Positions 1-64,000 of a stretch of 64,000 nt of DNA are shown one piece after another. The notes beneath the pieces are model-generated. The model saw only the letters and a program-made list of their open reading frames with translations, was not told the origin of the DNA and did not search any database. The stretch is from Streptomyces violaceoruber (GTDB lineage: Bacteria > Actinomycetota > Actinomycetes > Streptomycetales > Streptomycetaceae): NCBI GenBank assembly GCA_000720805.1, contig JODI01000003.1, forward strand, positions 242,683 to 306,682. The letters run 5' to 3'. Position 1 is the first letter of the stretch. Each line of letters starts with the position of its first letter. The translations under genes were made by a program, and so were the position numbers.

Positions 1-222
1 GACACGCGCGCCGAGACCGGCGTACGACGGCTCGGCGTCGCTCACCTGAGCCTGGGCGTTCTGCGTCTCGAGGTGGAGCTCCTCGATGCGCTTTTCCAGA
101 GCCGTGATGCGGGCGAGAGCGCTGTCACGATCGGAGACGAGCTTGGAGATCCGTTCGTCCACCTGAGCGCGGTCGTACCCACGCCGCACAAGCTCGAAGC
201 CGTAGGGGGAAGTGTCGCTCAT
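1..222 (-). CDS. filP: FilP coiled-coil cytoskeletal protein (N-terminal part, cut by window edge)
   Basis: Only the first 74 codons lie in the window; the rest runs off the left end. The visible protein begins MSDTSPYGFELVRRGYDRAQ, a DivIVA-like N-terminal region, and continues into a charged heptad-rich coiled coil (about residues 20-60). FilP is an intermediate-filament-like protein that forms a stress-bearing network behind the hyphal tip and binds DivIVA and Scy. The ATG is preceded by AGGA at good spacing. It lies 206 bp downstream of scy on the same strand, the usual Streptomyces arrangement. Identification rests on the distinctive N-terminus and neighbour, so it is strong despite truncation. 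Confidence 0.9.
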   Translation of the reverse strand, partial: MSDTSPYGFELVRRGYDRAQVDERISKLVSDRDSALARITALEKRIEELHLETQNAQAQVSDAEPSYAGLGARV

Positions 223-428
223 GGGGTTCCTGTCGAATGAGACCGGTGAGGTGATAGAGGGAATCCTAGGGGCCGAAGCGGTGTGTCATCGAGCGGTTGC
301 ACGTTTGGTATGGAGATTGAGACCCCTTTTGGGTGGCTAACCGTCGGACGACTTGCCAAAGAGTTGGTCAAAGGCCTCAGAAGGCACCGGATCCGGTCTC
401 GGTTCTAGTCGCCGAAGGGGTCTCGGCG

Positions 429-3400
429 CTACCCGTCCGCCGCCTTGCCACCCGAACGAGGGGCGCCGACCGTGGCGCCCGCCTTGACTCCGTCCTTGCC
501 CGCCGCCGGTGCCTCGAAGGACTCCAACGCCTCCAGGACGTCCTGGACACGGGAGATCTCGGCGTTGATGTCCTCGCGCCGGCGCACCAGGATCTCCAGC
601 TCGCGCTTGCCCTCCTCGACCGTGCGCCTCGCCTCGCGGATCGCCTCGGCCTTCAACTCCTCGGCCTCGCGGATCAGCGTGGCCTTCTTCTGCTCGGCCT
701 CCTTGAGGAGCCCCTCCGCCTTCTTGACGGCGGCGATCCGTACCTTGCCGGCCTCGGAATTCGCCTCCGACACCAGCTCCTTGGCCTTCGCCTGCGCCTT
801 CTGCAGCTGCTCCTCGGCGGCCTTGATGAGCGCGTCACAGCGGTCGCCGGTCGACTTCATCGTCTCGGCGGCCTCGCGGCGGGCCCGCTCGTGCAGCTCC
901 TCGATCTCGCCCGTGATGCGGTCGCGCAGTTCCTCCGCGCGCTCCCTGATCGCGGTGGCGTCCCGGCGCGCGCCGACGAGCAGTTCGTCCGCGTCCGTAC
1001 GGGCCTTCTCCACCGTCGCGTTGCCCTCGACCGTCGCCTCGGACACCAGCCGGTCGGCCTCGGTGCGGGCCGCGCCGACCATGGTGTCGGCCTGCGACTC
1101 CGCCTCCGCGGTGGTCTTCTGCGCCTGCTGCTGCGCCTCGGAGAGCAGCTTGTCGGCCTCGGCGGTGGTCTCCGAGATGAGCGTGTCGACCTGCTCGGCC
1201 GCCTCGGAGCGCCGCTTGTTGGCCGCCTTGCGGGCCTCGTCGAGGGTCCGCTCGGCTTCCTCGCGCGCGGAGTTGACGAGCCGTTCGGCCTCCTGGGCCG
1301 CGTCCGTCCGGACCTGCTCGGACTCGCCGCGGATCCGCTCGGCGTGGCGCTGGGCCGCCCCGACCGTCTCGGCTGCCTCGGCCCGTAGGCGCTCGGCCTC
1401 GCCGGTGGCCTCGCCGACCAGCTGCTCGGCCTGGGCACGCGCCTCGGCCCTGACCCGCTCGGCCTCCGCGACCGTCTCGGAGCGCAGCCGCTCCGCCTCG
1501 GCGACGGTGTCCTGGCGCAGCCGGTCGGTGTCCTGGAGCGTTTCGGCGGTGAGCCGCTCGGCCTCGTTGCGGGCCTCGGTGATGAGGGTGTCGGCCTGCG
1601 TCGCCGCGTCCGAGCGGATGCGGTTGGCGTCCTCGCGGGCGTCCGCCCGGGTGCGCGCGGCGGCCTGGTCGGCCTCGGCGATGGTGTCCGACGCCTGCGT
1701 CCGCACCCGCTGGGCGTGCTCGGCCGCGTCGGAGCGCAGCCGCTCCGACTCCGCGATCGCCTCCGACACCGTGCGCTCCGCGAGCGCCTTGGCGGCCTCG
1801 GTCTCCTCACTCGCCTCCCGCCGTACGCGGGTGGCGTCCTCGCTGGCCCGCTCCCGCTCGGCGTAGGCGTCGGCGCGGACCCGGTCCGCCTCCTCCTGGG
1901 CTTCCCGGCGCATCCGGTCCGCCACGTGCTCGGCGGCGCTGCGCAGCCCGGCGATCTCCTCCTGGGCCTGCTCGTGCAGTCCGGCGACCGAGTCCCGCAC
2001 CTGCTGGGCGTGCTGTTCGGCGGCCGACACCATCTCGGTGGCCCGCCGGTCCGCCTCCTCGACCAGGCGTACCGCCTCGGCCTGCGCGTCCTCCACGCGC
2101 CTGCGCGCCGACGCCAGCAGTTCCTCGCTCTGCTCGCGGGCCCGCTCGCGCTCCTGGTCGGCCTCGGTGCGGGCCGCGCCGAGGTACTCCTCGGCCTCGC
2201 GGCGGCGCCGGTTAACCTCCTCCTGGGCGGCGGCCAGCGTCTCCGTGGCCTCCGTCGCCAGCCGCTCGGCGGCGGCCTGCGCCTCGGCCCGTACCCGGTC
2301 GGCGCTGTCCTGGGCCTCCGACTTCAGCCGCTCGGCCTCGGACGCCGCCTCAGACCGCAGGCGTACGGCGATGGCCTCGCCCTCCGCGCGGGACGCGGAC
2401 GCGTCCGCGGCGGCCTCGGTGCGCAGTCGCTCCGCCTCGGTCTCGGCCTGCTGCTGGAGCGTACGGATCCGCTCGGCGGCCTCGGTGCGCAGCCGGTCGC
2501 TCTCCTCGGCGGCCTCGCGGCGGATCCGGGTGGCCTCCTCGCGGGCGTCGCTGAGCGCCTGCTCGGCCGCGGTGAGCCGTTCCTCGGCCTGCGTCTGCAG
2601 CCGGGTCAGTTCCTCGGCGGCCTCCGCGCGGCGGGCCTGAACGGCCCGCTCGGTCTCCTCGCGCAGCTCGTCCGCGGTCCGCTCGGCGGCGGCCGTGATC
2701 TCCTCGGACAGTTCGACGGCCTCGGCGCGCTGCCGCTCGGCCTCGTTGCGGGTGCGCTCCAGGGTCTCCTCGGCCTGCCGGCGCAGCGTCGTCGCCCGCT
2801 CGATGGCCTCGGTACGGACCTTCTCGCTGTCCGTGGTGGCCTTCTGGCGCAGCTCGTCCGCGTCCTGCCTGGCCTTCGACAGCAGTTCCTCGGCGGTCTT
2901 GGCCGCCTCCTCGATCTGCTGGACGGCTTCCCTGCGCGCCTCAGAACGGATCTTCTCGCCCTCGGCGACCGCCTCGGAGCGCAGCTGCTCGGCCTCGCCG
3001 CGCAGCCGGCGGGCCTCCTCCTGCAGCTCGACCGTCTTGGCGCGGTACTCCTTGGTGTCGTCCTTCGCCGTGCCCTTGAGCTGCTCGGCGATGTCATGCG
3101 CCTCGGCCCGCAGCCGGTCCGCCTCGGACTCGGCCTCCCGGCGGATCCGCTCGGCCTCCTCGGAGGCCGCCTTGGTGGTGCTGCGGGCGTCCTCCTGGGC
3201 CTTGTTGAGGACGTCCTCGGCGGTCTTGGCCGCCTTGGACAGCTGGGTCGCGCTCTCCTCGGCGGTGAGCGTGCGGGCCTTCTCGGCGGCCTCGGTCAGC
3301 AGCTTCTCGGCCTCGGCACGGGCGTCCGCGACGAGCTGCTCGGCGTCCGCCTTGGTGGCCTCGGCCTCCTTGGTGGCCTCCGTGACCAGCCGGGCGACCT

Positions 3401-4340
3401 GCTCCTTGGCCGTACGGGTGCGCTGCTCGTTGGCGGACTCCGCGCCGGCGAGCGCCTTCTCCGCGGCCGTCTTGGCCTCGGCGACCAGCTTCTCCGCCTC
3501 GGCACGCGCCTCCCGCAGGGCCGTGTCGGCCTCCTGGATGCGCTGCTCGGCGGTGCGGCTCAGCTCCAGCGCCTCTCGGCGGGCCGCCTCCGACTCCGAG
3601 GTGGTGGAGGTCCGCAGCTGTTCGGCGTGCTCGGTGGCCTCCTGGGCCTGGGTGGAGGCGGCGTTCAGCAGCCGTTCGGCGTCCGCGCGGGCGCGGCGCA
3701 GCAGCTGCTCGGCCTCGGCACGGGCCGACTCGGCCTCGGTCTGCAGCCGCTGGCGGGCCTCGGCGGTCACCCGCTCGGCCTCCGCCCGGGCGGCCGCCAT
3801 GGCCTGCTCGGCCTCCGCGCGGGACTCGTCGAGGAGCCGGCGGGCCTGCTGCTCCGTCCGGGCGCGCAGCTGCTCCGCCCAGGCCACGTTCTCGTTGACG
3901 TGGGACTCGACGGTCTGCCGGCGCTCCGCCAGCTCCTGGTCCAGTTGCTGGCGGCGGGTGACCGCCTCCTGATGCAGCTCCGCCTGGAGGCGGGCGGCCT
4001 GCTCGGCGTGCTCCTGGAGGATGCGCTGGGTCTGTGCCCGGGCCTGGCTCAGCTCGCGCTCGGCCTCCTGGCGCAGCTGGTCGGCCTGCATCTGGGCGTT
4101 GCGCAGCAGCTGCTCGGCCTGGTACCCGAGGTCGCCGCCGTCGAAGGCGGGCCGGGACATGATGGTGCGCCGCGCCTCGTGCAACTTGGCGCGCAGCACC
4201 TCGACCTGGTAGCCGAGGTCCTCGGCGTGCTGGATCGCCTTTTCCCGCTCGGTCTTCAGCCGCTTCATCTCGGCTTCGAAACGAGTGAGGTGATCGACGT
4301 CAGCCGCCGGTTCCCGCTCCTGGCTCTCGTAGCCCCGCAC
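429..4340 (-). CDS. scy: Scy, giant coiled-coil polarity (tip-organising) protein
   Basis: A protein of about 1303 residues made almost entirely of coiled coil. The N-terminus (about residues 5-60, with DVDHLTRFEAEMKRLK and QHAEDLGYQVEVLRAKLHEA) is DivIVA-like. From about residue 90 to 1250 there are continuous A/E/R-rich repeats of the form AEAERLRAEA. Scy assembles the tip-organising centre with DivIVA and FilP, sets branch points and engages ParA. The open frame extends to a TTG at 4370. I prefer the GTG at 4340 (protein starting VRGYESQERE), which has GGGA at suitable spacing and matches the family start as I remember it. Several long open frames on the opposite strand are by-products of the repetitive GC-rich codons. 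The family is usually about 1300 aa, so this looks intact. Confidence 0.93.
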   Translation of the reverse strand: MRGYESQEREPAADVDHLTRFEAEMKRLKTEREKAIQHAEDLGYQVEVLRAKLHEARRTIMSRPAFDGGDLGYQAEQLLRNAQMQADQLRQEAERELSQARAQTQRILQEHAEQAARLQAELHQEAVTRRQQLDQELAERRQTVESHVNENVAWAEQLRARTEQQARRLLDESRAEAEQAMAAARAEAERVTAEARQRLQTEAESARAEAEQLLRRARADAERLLNAASTQAQEATEHAEQLRTSTTSESEAARREALELSRTAEQRIQEADTALREARAEAEKLVAEAKTAAEKALAGAESANEQRTRTAKEQVARLVTEATKEAEATKADAEQLVADARAEAEKLLTEAAEKARTLTAEESATQLSKAAKTAEDVLNKAQEDARSTTKAASEEAERIRREAESEADRLRAEAHDIAEQLKGTAKDDTKEYRAKTVELQEEARRLRGEAEQLRSEAVAEGEKIRSEARREAVQQIEEAAKTAEELLSKARQDADELRQKATTDSEKVRTEAIERATTLRRQAEETLERTRNEAERQRAEAVELSEEITAAAERTADELREETERAVQARRAEAAEELTRLQTQAEERLTAAEQALSDAREEATRIRREAAEESDRLRTEAAERIRTLQQQAETEAERLRTEAAADASASRAEGEAIAVRLRSEAASEAERLKSEAQDSADRVRAEAQAAAERLATEATETLAAAQEEVNRRRREAEEYLGAARTEADQERERAREQSEELLASARRRVEDAQAEAVRLVEEADRRATEMVSAAEQHAQQVRDSVAGLHEQAQEEIAGLRSAAEHVADRMRREAQEEADRVRADAYAERERASEDATRVRREASEETEAAKALAERTVSEAIAESERLRSDAAEHAQRVRTQASDTIAEADQAAARTRADAREDANRIRSDAATQADTLITEARNEAERLTAETLQDTDRLRQDTVAEAERLRSETVAEAERVRAEARAQAEQLVGEATGEAERLRAEAAETVGAAQRHAERIRGESEQVRTDAAQEAERLVNSAREEAERTLDEARKAANKRRSEAAEQVDTLISETTAEADKLLSEAQQQAQKTTAEAESQADTMVGAARTEADRLVSEATVEGNATVEKARTDADELLVGARRDATAIRERAEELRDRITGEIEELHERARREAAETMKSTGDRCDALIKAAEEQLQKAQAKAKELVSEANSEAGKVRIAAVKKAEGLLKEAEQKKATLIREAEELKAEAIREARRTVEEGKRELEILVRRREDINAEISRVQDVLEALESFEAPAAGKDGVKAGATVGAPRSGGKAADG

Positions 4341-4574
4341 TGCGCGGTCCCATCCGTCCCCTGGTCGCAAGTCTCTCCGTACGAGCCCTGTCCGTCCGCC
4401 GGACGGGGCTCCCGGGGAATGGTGTCAGATCAACGGCGGAGCATGGGCTGCTGCCCCGACGCTCGTCCCCCGAAACCCGGACCCCGGCCAGGTCCCGCCG
4501 TCACGACAGGACCCTGGTCGCCCTGGTTGGGAGCGGCGACCGCCCCCAACCCTACCGGCCCATATGTACGAGGG

Positions 4575-5015
4575 TCAGTGCTCAGGTGACTCAACAGGCG
4601 CGGAAGTGACCAGTTCTGTCAGTACGCCGTGGCAATCCTTCGGATGCAGGAACGTGATCCGTGACCCCATGGAGCCGCGTCGCGGCTCTTCGTACAGAAC
4701 CCGTACGCCCTTCTCCTTGATGTCGGCGGCCTCGGCGTCCACGTCCGCCGTGCCGAAGGCGATGTGGTGGACGCCCTCGCCGTTCTTCGCGAGCCACTTC
4801 GCGACGGTGGAGTCCTCCCGCGTCGGCTCCAGGAGCTGCAGGTACGACGCCCCGCCGTCGGACGTATCGTTGATCTTGAGCATGGCCTCGCGTACGCCCT
4901 GCTCCTCGTTGACCTCGGAGTGGAACACCTCGAAGCCGTACGTGGCCCGGTAGAACTCGACGGTCGCGTCGAGGTCGTGGCAGGCGATCCCGATGTGGTC
5001 GATTCGCGTCAGCAT
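4575..5015 (-). CDS. mce: Methylmalonyl-CoA epimerase
   Basis: A 146-residue VOC-superfamily enzyme that interconverts (2R)- and (2S)-methylmalonyl-CoA, feeding B12-dependent mutases and propionate metabolism. The expected metal ligands are visible: His7 in IDHIGIACHD, Gln60 in YLQLLEP, His83 or His84 in GVHHIAF, and a Glu near residue 134 in VLTEL. It is divergent from the thiolase gene, with about 150 bp of promoter space between them. The MeaB G-protein two genes away fits the same pathway. Length is normal for the family. Confidence 0.95.
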   Translation of the reverse strand: MLTRIDHIGIACHDLDATVEFYRATYGFEVFHSEVNEEQGVREAMLKINDTSDGGASYLQLLEPTREDSTVAKWLAKNGEGVHHIAFGTADVDAEAADIKEKGVRVLYEEPRRGSMGSRITFLHPKDCHGVLTELVTSAPVESPEH

Positions 5016-5165
5016 GGTGCTAGTGCAACTCTCCTCGGGTGGTTACGCAACGTGCGCGCGATCACACCGACAGCCCGGTGACGCCGCGGACTACCGGTCA
5101 GTACATTCGAAGTAAACCCTCGTTCACTCCTCGGCCTGTGCAGGCCGGTAAGGGGATCGCACCTC

Positions 5166-6368
5166 ATGACTGGATCGAACAGCACGACCTCGGTGATCGT
5201 CGCGGGGGCCCGCACGCCCATGGGACGGTTGCTGGGCTCGCTCAAGTCCTTCTCCGGAGCCGACCTCGGCGGCTTCGCGATCAAAGCCGCCCTCGACCGT
5301 GCGGGTGTCGGTGGCGACCAGGTGCAGTACGTGATCATGGGCCAGGTGCTCCAGGCCGGGGCAGGGCAGATCCCGGCACGTCAGGCCGCGGTCAAGGCGG
5401 GCATCCCGATGAGCGTCCCGGCGCTCACCGTCAACAAGGTGTGCCTGTCCGGCCTCGACGCCATCGCATTGGCCGACCAGTTGATCCGGGCGGGTGAATT
5501 CGACGTGATCGTCGCGGGCGGTCAGGAGTCCATGACCAACGCCCCGCACCTGCTCCCGAAGTCCCGTGAGGGCTTCAAGTACGGCGCGATCGAGATGCTC
5601 GACGCCATGGCGTACGACGGTCTCACCGACGCCTTCGAGAACATCGCCATGGGCGAGTCCACGGAGAAGCACAACAGCCGCCTCGGTATCCAGCGCCCCG
5701 AGCAGGACGAGTTCGCCGCCCTGTCCCACCAGCGCGCCGCGGCCGCCCAGAAGAACGGCCTGTTCGACGCCGAGATCACCCCGGTGGAGATCCCGCAGCG
5801 CAAGGGCGAGCCGGTCGTCTTCGGCAAGGACGAGGGCATCCGCGCCGAGACCACGGCCGAGTCCCTGGGCAAGCTGCGCCCGGCGTTCACCAAGGACGGC
5901 ACGATCACGGCGGGCTCTGCCTCGCAGATCTCCGACGGTGCCGCCGCGGTCGTCGTGATGAGCAAGGCGAAGGCGCAGGAGCTCGGCCTGGAGTGGATCG
6001 CGGAGATCGGCGCCCACGGCAACGTGGCGGGCCCGGACAACTCTCTGCAGTCCCAGCCGTCGAACGCCATCGCGCACGCCCTGAAGAAGGAGGGCCTGGA
6101 GGTCTCCGACCTCGACCTGATCGAGATCAACGAGGCCTTCGCGGCGGTCGCGGTGCAGTCAATGAAGGACCTCGGAGTGTCCACCGAACGGGTGAATGTC
6201 AACGGCGGCGCCATCGCCCTCGGCCACCCGATCGGCATGTCCGGCGCCCGTCTCGTCCTGCACCTGGCGCTGGAGCTCAAGCGGCGCGGCGGCGGCGTGG
6301 GCGCGGCCGCGCTGTGCGGCGGCGGCGGTCAGGGTGACGCGCTGATCGTGCGGGTACCGAAGGCCTGA
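5166..6368 (+). CDS. Acetyl-CoA C-acetyltransferase (thiolase)
   Basis: A 400-residue thiolase. The nucleophilic cysteine is in VNKVCLSG (about residue 94), the second active-site region is [12 protein letters not shown] with the catalytic His, and the C-terminal cysteine lies in [11 protein letters not shown]. It condenses two acetyl-CoA to acetoacetyl-CoA or runs the reverse, in the cytoplasm. It is followed after 67 bp by meaB on the same strand, probably one transcript, and is divergent from mce. This points to butyryl/ethylmalonyl-type acyl-CoA metabolism rather than long-chain beta-oxidation. Which direction dominates in vivo cannot be read from sequence. Confidence 0.93.
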
Positions 6369-6435
6369 AGTCCGCCGGAGTCCGGCAGAGGCCTTCGTGT
6401 TCGTCTCACTGATCTGAACTGATCTGAACGGAGCT

Positions 6436-7401
6436 GTGATGCAGGACGTCTCCTCGCTGGTCGCCCAGGCCAGGGAAGGCCGGCCCCGGGCCGTGGCCCG
6501 GCTGATCTCCCTGGTGGAGGGGGCGTCCCCGCAGCTCAGGGAGGTCATGGCGACCCTGGCCCCGCTGACCGGCGGGGCGTACGTGGTGGGGCTGACGGGG
6601 TCGCCGGGTGTGGGCAAGTCCACCTCGACCTCCGCCCTGGTGACCGCGTACCGCAAACAGGGCAAGCGGGTCGGCGTCCTGGCCGTCGACCCGTCCTCCC
6701 CGTTCTCCGGCGGCGCGCTCCTGGGCGACCGCGTCCGCATGTCCGAGCACGCGTCCGACCCGGGCGTCTACATCCGCTCCATGGCCACCCGCGGCCACCT
6801 GGGCGGCCTGGCCTGGGCCGCGCCGCAGGCGATCCGTGTCCTGGACGCGGCGGGCTGCGACGTGATCCTGGTCGAGACGGTCGGGGTGGGCCAGTCGGAG
6901 GTGGAGATCGCCTCCCAGGCGGACACCAGCGTGGTCCTGCTGGCCCCGGGCATGGGCGACGGCATCCAGGCCGCCAAGGCCGGGATCCTGGAGATCGGCG
7001 ACGTGTACGTCGTCAACAAGGCCGACCGTGACGGCGCCGACGCGACCGCCCGCGAGCTCAACCACATGCTCGGCCTCGGCGAGTCCCGCGGCCCCGGCGA
7101 CTGGCGCCCGCCCATCGTCAAGACGGTCGCCGCGCGGGGCGAGGGCATCGAGGAGGTCGTCGAGGCGCTGGAGAAGCACCGGGCGTGGATGGAGGAGCGG
7201 GGGGTCCTGGCGGAACGCCGCGGGGCCCGCGCGGCCCGCGAGGTGGAGACGATCGCCGTCACGGCCCTGCGGGAACGGATAGCGGACCTGCACGGCGACC
7301 GGCGGCTGAGCGCGCTGGCGGAGCGGATCGTGGCGGGTGAGCTGGACCCGTACGGGGCGGCGGACGAACTGGTGGCGGGGCTGACGGAGGGGTCCGCCTA
7401 G
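6436..7401 (+). CDS. meaB: MeaB/ArgK-type GTPase, chaperone of B12-dependent acyl-CoA mutases
   Basis: A 321-residue P-loop GTPase: Walker A GSPGVGKST (about residues 56-64), switch region DPSSPFSGGALLGDR, Walker B VETVGVGQSE and the base-recognition motif NKAD. MeaB proteins gate adenosylcobalamin loading and protect methylmalonyl-CoA or isobutyryl-CoA mutase from inactivation. GTG 6436 and ATG 6439 are adjacent start choices, differing by one residue. It is probably co-transcribed with the thiolase upstream. icmA in the same window at 24.7 kb is a plausible partner. Confidence 0.93.
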   Translation: MMQDVSSLVAQAREGRPRAVARLISLVEGASPQLREVMATLAPLTGGAYVVGLTGSPGVGKSTSTSALVTAYRKQGKRVGVLAVDPSSPFSGGALLGDRVRMSEHASDPGVYIRSMATRGHLGGLAWAAPQAIRVLDAAGCDVILVETVGVGQSEVEIASQADTSVVLLAPGMGDGIQAAKAGILEIGDVYVVNKADRDGADATARELNHMLGLGESRGPGDWRPPIVKTVAARGEGIEEVVEALEKHRAWMEERGVLAERRGARAAREVETIAVTALRERIADLHGDRRLSALAERIVAGELDPYGAADELVAGLTEGSA

Positions 7402-7589
7402 GCGGATGGTGAGCGGGTTCCGGCCAACGGAACGGTGGTCGACTCCGGGACCCCGCTGGTACGGTGACCGGCATGTTCCTCCTCTTGGCATAGGGGCCGT
7501 CCAGGCCCGCGACGGACAGGCGGCAGTCGGCCGCGGTCGTCGCGGCGATCCGGTGTCCCCTCGTCGCCTCCAGTTGAGGAACCTCTCGC

Positions 7590-8990
7590 ATGTCCGCGCC
7601 CTCTCCGCGGCCCTCCGGTGCCGCGCGGCCTTCGTATGCCGCCGTTCTGCGTGTCCCGTACGCCCGCCGCACCTTCGCGGCCGCCCTCGTCGGACGGCTG
7701 TCGTACGGCATGGTCTCCCTGGCCGTGATGCTCGCCGTGACCCGGACGACCGGGTCGTACGCCGTCGCCGGTACCGTCATGGCGCTGTTCGGGGCCATGA
7801 CGGTCTTCCTGTCGCCCCTGCGGGCCGCCCTGGTCGACCGGTACGGGCCCCGGCGGGCCCTGATCCCCATGGCCTCGCTCTACGCGGGGCTGCTCTGCGT
7901 GCTCACGGCGGCCGTCTGGCGCCCGGGGACACCCCCGGTGGTGCTCGGCACCATCGCCGCGCTCACGGGCTGCTTCGCGCCCCCGCTGGGCCCCACCATG
8001 CGTGCGGTGTGGAGCGAACTCCTCGCGGACCGTCGGCTGCTGCAGCGGGCGTACAGCCTCGACGGCGTCGCGGAGGAGCTGTTGTTCGTCTCCGGCCCGC
8101 TGGCGGTGGGCGTGCTGGTGCGGTTCGCGCCCCCGGCCGCCGGGGTGGCGCTGAGCGCGGTACTGGTGGCGACGGGGACGGCCGCCTTCGTCATGTCGCC
8201 GGCCGTGGGCGCGGTGCGGGGCGTCGCGGCGCGGTCCGTGCGGTCGCCGGGGTCGTCCCTGTGGTCCCTGTGGTCCGTACGGCGCGAGCGTCGGCCGGCC
8301 GGTGGGCGGGGGCTGTCGCAGCCGGTGGTCGTGGCGGCGGGCGTGGGACTCGCGTTGAGCGCCGTCGATCTGCTGGTCATCGCCTTCGCCGAGCAGCGCC
8401 ATCACGGGGACGACGTGGTCGCCTGGGTGCTGGCCGCCCTGTCGGCGGGCAGCGCGGTGGGCGGCCTGCTCAACGGCGCGGTCGACTGGCGGGCGTCCGC
8501 GCGGGTCCGGCTGCCGCTGCTGACGGCGGGTCTGGGCCTGGCTCTCGCCGCCGCGAGCCTGGCACCGGGACTCGGGGTCCTCGCCGTGACCGTCGCCTGC
8601 GCGGGTCTGTTCGTCTCCCCGGCGCTGACGACGGCGTACCTGATCGCCGACGAGAGGGCCCTGCCGGGTTTCCGTACGCGGGCCGGGGCGTGGGTCAACA
8701 CGGCGGTGAACGCGGGGAACTCGGGCGGGACGGCGGTGATGGGGCTGCTGCTGGGGCGGTTGCCGGTGGGAGTGTGTTTCCTGCTCGCGGGCGGTGTGGC
8801 CGTGGTGGCGGCGGTCGGCTCCGAGTGGAGCGTTCGGCGTACGGCGGCCGCGGCACGCCGAACGCCGGAGGCGCTGACCGAGTCAGCGCCTCCGGCGTTC
8901 GCGGACGGGGCCCTGCAGGCCCCTCAGGCGGCGCAGGCGGCTCAGGACACTCAGGACGCCGTCAGTCGTCGTCCGAGTGGTCCGCGGTGA
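7590..8990 (+). CDS. MFS transporter, MFS_1/MFS_3 (EntS-like) type
   Basis: A 466-residue integral membrane protein with about 12 hydrophobic segments and the loop-2/3-like signature LVDRYGPRRALIPMAS of the major facilitator superfamily. The substrate is unknown; members of this branch often export siderophores or drugs. The start ATG follows GAGGAACC. The last 29 bp overlap the convergent PepSY gene, and a perfect 19-bp hairpin lies inside the coding region about 90 bp before the stop. The C-terminal roughly 45 residues (TPEALTESAPPAF onward, Ala/Gln-rich) may therefore be a secondary extension past an older terminator. Confidence 0.85.
   Translation: MSAPSPRPSGAARPSYAAVLRVPYARRTFAAALVGRLSYGMVSLAVMLAVTRTTGSYAVAGTVMALFGAMTVFLSPLRAALVDRYGPRRALIPMASLYAGLLCVLTAAVWRPGTPPVVLGTIAALTGCFAPPLGPTMRAVWSELLADRRLLQRAYSLDGVAEELLFVSGPLAVGVLVRFAPPAAGVALSAVLVATGTAAFVMSPAVGAVRGVAARSVRSPGSSLWSLWSVRRERRPAGGRGLSQPVVVAAGVGLALSAVDLLVIAFAEQRHHGDDVVAWVLAALSAGSAVGGLLNGAVDWRASARVRLPLLTAGLGLALAAASLAPGLGVLAVTVACAGLFVSPALTTAYLIADERALPGFRTRAGAWVNTAVNAGNSGGTAVMGLLLGRLPVGVCFLLAGGVAVVAAVGSEWSVRRTAAAARRTPEALTESAPPAFADGALQAPQAAQAAQDTQDAVSRRPSGPR
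8859..8901. terminator. Perfect 19-bp hairpin inside the MFS 3' end
   Basis: CGAACGCCGGAGGCGCTGA (8859-8877), a 5-base loop and its exact reverse complement (8883-8901). This is a typical Streptomyces bidirectional terminator stem and lies between the convergent MFS and PepSY genes, but within the MFS reading frame. Confidence 0.7.
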
Positions 8991-9615
8991 CCTTGCCGGT
9001 CTTCAGGTCGACCAGCCAGTCCTGCTCCGCCCCGTCGGCCGCGCGGGTCTCCGCCTCCCAGGCCTTGGACGCGCCGTCCTCGTCGAGATCCACCGACGTC
9101 ACCTTGCCCTTGGCCGCGGCGGCCTTCGCGGCCTCCGTCGCCGACGTGGACGCGCCCTTCAGGGCGGCCCGCACCTGGGCGGTGTCGTCCTCGTGCTCGG
9201 CGTGGGAGGAGAGGACCTTCCCGGTGCCGGGGTCGATCCGGACGCTGTGCCAGGCGTCGTCCTTGGCGAGCACGTCGACCTCCCAGGCCACGGACCCGTC
9301 GTCATCGTCGTCGAGGTCGGCGGAGACGGCGGTCCCCGGCGTCTGCCGCAGGGCGGCGGAGATCGCGTCGGCGGCCGTCACCTTGGCGGACGCCGCCTGC
9401 GCGGCGTCGTCGTCCCGGCCGTCGTCGTCCCCGTCCTTCAGTCCGTCGTCGTCCTGCCGTACGCCACTGTCCTGCGCGTCGTCGTCCGTCACCCGCGCGT
9501 TCGACGCCCGCGTGGCCGCGGCCCCGTCGTCGCCGGAGACCGCCAGGGCCGTTGCCGTACCGCTTCCGACCAGGGCCGCGGCGGCGACGGTGGCGATGAC
9601 GATGTTGCGCTTCAT
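8962..9615 (-). CDS. Secreted/anchored PepSY-domain protein with Asp-rich linker
   Basis: A 217-residue protein starting MKRNIVIATVAAAALVG, a Sec-type signal segment, so it is exported. An acidic linker (about residues 45-80, many DD and DDD runs) is followed by two PepSY-like repeats: one around AAIS..LRQTPGTAVSADL with VDVLAKDDAWHSVRIDPGTG, the second around AKGKVTSVDLDEDG with WLVDLKTGKVTADH. PepSY modules are extracytoplasmic inhibitory or ligand-binding domains, often next to two-component systems. It is divergent from the response-regulator gene, with shared repeats in the 126-bp gap, so it is probably a target of that system. The longer upstream open frame has no start signal and was not used. 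Confidence 0.85.
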   Translation of the reverse strand: MKRNIVIATVAAAALVGSGTATALAVSGDDGAAATRASNARVTDDDAQDSGVRQDDDGLKDGDDDGRDDDAAQAASAKVTAADAISAALRQTPGTAVSADLDDDDDGSVAWEVDVLAKDDAWHSVRIDPGTGKVLSSHAEHEDDTAQVRAALKGASTSATEAAKAAAAKGKVTSVDLDEDGASKAWEAETRAADGAEQDWLVDLKTGKVTADHSDDD

Positions 9616-9680
9616 GAGGGATTCCTCCCGAGTTGGTCGTCTTGTTGCGTTCCGACGAGAACCAACCTCTCTGACAGGCC

Positions 9681-9717
9681 CTGAAGCCCGCCTGAAGCCC
9701 CCTGAAGTGATCTTCAG
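9681..9717. promoter_or_regulatory. Direct repeats, probable OmpR-type operator between PepSY and TCS genes
   Basis: Three CTGAAG hexamers start at 9681, 9692 and 9702 (spacing 11 and 10 bp), followed by the inverted form CTTCAG at 9712. Direct repeats one helical turn apart are the usual target of OmpR/PhoB-family regulators, and one is encoded 25 bp away. Function is inferred. Confidence 0.6.
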
Positions 9718-9741
9718 CTTCCCTTTGCGAACCTTTAGGGC

Positions 9742-10416
9742 ATGCGATTGTTGATCGTGGAGGACGAAAAGCGGCTCGCCCTGTCGCTCGCCAGGGGACT
9801 CACCGCCGAGGGCTACGCCGTGGACGTCGTCCATGACGGGCGGGAGGGCCTGCACCAGGCCACCGAGGGGACGTACGACCTCGTGATCCTCGACATCATG
9901 CTGCCCGGCCTCAACGGCTACCGGGTCTGCGCCGCGCTGCGCGCCGCCGGGCACGAGGTGCCGATCCTGATGCTCACCGCCAAGGACGGCGAGTACGACG
10001 AGGCGGAGGGCCTGGACACCGGCGCCGACGACTACCTCACCAAACCGTTCTCGTACGTCGTCCTCGTCGCCCGCGTCAAGGCGCTGCTGCGACGTGGCGG
10101 GCAGGGCGGCGCGGGGGCCTCGCCCGTGCGCGTCCACGGCGACCTCAAGGTCGACACCGCCGCCCACCGGGTGTTCCTCGCCGAGGACGAGGTCACCCTC
10201 ACCGCGAAGGAGTTCGCCGTCCTGGAGCAGCTGGTGCTGCGGCCCGGCGAGGTGGTGTCCAAGGCCGAGATCCTGGACCACGTCTGGGACTTCGCGTACG
10301 AGGGGGATCCGAACATCGTCGAGGTGTACGTCAGCACCCTGAGGCGCAAGCTGCGTGCCGGGCTCATCCGGACGGTCCGCGGCGCCGGCTACCGGCTGGA
10401 GGCACAGCAGCGATGA
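9742..10416 (+). CDS. OmpR-family response regulator
   Basis: A 224-residue two-domain regulator. The receiver (1-115) has the acidic pocket VEDEKR, phospho-acceptor Asp in DLVILDIMLPGLNG (about residue 51) and Lys in YLTKPFSY. The C-terminal winged helix ends VEVYVSTLRRKLRAG with IRTVRGAGYRL. It overlaps the sensor kinase gene by 4 bp (ATGA), so translation is coupled. The start is only about 35 bp from the CTGAAG repeats, suggesting a very short or absent leader and autoregulation. Confidence 0.95.
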   Translation: MRLLIVEDEKRLALSLARGLTAEGYAVDVVHDGREGLHQATEGTYDLVILDIMLPGLNGYRVCAALRAAGHEVPILMLTAKDGEYDEAEGLDTGADDYLTKPFSYVVLVARVKALLRRGGQGGAGASPVRVHGDLKVDTAAHRVFLAEDEVTLTAKEFAVLEQLVLRPGEVVSKAEILDHVWDFAYEGDPNIVEVYVSTLRRKLRAGLIRTVRGAGYRLEAQQR

Positions 10417-11843
10417 GACGCCTGCTCGGTTCCGTACGGGCCCGGGCGACCCTGGCCGCCTCCCTCGTCGTCGCGGTGGCGCTGGTCGCCGCCGGGACGG
10501 CCGTACTGCTGTCCCTGCGCTCCAACCTGATCGGCCATACCGGTACGGAGGCGGAACACTCCGCGCGGACGGTCGCCTCCGAGCTGGCCCTGGGGAAGAG
10601 GGCCGACCAGGTGTCCCTGGACGGCGACGACGGTCCCGTGCAGGTGGTCGACGAGAACGGCACGCTGCTCGCCGTCAGCGAGGACTTGCAGCGGATCGAC
10701 GGCACGGGCACGCCGGACGTAAGGCCGCAGAAGCCGAAGACCTCGGATGCCGGCGACGAGGACGACGACTCCAACGACGACGACTCCAACGACGACGCCG
10801 ACGCCCTGGAACCCGGCGAGCTCGACGACTCCACCACGTTCCGCAACGGCTCCGCGACCGTCGACCAGGACACCGCCGACTACCGCTTCGCCGCCGTGAA
10901 GGTGGCGACCGACAAGCACGGCACGCTCACCGTCTACGCGGGCGCCCCCCTCTCCGCCGAACAGGGCGCCGTGAGCACCGCGCTGACGGTCATGCTGATC
11001 GGCTTCCCGCTGCTGCTCGCCGTCGTCGCCGCCGTGACCTGGCTGGTCACCCGCCGTGCCCTGCGCCCGGTCGAGGGCATCAGGGGCCAGATGGCCGCGA
11101 TCACCGCCTCCGAGGACCTCGCGCGCCGCGTCCCGGTGCCGGACACGCACGACGAGGTGGCCCGCCTCGCCCGCACCACCAACGAGACGCTGGCCGCGCT
11201 GGAGACCTCCGTGGAGCGTCAGCGCCGGTTCGTCGCCGACGCCTCCCACGAGCTGCGCAGCCCGATCGCCAGCCTCCGCACCCAGCTCGAGGTGGGCGCC
11301 GCGCACCCGGAGCTGCTGGACCTGGCGGGAGCGGTCGAGGACACCGTACGACTGCAGGGCCTCGCCGCCGACCTGCTGCTGCTCGCCCGGCTGGACGCGG
11401 GGGAGAAGCCGGCGGGCGGGGCGCGGTTCGACCTCGCGGATCTGGCGCGGGAGAAGGCCGAGGGGCGGACCGGCGCGCATGTGGAGGCGGCGGGGGACGT
11501 GGAGGTGGCAGGGTCGCGGGGGCAGCTGGGGCGGCTGCTCACCAACCTGCTCGACAACGCGGGGCGGCATGCCCGGTCGGCCGTTCGGGTGAGTGTGCGG
11601 CGGGCGGGGGAGTGGGCCGTCGTCGAGGTCGCCGACGACGGGGACGGGGTGCCCGAGGCGGACCGGGAGCGGATATTCGAGCGGTTCGTACGGCTCGACG
11701 ACGCCCGCAGCCGGGACGACGGGGGTGCCGGGCTCGGCCTGGCCATCGCCCGGGACGTCGCCGTACGGCACGGCGGAACGCTCACGGTGCGTGACGCGCC
11801 GACGGGCGGAGCCCTGTTCGAGCTCCGCCTGCCGGTCACCTAG
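10413..11843 (+). CDS. Membrane sensor histidine kinase with an acidic extracytoplasmic domain
   Basis: A 476-residue EnvZ-class kinase: TM1 about 13-35, extracytoplasmic region about 36-185, TM2 about 186-210, HAMP to about 260, H-box SHELRSPIAS, N-box NLLDNAGRHA and ATP-lid motifs DDGDGVPE and GAGLGLAIA. The sensor region carries a striking Asp/Asn/Ser cluster (about residues 108-135, EDDDSNDDDSNDDADALEP), which would bind cations. The divergent PepSY target is also Asp-rich. Coupled to the upstream regulator by a 4-bp overlap. The ligand is not known; divalent metal or a cationic peptide is an inference. Confidence 0.94.
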   Translation: MRRLLGSVRARATLAASLVVAVALVAAGTAVLLSLRSNLIGHTGTEAEHSARTVASELALGKRADQVSLDGDDGPVQVVDENGTLLAVSEDLQRIDGTGTPDVRPQKPKTSDAGDEDDDSNDDDSNDDADALEPGELDDSTTFRNGSATVDQDTADYRFAAVKVATDKHGTLTVYAGAPLSAEQGAVSTALTVMLIGFPLLLAVVAAVTWLVTRRALRPVEGIRGQMAAITASEDLARRVPVPDTHDEVARLARTTNETLAALETSVERQRRFVADASHELRSPIASLRTQLEVGAAHPELLDLAGAVEDTVRLQGLAADLLLLARLDAGEKPAGGARFDLADLAREKAEGRTGAHVEAAGDVEVAGSRGQLGRLLTNLLDNAGRHARSAVRVSVRRAGEWAVVEVADDGDGVPEADRERIFERFVRLDDARSRDDGGAGLGLAIARDVAVRHGGTLTVRDAPTGGALFELRLPVT

Positions 11844-11855
11844 CGCACGTCGGGG

Positions 11856-12332
11856 TCACGGACGTCCCCGCTGCCCGCGGAGGTGGTCCGCGATGGGCTT
11901 GAGGGCCTTGTCGAGTTCCGTCATGGTCTCGGGGTCCAGCAGGTCGATGAAGTGCCTCCGCACAGACTCCACATGATGGGGCGCGACCTTCTTCATCGTC
12001 TCCATGCCGTGCTCGGTGAGGACCGCGTACAGACCCCGGCGGTCCGACTCGCAGTTCTCGCGCCGCACGAGATCCGCGTTCTCCATGCGTGTGATCTGGT
12101 GGGAGAGGCGGCTCTTGGACTGGAGGGTGGCGGACGCGAGGTCGCTCATCCGCATCCGTACGTCCTCCGACTCGGAGAGATTCACCAGGATCTCGTAGTC
12201 GTTCATTGTCAGGCCGAACGGCTGCAGGTCCTTTTCGAGCTGGTACGTCAACAGCCTGTTGACCTCCAGGTGGGTGCGCCAGGCGCACTGCTCCGCATCG
12301 GTCAGCCAGCGCGTGGCCGTCTCGGTCTCCAT
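11856..12332 (-). CDS. absC: MarR-family regulator, AbsC type
   Basis: A 158-residue winged-helix protein: LTMNDYEILVNLSESEDVRM, recognition region ATLQSKSRLSHQITRM and wing RRENCESDRRGLYAVLT. Length, sequence style and position match AbsC of S. coelicolor as I remember it, a zinc-responsive MarR regulator that influences antibiotic production and zincophore genes. It ends 12 bp from the convergent sensor kinase gene. There is no convincing ribosome site before the ATG; upstream is an AT-rich stretch with TAGGTAGACT on the coding strand, so a leaderless transcript is likely. The symbol is given on family resemblance, not a search. Confidence 0.8.
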   Translation of the reverse strand: METETATRWLTDAEQCAWRTHLEVNRLLTYQLEKDLQPFGLTMNDYEILVNLSESEDVRMRMSDLASATLQSKSRLSHQITRMENADLVRRENCESDRRGLYAVLTEHGMETMKKVAPHHVESVRRHFIDLLDPETMTELDKALKPIADHLRGQRGRP

Positions 12333-12377
12333 GAATGAAGTCTACCTAAAAGGTTGAAAGGCGAACTAGTGAGGGTG

Positions 12378-12412
12378 GTGTGACGTCGACGCGCACACGT
12401 TCGACGTCACAC
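12378..12412. terminator. Hairpin terminator after the AIM24 operon
   Basis: GTGTGACGTCGA (12378-12389), an 11-base loop and the perfect complement TCGACGTCACAC (12401-12412). It lies 16 bp past the last AIM24 stop codon and before absC on the same strand, so it separates the two units. Confidence 0.75.
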
Positions 12413-12427
12413 TCCGCAGACTACCGC

Positions 12428-13231
12428 TCACAGCCCGAAGCGACGCTGGAGGTCCCCCAGCTGTCCGGGAAGGCGCGGTACCCCCGGCTGCTGTCCGGGG
12501 CCCATCGGACCGCCGCCCCCGCCGGGCACTCCGGCCTGCTGCGGAACCGCCCCCGTGGCCTGCTCGGCCATGAGCGCCTCCGACGACTGCAGCAGGACCG
12601 TGCCGGCCCCGACGAACTCGAACTGGTGCTCCTCGCCGGAGGCCCCACCGACGCCCGTCATCGCACGTAGACCGCCCATCAGGCCGGTCATGTACCCGTG
12701 GTCGTAGTGATGGCACGGGGAGGGGCAGTCGGCCCATCCGACAAGCGCTTGCGGGTCCACCCGGATGGGGGGCTCCATGAACACCACCGGTCCGTTGGAC
12801 GCGGCCACGAACTTTCCGGTTCCGATGAGTGTCAGAAAACCGGGCACGATCGACTGTTTGAGGGCAAGACTTGGCTGAAAAGCGAGCAAGTTGCCCGAGC
12901 GAATGGTCAGGTTGCCGTTGTCGAGGTCGTAGGAGTTCACGTCGAAGGCCCGGTCGGCCAGGAGCATCTTGCCCGAGCCCTCCGCCACGACCCAGTCGGC
13001 GGCGTGCAGAGGCGAATGGAAGGACGTACGGACGAGGCGGTCCAGCCGGCCGTGCCCGATGCCGTTGAAGTCCATCTGGCCGTAGTAGGCGATCATCTTC
13101 CCCTTCTGCAGGAACCACTGGCTCCCCTTGAGCTCCACGCAGAAGGTGTAGTTGTTGACATTGTCGTCGACCGGCAGGGTCATGGGGTCGTAGACCGTCG
13201 GGCCGCCGCCCGGAGCCCCGTACATGCTCAC
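12428..13231 (-). CDS. AIM24-family protein, third gene of the triplet
   Basis: A 267-residue AIM24/TIGR00266-like beta-rich protein, the longest of three tandem paralogues. It lacks a signal peptide. Visible features are the repeating beta pattern (KGKMIAYYGQMDF, GTGKFVAASNGPVVFM), the motif IRVDPQALVGWADC shared with its neighbours, and a Gly/Pro-rich tail from about residue 225. Its start overlaps the previous paralogue by 4 bp (ATGA). The family's biochemical role in bacteria is not established. The Cys/His content around CPSPCHHYDH is not seen in the two paralogues. Confidence 0.88.
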   Translation of the reverse strand: MSMYGAPGGGPTVYDPMTLPVDDNVNNYTFCVELKGSQWFLQKGKMIAYYGQMDFNGIGHGRLDRLVRTSFHSPLHAADWVVAEGSGKMLLADRAFDVNSYDLDNGNLTIRSGNLLAFQPSLALKQSIVPGFLTLIGTGKFVAASNGPVVFMEPPIRVDPQALVGWADCPSPCHHYDHGYMTGLMGGLRAMTGVGGASGEEHQFEFVGAGTVLLQSSEALMAEQATGAVPQQAGVPGGGGGPMGPGQQPGVPRLPGQLGDLQRRFGL

Positions 13232-13878
13232 AGTTTCTCCTCCGAGGCCTGGACGTACACCGCGCCGTTGCCGCTGAGCTCCAGCTGGAACGCCTCTCCG
13301 GAGCCGCGGCCGACCATGTCCCGCCAGCCCAGCGCGGTGGACAGCTTGTTGCGGACGTCGCCGTGGTGGGCGACGTAGGCCTGCGGGTCGACGTGGACCG
13401 GGCGCTGCGGGGTGATCGGGACCTCGATGACCCCGCCGTGCGCCATCACCGCCACCGCGCCGTGCCCGCGCAGCGTGGTCGTGAACAGGCCCTGGCCGGT
13501 GACCTGGCCGCGGACCATGCCCATGACGCCGCCCTGGGAGCCCATGAACATCGTGCCCTGCTCCAGGGTGCCCTCGAAGGCGAGCAGCCGGTCCGCCTCC
13601 ACGTACAGGGTGTCGCCGGTCATGGTGATCACCTGGACGTGGTGGCCGCCGTGCCCGAACAGCACGGTGCCGCTGCCCTCGACGGTCATCAGCGGCGTCG
13701 CCTCGTTGGCCACCCGCCGTCCGATCATCGACATGACGCCGCCCTGGCCGCCCTGGATGTTCGGGGTGAAGGACACCTCGCCCCGGTAGGCGAGCATCGC
13801 CCCGCGCTGACTGAACAGCCGCTGTCCGGGCATGACGGTCGCCTCGACCATCTTGGAGTTGATCTCACGCAAGGCCAT
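13228..13878 (-). CDS. AIM24-family protein, second gene of the triplet
   Basis: A 216-residue AIM24 paralogue with VMPGQRLFSQRGAMLAYRGEV, several Gly-rich beta turns and VHVDPQAYVAHHGDV, the last equivalent to VDPGAYIAHQGNL in the first paralogue. It starts one base after the stop of the upstream gene and overlaps the next by 4 bp, so the three are one translation-coupled operon. Soluble, with no membrane segment seen. No function can be assigned. Confidence 0.88.
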   Translation of the reverse strand: MALREINSKMVEATVMPGQRLFSQRGAMLAYRGEVSFTPNIQGGQGGVMSMIGRRVANEATPLMTVEGSGTVLFGHGGHHVQVITMTGDTLYVEADRLLAFEGTLEQGTMFMGSQGGVMGMVRGQVTGQGLFTTTLRGHGAVAVMAHGGVIEVPITPQRPVHVDPQAYVAHHGDVRNKLSTALGWRDMVGRGSGEAFQLELSGNGAVYVQASEEKL

Positions 13879-13879
13879 G

Positions 13880-14512
13880 TCAGACGTCCCCCGCGATCGT
13901 GTTCCGCTCGCTCGGCTGGACGTACACCAGGCCGTCCCCCTCGAAGCGGATCTGGAAGGCCTCGCCGCCGCCCTCGCCCATGAACGTGCGGAACGTCACG
14001 CCGGACTGGAAGGACTGGCGCAGGTTGCCCTGGTGGGCGATGTACGCCCCCGGGTCGACGGTCAGCGGGTACTGCGCGCTGACCCGCAGCACGACCGCGG
14101 GCCCGTCCGACATGATCGCGGCCTGGCCGTGTCCCTCGATCGTCGTCGTGAACAGCCCGTTGCCCTGCGAGGCCCCGCGCACCCCCGTGAACGACGTGCC
14201 CGTGCGCAGGGTCGAGTCGGTCGCGAGCAGGTTGCTCGACTCCACGTAGAGCTTGTCGCCCTGGAGGGCGACGAGGTTGATCTCCGAGGCCCGGTCCGCG
14301 AACCAGCACGTCCCGTGCCCCTTCACCTCCATCAGTGTCATCTGCTCGCCGGTGATCCGCCGGGTCACCATCCCCCGGATGCCCTCACCGCCGCCGCTGA
14401 GCTTCTTGAAGTCCATTTGACCGTCGTACGCGACCATCGAGCCGTTCTTCGCCTTCACGGCGTCCCCGGTCATGTCGACGGCGAGCACCTTGCTGCCTTG
14501 AAGTCGGAACAT
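13880..14512 (-). CDS. AIM24-family protein, first gene of the triplet
   Basis: A 210-residue AIM24 paralogue starting MFRLQGSKVLAVDMTGDAVK. The open frame reaches back to 14551, but the ATG at 14512 gives the family start and is preferred. The protein is beta-rich and carries LTVDPGAYIAHQGNLRQ near the C-terminus. It is the promoter-proximal gene of the triplet. Just upstream, within about 80 bp, lie a run of nine G and the 3' end of the TnpB-related gene on the same strand, so the original promoter region may have been disturbed by that insertion. Confidence 0.85.
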   Translation of the reverse strand: MFRLQGSKVLAVDMTGDAVKAKNGSMVAYDGQMDFKKLSGGGEGIRGMVTRRITGEQMTLMEVKGHGTCWFADRASEINLVALQGDKLYVESSNLLATDSTLRTGTSFTGVRGASQGNGLFTTTIEGHGQAAIMSDGPAVVLRVSAQYPLTVDPGAYIAHQGNLRQSFQSGVTFRTFMGEGGGEAFQIRFEGDGLVYVQPSERNTIAGDV

Positions 14513-14585
14513 CGCCACGGAGCGAAGGTAGCCGTCGGGAGGCTCCGCCAACAGGGTCTACGGGGGGGGGAGGCGCACCCTGATC

Positions 14586-14670
14586 ACACCGTTCCTAAAG
14601 ACTGAGCGGGAATGAGCCCTGTTGCCAGGACTCGTGCTCAGCCGAACACCCCGAACGGTGTTGGGTGTTC
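14586..14670 (-). ncRNA. Nested stem structure over the 3' end of the TnpB-related gene (omega-RNA-like candidate)
   Basis: Concentric complementary arms are visible: ACACCGTTC (14586-14594) with GAACGGTGT (14653-14661), inside it CTGAGC (14602-14607) with GCTCAG (14636-14641), and inside that CCTG (14618-14621) with CAGG (14626-14629). An adjacent hairpin GAACACCC/GGGTGTTC spans 14644-14670 and competes for the outer arm. TnpB guide RNAs overlap the 3' end of tnpB in just this position. An RNA role here is inferred; the same structure could be the element's DNA end. Confidence 0.4.
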
Positions 14671-16238
14671 TGGTCCACCGCGTTCGCTCCGCGTCCGGGC
14701 CGTACGGATCGTGTCCGTGGTCCGGGGATGCGGGGGCGGTTTCCCTCACGCCCCGGGGCTTCCGGTCGGGCCTGGACGGTCCGATGCCCCATACGATCAC
14801 TCCGGTCGTGTGGGGGCGGTGCTGTCCGTCGCCGGATCGGGTGTCCCAGGGCGCGTCTTCCGATGGCCACGGCGGCCGCGTCGTGGCGGGTGGTCTTCCT
14901 GGTGGTGGTGGTGAGGGGCTTTTGCCAGTGCTGGGCTCCCCACTTGCTGGTGTAGGCGGGGTCGACGGCGATGACGGGGATGCCGAGTTCGGCCGCCATG
15001 GACACGAGCCGGGCCCGCAGCCTGGCCACGGGCATCCCGGAGATCAGCTTGCGGAACCGCTTGCGGCGGCCGTGCTTCTCGCGGGTCTTCTCCGTACTGA
15101 AGTCGAGATCCTCCACCGCGAGGGCGAGTCCGTGGCGTTGGGCGAAGTGCAGGAGGCGGATGAGGGCGTGGCGGATCTGGGCGTCGCGGTGGTCGGCGGT
15201 GCCGGTGAGGTCGTAGCCGAAGCGCAGTGGCTGGCCGACGGGGTTGCCGTGTGCGTCGAGACGCCAGGCGGCGAGGTGGTCGGCGTTGGTGTCCACGCCG
15301 ACCAGGCCGTTCGCCCGTGCGGTGGCCAGGGGCACCCTCTGGACGGGCGGGATGGTCCAGGACGCGGTCAGGTACCAGCGGTCGCGGTCGGTGTCTTCGT
15401 GGATGCGGTAGGCCACGGCCCGGTTCACGGTGATGCGGTCGCGCCAGGTCTCGCCCCGGTGCGGGAACGTGACGCGCGCGGCGAGGACGTAGCGGCCGTG
15501 CGGGGCATTGGCGAGGTGGGCCAGCGGGGCCGGGAGCCGGATGCTCACCTTCCCGTCCGGGCTGACACGGATGGTCTCATTGCCGTACCGCTTGCCGGAC
15601 TCGCCGTCGGCCTGGAGGAAGCGGCGGGAGGCTTCCCACCGGCGGCGCCACGCGTCCTGGGTGAGCTGGGCCTGCTCCAGGTGGTGGCGGGTGGTCAGCA
15701 GCCGTTTCCCGCCGCGTACCACCCGTACCCGTCCGGCCTCCCGGTCGGCCCGCTCCCGTTCCAGCCGGTCTTCCAGCACCCGCAGGCGGCGACTCTTGGC
15801 GAACCACTCCTTCTGGCTGCGGTAGCCGCCCGCCGCCCGCTTCGTCCCCTTCGCCCCGACCGGCAGCGACAGCCGGCGCCGGACTGTGTCGACCCCGGCT
15901 TCCAGGCTGTTCAGGTGCGCGGCCTGGCCGCGCCGGGCCAGCGCCCACTGATCGTGTGTGGCCTTCGTGAGCGACCCCGCCCACCGCGACGACGACCGGC
16001 CGGTCAGCTCCCGCTTCCGCTCGGCCCACCGATCGCCGTCGTGCTCCAGACCGTCCGCACACCGCGTCTTCAGATCACGGGAGGCCAGCGTGCCCAGGTG
16101 GTCCCCGACCAGGCGCAGCACCTTCTCGTCGTCGGCGGTCAGGCCCTTGAGGCGGTCCCGGACCGCAACCCCCGAAGGGCCGGGCACCAGGAACGGCGCC
16201 GCCACCTCCCGCAGCCCGCCCAAACCCCTCACCCCCAC
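14595..16238 (-). CDS. TnpB-related protein (IS200/IS605-type accessory nuclease family), no zinc ribbon
   Basis: 547 residues. A basic helical N-terminal half ([35 protein letters not shown]) precedes a RuvC-like fold with the expected acidic triad: Asp316 in [11 protein letters not shown], Glu376 in [10 protein letters not shown], Asp453 in [10 protein letters not shown]. Canonical TnpB has a CxxC...CxxC ribbon between the second and third acids, after DPAYTS; here that stretch (residues 427-453) has no cysteine. The last 80 residues are Arg/Pro-rich and overlap nested stems. No TnpA transposase gene is nearby. The family is common in Streptomyces; whether it is a guided nuclease, a regulator or decaying is open. 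Start chosen as the longest frame; the conserved region begins by about residue 25. Confidence 0.8.
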
Positions 16239-16537
16239 CCGGCATCGAAGACCCTGTCACCGCACTCAACGACCACCGCACGCGAAGGTCACGCATTCGA
16301 CGGAAGAACTCCCGTTCCTGTCGGCCGGAAGTCCGTCCTCACTCATGCTGACGAATGCGCACTCGTACACGGTCAAGCGCCAGCAGTCACCCCTGAGGGA
16401 GGCGAAGCCCGGCCCCGAGGGGGCCGTCGCCCACCGACCGGGAGCCGTTTGCCACAATGGGCGAACGTTTGTGCTCGCATTCACAAACACCGTTCCCACC
16501 ATCCACCGTCCGACGTCTCTCCCACCGAAGGTGACCC
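16239..16537. other. Intergenic region before DUF3817 gene
   Basis: 299 bp without a convincing gene. It contains a short GC hairpin (GGCCCC-GA-GGGGCC type, around 16412-16426) and, before the DUF3817 start, TTGCCACAATGGGCG followed by an AT-richer stretch that could hold its promoter. A possible 5' end of the TnpB-type element lies here, but no terminal repeat was recognised. Confidence 0.4.
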
Positions 16538-16888
16538 GTGGACATCAAGACCGCCACCGCCCTCCGCCGCCTCCGCCTGGTCTCCGCCCCCGAGGCCGTC
16601 TCCTTCCTGCTCCTGCTGGTCTGCTCGGTGCTCAAGCGCACCACGGACTTCAACGCGGTCCCCGTGATGGGCATGATCCACGGCGTTCTCTTCATCCTGT
16701 ACGTGATCTTCTGGGCGGACGCCTGGAACCGCACGAAGTGGCCGCTGAAGACCGGCGTGCTCTACTTCGTCCTCTCGGTCCTGCCCACCGGCGGCTTCTT
16801 CGCCGAGCGCAAGTTGCGCCGCGAGGCCGAGGACGCGGTCATCGCCTCCCGCGCCCGCCAGGAGAAGGAAGGGGTTGTCGGCGCATGA
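16538..16888 (+). CDS. DUF3817 membrane protein
   Basis: A 116-residue protein with three hydrophobic segments (about 16-38, 42-60, 70-90) and the DUF3817 pattern [25 protein letters not shown], ending in a short charged tail [13 protein letters not shown]. Function unknown. It overlaps the next gene by 4 bp (ATGA). A second DUF3817 protein is encoded at 24162-24500. Confidence 0.9.
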
Positions 16889-17178
16889 TCGTCGCCTTCT
16901 CCGTGACGCCGCTGGGAGTCGGCGAGGACGTGGGGGAGTACGTCGCCGACGCCGTCCGGGTGGTCCGCGAGTCCGGGCTGCCGAACCGCACCGACGCGAT
17001 GTTCACCTCGATCGAGGGTGAGTGGGACGAGGTCATGGACGTCGTCAAGCGCGCCGTGGCGGCCGTGGAGGCCCGGGCACCACGCGTGTCACTGGTCCTC
17101 AAGGCCGACATCCGCCCCGGAGTGACGGACGGTCTCACCTCCAAGGTGGAGACGGTGGAGCGCCACCTGTCCGCGTAG
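16885..17178 (+). CDS. MTH1187/YqgV-family thiamine-binding-like protein (DUF77)
   Basis: 97 residues, [20 protein letters not shown].. with [23 protein letters not shown] and LKADIRPG, the small ferredoxin-like fold of the MTH1187 family, of which some members bind thiamine or its precursors. It is translationally coupled to the DUF3817 gene. No thiamine biosynthesis gene or TPP riboswitch is nearby, so the ligand is open. Confidence 0.85.
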
Positions 17179-17287
17179 CGGCTTGTACGAGGATCCCCAG
17201 GATTCCTCCGGGTTCACAGGGGCGCCGACGTCGGCTCAGCCCGGATCCACCGGCTTGATGCCCGTGGATGGTTCACCCATAAAGGAA

Positions 17288-17518
17288 GAAGTGCCTTGCG
17301 ACCTGCGATGATGGGGTTTCTCTAGGACCGCATCAGGCCACGATCGGCAAGGCACTTCCGAGATGCATTCTTCCCATGCCGCGGTGGCGGTCTCATCCGC
17401 GTTCGATGATCCGAACCTGATCGCGTACGGCGGGCTGGAGCCGGTGGTGCGGCTGGCCGAGCGGTGCGGTCTGCCCGCGCTGGTCGGGGAGACGGACCCT
17501 AGCCTCAATCGTTCATGA
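17288..17518 (+). mobile_element. IS1380-family element, 5' end fragment A
   Basis: A 12-bp perfect inverted pair GAAGTGCCTTGC (17288-17299) and GCAAGGCACTTC (17347-17358) is followed at 17363 by ATG and a 51-codon frame, MHSSHAAVAVSSAFDDPNLI then GGLEPVVRLAERCGLPALV, typical of IS1380 transposase N-termini. It breaks off after residue 44 into an unrelated sequence and stop, so the element is truncated and inactive. Confidence 0.75.
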
Positions 17519-17672
17519 GTCCTCGTCGGTGTGCTGACGGGGACTCTGTGTTTGCGAGGTGCGGTCTTTTCAGGTTTGGTGCAGGCTGAGGGCCTGGCTC
17601 TCGTGTCGGGTGGGCGCCGGGTTCCACTTCGCCGGGCGGTGGGGCGGATTGTCGGGACGGTCGAGTTGCTGG

Positions 17673-17941
17673 TCAGCCGGGGTTCGGGAGAGCGTGCAGC
17701 CTGCCGATCGCGTGGGTGATGACGGGCGCCAACGCCGTCGATATCGCGGTGTCCAGACCGGACTTGCGGACCGTCTCGACCAGCAGCACCGCCCCGGCCT
17801 GCCAGACCGTCCCGTTGCCGCTGCCCTCGACGCGGACACGCAAGTACAACGCGATACGCCTGCTCACCTGGAGAGTGCTTCTTTCCGAGCAGCTGACAGG
17901 ACTCTCGACAAGTCCCATCGTTGCAGTTCAGAAGCACTCTC
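17673..17941 (-). mobile_element. IS1380-family element, 5' end fragment B (opposite strand)
   Basis: The same architecture from a different family member: the inverted pair GAGAGTGCTTCT (17871-17882) and AGAAGCACTCTC (17930-17941), then a GTG at 17867 opening a frame with LYLRVRVEGSGNGTVWQAG and AVLLVETVRKSGLDTAIST, the usual IS1380 transposase beginning. Homology fades after about 50 residues. It points toward fragment A, so the two truncations face each other. Confidence 0.75.
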
Positions 17942-17992
17942 CGCATATTTGATCAAGGCATGGACGAACCCGCTCATGAAAGCGCGAGGCTA

Positions 17993-18026
17993 GGGCATCG
18001 GGCATCGGGCATCGGGCATCGGGCAC
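17993..18026. repeat. Heptamer tandem repeat GGGCATC x4
   Basis: Four perfect copies of GGGCATC from 17993 to 18020 followed by a diverged copy. It sits at the edge of the IS remnants; no function is apparent. Confidence 0.85.
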
Positions 18027-18131
18027 AGGACGTGGGATGTCATGTCCTCGGCGGAACTAGCGCGCACCGAGGGACAGGGCAATGCCTCTGCAGCCAAACA
18101 GCCTCGTAGGGACAGGACTTGGCGGCGGCGC

Positions 18132-18812
18132 TCAGACCGCCCCGGGTATCACGAGCCCCGACTCGTACGCCCCTATCACCAGCTGCACCCGGTCACGTGC
18201 CCCCAACTTGCCCATGATCCGGCTGACATGGGTCTTCGCGGTGAGCGGGCTGAGCCCCAGCGCTTCGGCGATCTCGGTGTTGTTGAACCCGCGCGCGACC
18301 AGGGTGAGCACCTGCCGCTCCCGCTCGGACAGCCCGTCCGGGCCGCCCACCGCTGACGTCGTCGTGTCGGGTGCGCGCAGGAAACGGGCGATGAGCCGTG
18401 AGGTGGGTCCTGGCGAGAGCAGGGAGTCCCCGGCGGCCACGGTCCGGATGGCGTCGAGGAGTTCGGCCGGCCGGATGTCCTTCACCAGGAAGCCGGACGC
18501 CCCGGCCCGCAGCGCGTCGACGATGTGCTCGTCGGTGTCGTACGTCGTCAGGACGAGCACCTTCACGCCCGCCAGGTCCTCGTCGGCGGCGATGAGCCGG
18601 GTCGCCTCGATGCCGTCCAGGTCGGGCATGCGGATGTCCATCACGACGAGGTCGGCCCTCGCGGAACGGGCGAGGTCCACGGCCTGCCGCCCGGTGCCCG
18701 CCTCGGCGACGACCTCCATGTCCCCGGCGGACGCGACGAGCATCGCGAACGAGGCCCGTACGAGGGTCTGATCGTCGGCGAGCAGTACGCGGATCGGCTT
18801 TGGGGCCGTCAC
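18132..18812 (-). CDS. NarL/LuxR-family response regulator
   Basis: 226 residues: receiver domain with Asp in DLVVMDIRMPDLDG (about residue 58) and Lys in GFLVKDIRP, then a LuxR-type helix-turn-helix LSERERQVLTLVARGFNN, TEIAEALGLS. It overlaps the kinase gene by 4 bp and is the last gene of an MMPL-kinase-regulator operon. It probably controls the exporter it travels with. Confidence 0.95.
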   Translation of the reverse strand: MTAPKPIRVLLADDQTLVRASFAMLVASAGDMEVVAEAGTGRQAVDLARSARADLVVMDIRMPDLDGIEATRLIAADEDLAGVKVLVLTTYDTDEHIVDALRAGASGFLVKDIRPAELLDAIRTVAAGDSLLSPGPTSRLIARFLRAPDTTTSAVGGPDGLSERERQVLTLVARGFNNTEIAEALGLSPLTAKTHVSRIMGKLGARDRVQLVIGAYESGLVIPGAV

Positions 18813-20227
18813 GAGGGCTCCTCCCGGGGCAGCGGCAACTCGGCGGTCACTTCGAAGCCCACGGTGGGGCCCGGTCCGGCGTCCAGTGTGCCGCCCACGC
18901 TACGGGCCCGCTCACGCATCCCGACGAGCCCGAACCCCGGCGCGCCGCCGACGGCTCCCTGCCCATGCCCCACCCCGTTGCGCACCGCGCTACTCACCCC
19001 GTGTCCCGTCCCCTGGCCCGTCCCGTCGTCGGTGACGGTCACCCGCAGGGTCCCCTCCGCCGCCCGCAGTCCCACCCGGACGGTCAGGTCGTCGCGGCCC
19101 CCGTGGCGTACGGCGTTGGTGAGAGCCTCCTGCACGATCCGGTAGGCGGCGGCGCCCACCGAGGGCGGTACGCCGTCCGCGTGGACGGACAGTTCGACCT
19201 TGGTTCCGGCCACCCTGGCCGCCTCCGCGAGCGCGCCCAGCCCGTCGAGCCCGGGCAGCGGCCCGCGCCCGTCCGGAGAGCCGAGCCCGGAACCGGAACT
19301 CGATCCGGAGCCGGGTTCGGCCACCCACTCCCGTTCCCCTCCGACACTCACGCTCACCTCGTTCGCCCGCAGCACCTCCAGCGTCGTACGCAACTCGCCC
19401 CGGGCCGTCCGGCAGGTCTCCGCGATGTCGTCGAGCGCCTGGGCGACCGCCTTGCGGTCGAGCCGGTCCGGATCCGCGGTGAGGACGTGGGCCGCCACGG
19501 ACGTCCGCACACCGATCAGGGTGATGCTGTGCGCGAGCAGGTCGTGCAGGTCGCGGGCGATCCGCAGCCGCTCCTCGACGACCCGGCGCCGCGCCTCCTC
19601 CTCGCGGGTCCGTTCGGCCCGCTCGGCCCGCTCGACGATGGAGGCGACGTACTGGCGGTAGAAACGGGCGTCGACGCCGAAGAACAGGACCGCGATGACC
19701 CAGCCGGAGATCCGCAGGAGCTCCAGTGCCCCGTCCGGGTTGGTGAAGCTGTTGATGATCAGCGTCGGGCCGAGGACGACGACAGCGGTGAGCAGCGAGC
19801 GGCGTACCGTGCCGGTCGCCGCGACCGTGTAGAGCGCCAGGAGGGTCGCGGGGATCGGTACGGCGTGGTTGTAGTCGAGGGCGTGGTACGGGGTGACGCA
19901 GGCCGCCACCGCGAGCAGCACGAGCAGCGGACGGCTGCGCCGCCACACGAGCGGCACATGGGCGCCGGCCAGCAGGGCCCAGCCGGGCGGACCGAGCGGG
20001 AGTCCGTCTTCGAGGAGCAACGCGAAGACGACGGCCAGCACGGCGACACCGACGGCGAGGAGCGCGTCGTTGCGGGTGCGGTGCGGCGCGGTGAGCGGGT
20101 CCCGGTTGACGACCGCCATGACGCGCTCGATCCGGCGGGGCCGCGCGTCACCCCGTACGACGGTGGTTCTCAGGTCCCCTGCGGCTGAGGTCGCTCCCTG
20201 ATCTTGCACGACTCCATCTTCCGTCAC
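18809..20227 (-). CDS. NarL-partner sensor histidine kinase (HisKA_3 type)
   Basis: 472 residues. The N-terminal membrane module has about four to six segments between residues 45 and 180, followed by a coiled coil (IVERAERAERTREEEARRR), the dimerisation/H-box RIARDLHDLLAHSITLIG and an HATPase domain with NAVRHGG and GFGLVGMRERA. There is a Gly/Ser-rich linker near residue 320. The frame stays open far upstream into the MMPL gene, but the GTG at 20227 has GGAGGGG just upstream and gives the natural N-terminus. The stimulus is unknown; coupling to an MMPL exporter suggests envelope or lipid stress. Confidence 0.92.
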   Translation of the reverse strand: MTEDGVVQDQGATSAAGDLRTTVVRGDARPRRIERVMAVVNRDPLTAPHRTRNDALLAVGVAVLAVVFALLLEDGLPLGPPGWALLAGAHVPLVWRRSRPLLVLLAVAACVTPYHALDYNHAVPIPATLLALYTVAATGTVRRSLLTAVVVLGPTLIINSFTNPDGALELLRISGWVIAVLFFGVDARFYRQYVASIVERAERAERTREEEARRRVVEERLRIARDLHDLLAHSITLIGVRTSVAAHVLTADPDRLDRKAVAQALDDIAETCRTARGELRTTLEVLRANEVSVSVGGEREWVAEPGSGSSSGSGLGSPDGRGPLPGLDGLGALAEAARVAGTKVELSVHADGVPPSVGAAAYRIVQEALTNAVRHGGRDDLTVRVGLRAAEGTLRVTVTDDGTGQGTGHGVSSAVRNGVGHGQGAVGGAPGFGLVGMRERARSVGGTLDAGPGPTVGFEVTAELPLPREEPS

Positions 20228-20289
20228 GGGGGCGCCCCTCCGGCAGAAGGCAGGAGAGGCGCCCGGTCGGCTGTGGTGGGCCCGGCAGG

Positions 20290-22404
20290 TCAGGGCGCGC
20301 CGACCTGTTCCGGCTGCCGCGGCGGCTCGGTCGGTTCGGACGGCCCGGCGCCGGGCGCGGGTTCGCGGGAGAGGCCGCCCGGCCACCACATCTTCCGGCG
20401 CAGGGCGACGCTGGCACTGGTCACCAGGTACGTCCGTACGAGGAAGGTGTCGAGGAGTACGCCGACGGCGATCACGAAGCCGAGTTCGACGAGTTGCACG
20501 AGCCCCATGTTCATCAGCACGGCGAAGGTCGCGGCGAGGACCAGGCCGGCCGAGGCGATGACGGCGCCTGTGCTCCGCAGGGCGGTGAGCGCGGCGGCGG
20601 CCGGTTCCGCGCCGGCCAGGGACTCCTCCCGCATCCGGTGCATGAGGAAGATGCCGTAGTCGACGCCGAGGGCGACGAGGAACACGAAGGACAGCAGCCC
20701 GAGCCCCGGATCGGTTCCCTTGATGCCGAGGACCGGCCCGAGGACCAGCCCGGCGATCCCGAGGGCCGCGCCCCAGACCGCGACCACGGCGGCCACCAGG
20801 ATGAGCGGCGCGACGAGACTGCGCAGCAGGACGAACAGGATGAGCAGCACCGAGACGAGGACCAGGGGTACGACGATCTTCGTGTCCCGGCTGTTGGTGT
20901 CCTCCAGGTCGATCTGCTGGGCGCTGTCCCCGCCGACGTACGAGCCCTTCAGTTCGCTGCGCAGGGACTTGATGGTGGCGGTCTCTCCCGCCGACTGGGG
21001 TGTGTCCTTCGCGATGACGGAGATCTCGGCCCAGCCGCCTCCGGTACGGCCCTTCTCGGCGCTCTCGACTCCCCGGGTGGCCCGGATCGCCGCGAGGGTC
21101 CGGTCGGCGCGGTCCGCCGGGGTGATCACGTCGATGGGCTGGGTGCCGCGCTCGGGGTAGGCCCTGGCGAGGGTCTCCATGGCGGTGACGGCCTCCGGCT
21201 TGGTGACGAAGGAGTCCTCCTGCTTGACCGGTCCCGGCAGGTTGAGCGTGCCGAGGGCGAGCGCGCCGAGCAGGACGGCTCCGGTCGCCAGCACGGTCAG
21301 CGGCCTGCGTCCGGCGGAGTCGCCCATCGCCGCGAAGAGGCTCCGTCGCTGTGTGGGTTCGCTGCCGTAGGCCGGTACGAGCGGCCAGAAGACCCGCCGC
21401 CCGAGCAGTACGAGGACGGCGGGGAGCAGTGTCAGCATCGCGATCAGCGCGCACAGCACGCCGACCGTGCCGAGCGGGCCCATGCCGCGGCTGCTGTTGA
21501 GGTCGGCGGCGAGCAGGCACAGCAGCCCGGCGGCGACGGTGCCGGAGGAGGCGAGCACGGCGGGCCCGCAGCCGCGCAGGGCGGCGACCATGGCCTCGTA
21601 CGGGCGCTCGATGCGCCGCAGTTCCTCCCGGTAGCGGGAGACGAGCAGCAGTGCGTAGTCGGTGCCCGCGCCGAACACGAGGATCGTCATCACGCCGGAG
21701 CTCTGGCCCGTGACGGTGGTACCGAAGGCCTGGTTGAGCCCGTACGCGACACCCATCGACATGTAGTCGGCAATGCCGGCGACGACGAGCGGCACGAGCC
21801 ACAGCACCGGGCTGCGGTAGATCAGGATCAGCAGGAGGGCGACGACGGCGACGGTGGTGTAGAGCAGTGGGCCGCCGAGTGAGTCGTAGACCTTCCCGGC
21901 GTCGGTGCCGAGCGCTCCGGTGCCGCCCACCTCGACGCTCAGCCCGTCCTGGCCGCGGGCGATGCCCCGGACGTCCTCGACGAGCGCGTCCCGCAGCTTC
22001 TCGTCGCTCCCGGGCTCGTTGCTGACGACGGGGTACATGAGGGTCGTACCGTCGTCGGACGGAATCCCCTCGGGCGCCCCGCCGACCAGCTCATGCGCTC
22101 CGGCGATCTCCTCGACCTGCCCGGCCGCCACCCGCCGGTCGTCGGCGCTCAGCCCGCCGCCCCGGTGATACACAATCACCATCTCGGTGCTCTCGCCCCC
22201 GGGCAGCGCGTCCTGTATCCGGGCCACTTGGGTCGAGTCGGCGCTGGAGGGCAGGTAGTCGGTGGCCCGGTCGTGCTGCACTTCGCCGAGCTTCGCCGCG
22301 AACGGGCCGACCAGCGCGAGCACGGCCACCCATAACCCGAGCAGCGCCCAGGGCACGGCCCGCCTGCGTCCCACGCCCTTCGTGGTTGTCTTCCCGACCG
22401 TCAT
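20290..22404 (-). CDS. MMPL/RND-family transporter
   Basis: 704 residues with the internal twofold RND layout: TM1 (about 15-35), a periplasmic loop, TM2-6 with GAGTDYALLLVSRYREEL, then TM7, a second loop and TM8-12 with ALGVDYGIFLMHRMREE. MMPL proteins export lipids, polyketides or siderophores in actinobacteria. It is the first gene of the operon with the kinase (62 bp away) and regulator. The flanks carry IS1380 remnants, so the three genes may have moved as a unit. Confidence 0.93.
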   Translation of the reverse strand: MTVGKTTTKGVGRRRAVPWALLGLWVAVLALVGPFAAKLGEVQHDRATDYLPSSADSTQVARIQDALPGGESTEMVIVYHRGGGLSADDRRVAAGQVEEIAGAHELVGGAPEGIPSDDGTTLMYPVVSNEPGSDEKLRDALVEDVRGIARGQDGLSVEVGGTGALGTDAGKVYDSLGGPLLYTTVAVVALLLILIYRSPVLWLVPLVVAGIADYMSMGVAYGLNQAFGTTVTGQSSGVMTILVFGAGTDYALLLVSRYREELRRIERPYEAMVAALRGCGPAVLASSGTVAAGLLCLLAADLNSSRGMGPLGTVGVLCALIAMLTLLPAVLVLLGRRVFWPLVPAYGSEPTQRRSLFAAMGDSAGRRPLTVLATGAVLLGALALGTLNLPGPVKQEDSFVTKPEAVTAMETLARAYPERGTQPIDVITPADRADRTLAAIRATRGVESAEKGRTGGGWAEISVIAKDTPQSAGETATIKSLRSELKGSYVGGDSAQQIDLEDTNSRDTKIVVPLVLVSVLLILFVLLRSLVAPLILVAAVVAVWGAALGIAGLVLGPVLGIKGTDPGLGLLSFVFLVALGVDYGIFLMHRMREESLAGAEPAAAALTALRSTGAVIASAGLVLAATFAVLMNMGLVQLVELGFVIAVGVLLDTFLVRTYLVTSASVALRRKMWWPGGLSREPAPGAGPSEPTEPPRQPEQVGAP

Positions 22405-22597
22405 GAGCAGATCTCCCTCGCTACGACGACTACCGTTTCAGCTGTCAGCCTTCCGGCACGGGGAGGGGTTTACGTCGGACGGGAGGGGGAGCCTGCGGGT
22501 ACTGCCTGGGGTGGCGGAGGGTGCGAATTACTCCCCCGGGAGTAATGGGAGCCGCGGGTGCGTGTTCGCCTGCGGGTGGGTGGGGGCTGGTCGCGCA

Positions 22598-22679
22598 GTT
22601 CCCCGCGCCCCTGAAAGACGGGGCTACGCCCCAGTTTTTCGCCTTCAGGACCTTCAGGGCTTTCAGGGGCGCGGGGAAC
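22598..22679. repeat. Streptomyces dispersed inverted repeat (20-bp arms)
   Basis: GTTCCCCGCGCCCCTGAAAG (22598-22617) pairs perfectly with 22660-22679. Inside is a second stem GGGGC-TAC-GCCCC. This sequence type, with CGCGCAGTTCCCCGCGCCCC, recurs across many Streptomyces genomes between genes, often as a terminator-like or mobile hairpin. It is immediately next to the IS1380 fragment. Confidence 0.8.
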
Positions 22680-22689
22680 GGCGCAGCGA

Positions 22690-22812
22690 CGAGCGGATGA
22701 TGGCGAAGGGTTTCTTCCAGGTCGCGGTGGCGTCCTGCTTCTCGGAGTGCGCGAGGACGAGCACGCCGTCGATGTCCACGGTCACCTGGCCGTCGCCGGC
22801 CGGACCGTTCGC
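22690..22812 (-). mobile_element. IS1380-family transposase, internal fragment C
   Basis: Read on the minus strand this gives GDGQVTVDIDGVLVLAHSEK then QDATATWKKPF, the region around the first catalytic Asp of IS1380 DDE transposases. No start, no stop and no further homology follow. The fragment stops where the truncated MFS gene becomes readable (about 22815-22830), so the insertion probably removed that gene's 5' end. Confidence 0.75.
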
Positions 22813-22819
22813 CCCGGCC

Positions 22820-23573
22820 AGTTTCCAGACCCGCGACCACGGTCGTCTCCCCGCGCGGCGCGCTGGTGATCACGGTGTGCACGTTCCTCAGCTCCGCGCT
22901 GCTGCTGCGCCTGCGCACCCGGCGCAGGCCCGCACGGGCCGGGGGCGGCTCGCTGATGCGGTACTCGCTCGCGGGCGCCCGGCAGGTCCTGGGCCACCGC
23001 AGGATCCGCGCGCTGCTGCTGCTCCTGTGGACGCCGCCGCTGTTCGTGGTCGCGCCCGAGGCGCTGGCGGCGGCGTACGCCGACGAGATCGGCGTCGGCA
23101 CCGCGGGCGTCGGACTGCTGATGTGCGCGATGCCGGTCGGGACGATCGCCGGCGAGGTGTACGCCGGGGCGGTTCTGACGCCCGCCGCCCGGTCCCGGGT
23201 CGCGCTGCCGCTCGCGGCCGGCGGACTGCTGCCGCTGCTGGTCTACCCGTCGGCCCCGGGCCTCGGCTGGATCCTGGCGGCGCTGCTGGTCACCGGGCTG
23301 AGCGGGGCGTACACCCTGGGCGTGGACCGCTGGTTCGTGGACGCCGTGCCCGGGGAACTGCGCGGCCGGGCGATGACCGTGCACACCGCGGGGCTGATGA
23401 CGATCCAGGGAGTGGGCATGGCGCTCGCCGGGGTCGCGGCCGAGTTCTGGACGGTCGGGACCGTGGTCGGAGGGGCCGCAGTGCTCGGTACGGTCTGCTG
23501 CGCGCTGCCGGCCCTGGAAGTACGGCGGACCGATGGGCGGGACGGGGCTGACCGGCATGTGACCGGCCGGTAA
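22820..23573 (+). pseudogene. 5'-truncated MFS transporter
   Basis: The C-terminal half of a major facilitator protein. The frame is open from about 22820 (TTVVSPRGALVITVCTFLSS) to 23573 and includes six to seven hydrophobic segments ending in LEVRRTDGRDGADRH. A full member would need about 180 more N-terminal residues. Upstream is IS1380 debris. A GTG at 22866 could initiate a 235-residue product, but without the first six helices it is unlikely to transport. The MarR gene 10 bp downstream was probably its regulator. Confidence 0.8.
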
Positions 23574-23583
23574 GGTCAAAGGC

Positions 23584-24093
23584 GTGCCGAAGCCGCTCAG
23601 TCTTCCCTTCGATCCCATCGCGCGCGCCGACGAACTCTGGAAGCAGCGCTGGGGAAACGTGCCGTCCATGGCCGCGATCACCTCGATCATGCGCGCGCAC
23701 CAGATCCTGCTCGCCGAGGTCGACGCGGTGGTCAAGCCGTACGGACTGACGTTCGCGCGCTACGAGGCGCTGGTGCTGCTCACCTTCTCCAAGGCCGGCG
23801 AGCTGACCATGTCCAAGATCGGCGAGCGGCTCATGGTGCACCCGACGTCCGTGACCAACACGGTGGACCGCCTGGTGAAGTCGGGTCTGGTGGCCCGGAA
23901 GCCCAACCCCAACGACGGCCGCGGCACCCTCGCCGTGATCACCGACAAGGGCCGCGAGGTCGTCGAGGCAGCCACCCGCGACCTGATGGCGATGGACTTC
24001 GGGCTCGGGGCGTACGACGCCGAGGAGTGCGGCGAGATCTTCGCGATGCTCAGACCGCTGCGGGTGTCGGCGCACGACTTCGACGAGGCCTGA
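23584..24093 (+). CDS. MarR-family transcriptional regulator
   Basis: 169 residues: LTFARYEALVLLTFSKAGEL, recognition helix VHPTSVTNTVDRLVKSG and wing RKPNPNDGRGTLAVITDKG. Start GTG at 23584. It lies just behind the truncated MFS gene, the usual regulator-exporter pairing, and may now be orphaned. Intact by length. Confidence 0.92.
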   Translation: MPKPLSLPFDPIARADELWKQRWGNVPSMAAITSIMRAHQILLAEVDAVVKPYGLTFARYEALVLLTFSKAGELTMSKIGERLMVHPTSVTNTVDRLVKSGLVARKPNPNDGRGTLAVITDKGREVVEAATRDLMAMDFGLGAYDAEECGEIFAMLRPLRVSAHDFDEA

Positions 24094-24161
24094 CCCGGGC
24101 ACGGAACCTGGGCGCTGACCCCGGGCAAGATCTCCCGGAGTGCGTGGTTACGCTCGTACGC

Positions 24162-24500
24162 ATGAAAAAGAGCGTGCTGACCCGCTACCGCGTCATGGCC
24201 TACGTCACCGGTGTGCTGCTGGTTCTGCTGACCCTCGGTGTGATCGCCAAGTACCTGCTCGACATGGACGGCGCCGACAGCTTCACCCGCGTCGTGGGCA
24301 TCGCGCACGGCTGGCTGTACGTCGTCTACCTGGTCTTCGCCTTCGACCTGGGCTCCAAGGCGAAGTGGCCGGTCGCCAAGCAGCTGTGGGTGCTGCTGGC
24401 GGGGACCATCCCCACGGCCGCCTTCTTCGTGGAGCGCAAGGTCACGCGTGAGCTGGAGGCGAAGATCGCCGAGGACGCGCCGGTGGCCGCCAAGGCATAA
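24162..24500 (+). CDS. DUF3817 membrane protein (second copy in window)
   Basis: 112 residues, MKKSVLTRYRVMAYVTGVLL.., three hydrophobic segments and HGWLYVVYLVFAFDLGSKAKWP, the DUF3817 signature, ending with the charged tail FFVERKVTRELEAKI. The ATG at 24162 gives the natural N-terminus; the longer open frame upstream starts inside the MarR gene and is ignored. Function unknown. Confidence 0.9.
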   Translation: MKKSVLTRYRVMAYVTGVLLVLLTLGVIAKYLLDMDGADSFTRVVGIAHGWLYVVYLVFAFDLGSKAKWPVAKQLWVLLAGTIPTAAFFVERKVTRELEAKIAEDAPVAAKA

Positions 24501-24624
24501 GCCAGGGCATGACCGTCGGACGCCCGGGCGTGGGCCGGTCCGACTCCAGCCGGTGTGCCGTCGTGGTCCGGCGCACCCGGACACATTCCGCCGTACGGAA
24601 CACGTATGGCGGTGTGCCGTCGAC

Positions 24625-24648
24625 ATTTACTAGGACGTCCTAGTAAAT
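24625..24648. promoter_or_regulatory. 24-bp perfect palindrome, probable TetR operator of icmA
   Basis: ATTTACTAGGAC (24625-24636) and its exact reverse complement (24637-24648), ending 8 bp before the icmA ATG and overlapping the likely transcription start. A 13-bp direct repeat CGGTGTGCCGTCG lies at 24551 and 24610. The TetR-family gene just downstream of icmA is the obvious candidate ligand-responsive repressor; this pairing is inferred. Confidence 0.75.
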
Positions 24649-24656
24649 TTGGGGGT

Positions 24657-26357
24657 ATGGACGCTGACGCCATCGAAGAGGGCCGCCGACGCTGGCAGAC
24701 CCGATACGACACCGCACGCAAGCGTGAGGCCGACTTCACCACGCTCTCCGGAGATCCGGTCGAGCCGGTGTACGGGCCGCGGCCGGGCGACCGGTACGAG
24801 GGCTTCGAACGGATCGGGTGGCCGGGGGAGTACCCCTTCACCCGAGGTCTGTACGCGACCGGGTACCGGGGCCGCACCTGGACCATCCGGCAGTTCGCCG
24901 GGTTCGGCAACGCCGAGCAGACCAACGAGCGCTACAAGATGATCCTCGCCAACGGCGGGGGCGGACTGTCCGTGGCCTTCGACATGCCGACCCTCATGGG
25001 ACGCGACTCCGACGACCCGCGCTCGCTCGGCGAGGTCGGACACTGCGGGGTCGCCATCGACTCGGCCACCGACATGGAGGTCCTGTTCAAGGACATCCCG
25101 CTGGGCGACGTGACCACGTCCATGACCATCAGCGGGCCGGCCGTGCCCGTCTTCTGCATGTACCTCGTCGCCGCCGAGCGGCAGGGTGTGGATCCGGGGG
25201 TGCTCAACGGGACCCTCCAGACCGACATCTTCAAGGAGTACATCGCGCAGAAGGAGTGGCTCTTCCAGCCGGAACCCCATCTGCGCCTGATCGGCGACCT
25301 CATGGAGTACTGCGCCGCCGGGGTCCCCGCGTACAAGCCGCTGTCCGTCTCCGGCTACCACATCCGCGAGGCCGGCTCGACGGCCGCGCAGGAGCTGGCG
25401 TACACGCTGGCGGACGGCTTCGGATACGTGGAGCTGGGGCTGAGCCGCGGGCTCGACGTGGACGTCTTCGCCCCCGGCCTGTCCTTCTTCTTCGACGCGC
25501 ACGTCGATTTCTTCGAGGAGATCGCCAAGTTCCGCGCGGCACGCAGGATCTGGGCGCGCTGGATGCGGGACGTGTACGGGGCGACGTCCGAGAAGGCGCA
25601 GTGGCTGCGCTTCCACACGCAGACGGCCGGCGTCTCCCTGACGGCCCAGCAGCCGTACAACAACGTCGTACGTACGGCGGTCGAGGCGCTCGCGGCGGTG
25701 CTCGGCGGCACCAACTCCCTGCACACCAACGCCCTGGACGAGACCCTCGCGCTGCCCTCCGAGCAGGCGGCGGAGATCGCGCTGCGCACCCAGCAGGTGC
25801 TGATGGAGGAGACCGGCGTCGCCAACGTGGCCGATCCGCTGGGCGGTTCCTGGTACGTCGAGCAGCTGACGGACCGGATCGAGGCGGACGCCGAGAAAAT
25901 CTTCGAGCAGATCAAGGAACGAGGCCTGCGGGCCCACCCCGACGGCCGGCACCCCGTCGGCCCGATCACCTCCGGCATCCTGCGCGGCATCGAGGACGGC
26001 TGGTTCACCGGCGAGATCGCCGAGTCCGCCTTCCAGTACCAGCAGGCCCTGGAGAAGGGCGACAAGCGGGTCGTGGGAGTCAACGTCCACACCGGGTCGG
26101 TCACCGGCGACCTGGAGATCCTGCGGGTCAGCCACGAGGTCGAACGGGAACAGGTCCGGGCACTCGGCGCCCGCAAGGCCGCACGGGACGAGGGCGCCGT
26201 GCGCTCCGCCCTGGACGCGATGCTCGCCGCCGCGCGAGACGGTTCGAACATGATCGAGCCGATGCTGGACGCCGTACGGGCCGAGGCGACGCTGGGGGAG
26301 ATCTGCGGGGTGCTGCGGGACGAGTGGGGGGTGTACACGGAGCCGGCGGGGTTCTGA
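24657..26357 (+). CDS. icmA: Isobutyryl-CoA mutase large subunit
   Basis: A 566-residue B12-dependent mutase large subunit lacking the cobalamin-binding domain. Two diagnostic residues separate it from methylmalonyl-CoA mutase: Phe80 in TIRQFAG (Tyr in MCM), and Gln in [12 protein letters not shown] where MCM has Arg. It interconverts isobutyryl-CoA and n-butyryl-CoA, linking valine and butyrate catabolism and polyketide precursors. It needs a separate small subunit (IcmB), not present here. ATG 24657 follows GGGGG. MeaB at 6.4 kb is a likely chaperone. A 24-bp operator-like palindrome sits at the start. Confidence 0.95.
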
Positions 26358-26409
26358 AGCCTCGAGGACGCGGGAGCGGGTGCGTTCGGCTCCCAGGTGA
26401 AGACGAACC

Positions 26410-27036
26410 TCAGGGTGTCGCCGCGGTCAGGCCGTTCAGCAGGAGCGTGGTGAAGGACCGGGTCCATTCCGGGTCTACGGGCTCGGCGCTCACCAGGGCG
26501 CGGTGGACCACCGCGCCCGCGATCACGTCGAAGATGAGGTCCGCGGTGCGGGCCGCGGCTTCGGGGTCGGCCTCGGTCGGCAGTTCCCCGCGTTGCTGGG
26601 CACGTGCGCGGCCCTCCAGGACGAGCCGTTTCTGGCGGTCGACGATCGAGGAGCGGATGCGGGCTCGGAGCGCTTCGTCCGTCGTCGACTCGGCGATCAG
26701 GGCCATCAGAGCGGTCCTGGCCTCGGGGCGCTCGAGGAGGGCGGCGAAGCGGAGTACCACGCCCTCGATGTCGGCGGCCAGGGTGCCGCGGTCGGGCGGC
26801 AGGCGCAGTTCGTCGAAGAGTTCCGCCACCGCGTCGACCACGAGGTCGTTCTTGCCGGCCCAGCGGCGGTAGAGGGTCGTCTTCGCAACCCCCGCCCTCG
26901 TCGCCACGTCTCCCATGGTGAACTTCGACCAGCCGAGCTCCACCAACGCCTGCCGGGTGGCCGCGAGGATCGCGGCGTCCGCGGCGGCGCTGCGGGGGCG
27001 TCCTGTGGCGCGCGTGGCAGGAGTGCGGCTCTGCAT
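26410..27036 (-). CDS. TetR-family transcriptional regulator
   Basis: 208 residues: helix-turn-helix VELGWSKFTMGDVATRAGVA then KTTLYRRWAGKNDLV, and a TetR_C ligand domain. ATG 27036 (MQSRTPATRATGRPR) is preferred; the frame extends to 27123, but over a tandem 15-bp repeat (ACTGACCATAAACCG, 27039-27068). It converges on icmA with a 52-bp gap and may repress icmA through the palindrome at 24625. Ligand unknown, presumably an acyl-CoA. Confidence 0.92.
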   Translation of the reverse strand: MQSRTPATRATGRPRSAAADAAILAATRQALVELGWSKFTMGDVATRAGVAKTTLYRRWAGKNDLVVDAVAELFDELRLPPDRGTLAADIEGVVLRFAALLERPEARTALMALIAESTTDEALRARIRSSIVDRQKRLVLEGRARAQQRGELPTEADPEAAARTADLIFDVIAGAVVHRALVSAEPVDPEWTRSFTTLLLNGLTAATP

Positions 27037-27260
27037 CCACTGACCATAAACCGACTGACCATGAACCGACGGTCCGTGTGAGGGCGTGAGGTAGATCACC
27101 GGGGGGTGCTGGCGGCGAGGCACTCGGTGCCATTACGCTACGACTCGTAGCGAAACCACGGGCGTGGCGCGGGGTGGGGATCCGGCGCCGAACACCACGT
27201 CTTACGACCGGCTTTCACCACGCTTTTCACACCTGCGCGCTGACGGGGGAGGATAGACGC

Positions 27261-28247
27261 ATGCAGCCACGGAACATGTCCATGAGCGGAGTCGTCGACC
27301 TCGCCGCGGTGAAGGCGGCCCAGGAGGCCAAGGCGAAGGCGGAGCAGGCGCGAGCCCAGGCCGCACGGCAGGGCGGCGGCGCCGGCGGCGTCTCCCCGGC
27401 CGATCTCGTCATCGACGTCGATGAAGCAGGGTTCGAGCGGGATGTCCTGCAGCGGTCCGCCGAGGTGCCCGTCGTCATCGACTTCTGGGCCGAGTGGTGC
27501 GAGCCCTGCAAGCAGCTGAGCCCGGTCCTCGAGCGGCTCGCCGTCGAGTACAACGGGCGCTTCCTGCTCGCCAAGATCGACGTCGACGCCAACCAGATGC
27601 TGATGCAGCAGTTCGGGATCCAGGGGATCCCGGCCGTCTTCGCCGTCGTCGCGGGTCAGGCCCTGCCGCTCTTCCAGGGAGCGGCCGGCGAAGCGCAGAT
27701 CCGGCAGACCCTGGACCAGCTGGTGCAGGTCGCCGAGGAGCGCTTCGGCCTGACCGGCCTGGTGGTCGACCCGGACGCCGAGCCGGGTGGTGCGGGTGCC
27801 GACCAGTCGGCTGCCGAGGTGCCTGACGGACCGTACGACTCGCTCCTCGAAGCCGCCGTACGGGCCCTGGACGCGGGGGACTTCGGCGGTGCCGTCCAGG
27901 CGTACCGGAACGTACTGAGCGACGACCCGGGCAACACGGAGGCCAAACTGGGTCTCGCGCAGGCCGAGTTGCTCCAGCGGGTGCAGGGTCTGGACCCGCA
28001 GCAGGTGCGCAAGGAGGCGGCGGAGAAGCCGGCCGATCCGCAGGCGCAGATCGTCGCCGCCGACCTGGATCTGGTGGGCGGGCACGTGGAGGACGCCTTC
28101 GGGCGGCTCATCGACACGGTGCGCCGCACGGCGGGCGACGACCGGGACGCCGTACGCCTGCGGCTGCTGGAGCTGTTCGAGGTCGTCGGCGGTGACGATC
28201 CGCGGGTGGCGGCGGCGCGCAGGGCGCTGGCGCGGGCGCTGTTCTGA
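27261..28247 (+). CDS. Thioredoxin-TPR chaperone-like protein (CnoX/YbbN type)
   Basis: 328 residues. After an Ala/Lys-rich N-terminus comes a thioredoxin fold (about 55-165) with active site FWAEWCEPCKQL, then a helical TPR-like region (about 185-328, FGGAVQAYRNVLSDDPGNTE). This layout is that of CnoX/YbbN co-chaperones, which protect proteins from oxidation and deliver them to GroEL or DnaK. The WCEPC pair suggests redox activity. ATG 27261 follows GGGGGAGGA. Stand-alone unit. Confidence 0.9.
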   Translation: MQPRNMSMSGVVDLAAVKAAQEAKAKAEQARAQAARQGGGAGGVSPADLVIDVDEAGFERDVLQRSAEVPVVIDFWAEWCEPCKQLSPVLERLAVEYNGRFLLAKIDVDANQMLMQQFGIQGIPAVFAVVAGQALPLFQGAAGEAQIRQTLDQLVQVAEERFGLTGLVVDPDAEPGGAGADQSAAEVPDGPYDSLLEAAVRALDAGDFGGAVQAYRNVLSDDPGNTEAKLGLAQAELLQRVQGLDPQQVRKEAAEKPADPQAQIVAADLDLVGGHVEDAFGRLIDTVRRTAGDDRDAVRLRLLELFEVVGGDDPRVAAARRALARALF

Positions 28248-28333
28248 CCGGGCCCGGCGGGCCGGTTCTGACCAGTCGTTAAACGTCACGGCATGTGATG
28301 CCCGAGTGAAAGATTGGCCGACAGACGGCCACT

Positions 28334-28371
28334 GCGGCCGCGCTTTACCAAAACTTGGTAAACGCGGCCGC
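28334..28371. terminator. Large inverted repeat, terminator-like
   Basis: GCGGCCGCG plus TTTACCA (28334-28350, one bulged C) pairs with TGGTAAACGCGGCCGC (28356-28371). It lies 87 bp after the thioredoxin-TPR stop. The AT-rich inner arm TTTACCA..TGGTAAA could alternatively be a protein-binding palindrome. Confidence 0.6.
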
Positions 28372-28373
28372 TG

Positions 28374-28518
28374 TTACTTCCAGTAAGCCAGGGTCGTTGA
28401 TCTGTCGGATTCTGTCCGCCGATCAACAGTTTTGTACTCCCCTCTGTTGCCACCCAGCGTCGTCGGCCGATACCGGCGGGTCGTTGTTCGGTTATCCGGC
28501 CGTTACTAGCGAGTAACG
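28374..28518. promoter_or_regulatory. Pair of TTACT..AGTAA operator-like palindromes
   Basis: GTTACT-TCC-AGTAAG at 28374-28388 and CGTTACT-AGCG-AGTAACG at 28501-28518 share the same half-site. The second is a perfect 7-bp-arm palindrome located just upstream of the likely transcript start of the structured leader. The binding protein is unknown; TetR-type is likely by form. Confidence 0.5.
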
Positions 28519-28540
28519 AACCCCCTTGTGTCAGCGGCGA

Positions 28541-28692
28541 GAATGGACCACGATCGGCGACGCTCGGTCCATTCCCGTACCCCGGCAGCCGGTTGGGTCG
28601 ACGGGAACCCAGGGTCCCCACCGAGCAGAGCCGGCGGCAGTGGCGCCGGCTCTGGGACAGGGGGGTCTTCGCCTATCCGGCGAAGCCTGTCC
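28541..28692 (+). ncRNA. Structured 5' leader / candidate cis-regulatory RNA upstream of DUF6230
   Basis: Three consecutive stems: GAATGGACC (28541-28549) with GGTCCATTC (28566-28574), AGAGCCGGCG (28627-28636) with CGCCGGCTCT (28644-28653), and GGACAGG + CTTCGCC (28655-28661, 28667-28673) with GGCGAAG + CCTGTCC (28679-28692), the last with a 5-base GGGGT bulge. All arms are perfect. I do not recognise a known riboswitch class. It ends about 200 bp before the DUF6230 ATG. Confidence 0.5.
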
Positions 28693-28898
28693 AGCAGGGT
28701 TGTGCGTGATGCGTGTCAGGCGCGACCAGTGGTTGTCGCTCGGGGGTGATCGCCGGTGATTCGGGTGCGATTCGCGCCTCCGAGCGCAGGCGCTCTCCTT
28801 CCCGAGGACGTAGCACTTCTCCCATCCCTGCCCGGATGAGCCGTCGACACGACAGGCGCAGCCAGGGCCAGGAGATGTACGTCCGAGAAGGAGGAAAT

Positions 28899-29537
28899 AT
28901 GGAGTCCCAGGTGCGTGGCGGGACAAGATGGAAGCGGTTCGCTGTGGTGATGGTGCCCAGCGTTGCCGCCACGGCATGTATAGGTGTCGCTCTCGCACAG
29001 GGCGCGCTCGCTGCGTCGTTCAGTGTGTCGGGGCAGGAGTTCAAGGTCAGCGCGGGCAAGCTCGTCGGCCACGGCATGACTCAGTACGGGGCTTTGGACT
29101 CGGGCACGAGTCTTAAGGGCGAGTCCGAGAAGCATCCGGTGGCGGTTTCGGCGTTCAACACGGCCGAGATCACCAACTTGTGCCAGTCCGTGGTCACTCC
29201 GATTCCGGGCTTCGGCAACGTCACGCTGAAGCTGACCGCGGGCAACAAGGGTACGGATGTCAAGGCCGAGCGGCTCTACATCGATACCTCCGTACTCGAC
29301 TCGCAGAACGCCGTGTTCGAGGACATCGACATCGGCGTCCCCGCAGGGAGCGCCACCAAGGGCCCGAAGCCCAAGGACGGGGAGGGAAGCCCGTTCGCGT
29401 TCGCTCAGCAGGCCAAAACGGCCACGCTGACCAAGGTGCAGCAGACGTCGTGGGCCACCACGGCCGGCACCTTCACGCTCTCCAATCTCCATATGGATCT
29501 GAGCTTGGGCAAGGGCGACGGAATCGAGTGCTACTAG
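28899..29537 (+). CDS. DUF6230 family protein
   Basis: 212 residues, MESQVRGGTRWKRFAVVMVP.. with one N-terminal membrane/signal segment (about 14-36), then an exported beta-rich domain with a Cys near residue 90 (ITNLCQSV) and a C-terminal GDGIECY, possibly a disulfide. ATG 28899 follows GAAGGAGGAAAT, a strong ribosome site. First gene of a three-gene cluster with DUF6114 and a Ser/Asp-rich secreted protein that recurs in streptomycetes. Function unknown; an envelope role is inferred from topology. Confidence 0.85.
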   Translation: MESQVRGGTRWKRFAVVMVPSVAATACIGVALAQGALAASFSVSGQEFKVSAGKLVGHGMTQYGALDSGTSLKGESEKHPVAVSAFNTAEITNLCQSVVTPIPGFGNVTLKLTAGNKGTDVKAERLYIDTSVLDSQNAVFEDIDIGVPAGSATKGPKPKDGEGSPFAFAQQAKTATLTKVQQTSWATTAGTFTLSNLHMDLSLGKGDGIECY

Positions 29538-29672
29538 GCGCTCAGTGACGGGCGGGGGAGCCGGTACGGTCCCCCGCCTGCCATCTCTCCGCCGTCACCT
29601 TCACATCCCCTCACAATCTTCATCGCGTTACACCCTCATCAAGAGCAACGCCGCACCAGGGAGCTGTTTTCC

Positions 29673-30236
29673 ATGAGCGCCGAGAGTCCTGCCGCGCCCG
29701 GCCAGTTCGCCCGCCGGAGGCAGCAGTTCCGCGCCTGGCGGGGCACCCGCCCGTTCTGGGCGGGACTGTTCGTCATGATCAGCGGCTTTCCGATCATGTA
29801 CTTCCCGTATGCGCACATCAAGCTCGGTGCCCTGACCGTGGCCATGGCCACCACGGCCGGCGCCGGTTCCCTGATCATCGGCGCGCTCCTCGTCGTCCTG
29901 GGCATCACCCTCTGGTTCCAGAAGCACGTACGCACGTTCGCGGGTGTCGCGGCGATCCTGCTCGGGCTGGTGTCCCTCCCCGTCTCCAACTTCGGCGGCT
30001 TCATCATCGGCTTCCTCTTCGCGTTGATCGGCGGGGCGATGGCCGTGGCATGGGCACCGGGCGTGCCGCCCGCGGAGGAGCCGGCCAAGCAGGACACGAC
30101 AGGTGAGGGCGGCGCGCCCGAGGCCACGGACTATGACACCGCGCTCCTGCGGCCCGTGAACCCGCTGGGCGAGCCGAACGATCTGTCAGGAACGAGCCCG
30201 GTCAACGGGGCGAACGGGAGGCACAGTGCCGGCTGA
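29673..30236 (+). CDS. DUF6114 membrane protein
   Basis: 187 residues with four hydrophobic segments between about 27 and 130 (FWAGLFVMISGFPIMYFPYA, then LTVAMATTAGAGSLIIGALL, AGVAAILLGLVSLPVS, GGFIIGFLFALIGGAMAVAW) and a disordered cytoplasmic or external tail. Function unknown. It overlaps the next gene by 11 bp and follows DUF6230 by 135 bp, so the three are probably one transcript. Confidence 0.85.
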   Translation: MSAESPAAPGQFARRRQQFRAWRGTRPFWAGLFVMISGFPIMYFPYAHIKLGALTVAMATTAGAGSLIIGALLVVLGITLWFQKHVRTFAGVAAILLGLVSLPVSNFGGFIIGFLFALIGGAMAVAWAPGVPPAEEPAKQDTTGEGGAPEATDYDTALLRPVNPLGEPNDLSGTSPVNGANGRHSAG

Positions 30237-31632
30237 CGAGGTGACCCACGGGACTGACGTGGAAGCGTCCCGTGTGAGATCCGGGCCCCGCCACGCGGCA
30301 CCCAAGAAGCCACTGTTCACTAGGTTCCACGTGCCCGCGGGCAAGGCGATAGCCCTGGCGGCGATGCCGACGGCGGTCCTCATGGGAATGGGCTTGACGC
30401 CGACGCTCGCGCTCGCGGACGACCATCCGACGTCGAAGTCCCTGACGGCGGACGAGTACAAGGACTGCATGGCGGCGCTGGAGGACGGCGCCTCGGCGTC
30501 GGCCAGCCCGTCGCCGTCCGCGAGCGAGTCCAAGGACCCGTCCGCGGACGCCTCCAAGGACGACTCCTCCGGTTCCTCGGACAAGGGTGACGGCACGGCC
30601 GACCCGAAGCCGTCCGCCTCCCCGGACGGTTCCGGTTCCGCGGGCGACTCCTCTTCGTCGGGTTCTTCGGGTTCGTCGGGTTCAGGTTCCGACGACAAGA
30701 CCGATCCCACGCCGACCCCCACGGCCGGCGGCTCGGCCTCGACGAGCCAGGAGAGCGGCGCCACCGCGTCCCCCTCGCCCTCCGAGACCGACAAGAACCT
30801 GCTGGACGACATCGGCGACGCGATCACCGGTATCTTCACCGGCGGTTCCAAGGCGTCCGAGAGCGCCGGCCCGACGCCGTCCGCCACCCCGTCCGCCTCG
30901 CAGAGCCCGACGTCGGGCACGGACGGCTCCGACGACTCGGCGAGCACCGGCAAGGACACGTCGGACGCCCTCAAGGACACCACCAAGAAGCTGACCGACA
31001 CGGTGGACGGCACCGTGAAGGGCGCGACGGACACCGCCTCCAAGGCGGCCGAGGACACCACCGAGGCCGTCGAGAAGGCCGCCCAGGACGCCAAGGACGC
31101 GGCCGGTAAGGCCACCTCCTCGCCCAGCCCGTCCGCGAGCGCCTCCACGGACCCGGAGGACTGCCCGGCCGCCACAGATGCCGACGGCGCCGTCGACAAC
31201 GACGTCCTCGTGCCCGACGACCCCTGGTACCTCAGCGCCAGTTCGCTGACGTTGAAGGGGGCCGACTACAAGGGCGTCGTCGAGGTGCGGACCGGGAGCG
31301 GCAAGGTCAAGAAGGTCCTGAAGTACGTCATATCCGACGGCACCGACATAGTCGACCTGCACCAGACCGTCAAGGACAAGGCGTCCGGCAAGACCTACCA
31401 CGTGCAGGCGGCCAAGGGCTCGACGTCCAAGATCGAGCACGGCAAGACGGTGATGTACACAGAGAGCATCTCCGGCAACCTGCTCGGTCTGATCCCGCTC
31501 ACCTTCACCCCGGACAACCCGCCGCCGCTCAACATCCCGCTCATCATCTTCACCAACGTGAAGGTCGTTCAGGCCGGCCAGTTCGGCGGCACGCTGAGCA
31601 TTCCCGGGATGCGCCAGTACATCACGGACTGA
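30226..31632 (+). CDS. Exported Ser/Asp/Thr-rich repeat protein with conserved C-terminal domain
   Basis: 468 residues. An unusual long N-terminus (about 40 residues) precedes one hydrophobic signal/anchor segment (AIALAAMPTAVLMGMG). Residues about 85-315 are low complexity, first Ser/Asp/Pro-rich, then a helical Lys/Asp/Ala/Thr-rich stretch (KDTTKKLTDTVDGTVKGATD). The C-terminal 155 residues form a folded beta domain (DPWYLSASSLTLKGADYKGV.. to GTLSIPGMRQYITD). The layout suggests a wall-spanning stalk presenting a domain outside. GTG start overlapping DUF6114. Function unknown. Confidence 0.8.
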   Translation: MPADEVTHGTDVEASRVRSGPRHAAPKKPLFTRFHVPAGKAIALAAMPTAVLMGMGLTPTLALADDHPTSKSLTADEYKDCMAALEDGASASASPSPSASESKDPSADASKDDSSGSSDKGDGTADPKPSASPDGSGSAGDSSSSGSSGSSGSGSDDKTDPTPTPTAGGSASTSQESGATASPSPSETDKNLLDDIGDAITGIFTGGSKASESAGPTPSATPSASQSPTSGTDGSDDSASTGKDTSDALKDTTKKLTDTVDGTVKGATDTASKAAEDTTEAVEKAAQDAKDAAGKATSSPSPSASASTDPEDCPAATDADGAVDNDVLVPDDPWYLSASSLTLKGADYKGVVEVRTGSGKVKKVLKYVISDGTDIVDLHQTVKDKASGKTYHVQAAKGSTSKIEHGKTVMYTESISGNLLGLIPLTFTPDNPPPLNIPLIIFTNVKVVQAGQFGGTLSIPGMRQYITD

Positions 31633-31670
31633 GCCTCACGCCACGAACCCTTCCGGGAGCCGCAACAGGC

Positions 31671-31707
31671 TGTGCCCCCACCGGGAGTTGAACCCGGTGG
31701 GGGCACA
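31671..31707. terminator. Hairpin terminator with a tRNA T-arm-like tip
   Basis: A perfect 15-bp stem TGTGCCCCCACCGGG (31671-31685) around the loop AGTTGAA, 38 bp after the repeat-protein stop. Read on the minus strand its tip is CCGGG-TTCAACT-CCCGG, identical in form to a tRNA T-arm, but there is no cloverleaf. Confidence 0.8.
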
Positions 31708-31761
31708 GTCGTGCGTGAGGGCGGCGAGGAGGCCGGCTTTGAAGGCGATAAGGGCGAGGAA

Positions 31762-32253
31762 ATGAGTGCTGCGGATGAGCTTTCCCGGACCTTGGTGACG
31801 GGCACGTTCCTCGGCGTCGGCGCCGGATCTCCGCTGGCTGAAGTGGAGAAACGGCTCGGAGTCGGTGTTCGTCAAATCCACAGGCGGAAGCCGAATCGAT
31901 TCCTTCGGGTCGATTTCGGATTGGTGGAGGTCACCTTCGACGGTGAACCCGACTGGGTGTGCCGGTGGCTGACCATTCACATACACCGGCTCGACGAAGT
32001 CCGCGGGATGGCCGCGGAAGTTCTCGAGAAATACGATCTCGACCTCTCCGGCGGAGTCACCTGGGAGCAGTTGTCGCCCGAAGTCCGGCAGGCTGCTGAA
32101 CCTGTAGTCCCGCCGACCGCAGAGGGGCTTCGTCCCCCGGTGGCGCCGCTGCGCTACAGGATTCCTACGGTGAAGGCGACAGTCCATCTGTCCCAGCTCG
32201 TGGAAGGCGATGAGCTCAGTAGGGTGATCGAGAAGATAACGATCGGCGTCTGA
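31762..32253 (+). CDS. Hypothetical protein (possible immunity-type protein)
   Basis: 163 residues, MSAADELSRTLVTGTFLGVG.., with VGVRQIHRRKPNRFLRVDFGLVEVTF as two paired strands and a helical C-terminus VHLSQLVEGDELSRVIEKI. ATG 31762 has GGGCGAGG upstream; the frame is open further but starts inside the terminator hairpin. Codons are less GC-biased than neighbours (AATCGATTCC, GAAATACGATCTC), suggesting recent arrival. The size and isolation resemble orphan immunity proteins of polymorphic toxin systems. No family recognised. Confidence 0.65.
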   Translation: MSAADELSRTLVTGTFLGVGAGSPLAEVEKRLGVGVRQIHRRKPNRFLRVDFGLVEVTFDGEPDWVCRWLTIHIHRLDEVRGMAAEVLEKYDLDLSGGVTWEQLSPEVRQAAEPVVPPTAEGLRPPVAPLRYRIPTVKATVHLSQLVEGDELSRVIEKITIGV

Positions 32254-32267
32254 GCAGCGCATCCACA

Positions 32268-32301
32268 GGGAAGGGCCACTCCTCCGGGAGCGGCCCTTCC
32301 C
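32268..32301. terminator. Hairpin terminator
   Basis: GGGAAGGGCC (32268-32277) and GGCCCTTCCC (32292-32301), perfect 10-bp stem 15 bp after the stop of the 163-aa gene. Confidence 0.75.
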
Positions 32302-32442
32302 GGTCGGCCGGCAGTGAGCCGGGCGCGCTCCTCAGCCCAGTTCTGAGGCGCCGGTACGACGTTCGTGGAGGTAACTACATTGACTATGATTTTGACGACG
32401 TCGCGACCGGCGTGAAAACAAGGTTCAAGGCGCGTGACTGCT
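32302..32442 (+). pseudogene. Possible remnant of a toxin C-terminal tip
   Basis: One frame is open without any start codon and encodes VLRRRYDVRGGNYIDYDFDD then VATGVKTRFKARDC, ending at 32442. It overlaps the start of the next gene by 9 bp, the usual toxin-then-immunity overlap. The AT-richer, Asp/Tyr-rich content is unlike neighbours. Assignment as a decayed effector tip is an inference from context only. Confidence 0.3.
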
Positions 32443-32937
32443 GATCCCTCCCCGGCCCTGACCGAGGCGCTGCGGCAACTCGCCCAGTCCGTCGGCCGGT
32501 ACGAGGACGACGCCTCGTTCGCGGACGGTCACGACCGCTGGTCCCTCTACCGTGTGGCGATGGACACTCCCGCCGCACTGCCGCTGCTGTTCGAGGCGGT
32601 GTCCCTGGAGCCGGACGGTCCGCTGGCATCCGGAGTCGTCGGTGACGTACTGGAACGAGTTCCCGGGGACGAGCGCGAGCGTTGGGTACGGATCCTCCCG
32701 CCGACTGTGCGCGACTTCTCCGCGCGCAGGGCGCGGGACCTCGGGGTCCTGGAATCGCTCGAGCAGGGCGCCATGTCGGCAGAGACCGTCGACGATCTCA
32801 TCGACGGATGGTCCGACTGGCTTCAAGGGAGAGCGGTCCGTGTGACCGCCGACCAGGACGTTCTGCGTGTTGTCTCTCAAAAGGGCCGGACCAAGAGGAC
32901 CAGGCAGGCCGCCGTGGATGCCCTCCGGCAGCGCTGA
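32434..32937 (+). CDS. Hypothetical helical protein (HEAT-like; possible orphan immunity protein)
   Basis: 167 residues, GTG start, all-helical by pattern: ALTEALRQLAQSVGRY, LPLLFEAVSLEPDGPLASGV, VGDVLERVPGDERERW, VLESLEQGAMSAETVDDLID and LRVVSQKGRTKRTRQAAVDAL. The ending resembles HEAT-repeat helices. No catalytic motif is seen. It sits directly behind a start-less open frame and before a terminator, and may be a surviving immunity gene. No family named. Confidence 0.65.
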   Translation: MTADPSPALTEALRQLAQSVGRYEDDASFADGHDRWSLYRVAMDTPAALPLLFEAVSLEPDGPLASGVVGDVLERVPGDERERWVRILPPTVRDFSARRARDLGVLESLEQGAMSAETVDDLIDGWSDWLQGRAVRVTADQDVLRVVSQKGRTKRTRQAAVDALRQR

Positions 32938-32966
32938 GTGCTCCGCATAAAACGTCGCGATCGGAC

Positions 32967-33006
32967 GGCTGTGCCCCACCGGGCGTTGACCCGGCGGGGC
33001 GCAGCC
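32967..33006. terminator. Second T-arm-like hairpin terminator
   Basis: GGCTGTGCCCCACCGGG (32967-32983), loop CGTTGA, and CCCGGCGGGGCGCAGCC (32990-33006), two imperfect pairs. It shares the GCCCC..ACCGGG-xGTTGA-CCCGG core with the hairpin at 31671. Confidence 0.7.
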
Positions 33007-33032
33007 TCGTGCGGCTGACGTCCGGCGGATGT

Positions 33033-33070
33033 CACTGAGGGCGCCCCCTGCCCAGGGGGCGCCCTCAGTG
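33033..33070. terminator. 18-bp perfect hairpin terminator before pyk
   Basis: CACTGAGGGCGCCCCCTG (33033-33050), two bases, and its exact complement (33053-33070). It serves as a bidirectional terminator between the convergent hypothetical gene and pyk. Confidence 0.85.
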
Positions 33071-33095
33071 CCGTACAACCACCGTCAACCGCAGG

Positions 33096-34520
33096 TCAGT
33101 TGGCGCCGCCCAGGTGGTGGACGCGCAGCATGTTGGTCGTGCCCGCGACACCGGGGGGCGAGCCCGCGGTGATGATGACGATGTCGCCGGGGTTGAAGCG
33201 CTTGGTCTTGGTGATCTCCTGGTCGACCAGGTCGACCATCGCGTCGGTGCTGTTGACGAACGGCACGACGTGCGACTCCACACCCCAGCTGAGCGTCAGC
33301 TGGTTGCGGGTGCCCTCGTCGGTGGTGAAGGCGATGATCGGCTGGACCGCGCGGTAGCGCGAGAGGCGGCGGGCGGTGTCGCCGGACTGGGTGAAGGCCA
33401 CCAGGCCGCGGCCGCCGAGGAAGTCGGCGATCTCGCAGGCGGCACGGGCGACCGAACCGCCCTGGGTGCGCGGCTTCTTGCCCGGGACGAGCGGCTGCAG
33501 GCCCTTGGACATCAGCTCCTGCTCGGCCGCGGTGACGATCTTCGACATCGTCTTGACGGTCTCGATCGGGTACGCGCCCACCGAGGACTCCGCCGACAGC
33601 ATGACCGCGTCCGCGCCGTCCAGGATCGCGTTGGCGACGTCGGAGGCCTCGGCGCGGGTCGGACGGGAGTTGGTGATCATCGACTCCATCATCTGGGTCG
33701 CCACGATCACCGGCTTGGCGTTGCGCCGGCACAGCTCGATCAGGCGCTTCTGCACCATGGGGACCTTCTCGAGCGGGTACTCGACGGCCAGGTCGCCACG
33801 GGCGACCATCACGCCGTCGAACGCCATCACGACGTCCTCCATGTTCTCCACCGCCTGCGGCTTCTCCACCTTGGCGATGACGGGGACCCGGCGGCCCTCC
33901 TCGTCCATGATCTTGTGGACGTCGGCGACGTCCGTGGCGTCCCGGACGAAGGACAGCGCGACCAGGTCGCAGCCCATGCGCAGTGCGAAGCGCAGGTCGT
34001 CGACGTCCTTCTCGGACAGCGCCGGAACGTTCACGGCCGCGCCGGGCAGGTTGATGCCCTTGTGGTCGGAGACGACACCGCCCTCGATGACGATCGTCTT
34101 CACCTTGGGGCCCTCGACCTCGGTGACCTTCAGCTCGACGTTGCCGTCGTTGATGAGGATCTGGTCGCCCTTGGTCACGTCACCGGGCAGGCCCTTGTAG
34201 GTCGTGCCGCAGATCTGCTTGTCGCCGGGGACGTCCTCGGTGGTGATGACGAACTCGTCACCCCGCTCCAGCTCGACCGGGCCCTCGGCGAAGGTCTCCA
34301 GCCGGATCTTCGGGCCCTGCAGGTCGGCGAGGACACCGATGGCCCGGCCGGTCTCCTTGGCGGCGGCACGGACGCGGTCGTACCGGCCCTGGTGCTCGGC
34401 GTGGGAGCCGTGGCTGAAGTTGAAGCGGGCCACGTTCATGCCGGCCTCGATCAGCGACACGAGTTGTTCATGGGAGTCGACCGCGGGGCCGAGAGTACAG
34501 ACGATTTTCGAACGGCGCAT
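33096..34520 (-). CDS. pyk: Pyruvate kinase
   Basis: 474 residues. Motifs: MRRSKIVCTLGPAVDSHEQL, active-site KVEKPQAVENM, metal-binding MVARGDLAVEYPLEKVP and ATQMMESMI. Catalyses phosphoenolpyruvate + ADP to pyruvate + ATP. It follows pta-ackA on the same strand 129 bp downstream, with its own probable promoter (TAGGAT at 34533-34528 and an overlapping CGGAATATTCCG palindrome). The clustering of pyk, ackA, pta and pfkA links glycolysis to acetate overflow. Confidence 0.97.
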   Translation of the reverse strand: MRRSKIVCTLGPAVDSHEQLVSLIEAGMNVARFNFSHGSHAEHQGRYDRVRAAAKETGRAIGVLADLQGPKIRLETFAEGPVELERGDEFVITTEDVPGDKQICGTTYKGLPGDVTKGDQILINDGNVELKVTEVEGPKVKTIVIEGGVVSDHKGINLPGAAVNVPALSEKDVDDLRFALRMGCDLVALSFVRDATDVADVHKIMDEEGRRVPVIAKVEKPQAVENMEDVVMAFDGVMVARGDLAVEYPLEKVPMVQKRLIELCRRNAKPVIVATQMMESMITNSRPTRAEASDVANAILDGADAVMLSAESSVGAYPIETVKTMSKIVTAAEQELMSKGLQPLVPGKKPRTQGGSVARAACEIADFLGGRGLVAFTQSGDTARRLSRYRAVQPIIAFTTDEGTRNQLTLSWGVESHVVPFVNSTDAMVDLVDQEITKTKRFNPGDIVIITAGSPPGVAGTTNMLRVHHLGGAN

Positions 34521-34527
34521 GGGGCGA

Positions 34528-34561
34528 TCCTATCGGTTTGTTTCACTACGGAATATTCCGC
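34528..34561 (-). promoter_or_regulatory. Probable pyk promoter with overlapping palindrome
   Basis: On the minus strand a Streptomyces-type -10 box TAGGAT (34533-34528) lies 8 bp before the pyk ATG. The 12-bp perfect palindrome CGGAATATTCCG (34550-34561) occupies the -35 position, which otherwise shows no TTGACA. This suggests a regulated, nearly leaderless promoter. Not tested. Confidence 0.5.
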
Positions 34562-34649
34562 TTGGTGGAAGAACAAATGGGCGGCTCTGTGCTCAGGCGT
34601 GTTACTGGCGTGTATTCCTCAGCCGGCCACGCGGCGGAGCCGCATATTG

Positions 34650-35855
34650 TTACTGCCCGACCAGTGCGTAGGTCTGTGTGGCGATCTCCAGTTCTTCGTC
34701 GGTCGGCACCACGGCGACGGCCACCCGCGCGTCCGCCGGCGAGATCAGTCGCGGCTCGTCACCGCGTACGGCGTTGAGCGCACCGTCCACCGCGAGGCCC
34801 AGCTCCTCCAGGCCCGCCACGGCAGCCTCCCGCACCGGGCTCGCGTTCTCCCCGACGCCCGCCGTGAACGCCACCGCGTCCACCCTGCCGAGTACGGCGT
34901 AATAGGCGCCTATGTACTTCTTCAGCCGGTGAATGTAGATGTCGAAGGCGAGCTGGGCTTCTTCGTCGCCCTCGTCGATCCGGCGGCGGATCTCCCGCAT
35001 GTCGTTGTCTCCGCACAGACCGATCAATCCGCTCTTCTTGTTGAGAAGAGTGTCGATCTCGTCCGTGGACATTTTGCCAACACGCATCAAATGGAAGATG
35101 ACGGCCGGGTCCATGTCTCCGGAGCGCGTACCCATCACGAGCCCCTCCAAAGGCGTCAGCCCCATGGAGGTGTCCACGCACTTCCCGCCCCGTACGGCGG
35201 AGGCGGACGCCCCGTTGCCCAGGTGCAGCACGATCACGTTGACGTCCTCGGGCGCCTTGCCCAGCAGCTTCGCCGTCGCCCGGGACACGTACGCGTGCGA
35301 GGTCCCGTGGAAGCCGTAGCGCCGGATCCGGTGCTCGTCGGCGGTCTTCACGTCGATCGCGTAGCGGGCGGCCGACTCCGGCATCGTGGTGTGGAAGGCG
35401 GTGTCGAAGACGGCGACCTGGGGGAGGTCCGGACGCAGGGCCTGGGCCGTGCGGATGCCGGTCAGGTTGGCCGGGTTGTGCAGCGGGGCCACCGGGATCA
35501 GCCGCTCGATCTCGGCGAGCACGGCACTGTCGATGACCGTCGGCGCGGTGAAGAGCTTCCCGCCGTGCACCACCCGGTGCCCGATCGCGGCCAGCTCCGG
35601 CGAGTCGAGGCCGAGCCCGTCGTTGGCCAGCTCTTCCGATACGGCCTTCAGGGCGGCCTCGTGATCCGCGATCGGTCCGGTCCGCTCACGGGACTCCCCG
35701 CCGCTCGTGAGGGGCGTGTGCTTGAGCCGGGAGGTCTCCTCGCCGATGCGCTCGACGAGCCCCACGGCCAGCCGGCTGCTGTCGCGCATGTCGAGCAGCT
35801 GGTACTTCACCGAGGAGGAACCGGAGTTGAGGACGAGGACACGCGTGGAGCTCAC
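34650..35855 (-). CDS. ackA: Acetate kinase
   Basis: 401 residues: VLVLNSGSSSVKYQLL at the N-terminus, HRVVHGG, GFHGTSHAYVSR and the nucleotide-binding HLGNGAS. Converts acetyl phosphate + ADP to acetate + ATP. The GTG start at 35855 overlaps the pta stop by 4 bp, so it is coupled to pta. Length is typical. Confidence 0.97.
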   Translation of the reverse strand: MSSTRVLVLNSGSSSVKYQLLDMRDSSRLAVGLVERIGEETSRLKHTPLTSGGESRERTGPIADHEAALKAVSEELANDGLGLDSPELAAIGHRVVHGGKLFTAPTVIDSAVLAEIERLIPVAPLHNPANLTGIRTAQALRPDLPQVAVFDTAFHTTMPESAARYAIDVKTADEHRIRRYGFHGTSHAYVSRATAKLLGKAPEDVNVIVLHLGNGASASAVRGGKCVDTSMGLTPLEGLVMGTRSGDMDPAVIFHLMRVGKMSTDEIDTLLNKKSGLIGLCGDNDMREIRRRIDEGDEEAQLAFDIYIHRLKKYIGAYYAVLGRVDAVAFTAGVGENASPVREAAVAGLEELGLAVDGALNAVRGDEPRLISPADARVAVAVVPTDEELEIATQTYALVGQ

Positions 35856-37969
35856 TGTGCGGCTGCCTTCTCGATAGGGGACGCGGCGACAGGGGACGAG
35901 GCGAGTGTCTGGGCCTGGATCGCCGTGATGGCGACCGTCGTGACGATGTCTGGGACGAGCGCACCGCGAGACAGGTCGTTGACCGGCTTGCGCAGACCCT
36001 GCAGCACCGGACCGACGGCGATGGCCCCGGCCGAACGCTGCACGGCCTTGTACGTGTTGTTGCCGGTGTTGAGGTCCGGGAAGATCAACACGCTGGCCTG
36101 ACCGGCGACTTCGGAGCCCGGCAGCTTGGTCTCGGCGACCGACGGCTCCACGGCGGCGTCGTACTGGATCGGCCCCTCGATCTTCAGGTCGGGGCGCCGC
36201 GAGCGCACCAGCTCGGTCGCCTCCCGCACCTTGTCGACGTCGGCGCCCGAGCCGGACGTACCCGTCGAGTACGACAGCATCGCGATCCGCGGCTCCACGC
36301 CGAACTGTTCGGCGGTGGACGCCGACTGGATGGCGATGTCGGCGAGCTGCTCGGCGTTCGGGTCCGGGTTGACCGCGCAGTCGCCGTAGACGAGGACCTT
36401 GTCGGCGAGGCACATGAAGAACACCGACGAGACGATGTCGGCCTCCGGCTTCGTCTTGATGATCTCGAAGGCCGGGCGGATGGTCGCGGCCGTGGAGTGC
36501 ACGGACCCCGACACCATGCCGTCGGCGAGGCCCTCCTGGACCATCAGGGTGCCGAAGTAGTTGGCGTCCGAGACGACGTCGTACGCCAGCTCCACCGTGA
36601 CGCCCTTGTGGGCGCGCAGGGCCGCGTACCGCTCGGCGAAGGCGTCCCGCAGTTCACTGGTGGCCGGGTCGATCAGCCGGGCGTCGCCCAGGTCGATGCC
36701 GAGGTCGGCGGCCTTCTTGCGGATCTGGTCGACCGGGCCGAGCAGGGTGAGGTCGCACACCCCACGGCGCAGCAGCACCTCGGCCGCGTGCAGGACGCGC
36801 GGCTCGGTGCCCTCGGGCAGCACGACGCACCGCTTGTCCGAGCGGGCCTGCTCCAGGAGCTTGTGCTCGAACATCATCGGGGTGACGCGGTCGCTGCGCG
36901 GCGCGGAGACCCGCATGTCGAGGGCGGCGGTGTCGACGTACCGCTCGAACAGGCCGAGCGCGGTCTCCGCCTTGCGCGGGGTGGCCGCGTTCAGCTTCCC
37001 CTCCAGGGAGAAGAGCTCGGCGGCGGTGGGGAAGCTGTTGCCGGGCACCGAGAGGACCGGGGTGCCGGGGGCGAGGCGGGCGGCGAGGGTGAGGATGTCG
37101 TCGCCGGGGACCTCGTTCAGGGTGAGCAGGACGCCGGCTATCGGCGGGGTGCCGGCGCTGTGCGCGGCCAGCGAGCCGACGACCAGGTCGGCGCGGTCGC
37201 CCGGGGTGACCACCAGGCAGCCCGGGGTCAGGGCGCCCAGGAAGTTGGGCAGCATCGCGCCGCCGAAGACGAAGTCCAGCGCGTCCCGGGCCAGCCCCGA
37301 GTCGTCGCCGAGGACGACCTTGGCGCCCAGCGCGTGCGCGATCTGGGCGACGGTCGGGGCGGACAGGGCGGGCTCGTCGGGGACGACGTAGCAGGGCACC
37401 GCGAGGCGGCCGTCGAGCTGTTCGGCGATCTTGTCCCGGTCGTCCCGGGCGACCCGGTTGGTGACCATGGCGAGGACGTCGCAGCCGAGGCCGTCGTAGG
37501 CGCGGTAGGCGTTGCGGGTCTCGGCCAGCACCGACTCGGCGGTCTGCCCCCGGCCGCCCACCACCGGGATCACGGACGCGCCGAACTCGTTCGCCAAGCG
37601 CGCGTTGAGTGACAGCTCGTCCGGGAACTGGGTGTCCGCGTAGTCGGTGCCGAGGACCAGGACGACGTCGTAGTCCCGGGCGACGCGGTGGAAGCGGTCG
37701 ACGAGCGTCGACACCAGCTCGTCGGCGCCGCGCTCGGCCTGCAGGGCGGACGCCTCGTGGTAGTCCATGCCGTAGACCGTTGCCGGGTCCTGGGAGAGCC
37801 GGTACCGGGCCCGCAGCAGCTCGAACAGGCGGTCGGGACCGTCGTGGACAAGGGGCCGGAACACGCCCACCCGGTCGACCTGCCGGGTCAGGAGCTCCAT
37901 GACCCCCAGCTCGACGACCTGGCGGCCGTCGCCGCGGTCGATCCCGGTCACGTACACGCTGCGCGTCAC
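35852..37969 (-). CDS. pta: Phosphate acetyltransferase (long, three-domain form)
   Basis: 705 residues: N-terminal BioD/CobQ-like P-loop region (1-220; the canonical GKT loop is replaced by VTGIDRGDGR, so probably regulatory), a DRTGG domain (about 225-350) and the C-terminal catalytic phosphotransacetylase domain (about 385-700, SGSVHSTAATIRPAFEIIKT and YSTGTSGSGADVDKV). Converts acetyl-CoA + Pi to acetyl phosphate. GTG 37969 chosen as the family start (VTRSVYVTGID). The frame stays open upstream but no start there is convincing. Confidence 0.95.
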   Translation of the reverse strand: MTRSVYVTGIDRGDGRQVVELGVMELLTRQVDRVGVFRPLVHDGPDRLFELLRARYRLSQDPATVYGMDYHEASALQAERGADELVSTLVDRFHRVARDYDVVLVLGTDYADTQFPDELSLNARLANEFGASVIPVVGGRGQTAESVLAETRNAYRAYDGLGCDVLAMVTNRVARDDRDKIAEQLDGRLAVPCYVVPDEPALSAPTVAQIAHALGAKVVLGDDSGLARDALDFVFGGAMLPNFLGALTPGCLVVTPGDRADLVVGSLAAHSAGTPPIAGVLLTLNEVPGDDILTLAARLAPGTPVLSVPGNSFPTAAELFSLEGKLNAATPRKAETALGLFERYVDTAALDMRVSAPRSDRVTPMMFEHKLLEQARSDKRCVVLPEGTEPRVLHAAEVLLRRGVCDLTLLGPVDQIRKKAADLGIDLGDARLIDPATSELRDAFAERYAALRAHKGVTVELAYDVVSDANYFGTLMVQEGLADGMVSGSVHSTAATIRPAFEIIKTKPEADIVSSVFFMCLADKVLVYGDCAVNPDPNAEQLADIAIQSASTAEQFGVEPRIAMLSYSTGTSGSGADVDKVREATELVRSRRPDLKIEGPIQYDAAVEPSVAETKLPGSEVAGQASVLIFPDLNTGNNTYKAVQRSAGAIAVGPVLQGLRKPVNDLSRGALVPDIVTTVAITAIQAQTLASSPVAASPIEKAAAQ

Positions 37970-38105
37970 GTGTGATCTCCGTTCCGTCTCTCGTCCAGTC
38001 CGTCTCTTGTCCAGGAAGCCGGAGAAGCCGGAATCCGGCGGGAATCCGGTCCGGTTTCCGGGGTCCGGTCCATAAAAATCGCCCACCGCGGTGAGCAGAA
38101 CCCTC

Positions 38106-38132
38106 TTGACAATACCTCCGGCGCTATATAAG
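38106..38132 (+). promoter_or_regulatory. Candidate pfkA promoter
   Basis: TTGACA (38106-38111) followed 15-17 bp later by TATAAG/TAAGGC in the AT-rich stretch CTATATAAGG, about 95 bp before the pfkA ATG. The -35 is perfect; spacing of the best -10 is short, so boundaries are uncertain. Confidence 0.5.
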
Positions 38133-38228
38133 GCACCCGTCAGGTCCGGCGGCGACAGCGCCGCCGCGGAGCATGAAACAATCGGATCTGGCTCACCGGT
38201 ATCCACAGCGAGCAGGAGACACAGCACG

Positions 38229-39254
38229 ATGCGCATCGGAGTTCTCACCGCAGGCGGCGACTGCCCCGGCCTGAACGCCGTGATCCGGTCGGTCGTGCAC
38301 CGAGCGGTCGACCACTACGGCGACGAGGTCATCGGCTTCGAGGACGGGTACGCCGGCCTGCTCGACGGCCACTACCGCACCCTCGACCTCGACGCGGTCA
38401 GCGGCATCCTGGCCCGCGGCGGCACCATCCTCGGCTCCTCCCGCCTCCAGCGCGACCGGCTGCGCGAGGCCTGCGAGAACGCGTACGACATCGCGCGCGA
38501 CTTCGGAATCGACGCGCTGATCCCGATCGGCGGCGAGGGCACGCTGACGGCCGCGCGGATGCTGGCCGACGCCGGGCTGCCGGTGGTCGGCGTCCCGAAG
38601 ACGATCGACAACGACATCTCCTCCACCGACCGCACCTTCGGCTTCGACACCGCGGTCGGCGTCGCCACCGAGGCGATGGACCGCCTCAAGACCACCGCCG
38701 AGTCCCACCAGCGGGTGATGGTCGTCGAGGTCATGGGCCGGCACGCGGGCTGGATCGCCCTGGAGTCCGGCATGGCGGCCGGCGCCCACGGCATCTGCCT
38801 GCCCGAGCGCCCCTTCGACCCCGCCGACCTGGTCAAGATGGTCGAGGAGCGCTTCGCCCGAGGCAAGAAGTTCGCGGTGCTCTGCGTCGCCGAGGGCGCC
38901 CACCCCGCCGAGGGCTCCATGGACTACGGCAAGGGCGAGATCGACCAGTTCGGCCACGAGCGCTTCCAGGGCATCGGTACGGCGCTGGCGTACGAGCTGG
39001 AGCGCCGGCTCGGCAAGGAGGCCAAGCCGGTCATCCTCGGGCACGTGCAGCGCGGCGGTACGCCGACCGCGTACGACCGTGTGCTCGCCACCCGCTTCGG
39101 CTGGCACGCGGTGGAGGCCGCGCACCGGGGCGAGTTCGGCAGGATGACCGCCCTGCGCGGCACCGACATCGTGATGGTGCCGCTGGCGGAGGCGGTGACC
39201 GAGCTGAAGACGGTCCCGAAGGACCGGATGGACGAGGTGGAGTCGGTCTTCTAG
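38229..39254 (+). CDS. pfkA: ATP-dependent 6-phosphofructokinase
   Basis: 341 residues of the actinobacterial group III PFK type: GVLTAGGDCPGLNAVIRSVV, PIGGEGTLTAA, PKTIDNDI and GHVQRGGTPTAYDR. The residue after GGE is Gly (GGEG), which in this group marks ATP use; the PPi enzymes have Asp there. It phosphorylates fructose 6-phosphate in glycolysis. Divergent from pta across 259 bp that contains a TTGACA box. Length normal. Confidence 0.96.
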   Translation: MRIGVLTAGGDCPGLNAVIRSVVHRAVDHYGDEVIGFEDGYAGLLDGHYRTLDLDAVSGILARGGTILGSSRLQRDRLREACENAYDIARDFGIDALIPIGGEGTLTAARMLADAGLPVVGVPKTIDNDISSTDRTFGFDTAVGVATEAMDRLKTTAESHQRVMVVEVMGRHAGWIALESGMAAGAHGICLPERPFDPADLVKMVEERFARGKKFAVLCVAEGAHPAEGSMDYGKGEIDQFGHERFQGIGTALAYELERRLGKEAKPVILGHVQRGGTPTAYDRVLATRFGWHAVEAAHRGEFGRMTALRGTDIVMVPLAEAVTELKTVPKDRMDEVESVF

Positions 39255-39305
39255 GGCGGCCCGCAGGGGCGTTCGGTCTTCTGGGGCGCCCTGCACGGGT
39301 GCCCG

Positions 39306-40022
39306 CTAGCCGGTGCTGTTCTGGACCGTGGTCCAGAAGTGGTCGATCACCTGGTCGAGGAAGTCCTGGCCGCTCTCATCGGCCTCGCTTCCGCCACCGC
39401 CCGGGCTGAGGGCGGCCACCGTCCGCCGTCGGTACTGCCGGTGCAGCGTGTGGAGGGTGTCCTCCAGGAGCCGTCGGCCCAGCGGCACGATCTTCCCGAC
39501 CGGACGGACGTACGCCTGCCACCGCGAGGTCACGGCGTTGCGCAGCAGCTCGGCGAGTTTCGGCTCCCGGCCGGTGACGGCGACGAGATCGGGCAGCGTC
39601 AGCTCCAGCAGATCGGCCAGCGCGGACGACTGACGGTCGGTTCCGCGCCACTCGTCGTGCTCCTCCATGGCGAGGTAGACGAGCAGTTCGAGCCCGACGG
39701 CGCGGGCCACGTCCTCGGCCGCGAACCCGCGGGAGAGCCGGTGCTGGCGCAGGGTGCGCGGTCTGCCGATGAGGTCATCGGGGGCGCACCACAACGCGCA
39801 CGCGAGCGCGGTGAGTTCGCTGTGGTCGGGGGAGGTGATCCCGCGTTCCCAGGCGATCACGAGGGCGGGTGAGACGTAGGGGAGCCCGTACGAGGCACGC
39901 AGGTCGTGGGCGACGTGCTCGGGTGCCATTCCGAGAGCGGTCCGCAGCCGGCGGGCCGCGGGGGCGTCGAACGGCGGAGGCGGCGGCGGGCTGGGCGGAT
40001 TCGGCTGTGAGGGACGGCGCAC
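39306..40022 (-). CDS. XRE-like helix-turn-helix regulator
   Basis: About 238 residues. After a Pro-rich N-terminus come two HTH-like segments: LRTALGMAPEHVAHDLRASY..VSPALVIAWERG and LRQHRLSRGFAAEDVARAVG. The C-terminal half is helical with no recognised ligand domain. Start uncertain between TTG 40031 and GTG 40022; no ribosome site is obvious. Convergent with pfkA, 51 bp apart. Target unknown. Confidence 0.8.
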   Translation of the reverse strand: MRRPSQPNPPSPPPPPPFDAPAARRLRTALGMAPEHVAHDLRASYGLPYVSPALVIAWERGITSPDHSELTALACALWCAPDDLIGRPRTLRQHRLSRGFAAEDVARAVGLELLVYLAMEEHDEWRGTDRQSSALADLLELTLPDLVAVTGREPKLAELLRNAVTSRWQAYVRPVGKIVPLGRRLLEDTLHTLHRQYRRRTVAALSPGGGGSEADESGQDFLDQVIDHFWTTVQNSTG

Positions 40023-40031
40023 GGGCCACAA

Positions 40032-40458
40032 GTTAGGGGCGTGGGCGTGCGGTGACTACGTTCAGTTCGGCCAGGATCACGGATTGTAGGAACATACGGT
40101 TTCGGCCGTGGGTTCGGAGTGGCCGAAGATCGTCCGTCGGTCTGCCGGGACGGGGCGCACGGGCGGCGGATGCCCGCCCGGGCGGGCATCCGGGAGGCGT
40201 GCGGCTTCCCTGCACGAGGCGAATGGCAAGGTAGAGAGGCATATGCGCGAACGTCCGCCGTTGCCGGACGTCCGGCACCTCGCGCCGACCGGTCCCCGTC
40301 GGGACGTCACGGGTCTCGCCCGTGCGGGCGGACCTCGAAGGTGTGTACGTCGTGACGGACGCGGCGATCGGCCAGGTGAACGAGAAGAACCCGCGGCGCA
40401 AACCGAACGGTCCCCCTCTCCCGGGCGTCGGGCGGAATCCGGGGGCCCGGTGAGCGCC
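40032..40458. other. Intergenic region with palindrome and a possible tiny ORF
   Basis: 427 bp. GGATGCCCGCCC (40168-40179) and its exact complement (40180-40191) form a 24-bp palindrome, probably a terminator for the VOC transcript. A short frame with strong GC3 (40322-40453) is listed separately. Nothing else convincing. Confidence 0.6.
40322..40453 (+). CDS. Possible 43-codon ORF
   Basis: A GTG frame reading VRADLEGVYVVTDAAIGQVN then EKNPRRKPNG with clear Streptomyces third-base bias in its first 27 codons. It ends 5 bp before the convergent VOC stop. It lacks a convincing ribosome site; an ATG at 40243 with GAGAGG upstream is in another frame, so a frameshifted longer gene is possible. 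Confidence 0.3.
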   Translation: MRADLEGVYVVTDAAIGQVNEKNPRRKPNGPPLPGVGRNPGAR

Positions 40459-40845
40459 CTACGCCTGATGCACGATCTGGATCAGGTTGCCGCAGGTGTC
40501 GTCCAGTACCGCGGTGGTGACCGAGCCCATCTCCAGCGGCTTCTGGGTGAACCGCACCCCGAGTCCGCGCAGCCGGTCGAACTCCGCGTGCACGTCGTCC
40601 ACGGCGAAGGCGGTGGCCGGGATGCCGTCGTTGAGCAGGGCGTCCCGGTACGGTTTCACCGCGGGGTGGCCGGCGGGCTCCAGCAGCAGTTCGGTCCCGT
40701 CGGGATCCTCCGGCGAGACCACGGTCAGCCACCGGTCCTCTCCCAGCGGGACCTCGGCCTTCTTCACGAAGCCCAGCACCTCGGTGTAGAAGCGCAGGGC
40801 CTTGTCCTGGTCGTCGACGAACACGCTGGACAGGTGGATCCTCAT
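40459..40845 (-). CDS. VOC-family (glyoxalase-like) protein
   Basis: 128 residues with the paired beta-alpha-beta-beta-beta modules: MRIHLSSVFVDDQDKALRFY, ELLLEPAGHPAVKPY, FAVDDVHAEFDRLRGLGVRF and LDDTCGNLIQIV. Similar stand-alone proteins act as dioxygenases, isomerases or antibiotic-binding proteins; no substrate can be named. Its ATG overlaps the stop of a short upstream frame (ATGA), which looks like the tail of a lost partner gene. Confidence 0.88.
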   Translation of the reverse strand: MRIHLSSVFVDDQDKALRFYTEVLGFVKKAEVPLGEDRWLTVVSPEDPDGTELLLEPAGHPAVKPYRDALLNDGIPATAFAVDDVHAEFDRLRGLGVRFTQKPLEMGSVTTAVLDDTCGNLIQIVHQA

Positions 40846-40945
40846 GGTTTCCGCTCCCGTTCGTCGGGCCTGATCCACCGCTCGGCGATGCGCATCAGCG
40901 GTGCTGTGTTCAGGTCGTGGAATGTGCAGCGCCCCGGCTGGGTCA
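40844..40945 (-). pseudogene. Possible 3' remnant of a gene coupled to the VOC gene
   Basis: A minus-strand frame without a clear start reads TQPGRCTFHDLNTAPLMRIA then ERWIRPDERERKP and stops with TGA overlapping the VOC ATG. The overlap is typical of a real operon partner, yet the upstream part is not recognisable. It may be a regulator truncated when the ggpPS region was inserted. Confidence 0.35.
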
Positions 40946-41058
40946 CCACGCAACCCCCACTTTCGCCAGACGCTCAGTGATCCGGCAACCACATCACTCT
41001 CCGTGTCCCGCACCTCGGGCTCCACGGCGGCCTCGCTCATCGTCCGTCGCTTCCATGA

Positions 41059-43245
41059 TCAGCGGATCCGCCGTTGATCGGAAACCTCCTTGCGCGTTGG
41101 CCTGGCGCCACGGATGGCGGCGATGACGGTGCGGGCCCACTCGTCCGGAGACGGGGTGTCGAGCAGGCCTTCCAGGCGTGTGATGTGTGCGGCGCGTTCG
41201 CGCACCGTCATGGCCAGTGCGGCGCGCAGGGTGTCGACCAGGTCCCGTGGACGCAGTGGATCGGTCAGCAGGGCCGCGGTTCCCAGGTGCTGCGCGACCC
41301 CCGCGTGACGGGACAGAACCAGAACGCCGGGACGGTTCATGGCGTGGCACGCGATGATGTATTCCTGGGCGGTGAGGTTCATCCCGTCGGCCAGTGAGGT
41401 CACCCAGAACACGTCGGCTGCCAGGTAGTGGTCGACGACTTCGGGGAAGTCCAGATTGCCGGGGACGTAGTCGACGGGCTCCCACCCGTGCGTGCCCCAG
41501 CGGTGGTTGATCCGGTCGATCGCGTTCTCGAGTTCCGACCGGGTGGAGTCGTAGGCGCGGATGCCGGCCTCCGGCGGTGGGCATACCAGGCGGTAGCGCA
41601 CGTGTCCGCGTAGCCGGGGCGAGCTTGCCAGGAGGGCGTCCAGTGCGCGGACCTTGTGGACGGGCGCCTTGGCGTAGTCGAGTCGTTCCACGGACAGCAC
41701 CAGTTGGCTGCCGTCCTTCCCCCGCCGCGGCTCGGGGCGCGTCCTGGCGAGGTCTGCGACGGCCCGGCGGTCGATGCCGAGGGGGTGCACGCCGACGCGC
41801 GGCGTGGGTGCGCACCGCGAAGCCAGGAGCTGACGGAAGTTGTCGGCGCAGTCGGCGGTGTGGAAGCCGGCCCAGTCCAGGCATGCGAGCGAGTCAAGCA
41901 GCTGCCCGGCTGCGGGAATGCGACTGAAGACGTCAGGTGGGGGGAACGGCGTGTGGTGGAACAGCCCGACGGTCACGTCGGGCCGCTGGACCCTGAGGAG
42001 GGCCGGTACGAGCCACAGGTTGTAGTCGTGCAACCAGACCGTGCCTCCCCGCGCGGCGAGAGAGCCGATATGGCGGGCGAACGCGGCGTTGACCTCCTCG
42101 TAGTCGGCCCAGTGGGCAGGCCGGTCCCGGATGAGGCCGGGCTGGGACATCAAGGCAGGCCAGAGTGTCTCCTTGCAGACGCGGTGAAAGTAACCCGCCC
42201 ATTGTTCGGCACGCAGCGGCAGCAGGGACAGCGGCAAGCCGTCGACAGCCGTCACGGGCTCGGCGGGCGGCGGTGCCTCACCGACGCAGGCGGCTGCCCA
42301 CACGGCGTCCAGGCGCGGGTCGGTGAGAGCGGCCCGCAAAGTCGGCAGGATGCCGTTGGGGCTGGACGGCGGCTGCCAGCCATCGCCGAGCCGGATCACC
42401 GGTGGGCGGTGATAGCCGACGACCACTGATCGGCGGACCAGCCAGCCGAGGCGTTCCATCCCCTCCAGGACGGCGGCGGCTCCGTCCAGGGCGGAGTGGT
42501 GGACCCGCTTGCTCGCCGGGACGCCGGCGACCAGAGCGGGCTCCGCGTCGGCGACCACGACCGCGTGCGTGCCCTGGCAGAACAGGGAGAGGTCATTGAG
42601 TGAGTCCCCGGCCACAAGCACCGCCGGCCGGGGCCACCCCAGCCTGCGGCCGAGCAGCCGCAACGCACGTCCCTTGCTCGCCCTGGCCGGCAGGACGTCG
42701 AAATACCGGCCCGAGGCGTACGACCAGGAGCAGCCCAGCGCTTTCACCGCGGCCTTCAGATCGTCCGACAGACCTCGGGGGTTCAGATAGAAGGAGCAAC
42801 GTCCCTCCTGGGGCACGCCTTCCTGGTACACGAGCTGCGGGAACTGCCGCAGCGCCACTCGAACCCGGTGGGCGCCCGGCCATCCGGCGCGCAGCTTCCG
42901 TTGCGTGTCTTCGAGGTGGACCATCCCGATGGCGTCGATGACGCTGGCCCCGACGTCGGCGATGATCCAGCGCGGGGACGGGACCAGGGGATCGTCGCGC
43001 AGGAGTGCCTGTACGGAGACAAGACTGCGTCCGGTCGCGAAGACCACTGTGATGTCCGGATGCCGGTTCAGGACGTCGCGAAGGCGCCGCCGGTCGCGTC
43101 CGTCGCCTGCCAGCAGCGTGCCGTCCAGGTCGGTCACCAGCACCCTGGCCGAGCCGGTCTCTTCTCCCACAGGCGGTCCCTTCAGGTCCTGACCGATCAC
43201 CGCAGCGCGAAATCCGCCTGGTGCCGGAGTCTGTGGGCGCTTCAC
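41059..43245 (-). CDS. Bifunctional glucosylglycerol-phosphate phosphatase/synthase (HAD + GT20 fusion)
   Basis: 728 residues. The N-terminal HAD domain (about 30-275) has DxDxT in VLVTDLDGTLL, VFATGRSL, the lysine in ARASKGRAL and VAGDSLNDLSLF. The C-terminal GT20 domain (about 280-715) has YHRPPV..SPNGILPTL, the hallmark of glucosylglycerol-phosphate synthase rather than OtsA, plus LHDYNLWL, FHHTPFPPPDVF, SVERLDYAKA and SLADGMNL. The fusion would make glucosylglycerol, a compatible solute, from ADP-glucose and glycerol 3-phosphate. GTG 43245 overlaps the upstream 69-codon gene; GTG 43170 with AAGGGA before it is an alternative. Fused GgpPS enzymes are known in a few bacteria; in Streptomyces this is unusual. 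Confidence 0.85.
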   Translation of the reverse strand: MKRPQTPAPGGFRAAVIGQDLKGPPVGEETGSARVLVTDLDGTLLAGDGRDRRRLRDVLNRHPDITVVFATGRSLVSVQALLRDDPLVPSPRWIIADVGASVIDAIGMVHLEDTQRKLRAGWPGAHRVRVALRQFPQLVYQEGVPQEGRCSFYLNPRGLSDDLKAAVKALGCSWSYASGRYFDVLPARASKGRALRLLGRRLGWPRPAVLVAGDSLNDLSLFCQGTHAVVVADAEPALVAGVPASKRVHHSALDGAAAVLEGMERLGWLVRRSVVVGYHRPPVIRLGDGWQPPSSPNGILPTLRAALTDPRLDAVWAAACVGEAPPPAEPVTAVDGLPLSLLPLRAEQWAGYFHRVCKETLWPALMSQPGLIRDRPAHWADYEEVNAAFARHIGSLAARGGTVWLHDYNLWLVPALLRVQRPDVTVGLFHHTPFPPPDVFSRIPAAGQLLDSLACLDWAGFHTADCADNFRQLLASRCAPTPRVGVHPLGIDRRAVADLARTRPEPRRGKDGSQLVLSVERLDYAKAPVHKVRALDALLASSPRLRGHVRYRLVCPPPEAGIRAYDSTRSELENAIDRINHRWGTHGWEPVDYVPGNLDFPEVVDHYLAADVFWVTSLADGMNLTAQEYIIACHAMNRPGVLVLSRHAGVAQHLGTAALLTDPLRPRDLVDTLRAALAMTVRERAAHITRLEGLLDTPSPDEWARTVIAAIRGARPTRKEVSDQRRIR

Positions 43246-43451
43246 CAACCAGGGTCGTGGGTCACCGGGTCGATGACAGTCCCCGCATCAGGTGCGTCCG
43301 GGCGCGACCGGACTCTCTGAACGTCGCGGATCGCCTCCCCAAGTCGCGTCTCGCGCAAGTCGTCGCTTTCCACGAGCCGGGCGATCAGACCCGCAGGCGC
43401 ATGGCGCGCAGCCTCCACCAGTCGATCGACCGCGGGGTCGGCTGGCGACAC
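43242..43451 (-). CDS. Small hypothetical protein coupled to ggpPS
   Basis: A 69-residue frame with GTG at 43451 and a perfect GGAGG six bases upstream: MSPADPAVDRLVEAARHAPA, then GLIARLVESDDLRETRLGEA, ending HDPGW. Helical and acidic. Its stop overlaps the ggpPS GTG by 4 bases, so the two are translated together. No family recognised. It may be missed by annotation because of size. Confidence 0.65.
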   Translation of the reverse strand: MSPADPAVDRLVEAARHAPAGLIARLVESDDLRETRLGEAIRDVQRVRSRPDAPDAGTVIDPVTHDPGW

Positions 43452-43771
43452 CGGAACCTCCAAGATCACGGCAAGGCGACATCGGCACGGCGTGGAGACC
43501 ACCGTCGACCGCGTGGCTGGTCCCACGCGCGGCTGGTCCCATCCGATCGGGCTGTCGCGGCAACACTCACAACGACCGTTGTCCACAGCTCTAGCCGCGC
43601 GCGGCCCCACCTCATTCACGGGGCCCGGATTTTTCACTCCGCTGCCCTGGGCCGGGGACTGCACCACGAGACACGACCACCGCGCGGCCCAGCGACGGGC
43701 TTCCGCGGCGGTGTGCGGTCGCGAAGGTTCATCCCGACGAGCCGACGAGCCGACGAGCCGACGAGCCGACG
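43452..43771. promoter_or_regulatory. Upstream region of the ggpPS operon with direct repeats
   Basis: 320 bp without a gene. GGCTGGTCCCA occurs at 43515-43525 and 43531-43541 (TGGGACCAGCC on the coding strand), a 16-bp-spaced direct repeat 60-90 bp before the 69-codon gene, and a candidate activator or repressor site. An octamer tandem repeat closes the region at 43734-43771. Confidence 0.5.
43734..43771. repeat. Octamer tandem repeat CCGACGAG x4.75
   Basis: Four perfect CCGACGAG units and a partial fifth, ending exactly at the stop codon of the response-regulator gene. Confidence 0.95.
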
Positions 43772-44485
43772 TCAGTGACGCCCCCGCCCCACGGCCCCCC
43801 GCACCCACCGGTACACCAGCTCCGGCCGCCCCACCTGTCCGTACACCGGGGCCCGTTCCGCCCGCCCCGCCTCCACCAGGTGCTCCAGATAGCGGCGGGC
43901 CGTTATCCGGGAGATGCCCACGGCCTCCGCGATCCGGGCCGCCGTCAGGCCCTCCTGCGCGTCGCGCAGGGCGCCGGTGACGCGCTCCAGCGTCGGTCCG
44001 CTCAACCCCTTGGGCAACGCCGCCGGTCCCGGTGCCCGCAGCGTCGCCAGGGCTCTGTCCACCTCGTCCTGCCCGCTCGCCTCGCCGGCCGCCGCGTGGA
44101 ACTCGGCGTACCTGACCAGCCGGTCCCGCAGCGTCGCGAAGGTGAACGGCTTCAGTACGTACTGGACGACCCCCAGCGAGACCCCCTCCCGCACCACCGT
44201 CAGGTCCCGCGCCGACGTCACCGCTATGACGTCCGCCTGATGCCCCGCCGCTCGCAGCGAGCGTGCCAGTTGCAGGCCGTGCACGTCCGGCAGATGCAGG
44301 TCCAGCAGCAGCAGGTCCACCGGCGTACGTTCCAGCGCGCGCCGCGCCTCCGCACCGGTGTGCGCCTTGCCGACGGCCGTGAAGCCGGGGACCCGGTCGA
44401 CGTACATGACGTGGGCGTCGGCGGCGACCGGGTCGTCCTCCACCACCAGGACCCGGATGGCCGGCTGCTGCTCGCTCGTCGTCAT
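43772..44485 (-). CDS. CitB/DcuR-type response regulator
   Basis: 237 residues: receiver with VVEDDPVAA, phospho-Asp in DLLLLDLHLPDVHG (about residue 59) and Lys in YVLKPFTF, then a helix-turn-helix with LTAARIAEAVGISRITARRY. This is the standard partner of CitA/DcuS kinases and controls dicarboxylate or citrate uptake. It overlaps the kinase gene by 4 bp. The divergent-side gene dctA is the likely target. Confidence 0.94.
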   Translation of the reverse strand: MTTSEQQPAIRVLVVEDDPVAADAHVMYVDRVPGFTAVGKAHTGAEARRALERTPVDLLLLDLHLPDVHGLQLARSLRAAGHQADVIAVTSARDLTVVREGVSLGVVQYVLKPFTFATLRDRLVRYAEFHAAAGEASGQDEVDRALATLRAPGPAALPKGLSGPTLERVTGALRDAQEGLTAARIAEAVGISRITARRYLEHLVEAGRAERAPVYGQVGRPELVYRWVRGAVGRGRH

Positions 44486-46158
44486 GCCTCGCCTCCAGAA
44501 ACCGGGCCCGCCGGGACCGCGCCCTCGGACACCCGCTCGGTCTCGGCCCCGTCCCGCAACGGCAGCCGTACCTCGAACTCCGCCCCGCCGCCGTCGGCCT
44601 CCGCGACCGTGAGGGACCCCTCGTGCCGGTACACCGCCTGCCGTACGAGGGCCAGGCCGAGCCCGCGCCCGCCCGGCCCCGCCGGCTTCGTCGAGAAGCC
44701 CCGCTGGAACACCGCCTCGGCGTGCGCCGGGTCCACACCCGCCCCCGTGTCCGAGACGCGCAGGACCAGCCGGCCGTTCGCCTCGCCCTCGGTGTACGCG
44801 GTCACCGTCACCCTCCCGCGCAGGCTCCCCTGCGCCGCGTCCACCGCGTTGTCGATCAGGTTGCCGAGGATGGTGACCAGGTCGCGGGAGGACAGCGACT
44901 TCGGCAGCAGCCCGTCGTCGAGCCGGCTGTCCTCCGACACCACCAGCTCCACGCCCCGCTCGTTCGCCTGGGCCGTCTTGCCCAGCAACAGGGCCGCCAG
45001 CACCGGCTCGCTCACCGCCGCCACCACCTGGTCGGTGAGCGCCTGCGCCAGCTCCAGTTCGGCGGTGGCGAACTCCACCGCCTCCTCCGCGCGGTCCAGT
45101 TCGATCAGCGAGACGACCGTGTGGAGACGGTTCGCCGCCTCGTGCGCCTGTGAGCGCAGCGCCTGGGTGAAGCCGCGTTCCGAGTCCAACTCGCCCATGA
45201 GGGCTTGGAGTTCGGTGACATCGCGCAGGGTCACCACCGTCCCCCGGCGTTCGCCTCCCGACACCGGGGAGGTGTTGATCACCAGCACCCGGTCCGCCGT
45301 CAGATGCACCTCGTCCACCCGCGGCTCGGACGCCAGCAGCGCCCCGGTGAGGGGGGCGGGCAGGCCGAGTTCCGCGACCGAGCGGCCCACCACGTCCGCC
45401 TCCGAGGTCACGCCCAGCAGCTCCCGTCCGCCGTCGTTGATCAGCGCGACGCGGTACTGCCCGTCCAGCATCAGCAGTCCCTCCCGCACCGCGTGCAGTG
45501 CGGCCTGGTGGTAGTCGTGCATCCGGCTGAGCTCGCTCGCGTTCATGTTGTGGGTGTGACGGCGCAGGCGGGCGTTGATGACGTACGTGCCGATGGCGCC
45601 GAGCGTGAGCGCGCCGACCGGGACACCGAGCAGGGCCGTCAGCTGGTCCTGGACCCTCTCGGTGATCACCTTGACCCTGATGCCGGCGCTGACCAGGCCC
45701 ACGACCCTGCCGTTGTCCTCGATCGGGGTGACCGCGCGGACCGACGGGCCGAGGGTGCCCGCGTACGTCTCGGTGAACGTCCTGCCTTCCAGCGCGCCAC
45801 CGATGTGGCCGCGGAACTTCTGGCCGATCTGGTCCTCGACGGGGTGGGTCCAGCGGATGCGCCGCGGGTTCATGATCGTGATGAAGTCGACCTCGGTGTC
45901 GCGCATCACCTGCAACGCGTACGGCTGGAGCTCCGCCGAGGGGTCGGGGGTGCGGATCGCGGCCCGGACGGAGGGGGAATCAGCCACCGAGCGGGCCACC
46001 GCCGTGGCCTGGCGGGTGGCCGCCTCCTCGGCCTGGCTGCGGTCGCTGACGTACGTGAACAGCGCGTATCCGGCGACCACGACCGCTATCAGCACGGCCT
46101 GCATGGCGAAGAGCTGACCGGCCAGGCTGCGGGGAGTAGGGACACGGGGGGCGCGCAT
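44482..46158 (-). CDS. CitA/DcuS-type sensor histidine kinase
   Basis: 558 residues: TM1 (about 18-38), a periplasmic PAS-type sensor (about 39-185, VMRDTEVDFITIMNPRRIRW and VRAVTPIEDNGRVVGLVSAG), TM2 (about 195-215), a cytoplasmic PAS (about 235-330), a SpoOB-like H-box with SQAHEAANRLHTVVSL, and HATPase motifs NLIDNAVDAA and GRGLGLALV. Senses extracellular C4-dicarboxylates or citrate in the family. Divergent from the transporter gene by 177 bp. Confidence 0.94.
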   Translation of the reverse strand: MRAPRVPTPRSLAGQLFAMQAVLIAVVVAGYALFTYVSDRSQAEEAATRQATAVARSVADSPSVRAAIRTPDPSAELQPYALQVMRDTEVDFITIMNPRRIRWTHPVEDQIGQKFRGHIGGALEGRTFTETYAGTLGPSVRAVTPIEDNGRVVGLVSAGIRVKVITERVQDQLTALLGVPVGALTLGAIGTYVINARLRRHTHNMNASELSRMHDYHQAALHAVREGLLMLDGQYRVALINDGGRELLGVTSEADVVGRSVAELGLPAPLTGALLASEPRVDEVHLTADRVLVINTSPVSGGERRGTVVTLRDVTELQALMGELDSERGFTQALRSQAHEAANRLHTVVSLIELDRAEEAVEFATAELELAQALTDQVVAAVSEPVLAALLLGKTAQANERGVELVVSEDSRLDDGLLPKSLSSRDLVTILGNLIDNAVDAAQGSLRGRVTVTAYTEGEANGRLVLRVSDTGAGVDPAHAEAVFQRGFSTKPAGPGGRGLGLALVRQAVYRHEGSLTVAEADGGGAEFEVRLPLRDGAETERVSEGAVPAGPVSGGEA

Positions 46159-46335
46159 GCCGTCAGTCTGCCCCTTGGCTGATTGTGAACTAAATGAACG
46201 GAAGGGTGACCGCCCTCACACGACGGGAGATAGTCACCGCATCCCCCCATGCAGGACCCGCAGTAACCCCAGCCAGTTCGCCCGGACGTGAGCCGCACGC
46301 CGGTGATGCCGACGACGTCGTCAAGGAGGGCCACC

Positions 46336-47727
46336 GTGACCAGCGCAGCCCATACGGCACCTGCCGCACCCAAAGCCAAGCGGGACCGCACCCACTACCT
46401 CTACATCGCGGTGATCGTCGCGGTCGCCATCGGCATCGCCGTCGGTCTGGCCGCGCCCGATTTCGCGGTCGAGCTCAAGCCCATCGGTACGGGCTTCGTG
46501 AACCTGATCAAGATGATGATCTCACCGATCATCTTCTGCACGATCGTGCTGGGCATCGGCTCGGTGCGGAAGGCCGCCAAGGTCGGTGCGGTCGGCGGTA
46601 TCGCGCTGCTCTACTTCACGATCATGTCGTTGGTCGCGCTGGGCATCGGCCTGGTCGTCGGCAACATCCTGGAGCCGGGCACGGGCCTCGCGGTCACCGA
46701 CGCGATCAAGGACGCCGGTCACGCCCAGATCGACGGGGAGGCCAAGGACACCACCACCTTCCTGCTCGGCATCATCCCGACGACGATCGTCTCCGCCTTC
46801 ACCGAGGGCGAGGTGCTGCAGACCCTGCTGATCGCCCTGCTGGCCGGCTTCGCGCTGCAGGCCATGGGTCCGGCCGGACAGCCGGTCCTGCGCGGTGTCG
46901 AGCACATCCAGCGGCTCGTCTTCCGCATCCTCGCGATGGTGATGTGGGCCGCCCCGGTCGGCGCGTTCGGCGCCATGGCCGCCGTGGTCGGTTCCGCGGG
47001 CGTCGACGCGCTCAAGAGCCTCGCGGTCCTGATGCTCGGCTTCTACGTCACCTGTTTCCTGTTCGTCTTCATCGTGCTCGGCGTCATGCTGCGGGTGATC
47101 GCGGGACTGAACATCCTCACGCTCTTCAAGTACCTGGGCCGTGAGTTCCTGCTGATCCTGTCCACTTCGTCCTCGGAGTCGGCGCTGCCGCGGCTCATCG
47201 CGAAGATGGAGCACCTGGGCGTCAGCAAGCCGGTGGTCGGCATCACTGTCCCGACCGGCTACTCCTTCAACCTCGACGGCACCATGATCTACATGACCAT
47301 GGCGTCCCTGTTCATCGCCGACGCCATGGGTACGCCGATGTCGATCGGCGAGCAGATCCCGCTGCTGCTCTTCCTGTTCGTCGCCTCCAAGGGCGCGGCC
47401 GGTGTCACCGGCGCCGGCATGGCGACCCTGGCCGGTGGCCTGCAGTCGCACAAGCCCGCCCTGGTGGACGGCATCGGCCTGATCGTCGGCATCGACCGCT
47501 TCATGAGTGAGGCGCGCGCCCTGACCAACTTCGCGGGCAACGCCGTCGCCACGGTCCTGATCGGCACCTGGACCAAGGAGATCGACCGCGAGCGCGTCGA
47601 CCAGGTGCTCGCCGGCCAGATCCCCTTCGACGAGACGACCCTCCTCGACGACGGCCACGACGACGGCCACGACACCCGCGCCGAACTCCCCGAACAGGGC
47701 GGCGAGAAGGAACTGGCCAAGGCCTGA
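46336..47727 (+). CDS. dctA: C4-dicarboxylate:cation symporter (DctA/DAACS family)
   Basis: 463 residues with eight-plus membrane segments and the family signatures STSSSESALPRLIAKME (re-entrant serine-rich loop), TVPTGYSFNLDGTMIYMTMA and RFMSEARALTNFAGNAVAT. Imports succinate, fumarate or malate with cations. GTG 46336 follows AAGGAGG at ideal distance; the frame extends 16 codons further without a ribosome site. Probably activated by the adjacent CitA/CitB-type pair. The C-terminus is Asp/His-rich (DDGHDDGHD). Confidence 0.93.
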   Translation: MTSAAHTAPAAPKAKRDRTHYLYIAVIVAVAIGIAVGLAAPDFAVELKPIGTGFVNLIKMMISPIIFCTIVLGIGSVRKAAKVGAVGGIALLYFTIMSLVALGIGLVVGNILEPGTGLAVTDAIKDAGHAQIDGEAKDTTTFLLGIIPTTIVSAFTEGEVLQTLLIALLAGFALQAMGPAGQPVLRGVEHIQRLVFRILAMVMWAAPVGAFGAMAAVVGSAGVDALKSLAVLMLGFYVTCFLFVFIVLGVMLRVIAGLNILTLFKYLGREFLLILSTSSSESALPRLIAKMEHLGVSKPVVGITVPTGYSFNLDGTMIYMTMASLFIADAMGTPMSIGEQIPLLLFLFVASKGAAGVTGAGMATLAGGLQSHKPALVDGIGLIVGIDRFMSEARALTNFAGNAVATVLIGTWTKEIDRERVDQVLAGQIPFDETTLLDDGHDDGHDTRAELPEQGGEKELAKA

Positions 47728-48293
47728 CGGCCTCGCCCCCGACCGGCAAGCACTCCCGGCCGGGCCGGGCCCGGAGCCTGAACCCGGGCTCGTCCCGGCC
47801 GGGGCCGGCTTCTGAGGGCCTCGTGTCCTGCGTGTGGCGGGCGGTGCCCGGCCGGGTCGGCGGGCGCCTCGCCCCCGACCGGCAGGCGTTTCCGGCCGGG
47901 CCGGGCCCGGAGCCTGAACCCGGGCTCGTCCCGGCCGGGCCGGGAGCCTGAAGCCGGGCTCGTCCCGCCGGGTCTGGTGTCTGGGGGGCTCGTGCCTTGC
48001 GTGTGGCGGGCGGTGCCCGGCCGGGTCGGCAGGCGCCTCGCCCCCGACCGGCAGGCGTTTCCGGCCGGGCCGGGCACGGAGCCTGAACCCGGGTTCGTCC
48101 CGCCGGGTCGGCAGGCGCTTCGCGTCCAGTCGGGCCAGCGGATGCCTCGCGTCCAGCAGGGCCAGCGGGTGCCTCGCGTCCGGCCGGCAGGCGCTCCCAG
48201 CCGGCCGGGCCCGGAGCCTGAACCCGGGCCCGGTCCGTCGACTCCGGGCGGCTGAGTGCTCCCCCGTGTCTCAGCCGCCCGGTCCACCTTTCC
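47728..48293. repeat. Direct-repeat region, 169-bp unit
   Basis: 566 bp with no gene between convergent dctA and the TetR gene. A 169-bp unit beginning GTGTCCTGCGTGTGGCGGGC (47823) is repeated from 47992, with a partial copy from 47731 and degraded copies to about 48230. Each carries CGGAGCCTGAACCCGGG. A smaller unit GCCTCGCGTCCAGCAGGGCC-like repeats near 48115-48180. Very GC-rich and able to fold. Confidence 0.85.
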
Positions 48294-48908
48294 TCACGCC
48301 AGTTGCGCCACCAGGTCGGTGGCCACGGAGGCGGGCACGCCCGCCGCGGTCAGTACGGTGACCGCGGCCGAGCGGCCCGCCTCCTCCGCGTTCAGCAGGC
48401 CGTCGTTCACCGCCTCCATCAGCGCGATCAGCGTCTGCTCGTGCACGTACGCCAGCGCCGGCGCCGGCAGCGGTGAGGCGAAGACGCCCTCCTCCAGCCC
48501 CCGGCGCAGCAGTTCGACACTGGCCTGCCGGACCGGGGTGAGCCGGTCGCGGATGCCTTGCATGGTCACGCTGCGCTGAGCGAGCGCGACCAGGATGCGA
48601 TAACGGTCGGCGACCTCCCAGACCGCCAGCACCGAGCGGGCCACCGCCTCCGCCGGGTCCTCCACGTCGTCCCGGCCCGCCGCGTGCGCCGCCGCCACCG
48701 ACTCCACGGCACCGTCGACGAGCGTGCCGACCAGCGCCTCACGGCTGGGGAAGTGGCCGTACACGGTCCGTCGTACGACCCCCGCCGCGCGGGCGATCTG
48801 GTCCATGGACGCGTCGGGGTCGCGCAGCAGCTCGGCGAGGGCGACGTCGAGGATGCGGCGCCGGTTTGCGTCCGCGCGACCGGTGATACCCGTGCTCATG
48901 GCTGCCAT
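48294..48908 (-). CDS. TetR/AcrR-family regulator
   Basis: 204 residues: RRRILDVALAELLRDPDASM, helix-turn-helix MDQIARAAGVVRRTVYGHFPS, and a TetR_C domain. ATG 48908 (MAAMSTG) has GGGG at suitable spacing; ATG 48899 is an alternative. Divergent from a DHA2 exporter gene, with three palindromic/direct-repeat sites in the 172-bp gap, the classic self-regulating drug-efflux layout. Confidence 0.93.
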   Translation of the reverse strand: MAAMSTGITGRADANRRRILDVALAELLRDPDASMDQIARAAGVVRRTVYGHFPSREALVGTLVDGAVESVAAAHAAGRDDVEDPAEAVARSVLAVWEVADRYRILVALAQRSVTMQGIRDRLTPVRQASVELLRRGLEEGVFASPLPAPALAYVHEQTLIALMEAVNDGLLNAEEAGRSAAVTVLTAAGVPASVATDLVAQLA

Positions 48909-48967
48909 TCTGCACACCCCTGGACGGGTACTCGCGCTTCCTCCATCAGGGCTTCACCTCCTCTATT

Positions 48968-49030
48968 TGCACAGAGCTGTGCAGTAGTCGTACATTGCAC
49001 ATGGTTGAGCAATTGCACAGCATTGAGCAA
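48968..49030. promoter_or_regulatory. TetR operator cluster between TetR and DHA2 exporter genes
   Basis: TGCACAG-AG-CTGTGCA (48968-48983) is a perfect 7-bp-arm palindrome. TTGCACA-TGG-TTGAGCAA (48995-49012) and TTGCACA-GCA-TTGAGCAA (49013-49030) are head-to-tail 18-bp copies, each an imperfect palindrome. They sit where promoters of both divergent genes must lie. Confidence 0.75.
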
Positions 49031-49080
49031 ACGACGTACCCACTCTGCTCCGCACTCTGCGAGGAAGGCGATCTGCGCCC

Positions 49081-50780
49081 ATGCGACTCGTCATGAACGA
49101 ACCGGTCGAAAGGATGGACCACCCCTACGCCCGGCGCTGGTGGGCACTTCTGGTCCTGTGCCTGAGCCTGCTGATCATCGTGATGGCGAACACGGCACTG
49201 ACCGTCGCCGCGCCCGACATGACCCGCGACCTGGGCCTGTCCAGCGCCGACCTGCAGTGGGTCATCGACGGCTACACCGTCCCGTACGCGGCGCTGATGC
49301 TGCTGCTCGGCGCGATCGGCGACAAGTACAGCCGGCGCGGCGCCCTCATCCTCGGGCTGTTCGTCTTCGGGTCGGGGGCCGTCGCCGGATCCCTCGTCGA
49401 CAGCTCCACCGGGGTCATCGCGGCCCGCGCGGTGATGGGCGTCGGCGCGGCCATGATCATGCCCGCGACGCTCTCCCTGCTCGCCGCCACCTTCCCGCGC
49501 GCCGAACGCGCCAAGGCGATCACGCTGTGGACCGCGACCGCGGGCCTGGCGATCGCGGCCGGACCGCTGCTCGCGGGTGCGCTCCTCGAGCACCACAGCT
49601 GGACCTCCACGTTCCTGATCAACGTCCCCGTCGCCGCCCTCGCCGTCGTCGGCGCGCTGGTACTCGTGCCGCCGTCCAAGGCCCACGACAAGGGCCGGAT
49701 CGACTACGTCGGCGGGCTGCTGTCCGTCGTCTGGATCGGCTCGCTGGTCTACATGATCATCGAGGGGCCGCACTTCGGCTGGGGCGTCAAGGCGATCACC
49801 GCCGCGGTCGTCGCGGGCGTCGGACTCACGCTGTTCGTGGTGTGGGAGCTGCACCACCCGCGCCCGGTCGTGGACGTACGGCGCTTCACCGACCGCCGGT
49901 TCGCGGGCTCCAACCTCGCCGTGGCCCTGTTCTCCTCGCCGTCTTCGGCGCCTTCTACTACCTCACGCAGCACCTCCAGTTCGTCCTCGGCTACAGCGCC
50001 CTTCAGACCGGACTGCGCATGCTGCCGCTGGCCGGCGCGGTCTTCGTCGGCTCGGCCCTCACCGGGTACCTGACGCCGAAGGTCGGTATGAAGTGGACCG
50101 TCACCGCGGGCATGGTCGGCGGCACGGCGGCCCTCGTGCTGCTCACCCGGGTCGACGCGGGTTCGTCGTACGGCGATCTCGTCGCCCCGCTCGCCATCCT
50201 GGGCCTCGCGATCGGGCTCGCCCTCTCGCCCTGCACGGACGCGATCATGGGCGCCTTCCCCGAGTCCGAACTGGGCGTCGGCGGCGCGGTGAACGACACC
50301 TCGCTGGAACTCGGCGGCTCGCTCGGCATCGCGATCCTCGGTTCGCTGTTGGCGACGTCGTACTCCGGCCACCTCACCGACGCCACCGCCGGCAGCAAGC
50401 TCCCCGCCTCGGCCCTGACCACCGCCCAGGACTCGGTTGGCGCGGGGTACGGGGTCGCGCAAGGCATCTCCGAGCAGGCCCGGAAGGCCGCCGCGCAGGC
50501 AGCCAGGGCCACCGACCCGCAGCAGGCGGCCCAGCTGAAGGGCCAGGCCGACCAGCTCGCCCGGGGTGCCCGGCAGATGGCCGACGCGGTCGGCTCCTCC
50601 TTCTCCGACGCGGTCGCCCACACCAGCCTGATCGGCGCGGTGATCCTGGGCGTCGGCACGGTGGTCGTCGCGCTGCTGCTCCCGCGCGGCAAGGCGACCG
50701 AGCCGGTCGAACAGCCGGCAGCGGAGAAGGAAAGGGAGAAGGAGAAGGTGGAGGAGAGGGAGACGGCCTCCGCCCGTTGA
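49081..50780 (+). pseudogene. DHA2 (EmrB/QacA-like) MFS exporter with a single-base frameshift
   Basis: The first 285 residues or so read as a DHA2 drug exporter (ALTVAAPDMTRDLGLSSADL, GDKYSRRGALILGLFVFG, ARAVMGVGAAMIMPATLSLL). At about 49930 the sequence GCCCTGTTCTCCTCGCC lacks one base; the downstream frame then continues correctly (AVFGAFYYLTQHLQFVLGYS) to 50780 with the remaining helices and a Lys/Glu-rich tail. Restoring one C gives an intact protein of about 566 aa. Either a recent inactivation or a sequencing error. Confidence 0.85.
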
Positions 50781-50862
50781 CTCACCGGACTCTTACCCGG
50801 CCCCACTAGCCTGCCGCACCGGACCGACCGGTGCGGCAGGCACATGCGGAGGCACGCGGGGG

Positions 50863-51639
50863 ATGAAGATCGACTGGGACCGGCGGACCTGCGCTCGGCG
50901 CGGGCACGTCACGTACGCGCCGGACGAACCCGCGCTGCGGGAGCGCCTGCACGCCGAGACCGCCCTGGGCGTGGCCTGGCGCTGTCTGCGCTGCGGTGAC
51001 TTCGCCCTCGGCGACCCGCACGGCTCCGGGCCGGCCGCCCGGGCCCCGCTCGTCCCGCGCGGCACAGTGCTGCGCGACCTGTTCATCCTGCGCTTCCTGG
51101 CCATCGAGCGGGCCGTGCGCGGGGTGTTCATCGTCCTGGTCGCGGTGGCGGTGTGGAGGTTCAGCAACTCCCAGGACGCGGTCCGCCGGCTCTTCGACGA
51201 GTACCTGGACGTCTTCCGCCCCGTCTTCCGGCACTTCCACTACGACCTCGACCACTCCCCGGTGGTCGGCACCCTGCAGAAGACCTTCGGCTACCGGCAC
51301 TCCACCCTGCTGCTGGTGGCGGTCCTGCTGCTGGCCTACGCGCTGATCGAACTCGTCGAGGCGGTCGGCCTCTGGTACGCCAGACGCTGGGCGGAGTACC
51401 TGACCGTCGTCGCCACCGCCGCGTTCCTCCCCCTGGAGATCTACGAACTCACCGAGCACATCAGCGGGTTGAAGATCGCCACACTGGTCCTCAACGTCCT
51501 CGCAGTCGTCTACATCGCCCTCGCCAAGCGCCTGTTCGGCCTGCGGGGCGGCCATCGCGCCTTCGAGGAGGAGCGGCACAGTGCCTCACTTCTCGAAGTG
51601 GAGGTGGCCGCCGAGGCGGGCGTTGAGGCGCTAGGTTGA
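50863..51639 (+). CDS. DUF2127 membrane protein
   Basis: 258 residues. The N-terminal soluble part has a Cys/His set (CARRGH, CLRCGDFALGDPHG) like a small metal site, followed by four hydrophobic segments (about 75-240, RFLAIERAVRGVFIVLVAVA and LLLVAVLLLAYALIELVEAV) typical of DUF2127. Function unknown. ATG 50863 follows a G-rich stretch. Stand-alone. Confidence 0.85.
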   Translation: MKIDWDRRTCARRGHVTYAPDEPALRERLHAETALGVAWRCLRCGDFALGDPHGSGPAARAPLVPRGTVLRDLFILRFLAIERAVRGVFIVLVAVAVWRFSNSQDAVRRLFDEYLDVFRPVFRHFHYDLDHSPVVGTLQKTFGYRHSTLLLVAVLLLAYALIELVEAVGLWYARRWAEYLTVVATAAFLPLEIYELTEHISGLKIATLVLNVLAVVYIALAKRLFGLRGGHRAFEEERHSASLLEVEVAAEAGVEALG

Positions 51640-51674
51640 CCGCGAACATTCAGAGATAAAAAACGACCAATAGG

Positions 51675-52754
51675 GTGATGCACTTGCGTAAAGATTCCCA
51701 AAGCGGTGAAGTGAATGGCGTAAGTCGCCGCACGCTCCTCCGGACTGGCACAGGGATGGCTGCCGTCGCCGCGAGCGGCGGCCTTTCCTTGTTCTCGGCT
51801 CAGACGGCGAACGCGACCGTCGCCACGTCGCAGCACTTCGTGTTCGGCGGGGACGGTGACAATCCCGTCTGGCGAAAGACACTTCACCAGCCCTACTGGG
51901 CGATGCAGTCCTTCGCCTACGACCACGTCTACGGGCACATCTACTTCGTGCAGACCAAGGTCGGGAGCACGAACGGTGACCTCTGGATGACCCGGACCGA
52001 CCTGGCGGGCAATGTACTGGGAGCCATGGCGATCCACGGGTTCGACCATGGTTCGTCGATGGGGATCGAGCCGGACACGTCCGGATCTCCGTACGTGTGG
52101 CTCGCGGGCGACTGGGAGAGCCTGTCCGCCGGGACGTCCCCCAACAGTCACAAGATCGCCCGCTTCAAGTACAGCGACGGGGGCGACCTCGACTACTTCG
52201 ATCACCCGGGTCAGTACCTGCGAGAATTCCCGATCGGCCTCTCCGACTTCGTGGACTGCCCGCGACCGGCGATCGACCCTTACACGAACCGGTTGCTCAT
52301 CCGGTACATGGGCACCACGAGTCCGTGGCGCGTCGCACTCTTCGACCTCGCCGCCGTCCTGAACGCGGGCATCAGTGACAGCACCCCCTGCCTCACCAAA
52401 CGCGCCCTCCCGACCAACGCCCAACTCGGTATCGCCGACTCCGCCTCTTTCCAGGGCATCACCTCATACGGCCAGTTCGCCTACTGCTCCTTCGGCGGCC
52501 CGCCCCCGACGCCCGCGGACGCGAACCCGCCGTCCTACCTGGTCCGTCTCGACATGAACAAGACCGGCGCTACGTTCGAGGAGGTGTTCCAGACGACAGC
52601 GGGGAACTCCCTGCCCGGCCGCGAACCTCAGGGAATGGCGATCTGGCGATCGCCGAGCGGCCCGCGGCTCGCATTCGGCTTCTCCGACAAGATCAGTGGC
52701 AGTCCTGACCAGTTCGAGGCGAGCGTCTTCTACAAGAGTGAACTCACGTCGTAG
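51675..52754 (+). CDS. Tat-exported beta-propeller-like protein (TagC/P68-RBP-like)
   Basis: 359 residues with a twin-arginine signal SRRTLLRTGTGMAAVAASGG and cleavage expected after TANA (about residue 49). The mature part is rich in short beta repeats with Trp/Tyr (NPVWRKTLHQPYWAMQSFAY, GSSMGIEPDTSGSPYVWLAG, PREPQGMAIW-type segments), resembling phage P68 receptor-binding/TagC propellers that bind or process teichoic acids. That family call is from pattern memory and is moderate. The Shine-Dalgarno region is AT-rich and unusual for this genome. Confidence 0.6.
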   Translation: MMHLRKDSQSGEVNGVSRRTLLRTGTGMAAVAASGGLSLFSAQTANATVATSQHFVFGGDGDNPVWRKTLHQPYWAMQSFAYDHVYGHIYFVQTKVGSTNGDLWMTRTDLAGNVLGAMAIHGFDHGSSMGIEPDTSGSPYVWLAGDWESLSAGTSPNSHKIARFKYSDGGDLDYFDHPGQYLREFPIGLSDFVDCPRPAIDPYTNRLLIRYMGTTSPWRVALFDLAAVLNAGISDSTPCLTKRALPTNAQLGIADSASFQGITSYGQFAYCSFGGPPPTPADANPPSYLVRLDMNKTGATFEEVFQTTAGNSLPGREPQGMAIWRSPSGPRLAFGFSDKISGSPDQFEASVFYKSELTS

Positions 52755-52860
52755 GTCACGAGTGTGAAGCACGTACCCCCTGCCTGCTGACCAGCCGAGA
52801 CGTCGCCCTGCACCCGGCGTGGGCCACGGGTACGGCCGTGTACGGGAAGACGGGACCGGC

Positions 52861-52880
52861 CGTGCGGGGCAACCCGCACG
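52861..52880. terminator. Short hairpin terminator
   Basis: CGTGCGGG-GCAA-CCCGCACG, a perfect 8-bp stem with a GCAA tetraloop (GNRA type), 107 bp after the Tat-protein stop. Confidence 0.6.
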
Positions 52881-52912
52881 GCGGTTCCCCTGCTGCCACG
52901 GCAATGACGCTC

Positions 52913-52943
52913 TTGCCTTGACCTCGGCGTCAAGCCTTACGGT
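52913..52943 (+). promoter_or_regulatory. MerR-type promoter/operator of the merR-trx operon
   Basis: TTGCCT (52913-52918) and TACGGT (52938-52943) are separated by 19 bp, the long spacer of MerR-controlled promoters. Within it lies the palindrome CTTGAC-CTCGGC-GTCAAG (52917-52934). The regulator's own ATG is 7 bp beyond the -10, so the mRNA is probably leaderless and autoregulated. Confidence 0.7.
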
Positions 52944-52950
52944 CGTGGAC

Positions 52951-53379
52951 ATGCGCATCGGCGAGCTGGCCGCGCGGGCCGGGACCACGACCCGGACGCT
53001 GCGGTACTACGAGTCACGGGGTCTGCTGCCCGCGAAGCGGAACGGCAACGGATACCGCGTCTACGACGAGGACGACCTGAAGCTGCTGCGGCAGATCAGG
53101 ACGCTGCAGGACTTCGGGTTCGACCTGGAGGAGACGCGGCCGTTCGTGGAGTGTCTGCGGGCCGGGCATCCGGAGGGCGACACGTGTCCGGCCTCGCTCG
53201 CGGTCTACCGGCGCAAGCTGGACGAACTGGACGCGCTGATCGGCGAGTTGCAGGCCGTGCGCGCGCAGGTCGGGGCGCAGCTGGTGCGGGCGGAGCGGGC
53301 GCGGGACGAGCTGGCTGTCGAGGCGCTGGCTCCGGGGGGTCCGGAGCCGCAGTGCGAGCTGGGAGGGAACCTCAGGTGA
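52951..53379 (+). CDS. MerR-family regulator
   Basis: 142 residues: MRIGELAARAGTTTRTLRYY, ESRGLLPAKRNGNGYRVYDE, then a helical dimerisation arm. Two cysteines (VECLRAGHPEGDTCPAS, about residues 69 and 79) are placed where thiol- or metal-sensing MerR proteins carry ligands. GTGA overlap with thioredoxin downstream. Probably a redox or metal sensor controlling the thioredoxin. Confidence 0.93.
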   Translation: MRIGELAARAGTTTRTLRYYESRGLLPAKRNGNGYRVYDEDDLKLLRQIRTLQDFGFDLEETRPFVECLRAGHPEGDTCPASLAVYRRKLDELDALIGELQAVRAQVGAQLVRAERARDELAVEALAPGGPEPQCELGGNLR

Positions 53380-53708
53380 TCAAGGCGGCGGGTGTGGCCG
53401 AGGTGACGGACGCGGACTTCGAGGCGGAGGTGATCGGTGCGGAACTGCCGGTGCTGGTGGAGTTCACCGCCGACTGGTGTCCGCCGTGCCGGCAGATGGG
53501 GCCGGTGCTCAGTGCGCTCGCCGAGGAGGAGGGCGAGCGGCTGAAGGTGGTCCAGCTGGACGTGGACACGAACCCGGAGACCACAAACGCGTACAAGGTG
53601 CTGTCGATGCCGACCTTCATGGTCTTCCGGGGTGGCGAGCCGGTGAAGGCGATGGTGGGGGCGCGGGCGAAGCGACGGCTGCTGGAGGAGCTGGCGGACG
53701 TCCTCTGA
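53376..53708 (+). CDS. Thioredoxin
   Basis: 110 residues with active site FTADWCPPCRQMGPVL, cis-Pro in SMPTFMVFRGG and the usual fold. WCPPC instead of WCGPC shifts redox potential and occurs in some actinobacterial thioredoxins. GTG start overlaps the merR stop by 4 bp, so expression is coupled to the regulator. Followed by a strong terminator. Confidence 0.95.
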   Translation: MIKAAGVAEVTDADFEAEVIGAELPVLVEFTADWCPPCRQMGPVLSALAEEEGERLKVVQLDVDTNPETTNAYKVLSMPTFMVFRGGEPVKAMVGARAKRRLLEELADVL

Positions 53709-53724
53709 CCTGCCCGCACCACAA

Positions 53725-53760
53725 GGAAATCCCCCGAGCAATTGCGCTCGGGGGATTTCC
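53725..53760. terminator. 15-bp perfect terminator after merR-trx
   Basis: GGAAATCCCCCGAGC (53725-53739), loop AATTGC, and its exact complement (53746-53760) followed by TTGCGTATATTT, close to a classic rho-independent terminator. Confidence 0.9.
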
Positions 53761-53846
53761 TTGCGTATATTTGATGGTTCGCGACTTCACCGGTATTGGG
53801 TCGCAAAGAAGTTCAGTAGCCACAGTGTATCCGGGCGGGAGCGGAA

Positions 53847-56129
53847 TTGTCAAACAACGACTTTCCAGATCGTGAATTGCAGCGCGAGCAGGAATTCATC
53901 GACGGGCTGTACGCGCGCGTGGACGCGCTGCGCGGCGACACCGAGGTCTCCGTCACGGACGCGCTCGCCCAGGGCAACACGCCCATGCAGGCACGCCTGG
54001 AACGGGACATCCTCGTCGCCGAGCGCTCGGGGCTGCTGGCGGCGCTGAACGCGGTCGACGGGTCGCTCTGCTTCGGCCGCCTCGACCTCACCTCCGGCGT
54101 CACCCACCACATCGGCCGCATCGGCCTGCGCACCGAGGACGCCGAGCGCACCCCGATCCTCATCGACTGGCGGGCCGACGTCGCCCGCCCCTTCTACCTG
54201 GCCACCGGCCACACCCCGATGGGCCTGCGCCGGCGCCGGCACCTCACCACCGAGGGCCGCCGGGTGACCGCCCTGCACGACGAGATCCTCGACCTCGGCG
54301 ACGCCACCCGCACCGGCCACGAGGACCCGAGCGGCGACGCCGTCCTGCTCGCCGCCCTCAACTCCGCGCGCACCGGCCGGATGAGCGACATCGTGCAGAC
54401 CATCCAGGCCGAGCAGGACGAGATCATCCGCGCCCCGCACCGGGGCGTGCTGGTCGTCGAGGGCGGTCCCGGCACCGGCAAGACGGCGGTCGCCCTGCAC
54501 CGGGCGGCCTACCTCCTGTACGAACACCGGGAACTGCTCGCCAAGCGGGCCGTCCTCATCGTCGGCCCCAACCCCGCCTTCCTCGGCTACATCGGCGAGG
54601 TGCTGCCCTCCCTGGGCGAGACCGGCGTGCTGCTGGCGACGGTCGGCGAACTCTTCCCCGGCGTGAAGGCGACGGCCACCGACAGCCCTCAGGCGGCCAC
54701 GGTGAAGGGGCGCGCCGACATGGCCGACGTCCTCGCCGCCGTCGTACGCGACCGGCAGGCGCTGCCCGACCCGGTGATCGCGATCGAGCACGACCGCGAG
54801 ATCCTCATGCTGGACGACGACCTGGTGAACGTGGCGCGCGAGCGCACCCGGGCCGCCGGGCTCCCGCACAACGTGGCCCGCGAGCACTTCGAGGGCCACA
54901 TCCTCAACACGCTCACCGACATGGTCGCCGAACGCATCGGCACCGACCCCTTCGACGGCTCCAACCTGCTCGACCCCAGCGACATCACGCAGATCCGCGA
55001 CGAGCTCGCCGAGAACCCCGAAGTCTGGTCCGCCATCGACCAGTTGTGGCCAAGGGTGACCCCGCGGCGGCTGGTCACGGACTTCCTCGCCGCCCCGGAG
55101 GGGTACGTGAGCGACGAGGACGCGGCCGCCATCCGCCGTCCGGTGACGCGGGCCTGGACCGTGGCGGACGTACCGCTGCTCGACGAGGCGGCCGAACTGC
55201 TCGGCGAGGACGACCGGGTGGCGCGGGCCCGTGCGGAGCGGGAGAGGAAGACCCAGATCGCCTTCGCGCAGGGCGTGCTGGACGTGTCGTACGCCTCCCG
55301 CACCTACGAGTTCGAGGACAAGGAGGACAGCGACCCCGAGTCCTCCGAGGTGCTGTCCGCGCACGACATCATCGACGCCGAACGGTTCGCCGAACGCCAC
55401 GAGCAGGACGACCACCGCAGCGCCGCCGAGCGCGCGGCGGCCGACCGCACCTGGGCGTTCGGGCACATCATCGTCGACGAGGCCCAGGAACTGTCCCCGA
55501 TGGCCTGGCGTTTGCTGATGCGGCGCAGCCCCACCCGCTCCATGACCCTGGTCGGCGACCCCGCGCAGACCGCGGAGGCGGCCGGCGTCGGCTCGTGGGC
55601 GGGCATCCTGGAACCGTATGTCGAGGACCGCTGGGAGCACACCCGGCTCGGGGTCAACTACCGCACCCCGGCCGAGATCATGGACGTGGCGGCGGCCGTG
55701 GTCCGCGCCCGGCACCCCGGCTTCGAACCGCCGAGTTCGGTGCGCTCGACAGGGGAACGACCCTGGGCACGCGCCACCGACGACCTCCCCGGCGCCGTCG
55801 CCGAGGCCGTGGCGGAACTGACCCCGGCCGAGGGCCGTCTCGCCGTCATCGCGCCGCGTGAGCTGCACCGGAGGCTGGCCGCCCGTCTGGACGGTGTGAC
55901 GGCGGGCGCCGAACCCGACCTGACGCAGACCGTCGTCCTCCTCGACCCGCGCCAGGCCAAGGGGCTGGAGTTCGACTCCGTCCTGGTGGTCGAGCCCGGC
56001 CGGTACGGCACGAGCGACCTGTACGTCGCCCTGACCAGGGCGACCCAGCATCTCGGTGTGCTCTACACCGGGGCACTGCCGGCACCCCTGGTCCAGGCGT
56101 TCGGGATCGTGGAGGAACCGGGCTCATGA
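53847..56129 (+). CDS. HelD/HelR-type superfamily 1 helicase-like RNA polymerase remodeller
   Basis: 760 residues: an N-terminal coiled coil (1-60) as in HelD proteins, Walker A GGPGTGKTAVALHR (about 209-222), an inserted arm, an acidic loop (about 490-520, EFEDKEDSDPESSEV), Walker B HIIVDEAQELSPMAWR, and motifs GVNYRTP and VALTRATQHLGVLY. HelD proteins enter the RNA polymerase channels and release stalled enzyme; some (HelR) confer rifamycin tolerance. TTG start at 53847 with GGGAGCGG upstream. No rifamycin-associated element was seen before it. Confidence 0.88.
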   Translation: MSNNDFPDRELQREQEFIDGLYARVDALRGDTEVSVTDALAQGNTPMQARLERDILVAERSGLLAALNAVDGSLCFGRLDLTSGVTHHIGRIGLRTEDAERTPILIDWRADVARPFYLATGHTPMGLRRRRHLTTEGRRVTALHDEILDLGDATRTGHEDPSGDAVLLAALNSARTGRMSDIVQTIQAEQDEIIRAPHRGVLVVEGGPGTGKTAVALHRAAYLLYEHRELLAKRAVLIVGPNPAFLGYIGEVLPSLGETGVLLATVGELFPGVKATATDSPQAATVKGRADMADVLAAVVRDRQALPDPVIAIEHDREILMLDDDLVNVARERTRAAGLPHNVAREHFEGHILNTLTDMVAERIGTDPFDGSNLLDPSDITQIRDELAENPEVWSAIDQLWPRVTPRRLVTDFLAAPEGYVSDEDAAAIRRPVTRAWTVADVPLLDEAAELLGEDDRVARARAERERKTQIAFAQGVLDVSYASRTYEFEDKEDSDPESSEVLSAHDIIDAERFAERHEQDDHRSAAERAAADRTWAFGHIIVDEAQELSPMAWRLLMRRSPTRSMTLVGDPAQTAEAAGVGSWAGILEPYVEDRWEHTRLGVNYRTPAEIMDVAAAVVRARHPGFEPPSSVRSTGERPWARATDDLPGAVAEAVAELTPAEGRLAVIAPRELHRRLAARLDGVTAGAEPDLTQTVVLLDPRQAKGLEFDSVLVVEPGRYGTSDLYVALTRATQHLGVLYTGALPAPLVQAFGIVEEPGS

Positions 56130-56209
56130 CCGCGGCTTCGTATAGGAGCCGTAACAGTTCGTGACGCGGTCACTGCGCGTGCACGGCCGGTGCGGTAAGC
56201 GTGTGCGTT

Positions 56210-57622
56210 ATGGAAGCGCATCCTCGTCCGACCGCACCGGCCGGCAGTCCCCCGCTCGGGGCGCTGCCCGTCGAGCCGCTGCTCACCTCCGAGTTCGACG
56301 CCGACCCGGGCGCGGTGTACGAGCGGCTGCGCCGCAGGTACGGCCCGGTCGCGCCGGTCGGCCTGATGGGCGTACCGGTGTGGCTGGTGCTCGGCTACAC
56401 CGAGGTCACGGAGGTGCTCAGGAACGAGAGCCTGTGGCGGCGGGACGTCCGCTACTGGCGGACCCGGGCCGAGGGCGGGCTGCCGCGGGACTGGCCTCTG
56501 CTGGCCGGCTACGAGGTGCGGCAGATGATGTTCATGGACGACGAGGAGCACCTGGCGGCCCGCCGCACCCACCACTCGGCGCTGAGCCCCTTCCAGGACG
56601 CGCGCAGCCCCGAGGGCTGGGAGCTGCGGGCCTCGGTCGCCCGCTACGCCGACGAACTCGTCGCGATGCTGGCGGCGGTGTCCGGATCGGTGGGCTTCGC
56701 CGACCTCGGCGCGCAGTACACCCGGCCGCTGCTCCTGATGGTCACCACCCGGCTGTTCGGCTGCCCCGTCGAACTCGGCGACGAACTCGTCATGGACCTG
56801 TGGCGGATGCTGGACGGCGGCCCGGACGCGGCCCCCGCCACCGGCAGGGCGCTGGCCGCGTTCACCCGGCTGGCCGCCCACCGCAGGGCCCGCCCCGGCG
56901 ACGACCTCACCTCGTACATGCTGCTCGCCGACCCCGACCTGAGCGACGAACAGCTCGGCCGGGAGCTGTTCATGAACGCCGTCTACCTGAACGACATCAC
57001 CGGCAACATGGTCCTCAACACCCTGCTGGAAGTGCTGCGTGGCAACGCCACGGTCCGCCGCAGCCTGTCCGCCGGGCAGCTCGGCGAGACGGTCAACCGG
57101 GCCGCGCTCGCCAACCCGCCGGTCGCCAACATGTGCTTCCGCTTCGCCGCGCGGGACGTGCGGCTGGGCGACGTCTGGGTGCGGGCCGGGGACGTCGTCT
57201 CCCCGTCCGCCGCGGCCGCGCACCAGGACCTGCTGGCGCTCGGCTCCTCCCACATGGTCGGCTCCACCGTCTCCACCCGGGCCCACCTGGGCTGGGGCGC
57301 AGGCCCCCACCAGTGCCCGAGCGCGGCCCGCGAACTGGGCTCCCTCATCGTGACCACGGCGGTCGGCCGGATCTTCGACCACTTCACCCAGGCGGAACTG
57401 ACCCTCCCCCCGGACCAGTTGCCGTGGCGCTCGGGTCCGGTGGTGCGAGGGCTGCGGATCCTGCCGGTGCGCTACGAGATGGACGCACCCCACCGGCCGG
57501 AGGCCGTCCCACCACCGGCCGGCACCGCCGCCCACGCCGCCGACGGCCAGACGAAGGGCCTGCTGGCCGCGCTGCGGCGGCTGATGTTCGGCGGCCGGGA
57601 CAAGGGCGTCTCCGGCTCCTGA
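56210..57622 (+). CDS. Cytochrome P450 lacking the ExxR motif (CYP157-like)
   Basis: 470 residues. The heme-ligand loop is LGWGAGPHQCPSAARELG, so Cys and His-x-Cys are kept but the usual Phe is Trp and the Gly after CP is Ser. In the K-helix, where ExxR should precede PP (LRxxPPV), the sequence is NRAALANPPV, that is RAAL in place of ExxR. The I-helix has YLNDITGN rather than AGxDTT. Families such as CYP157 are known to lack ExxR. No ferredoxin gene adjoins. The C-terminal 50 residues are a charged linker. ATG 56210; GTG 56201 possible. Confidence 0.88.
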   Translation: MEAHPRPTAPAGSPPLGALPVEPLLTSEFDADPGAVYERLRRRYGPVAPVGLMGVPVWLVLGYTEVTEVLRNESLWRRDVRYWRTRAEGGLPRDWPLLAGYEVRQMMFMDDEEHLAARRTHHSALSPFQDARSPEGWELRASVARYADELVAMLAAVSGSVGFADLGAQYTRPLLLMVTTRLFGCPVELGDELVMDLWRMLDGGPDAAPATGRALAAFTRLAAHRRARPGDDLTSYMLLADPDLSDEQLGRELFMNAVYLNDITGNMVLNTLLEVLRGNATVRRSLSAGQLGETVNRAALANPPVANMCFRFAARDVRLGDVWVRAGDVVSPSAAAAHQDLLALGSSHMVGSTVSTRAHLGWGAGPHQCPSAARELGSLIVTTAVGRIFDHFTQAELTLPPDQLPWRSGPVVRGLRILPVRYEMDAPHRPEAVPPPAGTAAHAADGQTKGLLAALRRLMFGGRDKGVSGS

Positions 57623-57711
57623 CTCCCCGGACTCGTCGAGTCCTCGGCGGAACCCGGGGAGGAACCGGCGGCGGCTCCGCCGGGAACTGCGACAAGGCCG
57701 CCGCCGGATCT

Positions 57712-60720
<3,009 letters not shown>

Positions 60721-60753
60721 GGGGGGAGCCTCCTCGGCGAAAACTCTGGTCGG

Positions 60754-62151
60754 TCAGATCAGGTCGGACGTGGCGTACCGCTCTATCGCGGCCATCGGCA
60801 CGGCCATCCAGTCGGGACGGTGCCGGGCCTCGTAGACGACCTCGTAGATCGCCTTGTCAGTCTCACAGGCCCGCAGCAGTACCGGGTCGGTTCGCGGATC
60901 CACGCCGCTGACCTCGGCGTATCCCGAGCAGTAGGCGGCCCGGCAGGCCTCGGCCCAGCCGGGATCCGGCGGGTCGGCGGAGAGGGCCGCGTAGTCGAAG
61001 GAGCGGAGCATGCCCGCGATGTCCCGGGCCGGCGGCTGCGGCATCCGGCGCTCGGCGAGCGGCTTCGACGGCTCGCCCTCGAAGTCGATCAGCGACCACT
61101 GCCCGGCGGCCGAGCGCAGGCACTGGCCGAGGTGCAGATCGCCGTGGACGCGCTGCGCGGTCCAGGTACGGCCCTCGGCGGCCAGGTCGGCCAGCGCGGT
61201 GAACGCGGAGTGCAGTGCCGGGGCGTACGGCCGGAGCGCGGGAACCGCCTGGGTGGCTGCCTCCAGGCGCTCGGTCATGCCGTCCACCAGGAGGTGTAGC
61301 TGGGCGTGGCCGAGGGTCACCGTGGGCAGTGCGCGGGCGAGGGCCGTGTGCACCTCGGCGGTGGCCCGCCCGAGGGCCCGTGCCTCCGCGCTGAAGTCCT
61401 CGCCCTTGGCCAGCTCCCGCAGCGCCAGCTCCCAGCCGTCGCTGGCACCCTGCACGAACGGCTGGAGCACGCCGAGGACGTACGGGTCACCGGACAGCTC
61501 CGCCCGCAGCCACCCCGTCGGCGCGGGCACCCTGGGGCAGCCCTCGCGGGCCAGCGCCAGCGGCAGTTCCAGGTCGGGATTGACACCGGGCAGGACCCGG
61601 CGCAACAGCTTCAGGATGAACGTATCTCCAAAGACGATCGACGAGTTCGACTGCTCGGCGGTCGTCAGTCGGGGCACCAGCCCGTCACGGATCTCCTGGT
61701 GCGGGTCCCGTTCGAAACGCAGCCCGCCGATGCGTGCCTGGGTGCGTATGGCTTCCAGGAGCAGTTCGGCGGGCCGGGCGTCGTGCAGGGCCTCGTACAC
61801 CGTGTGTCCGGCCAGCGGGCCCTCGTCGACGTGTCCGATCAGCGCGGGCGCGAGCCGGGGCGGCAGCGCCTCGCGCACGCCTATGAACAGCTGGTAGCAG
61901 TCGCCGGGGTGCGGCGGGGCGCCCAGGCCGAGCGGCTGGTGGGCGCGCACCAGCAGATGGTGGAGGCCGAGGCCGGCCCTGGCAGGCAGCAGTTCGGTGG
62001 CGGCCACCAGCGAGAAACCGGTGATCGGACGGCCCTTGCCCGCGAACCAGCGTTGCCGCGGCAGCCAGTCCCGCAGCAGCGGATCCAGTGACGCAAGGAG
62101 GCCGGGACTGCCGGAGCTGGCGGTGGCGGTACGGATGACGGCTTCCGACAT
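60754..62151 (-). CDS. pep2: Maltokinase (Pep2/Mak)
   Basis: 465 residues of the eukaryotic-kinase-like maltokinase fold: LPRQRWFAGKGRPI at the N-terminus, NSSIVFGDTFILKLLRRV (nucleotide lysine), catalytic VHGDLHLGQCL and LIDFEGEPSKPLAERR. Phosphorylates maltose (from TreS) to maltose 1-phosphate for GlgE. 33 bp from glgB and 105 bp from treS on the same strand. Intact. Confidence 0.95.
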   Translation of the reverse strand: MSEAVIRTATASSGSPGLLASLDPLLRDWLPRQRWFAGKGRPITGFSLVAATELLPARAGLGLHHLLVRAHQPLGLGAPPHPGDCYQLFIGVREALPPRLAPALIGHVDEGPLAGHTVYEALHDARPAELLLEAIRTQARIGGLRFERDPHQEIRDGLVPRLTTAEQSNSSIVFGDTFILKLLRRVLPGVNPDLELPLALAREGCPRVPAPTGWLRAELSGDPYVLGVLQPFVQGASDGWELALRELAKGEDFSAEARALGRATAEVHTALARALPTVTLGHAQLHLLVDGMTERLEAATQAVPALRPYAPALHSAFTALADLAAEGRTWTAQRVHGDLHLGQCLRSAAGQWSLIDFEGEPSKPLAERRMPQPPARDIAGMLRSFDYAALSADPPDPGWAEACRAAYCSGYAEVSGVDPRTDPVLLRACETDKAIYEVVYEARHRPDWMAVPMAAIERYATSDLI

Positions 62152-62256
62152 GGCGTCGCGTCCTTTCCCCGGGGTGGGCGGGGTGTTACTGATGCGTGCC
62201 CCGGGCGGGACGGAGGAAACCGCCCCGCCCGAGGTTGAGCCGGGCTTTTCGCGGCC

Positions 62257-63505
62257 CTATGCGGCGTCTTTGCGCAGCCGGAACCAGTAGAAGCCGTGGC
62301 CGCCGAGGGTCAGCAGGTACGGCAGTTCACCGATGGCCGGGAAGCGCACCCCGCCGAACAGCTCCACCGGATGCCGGCCCTCGAACGCGCTGAGATCCAG
62401 CTCCGTCGGTTGCGCGAACCGGGAGAAGTTGTTCACGCACAGAACGAGATCGTCCTCGTACTCCCGCAGGAAAGCAATGACCGCCGGGTTGGACGAGGGG
62501 AGTTCCGTGTAGGAGCCCAGTCCGAAGGCGTGGTTCTGCTTGCGGATCTCGATCATGCGGCGGGTCCAGTGCAGCAGCGAGGACGGCGAGGCCATGGACG
62601 CCTCGGGGTGCGGACGGCGTCGCGGTCGCCGAGCCAGATGTTGTCGCCCATGCCGATCTCGTGCCGCCGGCGGATGCCGATGTTGGCGCGCATGCGCGGA
62701 TCCTTGGCGTACTCCGCCCACATGTAGTCGCGTTCCTCGTCGGTGACCATCTCCAGGGTCCGATCTCCTTGCGGACCCGCTTGAGGAACTCATGGGTCGC
62801 CGGCAGGTTCTCGCAGTTGGTGCCCTCCTCCTGGTAGAGGTACGGCACCGCGTCGAGGCGGAATCCGTCGATCCCCAGGTCCAGCCAGAACCGCAGCGCG
62901 GAGATCATCTCCTCCTGGACCGCCGGGTTCTCGTAGTTGAGGTCCGGCTGGTGGGAGAAGAAGCGGTGCCAGTAGTACTGCTTGCGCACCGGGTCGAAGG
63001 TCCAGTTGGACGCCTCGGTGTCGACGAAGATGATCCGGGCGTCCTGGTACTGCTTGTCGTCGTCGGCCCACACGTAGTAGTCGCCGTAGGGGCCGTCGGG
63101 GTTGGCGCGGGACTCCTGGAACCACGGGTGCTGGTCGCTGGTGTGGTTCATGACGAAGTCGATGATCACGCGCATGCCGCGGTGGTGGGCGGCGTCGACG
63201 AACTCCACGAAGTCGGCGAGGTCACCGAACTCCGGCAGGACGGCGGTGTAGTCCGAGACGTCGTAGCCGCCGTCCCGTAGCGGTGACTTGAAGAACGGCG
63301 GCAGCCACAGGCAGTCGATGCCCAGCCACTGCAGGTAGTCGAGCTTGGCGGTCAGGCCCTTGAGGTCGCCCACGCCGTCGCCGTCGCTGTCCTGGAAGGA
63401 GCGGACGAGGACTTCGTAGAAGACGGCACGTTTGAACCACTCCGGGTCCCGGTCTTTCGCGGGGGTGTCCTCGAAGGTGTCCTGGACGGGCTCATTGACG
63501 ATCAT
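62257..63505 (-). pseudogene. treS: Trehalose synthase, disrupted by three internal deletions
   Basis: Normal TreS N-terminus ([20 protein letters not shown]; nucleophile in [11 protein letters not shown]) reads to KRVRKEI, then jumps, with a frame change, to [20 protein letters not shown]. It jumps again (in frame) after NIGIRRR to [20 protein letters not shown], and a third time, out of frame, to [20 protein letters not shown] and a normal C-terminus. About 150 residues are missing in total. The lost parts include the acid/base Glu (LLAEANQ) and the NHDE transition-state Asp. The ATG overlaps the glgE stop by 4 bp. Pseudogene or assembly error. Confidence 0.85.
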
Positions 63506-64000
63506 GTTGTGGGTGACCCTCCGATCTGCGGGGTGGACGGTCGCAGGACGGTGTTGTGCTCGTCCGAGGACGCCACGTCGACGGATTCCGCCGCGTGACC
63601 CTCGGGCCCCCGGCCGACCGTAAGCACATGTGCCCCGCCAGGCCGAAGCCGCACATAATTGGCCCTGCCCCAGTGATAGGTCTCACCGGTGAGCTCGTCG
63701 CGCACCGGCACCGACTCGTGCCATTCCAGGCCGAGTTGCGGCATGTCCAACGAGACCGTGGCCTCCTGGGTGTGGTGGAAGTCGAGGTTCGCGACCACCA
63801 GAACCGTGTTCGAACCGCTTCGTTTCGAGTATGCGATCAACTCTTCCTTGTCCGCCTGGTGGAAGTGGATGTCGCGCAGCTGCCGCAGGGCCGGGTTCGC
63901 CCGTCGGATGGCGTTGAGCCGGGTGATGAGGGGGGCGATGGTGCGGCCCTCGCGTTCGGCTGCTTCCCAGTCGCGGGGTTTGAGCTGGTACTTCTCCGAG
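63502..64000 (-). CDS. glgE: GlgE maltosyltransferase (C-terminal part, cut by window edge)
   Basis: The last 165 codons: [20 protein letters not shown], then [20 protein letters not shown] and a C-terminal beta sandwich ([37 protein letters not shown]). GlgE adds maltosyl units from maltose 1-phosphate to alpha-glucan. It is the first gene of the operon and overlaps treS by 4 bp (ATGA). The catalytic domain lies beyond the window. Has a Ser/Asp/Thr-rich final 30 residues. Confidence 0.92.

Follow-up and report, generated by a model that had tools for sequence, protein, structure and literature searches.

Complementary stems lie over the stop codon of a TnpB-related gene in Streptomyces violaceoruber, at positions 14586-14670 of the stretch of 64,000 nucleotides analysed here (the window). 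The question raised by this locus is whether these stems belong to a guide-RNA scaffold, as had been predicted from the sequence alone, or have some other origin. The answer reached below is that they form the 3' part of a structure of about 250 nt, which lies at the right end of an IS607-lineage element and is conserved through compensatory changes, and that this structure is likely the guide-RNA scaffold for the element's own TnpB-related protein (probability about 0.82).

The element and its insertion site

The whole element occupies positions 14588-16389 on the minus strand, as do all features given for it below; its left end lies at 16389 and its right end at 14588, and a transposase gene is absent inside it. 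It was compared with the best 80 of 173 stretches from a genome collection that encode a relative, together with L002 and L003, two full copies from its own genome. The alignment obtained (A1) holds 77 sequences, 75 of them distinct, namely the window and those 76 of the 82 copies in which the right end aligned to the last three bases. This cut left L056, L061, L074, L082, L083 and L085 outside, yet L061 also ends in GAACGGT. The right end was placed at 14588 on the basis of homology, which in an unforced comparison stops there or within a few bases in nearly all loci. The terminal GAACGGT was present in 71 of the 77 sequences and a one- or two-base variant of it in the other six, while all 76 full 20-nt right flanks in A1 differed from one another. 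A single fixed end base followed by flanks that are all different is the pattern expected at the junction of a scaffold and its guide, and the predicted guide consists of the 20 flanking nt next to this end (14568-14587). The left end, taken to follow a G run, was detected in 32 of the 77 sequences with a pattern that demands GGG before T, for which reason those positions are circular.

Sites without the element were found in other genomes. In all 29 relatives fetched, the genes on either side of the window element, an AIM24 gene and a DUF3817 gene, were adjacent without it (50 of 61 genomes had any flank match, and 30 loci, the own one included, were examined). Alignment of the junction in 13 of the 29 showed the exact sequence AGGGGT-NNNN-TCAGGG in four and close variants in the others; the window reads AGGGG[element]T-GTGA-TCAGGG. 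For the second copy, L002, an empty site in genome G016 reads GAAGGG-C-TGGCG, as against the occupied GAAGGG[element]T-TGGCG; the L002 flank was matched in two of the 61 genomes, the own one included, and the empty site is one of two places in the other genome. Comparison of filled and empty sites indicates that the element inserts after a G run and that the base following CGG is a T that takes part in the pseudoknot described below. The GG-containing core of IS607-type insertion is thus present, as GGG(G)|T on the left and CGG|T on the right in the copies and in the two empty sites. The predicted TAM is AGGGG (16390-16394) in the left flank; a G run precedes the element in the copies, and AGGGGT occurs in 4 of the 13 aligned empty sites.

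Several other features of these loci were observed. At 16380-16394 the left tip of the window copy reads GGGGT-GACTGCTGG; it lacks about 5 nt relative to the GGGGTTG(T/G)GAACTGCTGG of many other copies and is perhaps damaged. Three consecutive AIM24-family genes (Pfam PF01987) lie beside the insertion (12428-14551), and the DNA of two of them is about 71 % identical across 151 nt. Extra right ends were seen in L033 (4635-4760), where a full one directly follows a copy lacking the last ~47 nt, and in L087 (4854-4962), where a second one lies ~230 nt past the first. Short inverted-repeat insertions, of two sequences that recur from copy to copy, interrupt the scaffold in L020, L038, L042 and L140 and are probably a very small mobile repeat. 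None of eight pattern-matching viral stretches encoded a relative, and carriage by viruses was set aside.

By sequence, the element is assigned to the IS607 lineage. In 22 loci of the best 80 of 173 (64 of these 80 hold long upstream DNA), tnpB is closely preceded by an IS607-type transposase, as it is in the four plasmid relatives L121, L122, L129 and L131 (Curtobacterium, Streptomyces, Pseudomonas and Mycobacterium); three of the transposase proteins were confirmed as NF033518. An IS605 (Y1) lineage was rejected, no Y1_Tnp being found in the own genome in a search whose control recovered Y1_Tnp in 5 of 14 named genomes. Neither the window copy nor its two full sister copies, L002 and L003, have a transposase beside the gene. 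An IS607 transposase gave weak matches only in the own genome (31.4 and 25.2 bits against a cut-off of 110), and one of the L063 type was not found in that 350-contig assembly, searched without a positive control. As the window copy has no transposase beside it and its genome no clear IS607 or Y1 transposase, the element is likely a transposase-less derivative, either moved in trans or now immobile.

The TnpB-related protein

The gene (14595-16238) encodes a protein of 547 amino acids that matches TIGR01766 with 33.1 bits (cut-off 32) and stays below the cut-offs of NF040570 (NCBIfam guided_TnpB; 47.1 bits against 100) and PF07282 (19.8 against 26.3). A Cas12f/TnpB-like fold, with WED-REC and RuvC parts, is present. 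The part predicted by AlphaFold2 to fold comprises residues 1-469 (14832-16238; mean pLDDT 71.8, pTM 0.55), and pLDDT falls below 50 at residues 1-13, 380-404 and 470-547.

Judged by its sequence, the protein departs from the textbook TnpB in two ways: the zinc ribbon is missing, and His takes the place of the third catalytic Asp. Asp316 of RuvC-I (15291-15293) and Glu376 of RuvC-II (15111-15113) were found in all 87 proteins of the loci alignment, where the RuvC-I motif is DTN in most and DMN in some, and His452 of RuvC-III (14883-14885) in 86 of the 87, the remaining one having a gap; each of the three residues was kept in 240 of 240 listed homologues. The pairing of His452 with the Asp of canonical TnpB was made by eye, since the automatic alignment does not pair them and the profile comparison with canonical TnpB spans residues 373-433 only, short of RuvC-III. 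Thermus-type zinc-less relatives (P0241-P0360), a separate Pfam family (PF27229) in which D-E-D is kept, do align automatically at this position and have Asp there in 120 of 120, which makes the swap directly testable. A C-terminal zinc ribbon of the type CxxC..CxxC was present in 0 of 333 sequences and in 0 of the 120 Thermus-type relatives; this ribbon is ascribed to "many", not all, TnpBs (PMC10711439). The same source gives as hallmarks of Fanzor and pro-Fanzor proteins a DPG at RuvC-I and a glutamate six residues before the zinc finger (PMC10711439), and both are absent from the window family. Among the open PMC papers listed by literature searches, none was on a D-E-H TnpB. A His at the third position works in Thermus RuvC and in Cas9 and is strictly kept here, so that by analogy the protein is likely still a nuclease.

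Alternatively, scaffold and protein might form an RNA-guided DNA binder that does not cleave both strands, in the manner of Cas12m or TldR, which could for instance silence or block the empty site. This is unlikely, although it deserves weight: the replacement of the third catalytic Asp is universal among the 240 listed homologues, and Cas12m proteins with atypical triads are described as binding and not cutting DNA (PMC11013384, PMC10442227). However, all three catalytic positions are invariant, unlike those of a decaying site, and a His at the third one is compatible with activity in T. thermophilus RuvC (PMC3834835) and in Cas9. Moreover, the characterised Cas12m proteins are H-D-D, N-D-D or D-E-D, with their changes elsewhere, and the solved structure keeps the zinc finger. 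Kinship with Cas12m based on a sequence match (23vu, E 0.0046) was dropped, as the Cas12m changes are described at other positions.

The structure at the right end

The putative scaffold (omegaRNA or reRNA) covers 14588-14837, its 5' limit being approximate, as delimited by covariation, by loss of the codon-position signal and by sharing with a TnpB-less element. The stems over the 3' end of the gene that had been predicted are real, but the structure extends further upstream than was claimed, to about 14837. It begins with a 5' hairpin, GCCC-C-CACACG / CGTATG-GGGC with loop ACCGGAGTGAT (14786-14817), in which 6 of 10 pairs show changes on both sides, followed by a small hairpin, CACGGA/TCCGTA (14703-14719), with 94.9 % of cells paired and one double-change pair, in 12 sequences. 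The next features, which lie within the last 90 bases and are given in minus-strand order, are the hairpin GAACACCC/GGGTGTTC (14644-14670; double changes in 6 of 8 pairs), the stem GGCTGAGC/GCTCAGTC, with one G-U, around the inner hairpin GAGTCCTG/CAGGGCTC (14600-14643; 97.9 % and 92.1 % of cells paired in the 56 window-type sequences), the stop codon TAG (14595-14597) and, immediately after it, the last bases of the element, GAACGGT (14588-14594).

All strings named in the original prediction stand where it had placed them: ACACCGTTC (14586-14594) and GAACGGTGT (14653-14661), CTGAGC (14602-14607) and GCTCAG (14636-14641), CCTG (14618-14621) and CAGG (14626-14629), and the two arms GAACACCC (14644-14651) and GGGTGTTC (14663-14670). 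Of the outer stem, the seven base pairs ACCGTTC/GAACGGT hold, but the two outermost pairs make use of 14586-14587 in the flank, which is variable (6 of 76 flanks begin with GT). Both inner stems exist, but they are longer than had been thought and correspond to the stem and inner hairpin given above. The hairpin beside them had been called a competitor of the outer stem, which is incorrect: the arm ACCGTTC (14653-14659) sits in the loop of this hairpin, and its pairing with the final seven bases is compatible with the hairpin, the two together making a pseudoknot. This pairing is near-invariant, with 98.3 % of cells paired and one double-change pair in one distinct sequence. Among four plasmid relatives, a set in which element ends are not fixed, ACCGTTC / GAACGGT is kept in L121-L123, and L120 (Mycobacterium avium) has ACCGTTAC / GTAACGGT, complementary and changed on both sides.

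The predicted fold of the last 90 nt lies 3.2 standard deviations below dinucleotide shuffles (4 of 200 shuffles as good) and that of the 250-nt stretch 1.9 below (5 of 200). RNAalifold, applied to the 77 sequences, recovered both main hairpins, the small one in part, and no pseudoknot; it also proposed further pairs, in some of which the last bases have other partners, and these were not used. No Rfam family was matched in the window or by the scaffold RNA in nine related loci, the sole match among these loci being ALIL in L120, elsewhere than the scaffold.

Probable selection on the RNA

The structure was scored as 47 pairs in six helices over the 77 sequences. In these, 90.7 % of cells were paired, compared with 26-41 % when partners were slid by one to three columns. 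Covariation amounted to 0.239, against 0.094 ± 0.004 in shuffles, a value reached by none of 500 shuffles, although related sequences can exceed all shuffles in this kind of scoring. Pairs changed on both sides numbered 19 of 47; shuffles had 14.9 ± 1.6, and 19 was reached by 5 of the 500. The two strongest helices were the hairpin that bears the pseudoknot arm and the 5' hairpin, in which two to six standard pair types occur at six positions and as many as 38 of 72 cells are doubly changed at one pair. Window-type and second-type sequences were also counted separately, because in A1 the 21 second-type sequences have their inner stems out of register. Covariation was again strong in the 56 window-type sequences taken alone, the inner stems being weaker with one pair each. 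In the 21 second-type sequences alone it was weak: 94.6 % of cells were paired against 94.1 % in shuffles, with 4 double-change pairs against 1.3. There, CAGTGA/TCACTG stands in place of the inner stem and is equally paired. The covariation across homologues that had been proposed as a check is thus present, most clearly in the whole set and in the window type.

The stems might also act as DNA, as binding or excision sites for a transposase at the right end. Their location at the element end would suit such a role, and a wobble-based strand test was mixed, the 5' hairpin having no excess of G-U over A-C mismatches. However, IS607 insertion is described as recombination between matching dinucleotides (PMC10711439), which would not require a 250-nt set of hairpins; no matching set was seen at the left end in the comparisons that located it, and pairing of a loop with the tail is a feature of published TnpB guide RNA (PMC10711439). 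A DNA-level role is thus highly improbable.

Codon positions point to the RNA as well. In a count over 70 rows, the window included, third positions on the 5' side, before about 14830, were identical to the window in a fraction of 0.40-0.80 and first and second positions mostly in 0.7-0.99, while from about 14800 to the gene end, the last ~240 bases, all three positions were equally conserved. The C-terminal ~77 residues thus lose the codon-position signature and are also predicted to be unfolded, in line with the proposal that this tail is constrained at the RNA level. Against a view in terms of RNA only, the reading frame is intact in 70 of the 77 sequences and 79 of 87 proteins extend at least as far as the end of the window protein. 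That the conservation reflects a functional protein tail, with the stems a by-product of GC-rich codon use, nevertheless has very little probability, for all that these frames and ends are kept, as third codon positions are conserved like the others, the tail is predicted unfolded, compensatory pairs are present and elements without the gene retain the scaffold.

Elements with a scaffold and no tnpB gene

A covariance model built on the final 95 bases was used to scan the own genome and 61 genomes of the genus. It matched nine places in the own genome, three of them with a full gene, and had matches in 13 of the 61 genomes. Among the solitary right ends of the own genome, L137 and L140 are TnpB-less elements, L136 looks like a decayed relic, and L138 and L139, which lie at contig edges (C178 and C97) and are about 94 % identical to L063, may be full second-type copies broken by assembly.

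The TnpB-less elements measure ~366 nt, with the scaffold kept and the tnpB gene absent. Of nine that were aligned, five have the left tip (a G run, then TTG) and four do not; all nine share about 250 scaffold bases ending in ..GGAACGGT or GGAATGGT. The similarity of the window element to them begins 261 nt before the end, close to the 5' limit given by the codon positions. A DNA search returned 12 matches over at least 300 of the 366 positions in 6 of the 61 genomes: six in G079, two in the own genome, one each in G007, G024 and G064, and one (70 %) in G026. These scaffold-only elements (L155-L160, L163, L164, L168, L172, L176 and L178) occur in several copies per genome, and L160 is without a right end; in the search, the right end was present in 11 of the 12 and missing in the match of G026. 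No TnpB match was found within ~1.5 kb on either side of any of the 12, and the flanks of the 11 with a right end were all different. The loop reads ACCGTTC in nine of ten scored and ACCGGTC in one. Folded singly, one TnpB-less scaffold did not exceed shuffles in stability (z -0.67).

A TnpB match at E 1e-30 occurs in 13 of the 61 genomes, and these include all six with such elements, the match of G026 being a fragment only; for the five better genomes such co-occurrence has a chance of 2.2e-4 under random placement, a figure that ignores the kinship of the genomes. Among the open PMC papers listed by literature searches, none was on TnpB-less scaffold elements. A tentative proposal, somewhat less probable than its negation, is that there exists a zinc-less Asp-Glu-His IS607 TnpB lineage in which nuclease and guide are separated: Streptomyces transposons of ~366 nt, consisting of ends and scaffold, would use the TnpB (and transposase) of others in trans, every copy bearing an individual guide directed at the empty site that belongs to it. 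If so, one nuclease would service a dispersed array of selfish guide-only elements. Taken with the covariation, the fixed end and the variable flanks, the scaffold in gene-less elements favours the original reading of the stems as a probable guide-RNA scaffold.

Proposed working and relation to known systems

For a guide-RNA scaffold of this kind, a minus-strand transcript would read across tnpB and on into the right flank. Its scaffold would fold with the pseudoknot in which ACCGTTC in the hairpin loop pairs with the terminal GAACGGT, and the copy-specific ~20 nt that follow would be left as the guide. The complex of this RNA and the protein could then recognise the empty site, since the element-free chromosome carries the G-run motif followed by the identical flank, and would thereby favour keeping the element. 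Among the TnpB nucleases, the presumed ancestors of Cas12, this would be a distinct active-site type (Asp-Glu-His, without a zinc ribbon), and the locus would also be an example of a guide-RNA scaffold nested within coding sequence. The natural elements with a scaffold and without a nuclease gene offer a case for testing the use of guides in trans by TnpB.

TldR proteins are nuclease-dead TnpBs in which catalytic residues are lost; in the window family one of the three is replaced, invariantly. The TnpB of ISDra2, with its omegaRNA, belongs to the IS200/IS605 lineage and has a zinc ribbon and D-E-D, and the window protein differs from it in all three respects. The RuvC of T. thermophilus is unlike it in being a dimeric junction resolvase that is not RNA-guided (PMC3834835). 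Cas12m shares with it a TnpB-like RuvC protein, in several cases with a non-canonical triad, but it is CRISPR-linked, has His at RuvC-I in the solved members and possesses a zinc finger (PMC11013384, PMC10442227). The TnpB clade "RIII-r4", with a RuvC-III rearrangement, has an atypical RuvC-III too (PMC10278001), and this clade may already cover the window protein.

Two IS607 systems also belong to this comparison. The ISFba1 TnpB, which is guided by a RAGATH-18 RNA and for which a 20-nt guide was best, is a protein of 387 amino acids whose RNA comes from a non-coding region (PMC11061315), whereas the window protein has 547 and its scaffold lies in the gene. The ISXfa1 TnpB with its reRNA (PMC10711439) resembles the window system in its serine-recombinase lineage, its right-end scaffold, the pseudoknot from loop to 3' end and the fixed right-flanking base used by the scaffold; unlike ISXfa1, the window element has no zinc ribbon, D-E-H instead of D-E-D, a scaffold of ~250 nt within coding sequence and no transposase. 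The stems very probably belong to a guide-RNA scaffold of a TnpB-like system, a known kind of structure, from whose typical form the zinc-less D-E-H IS607 lineage and its TnpB-less elements depart.
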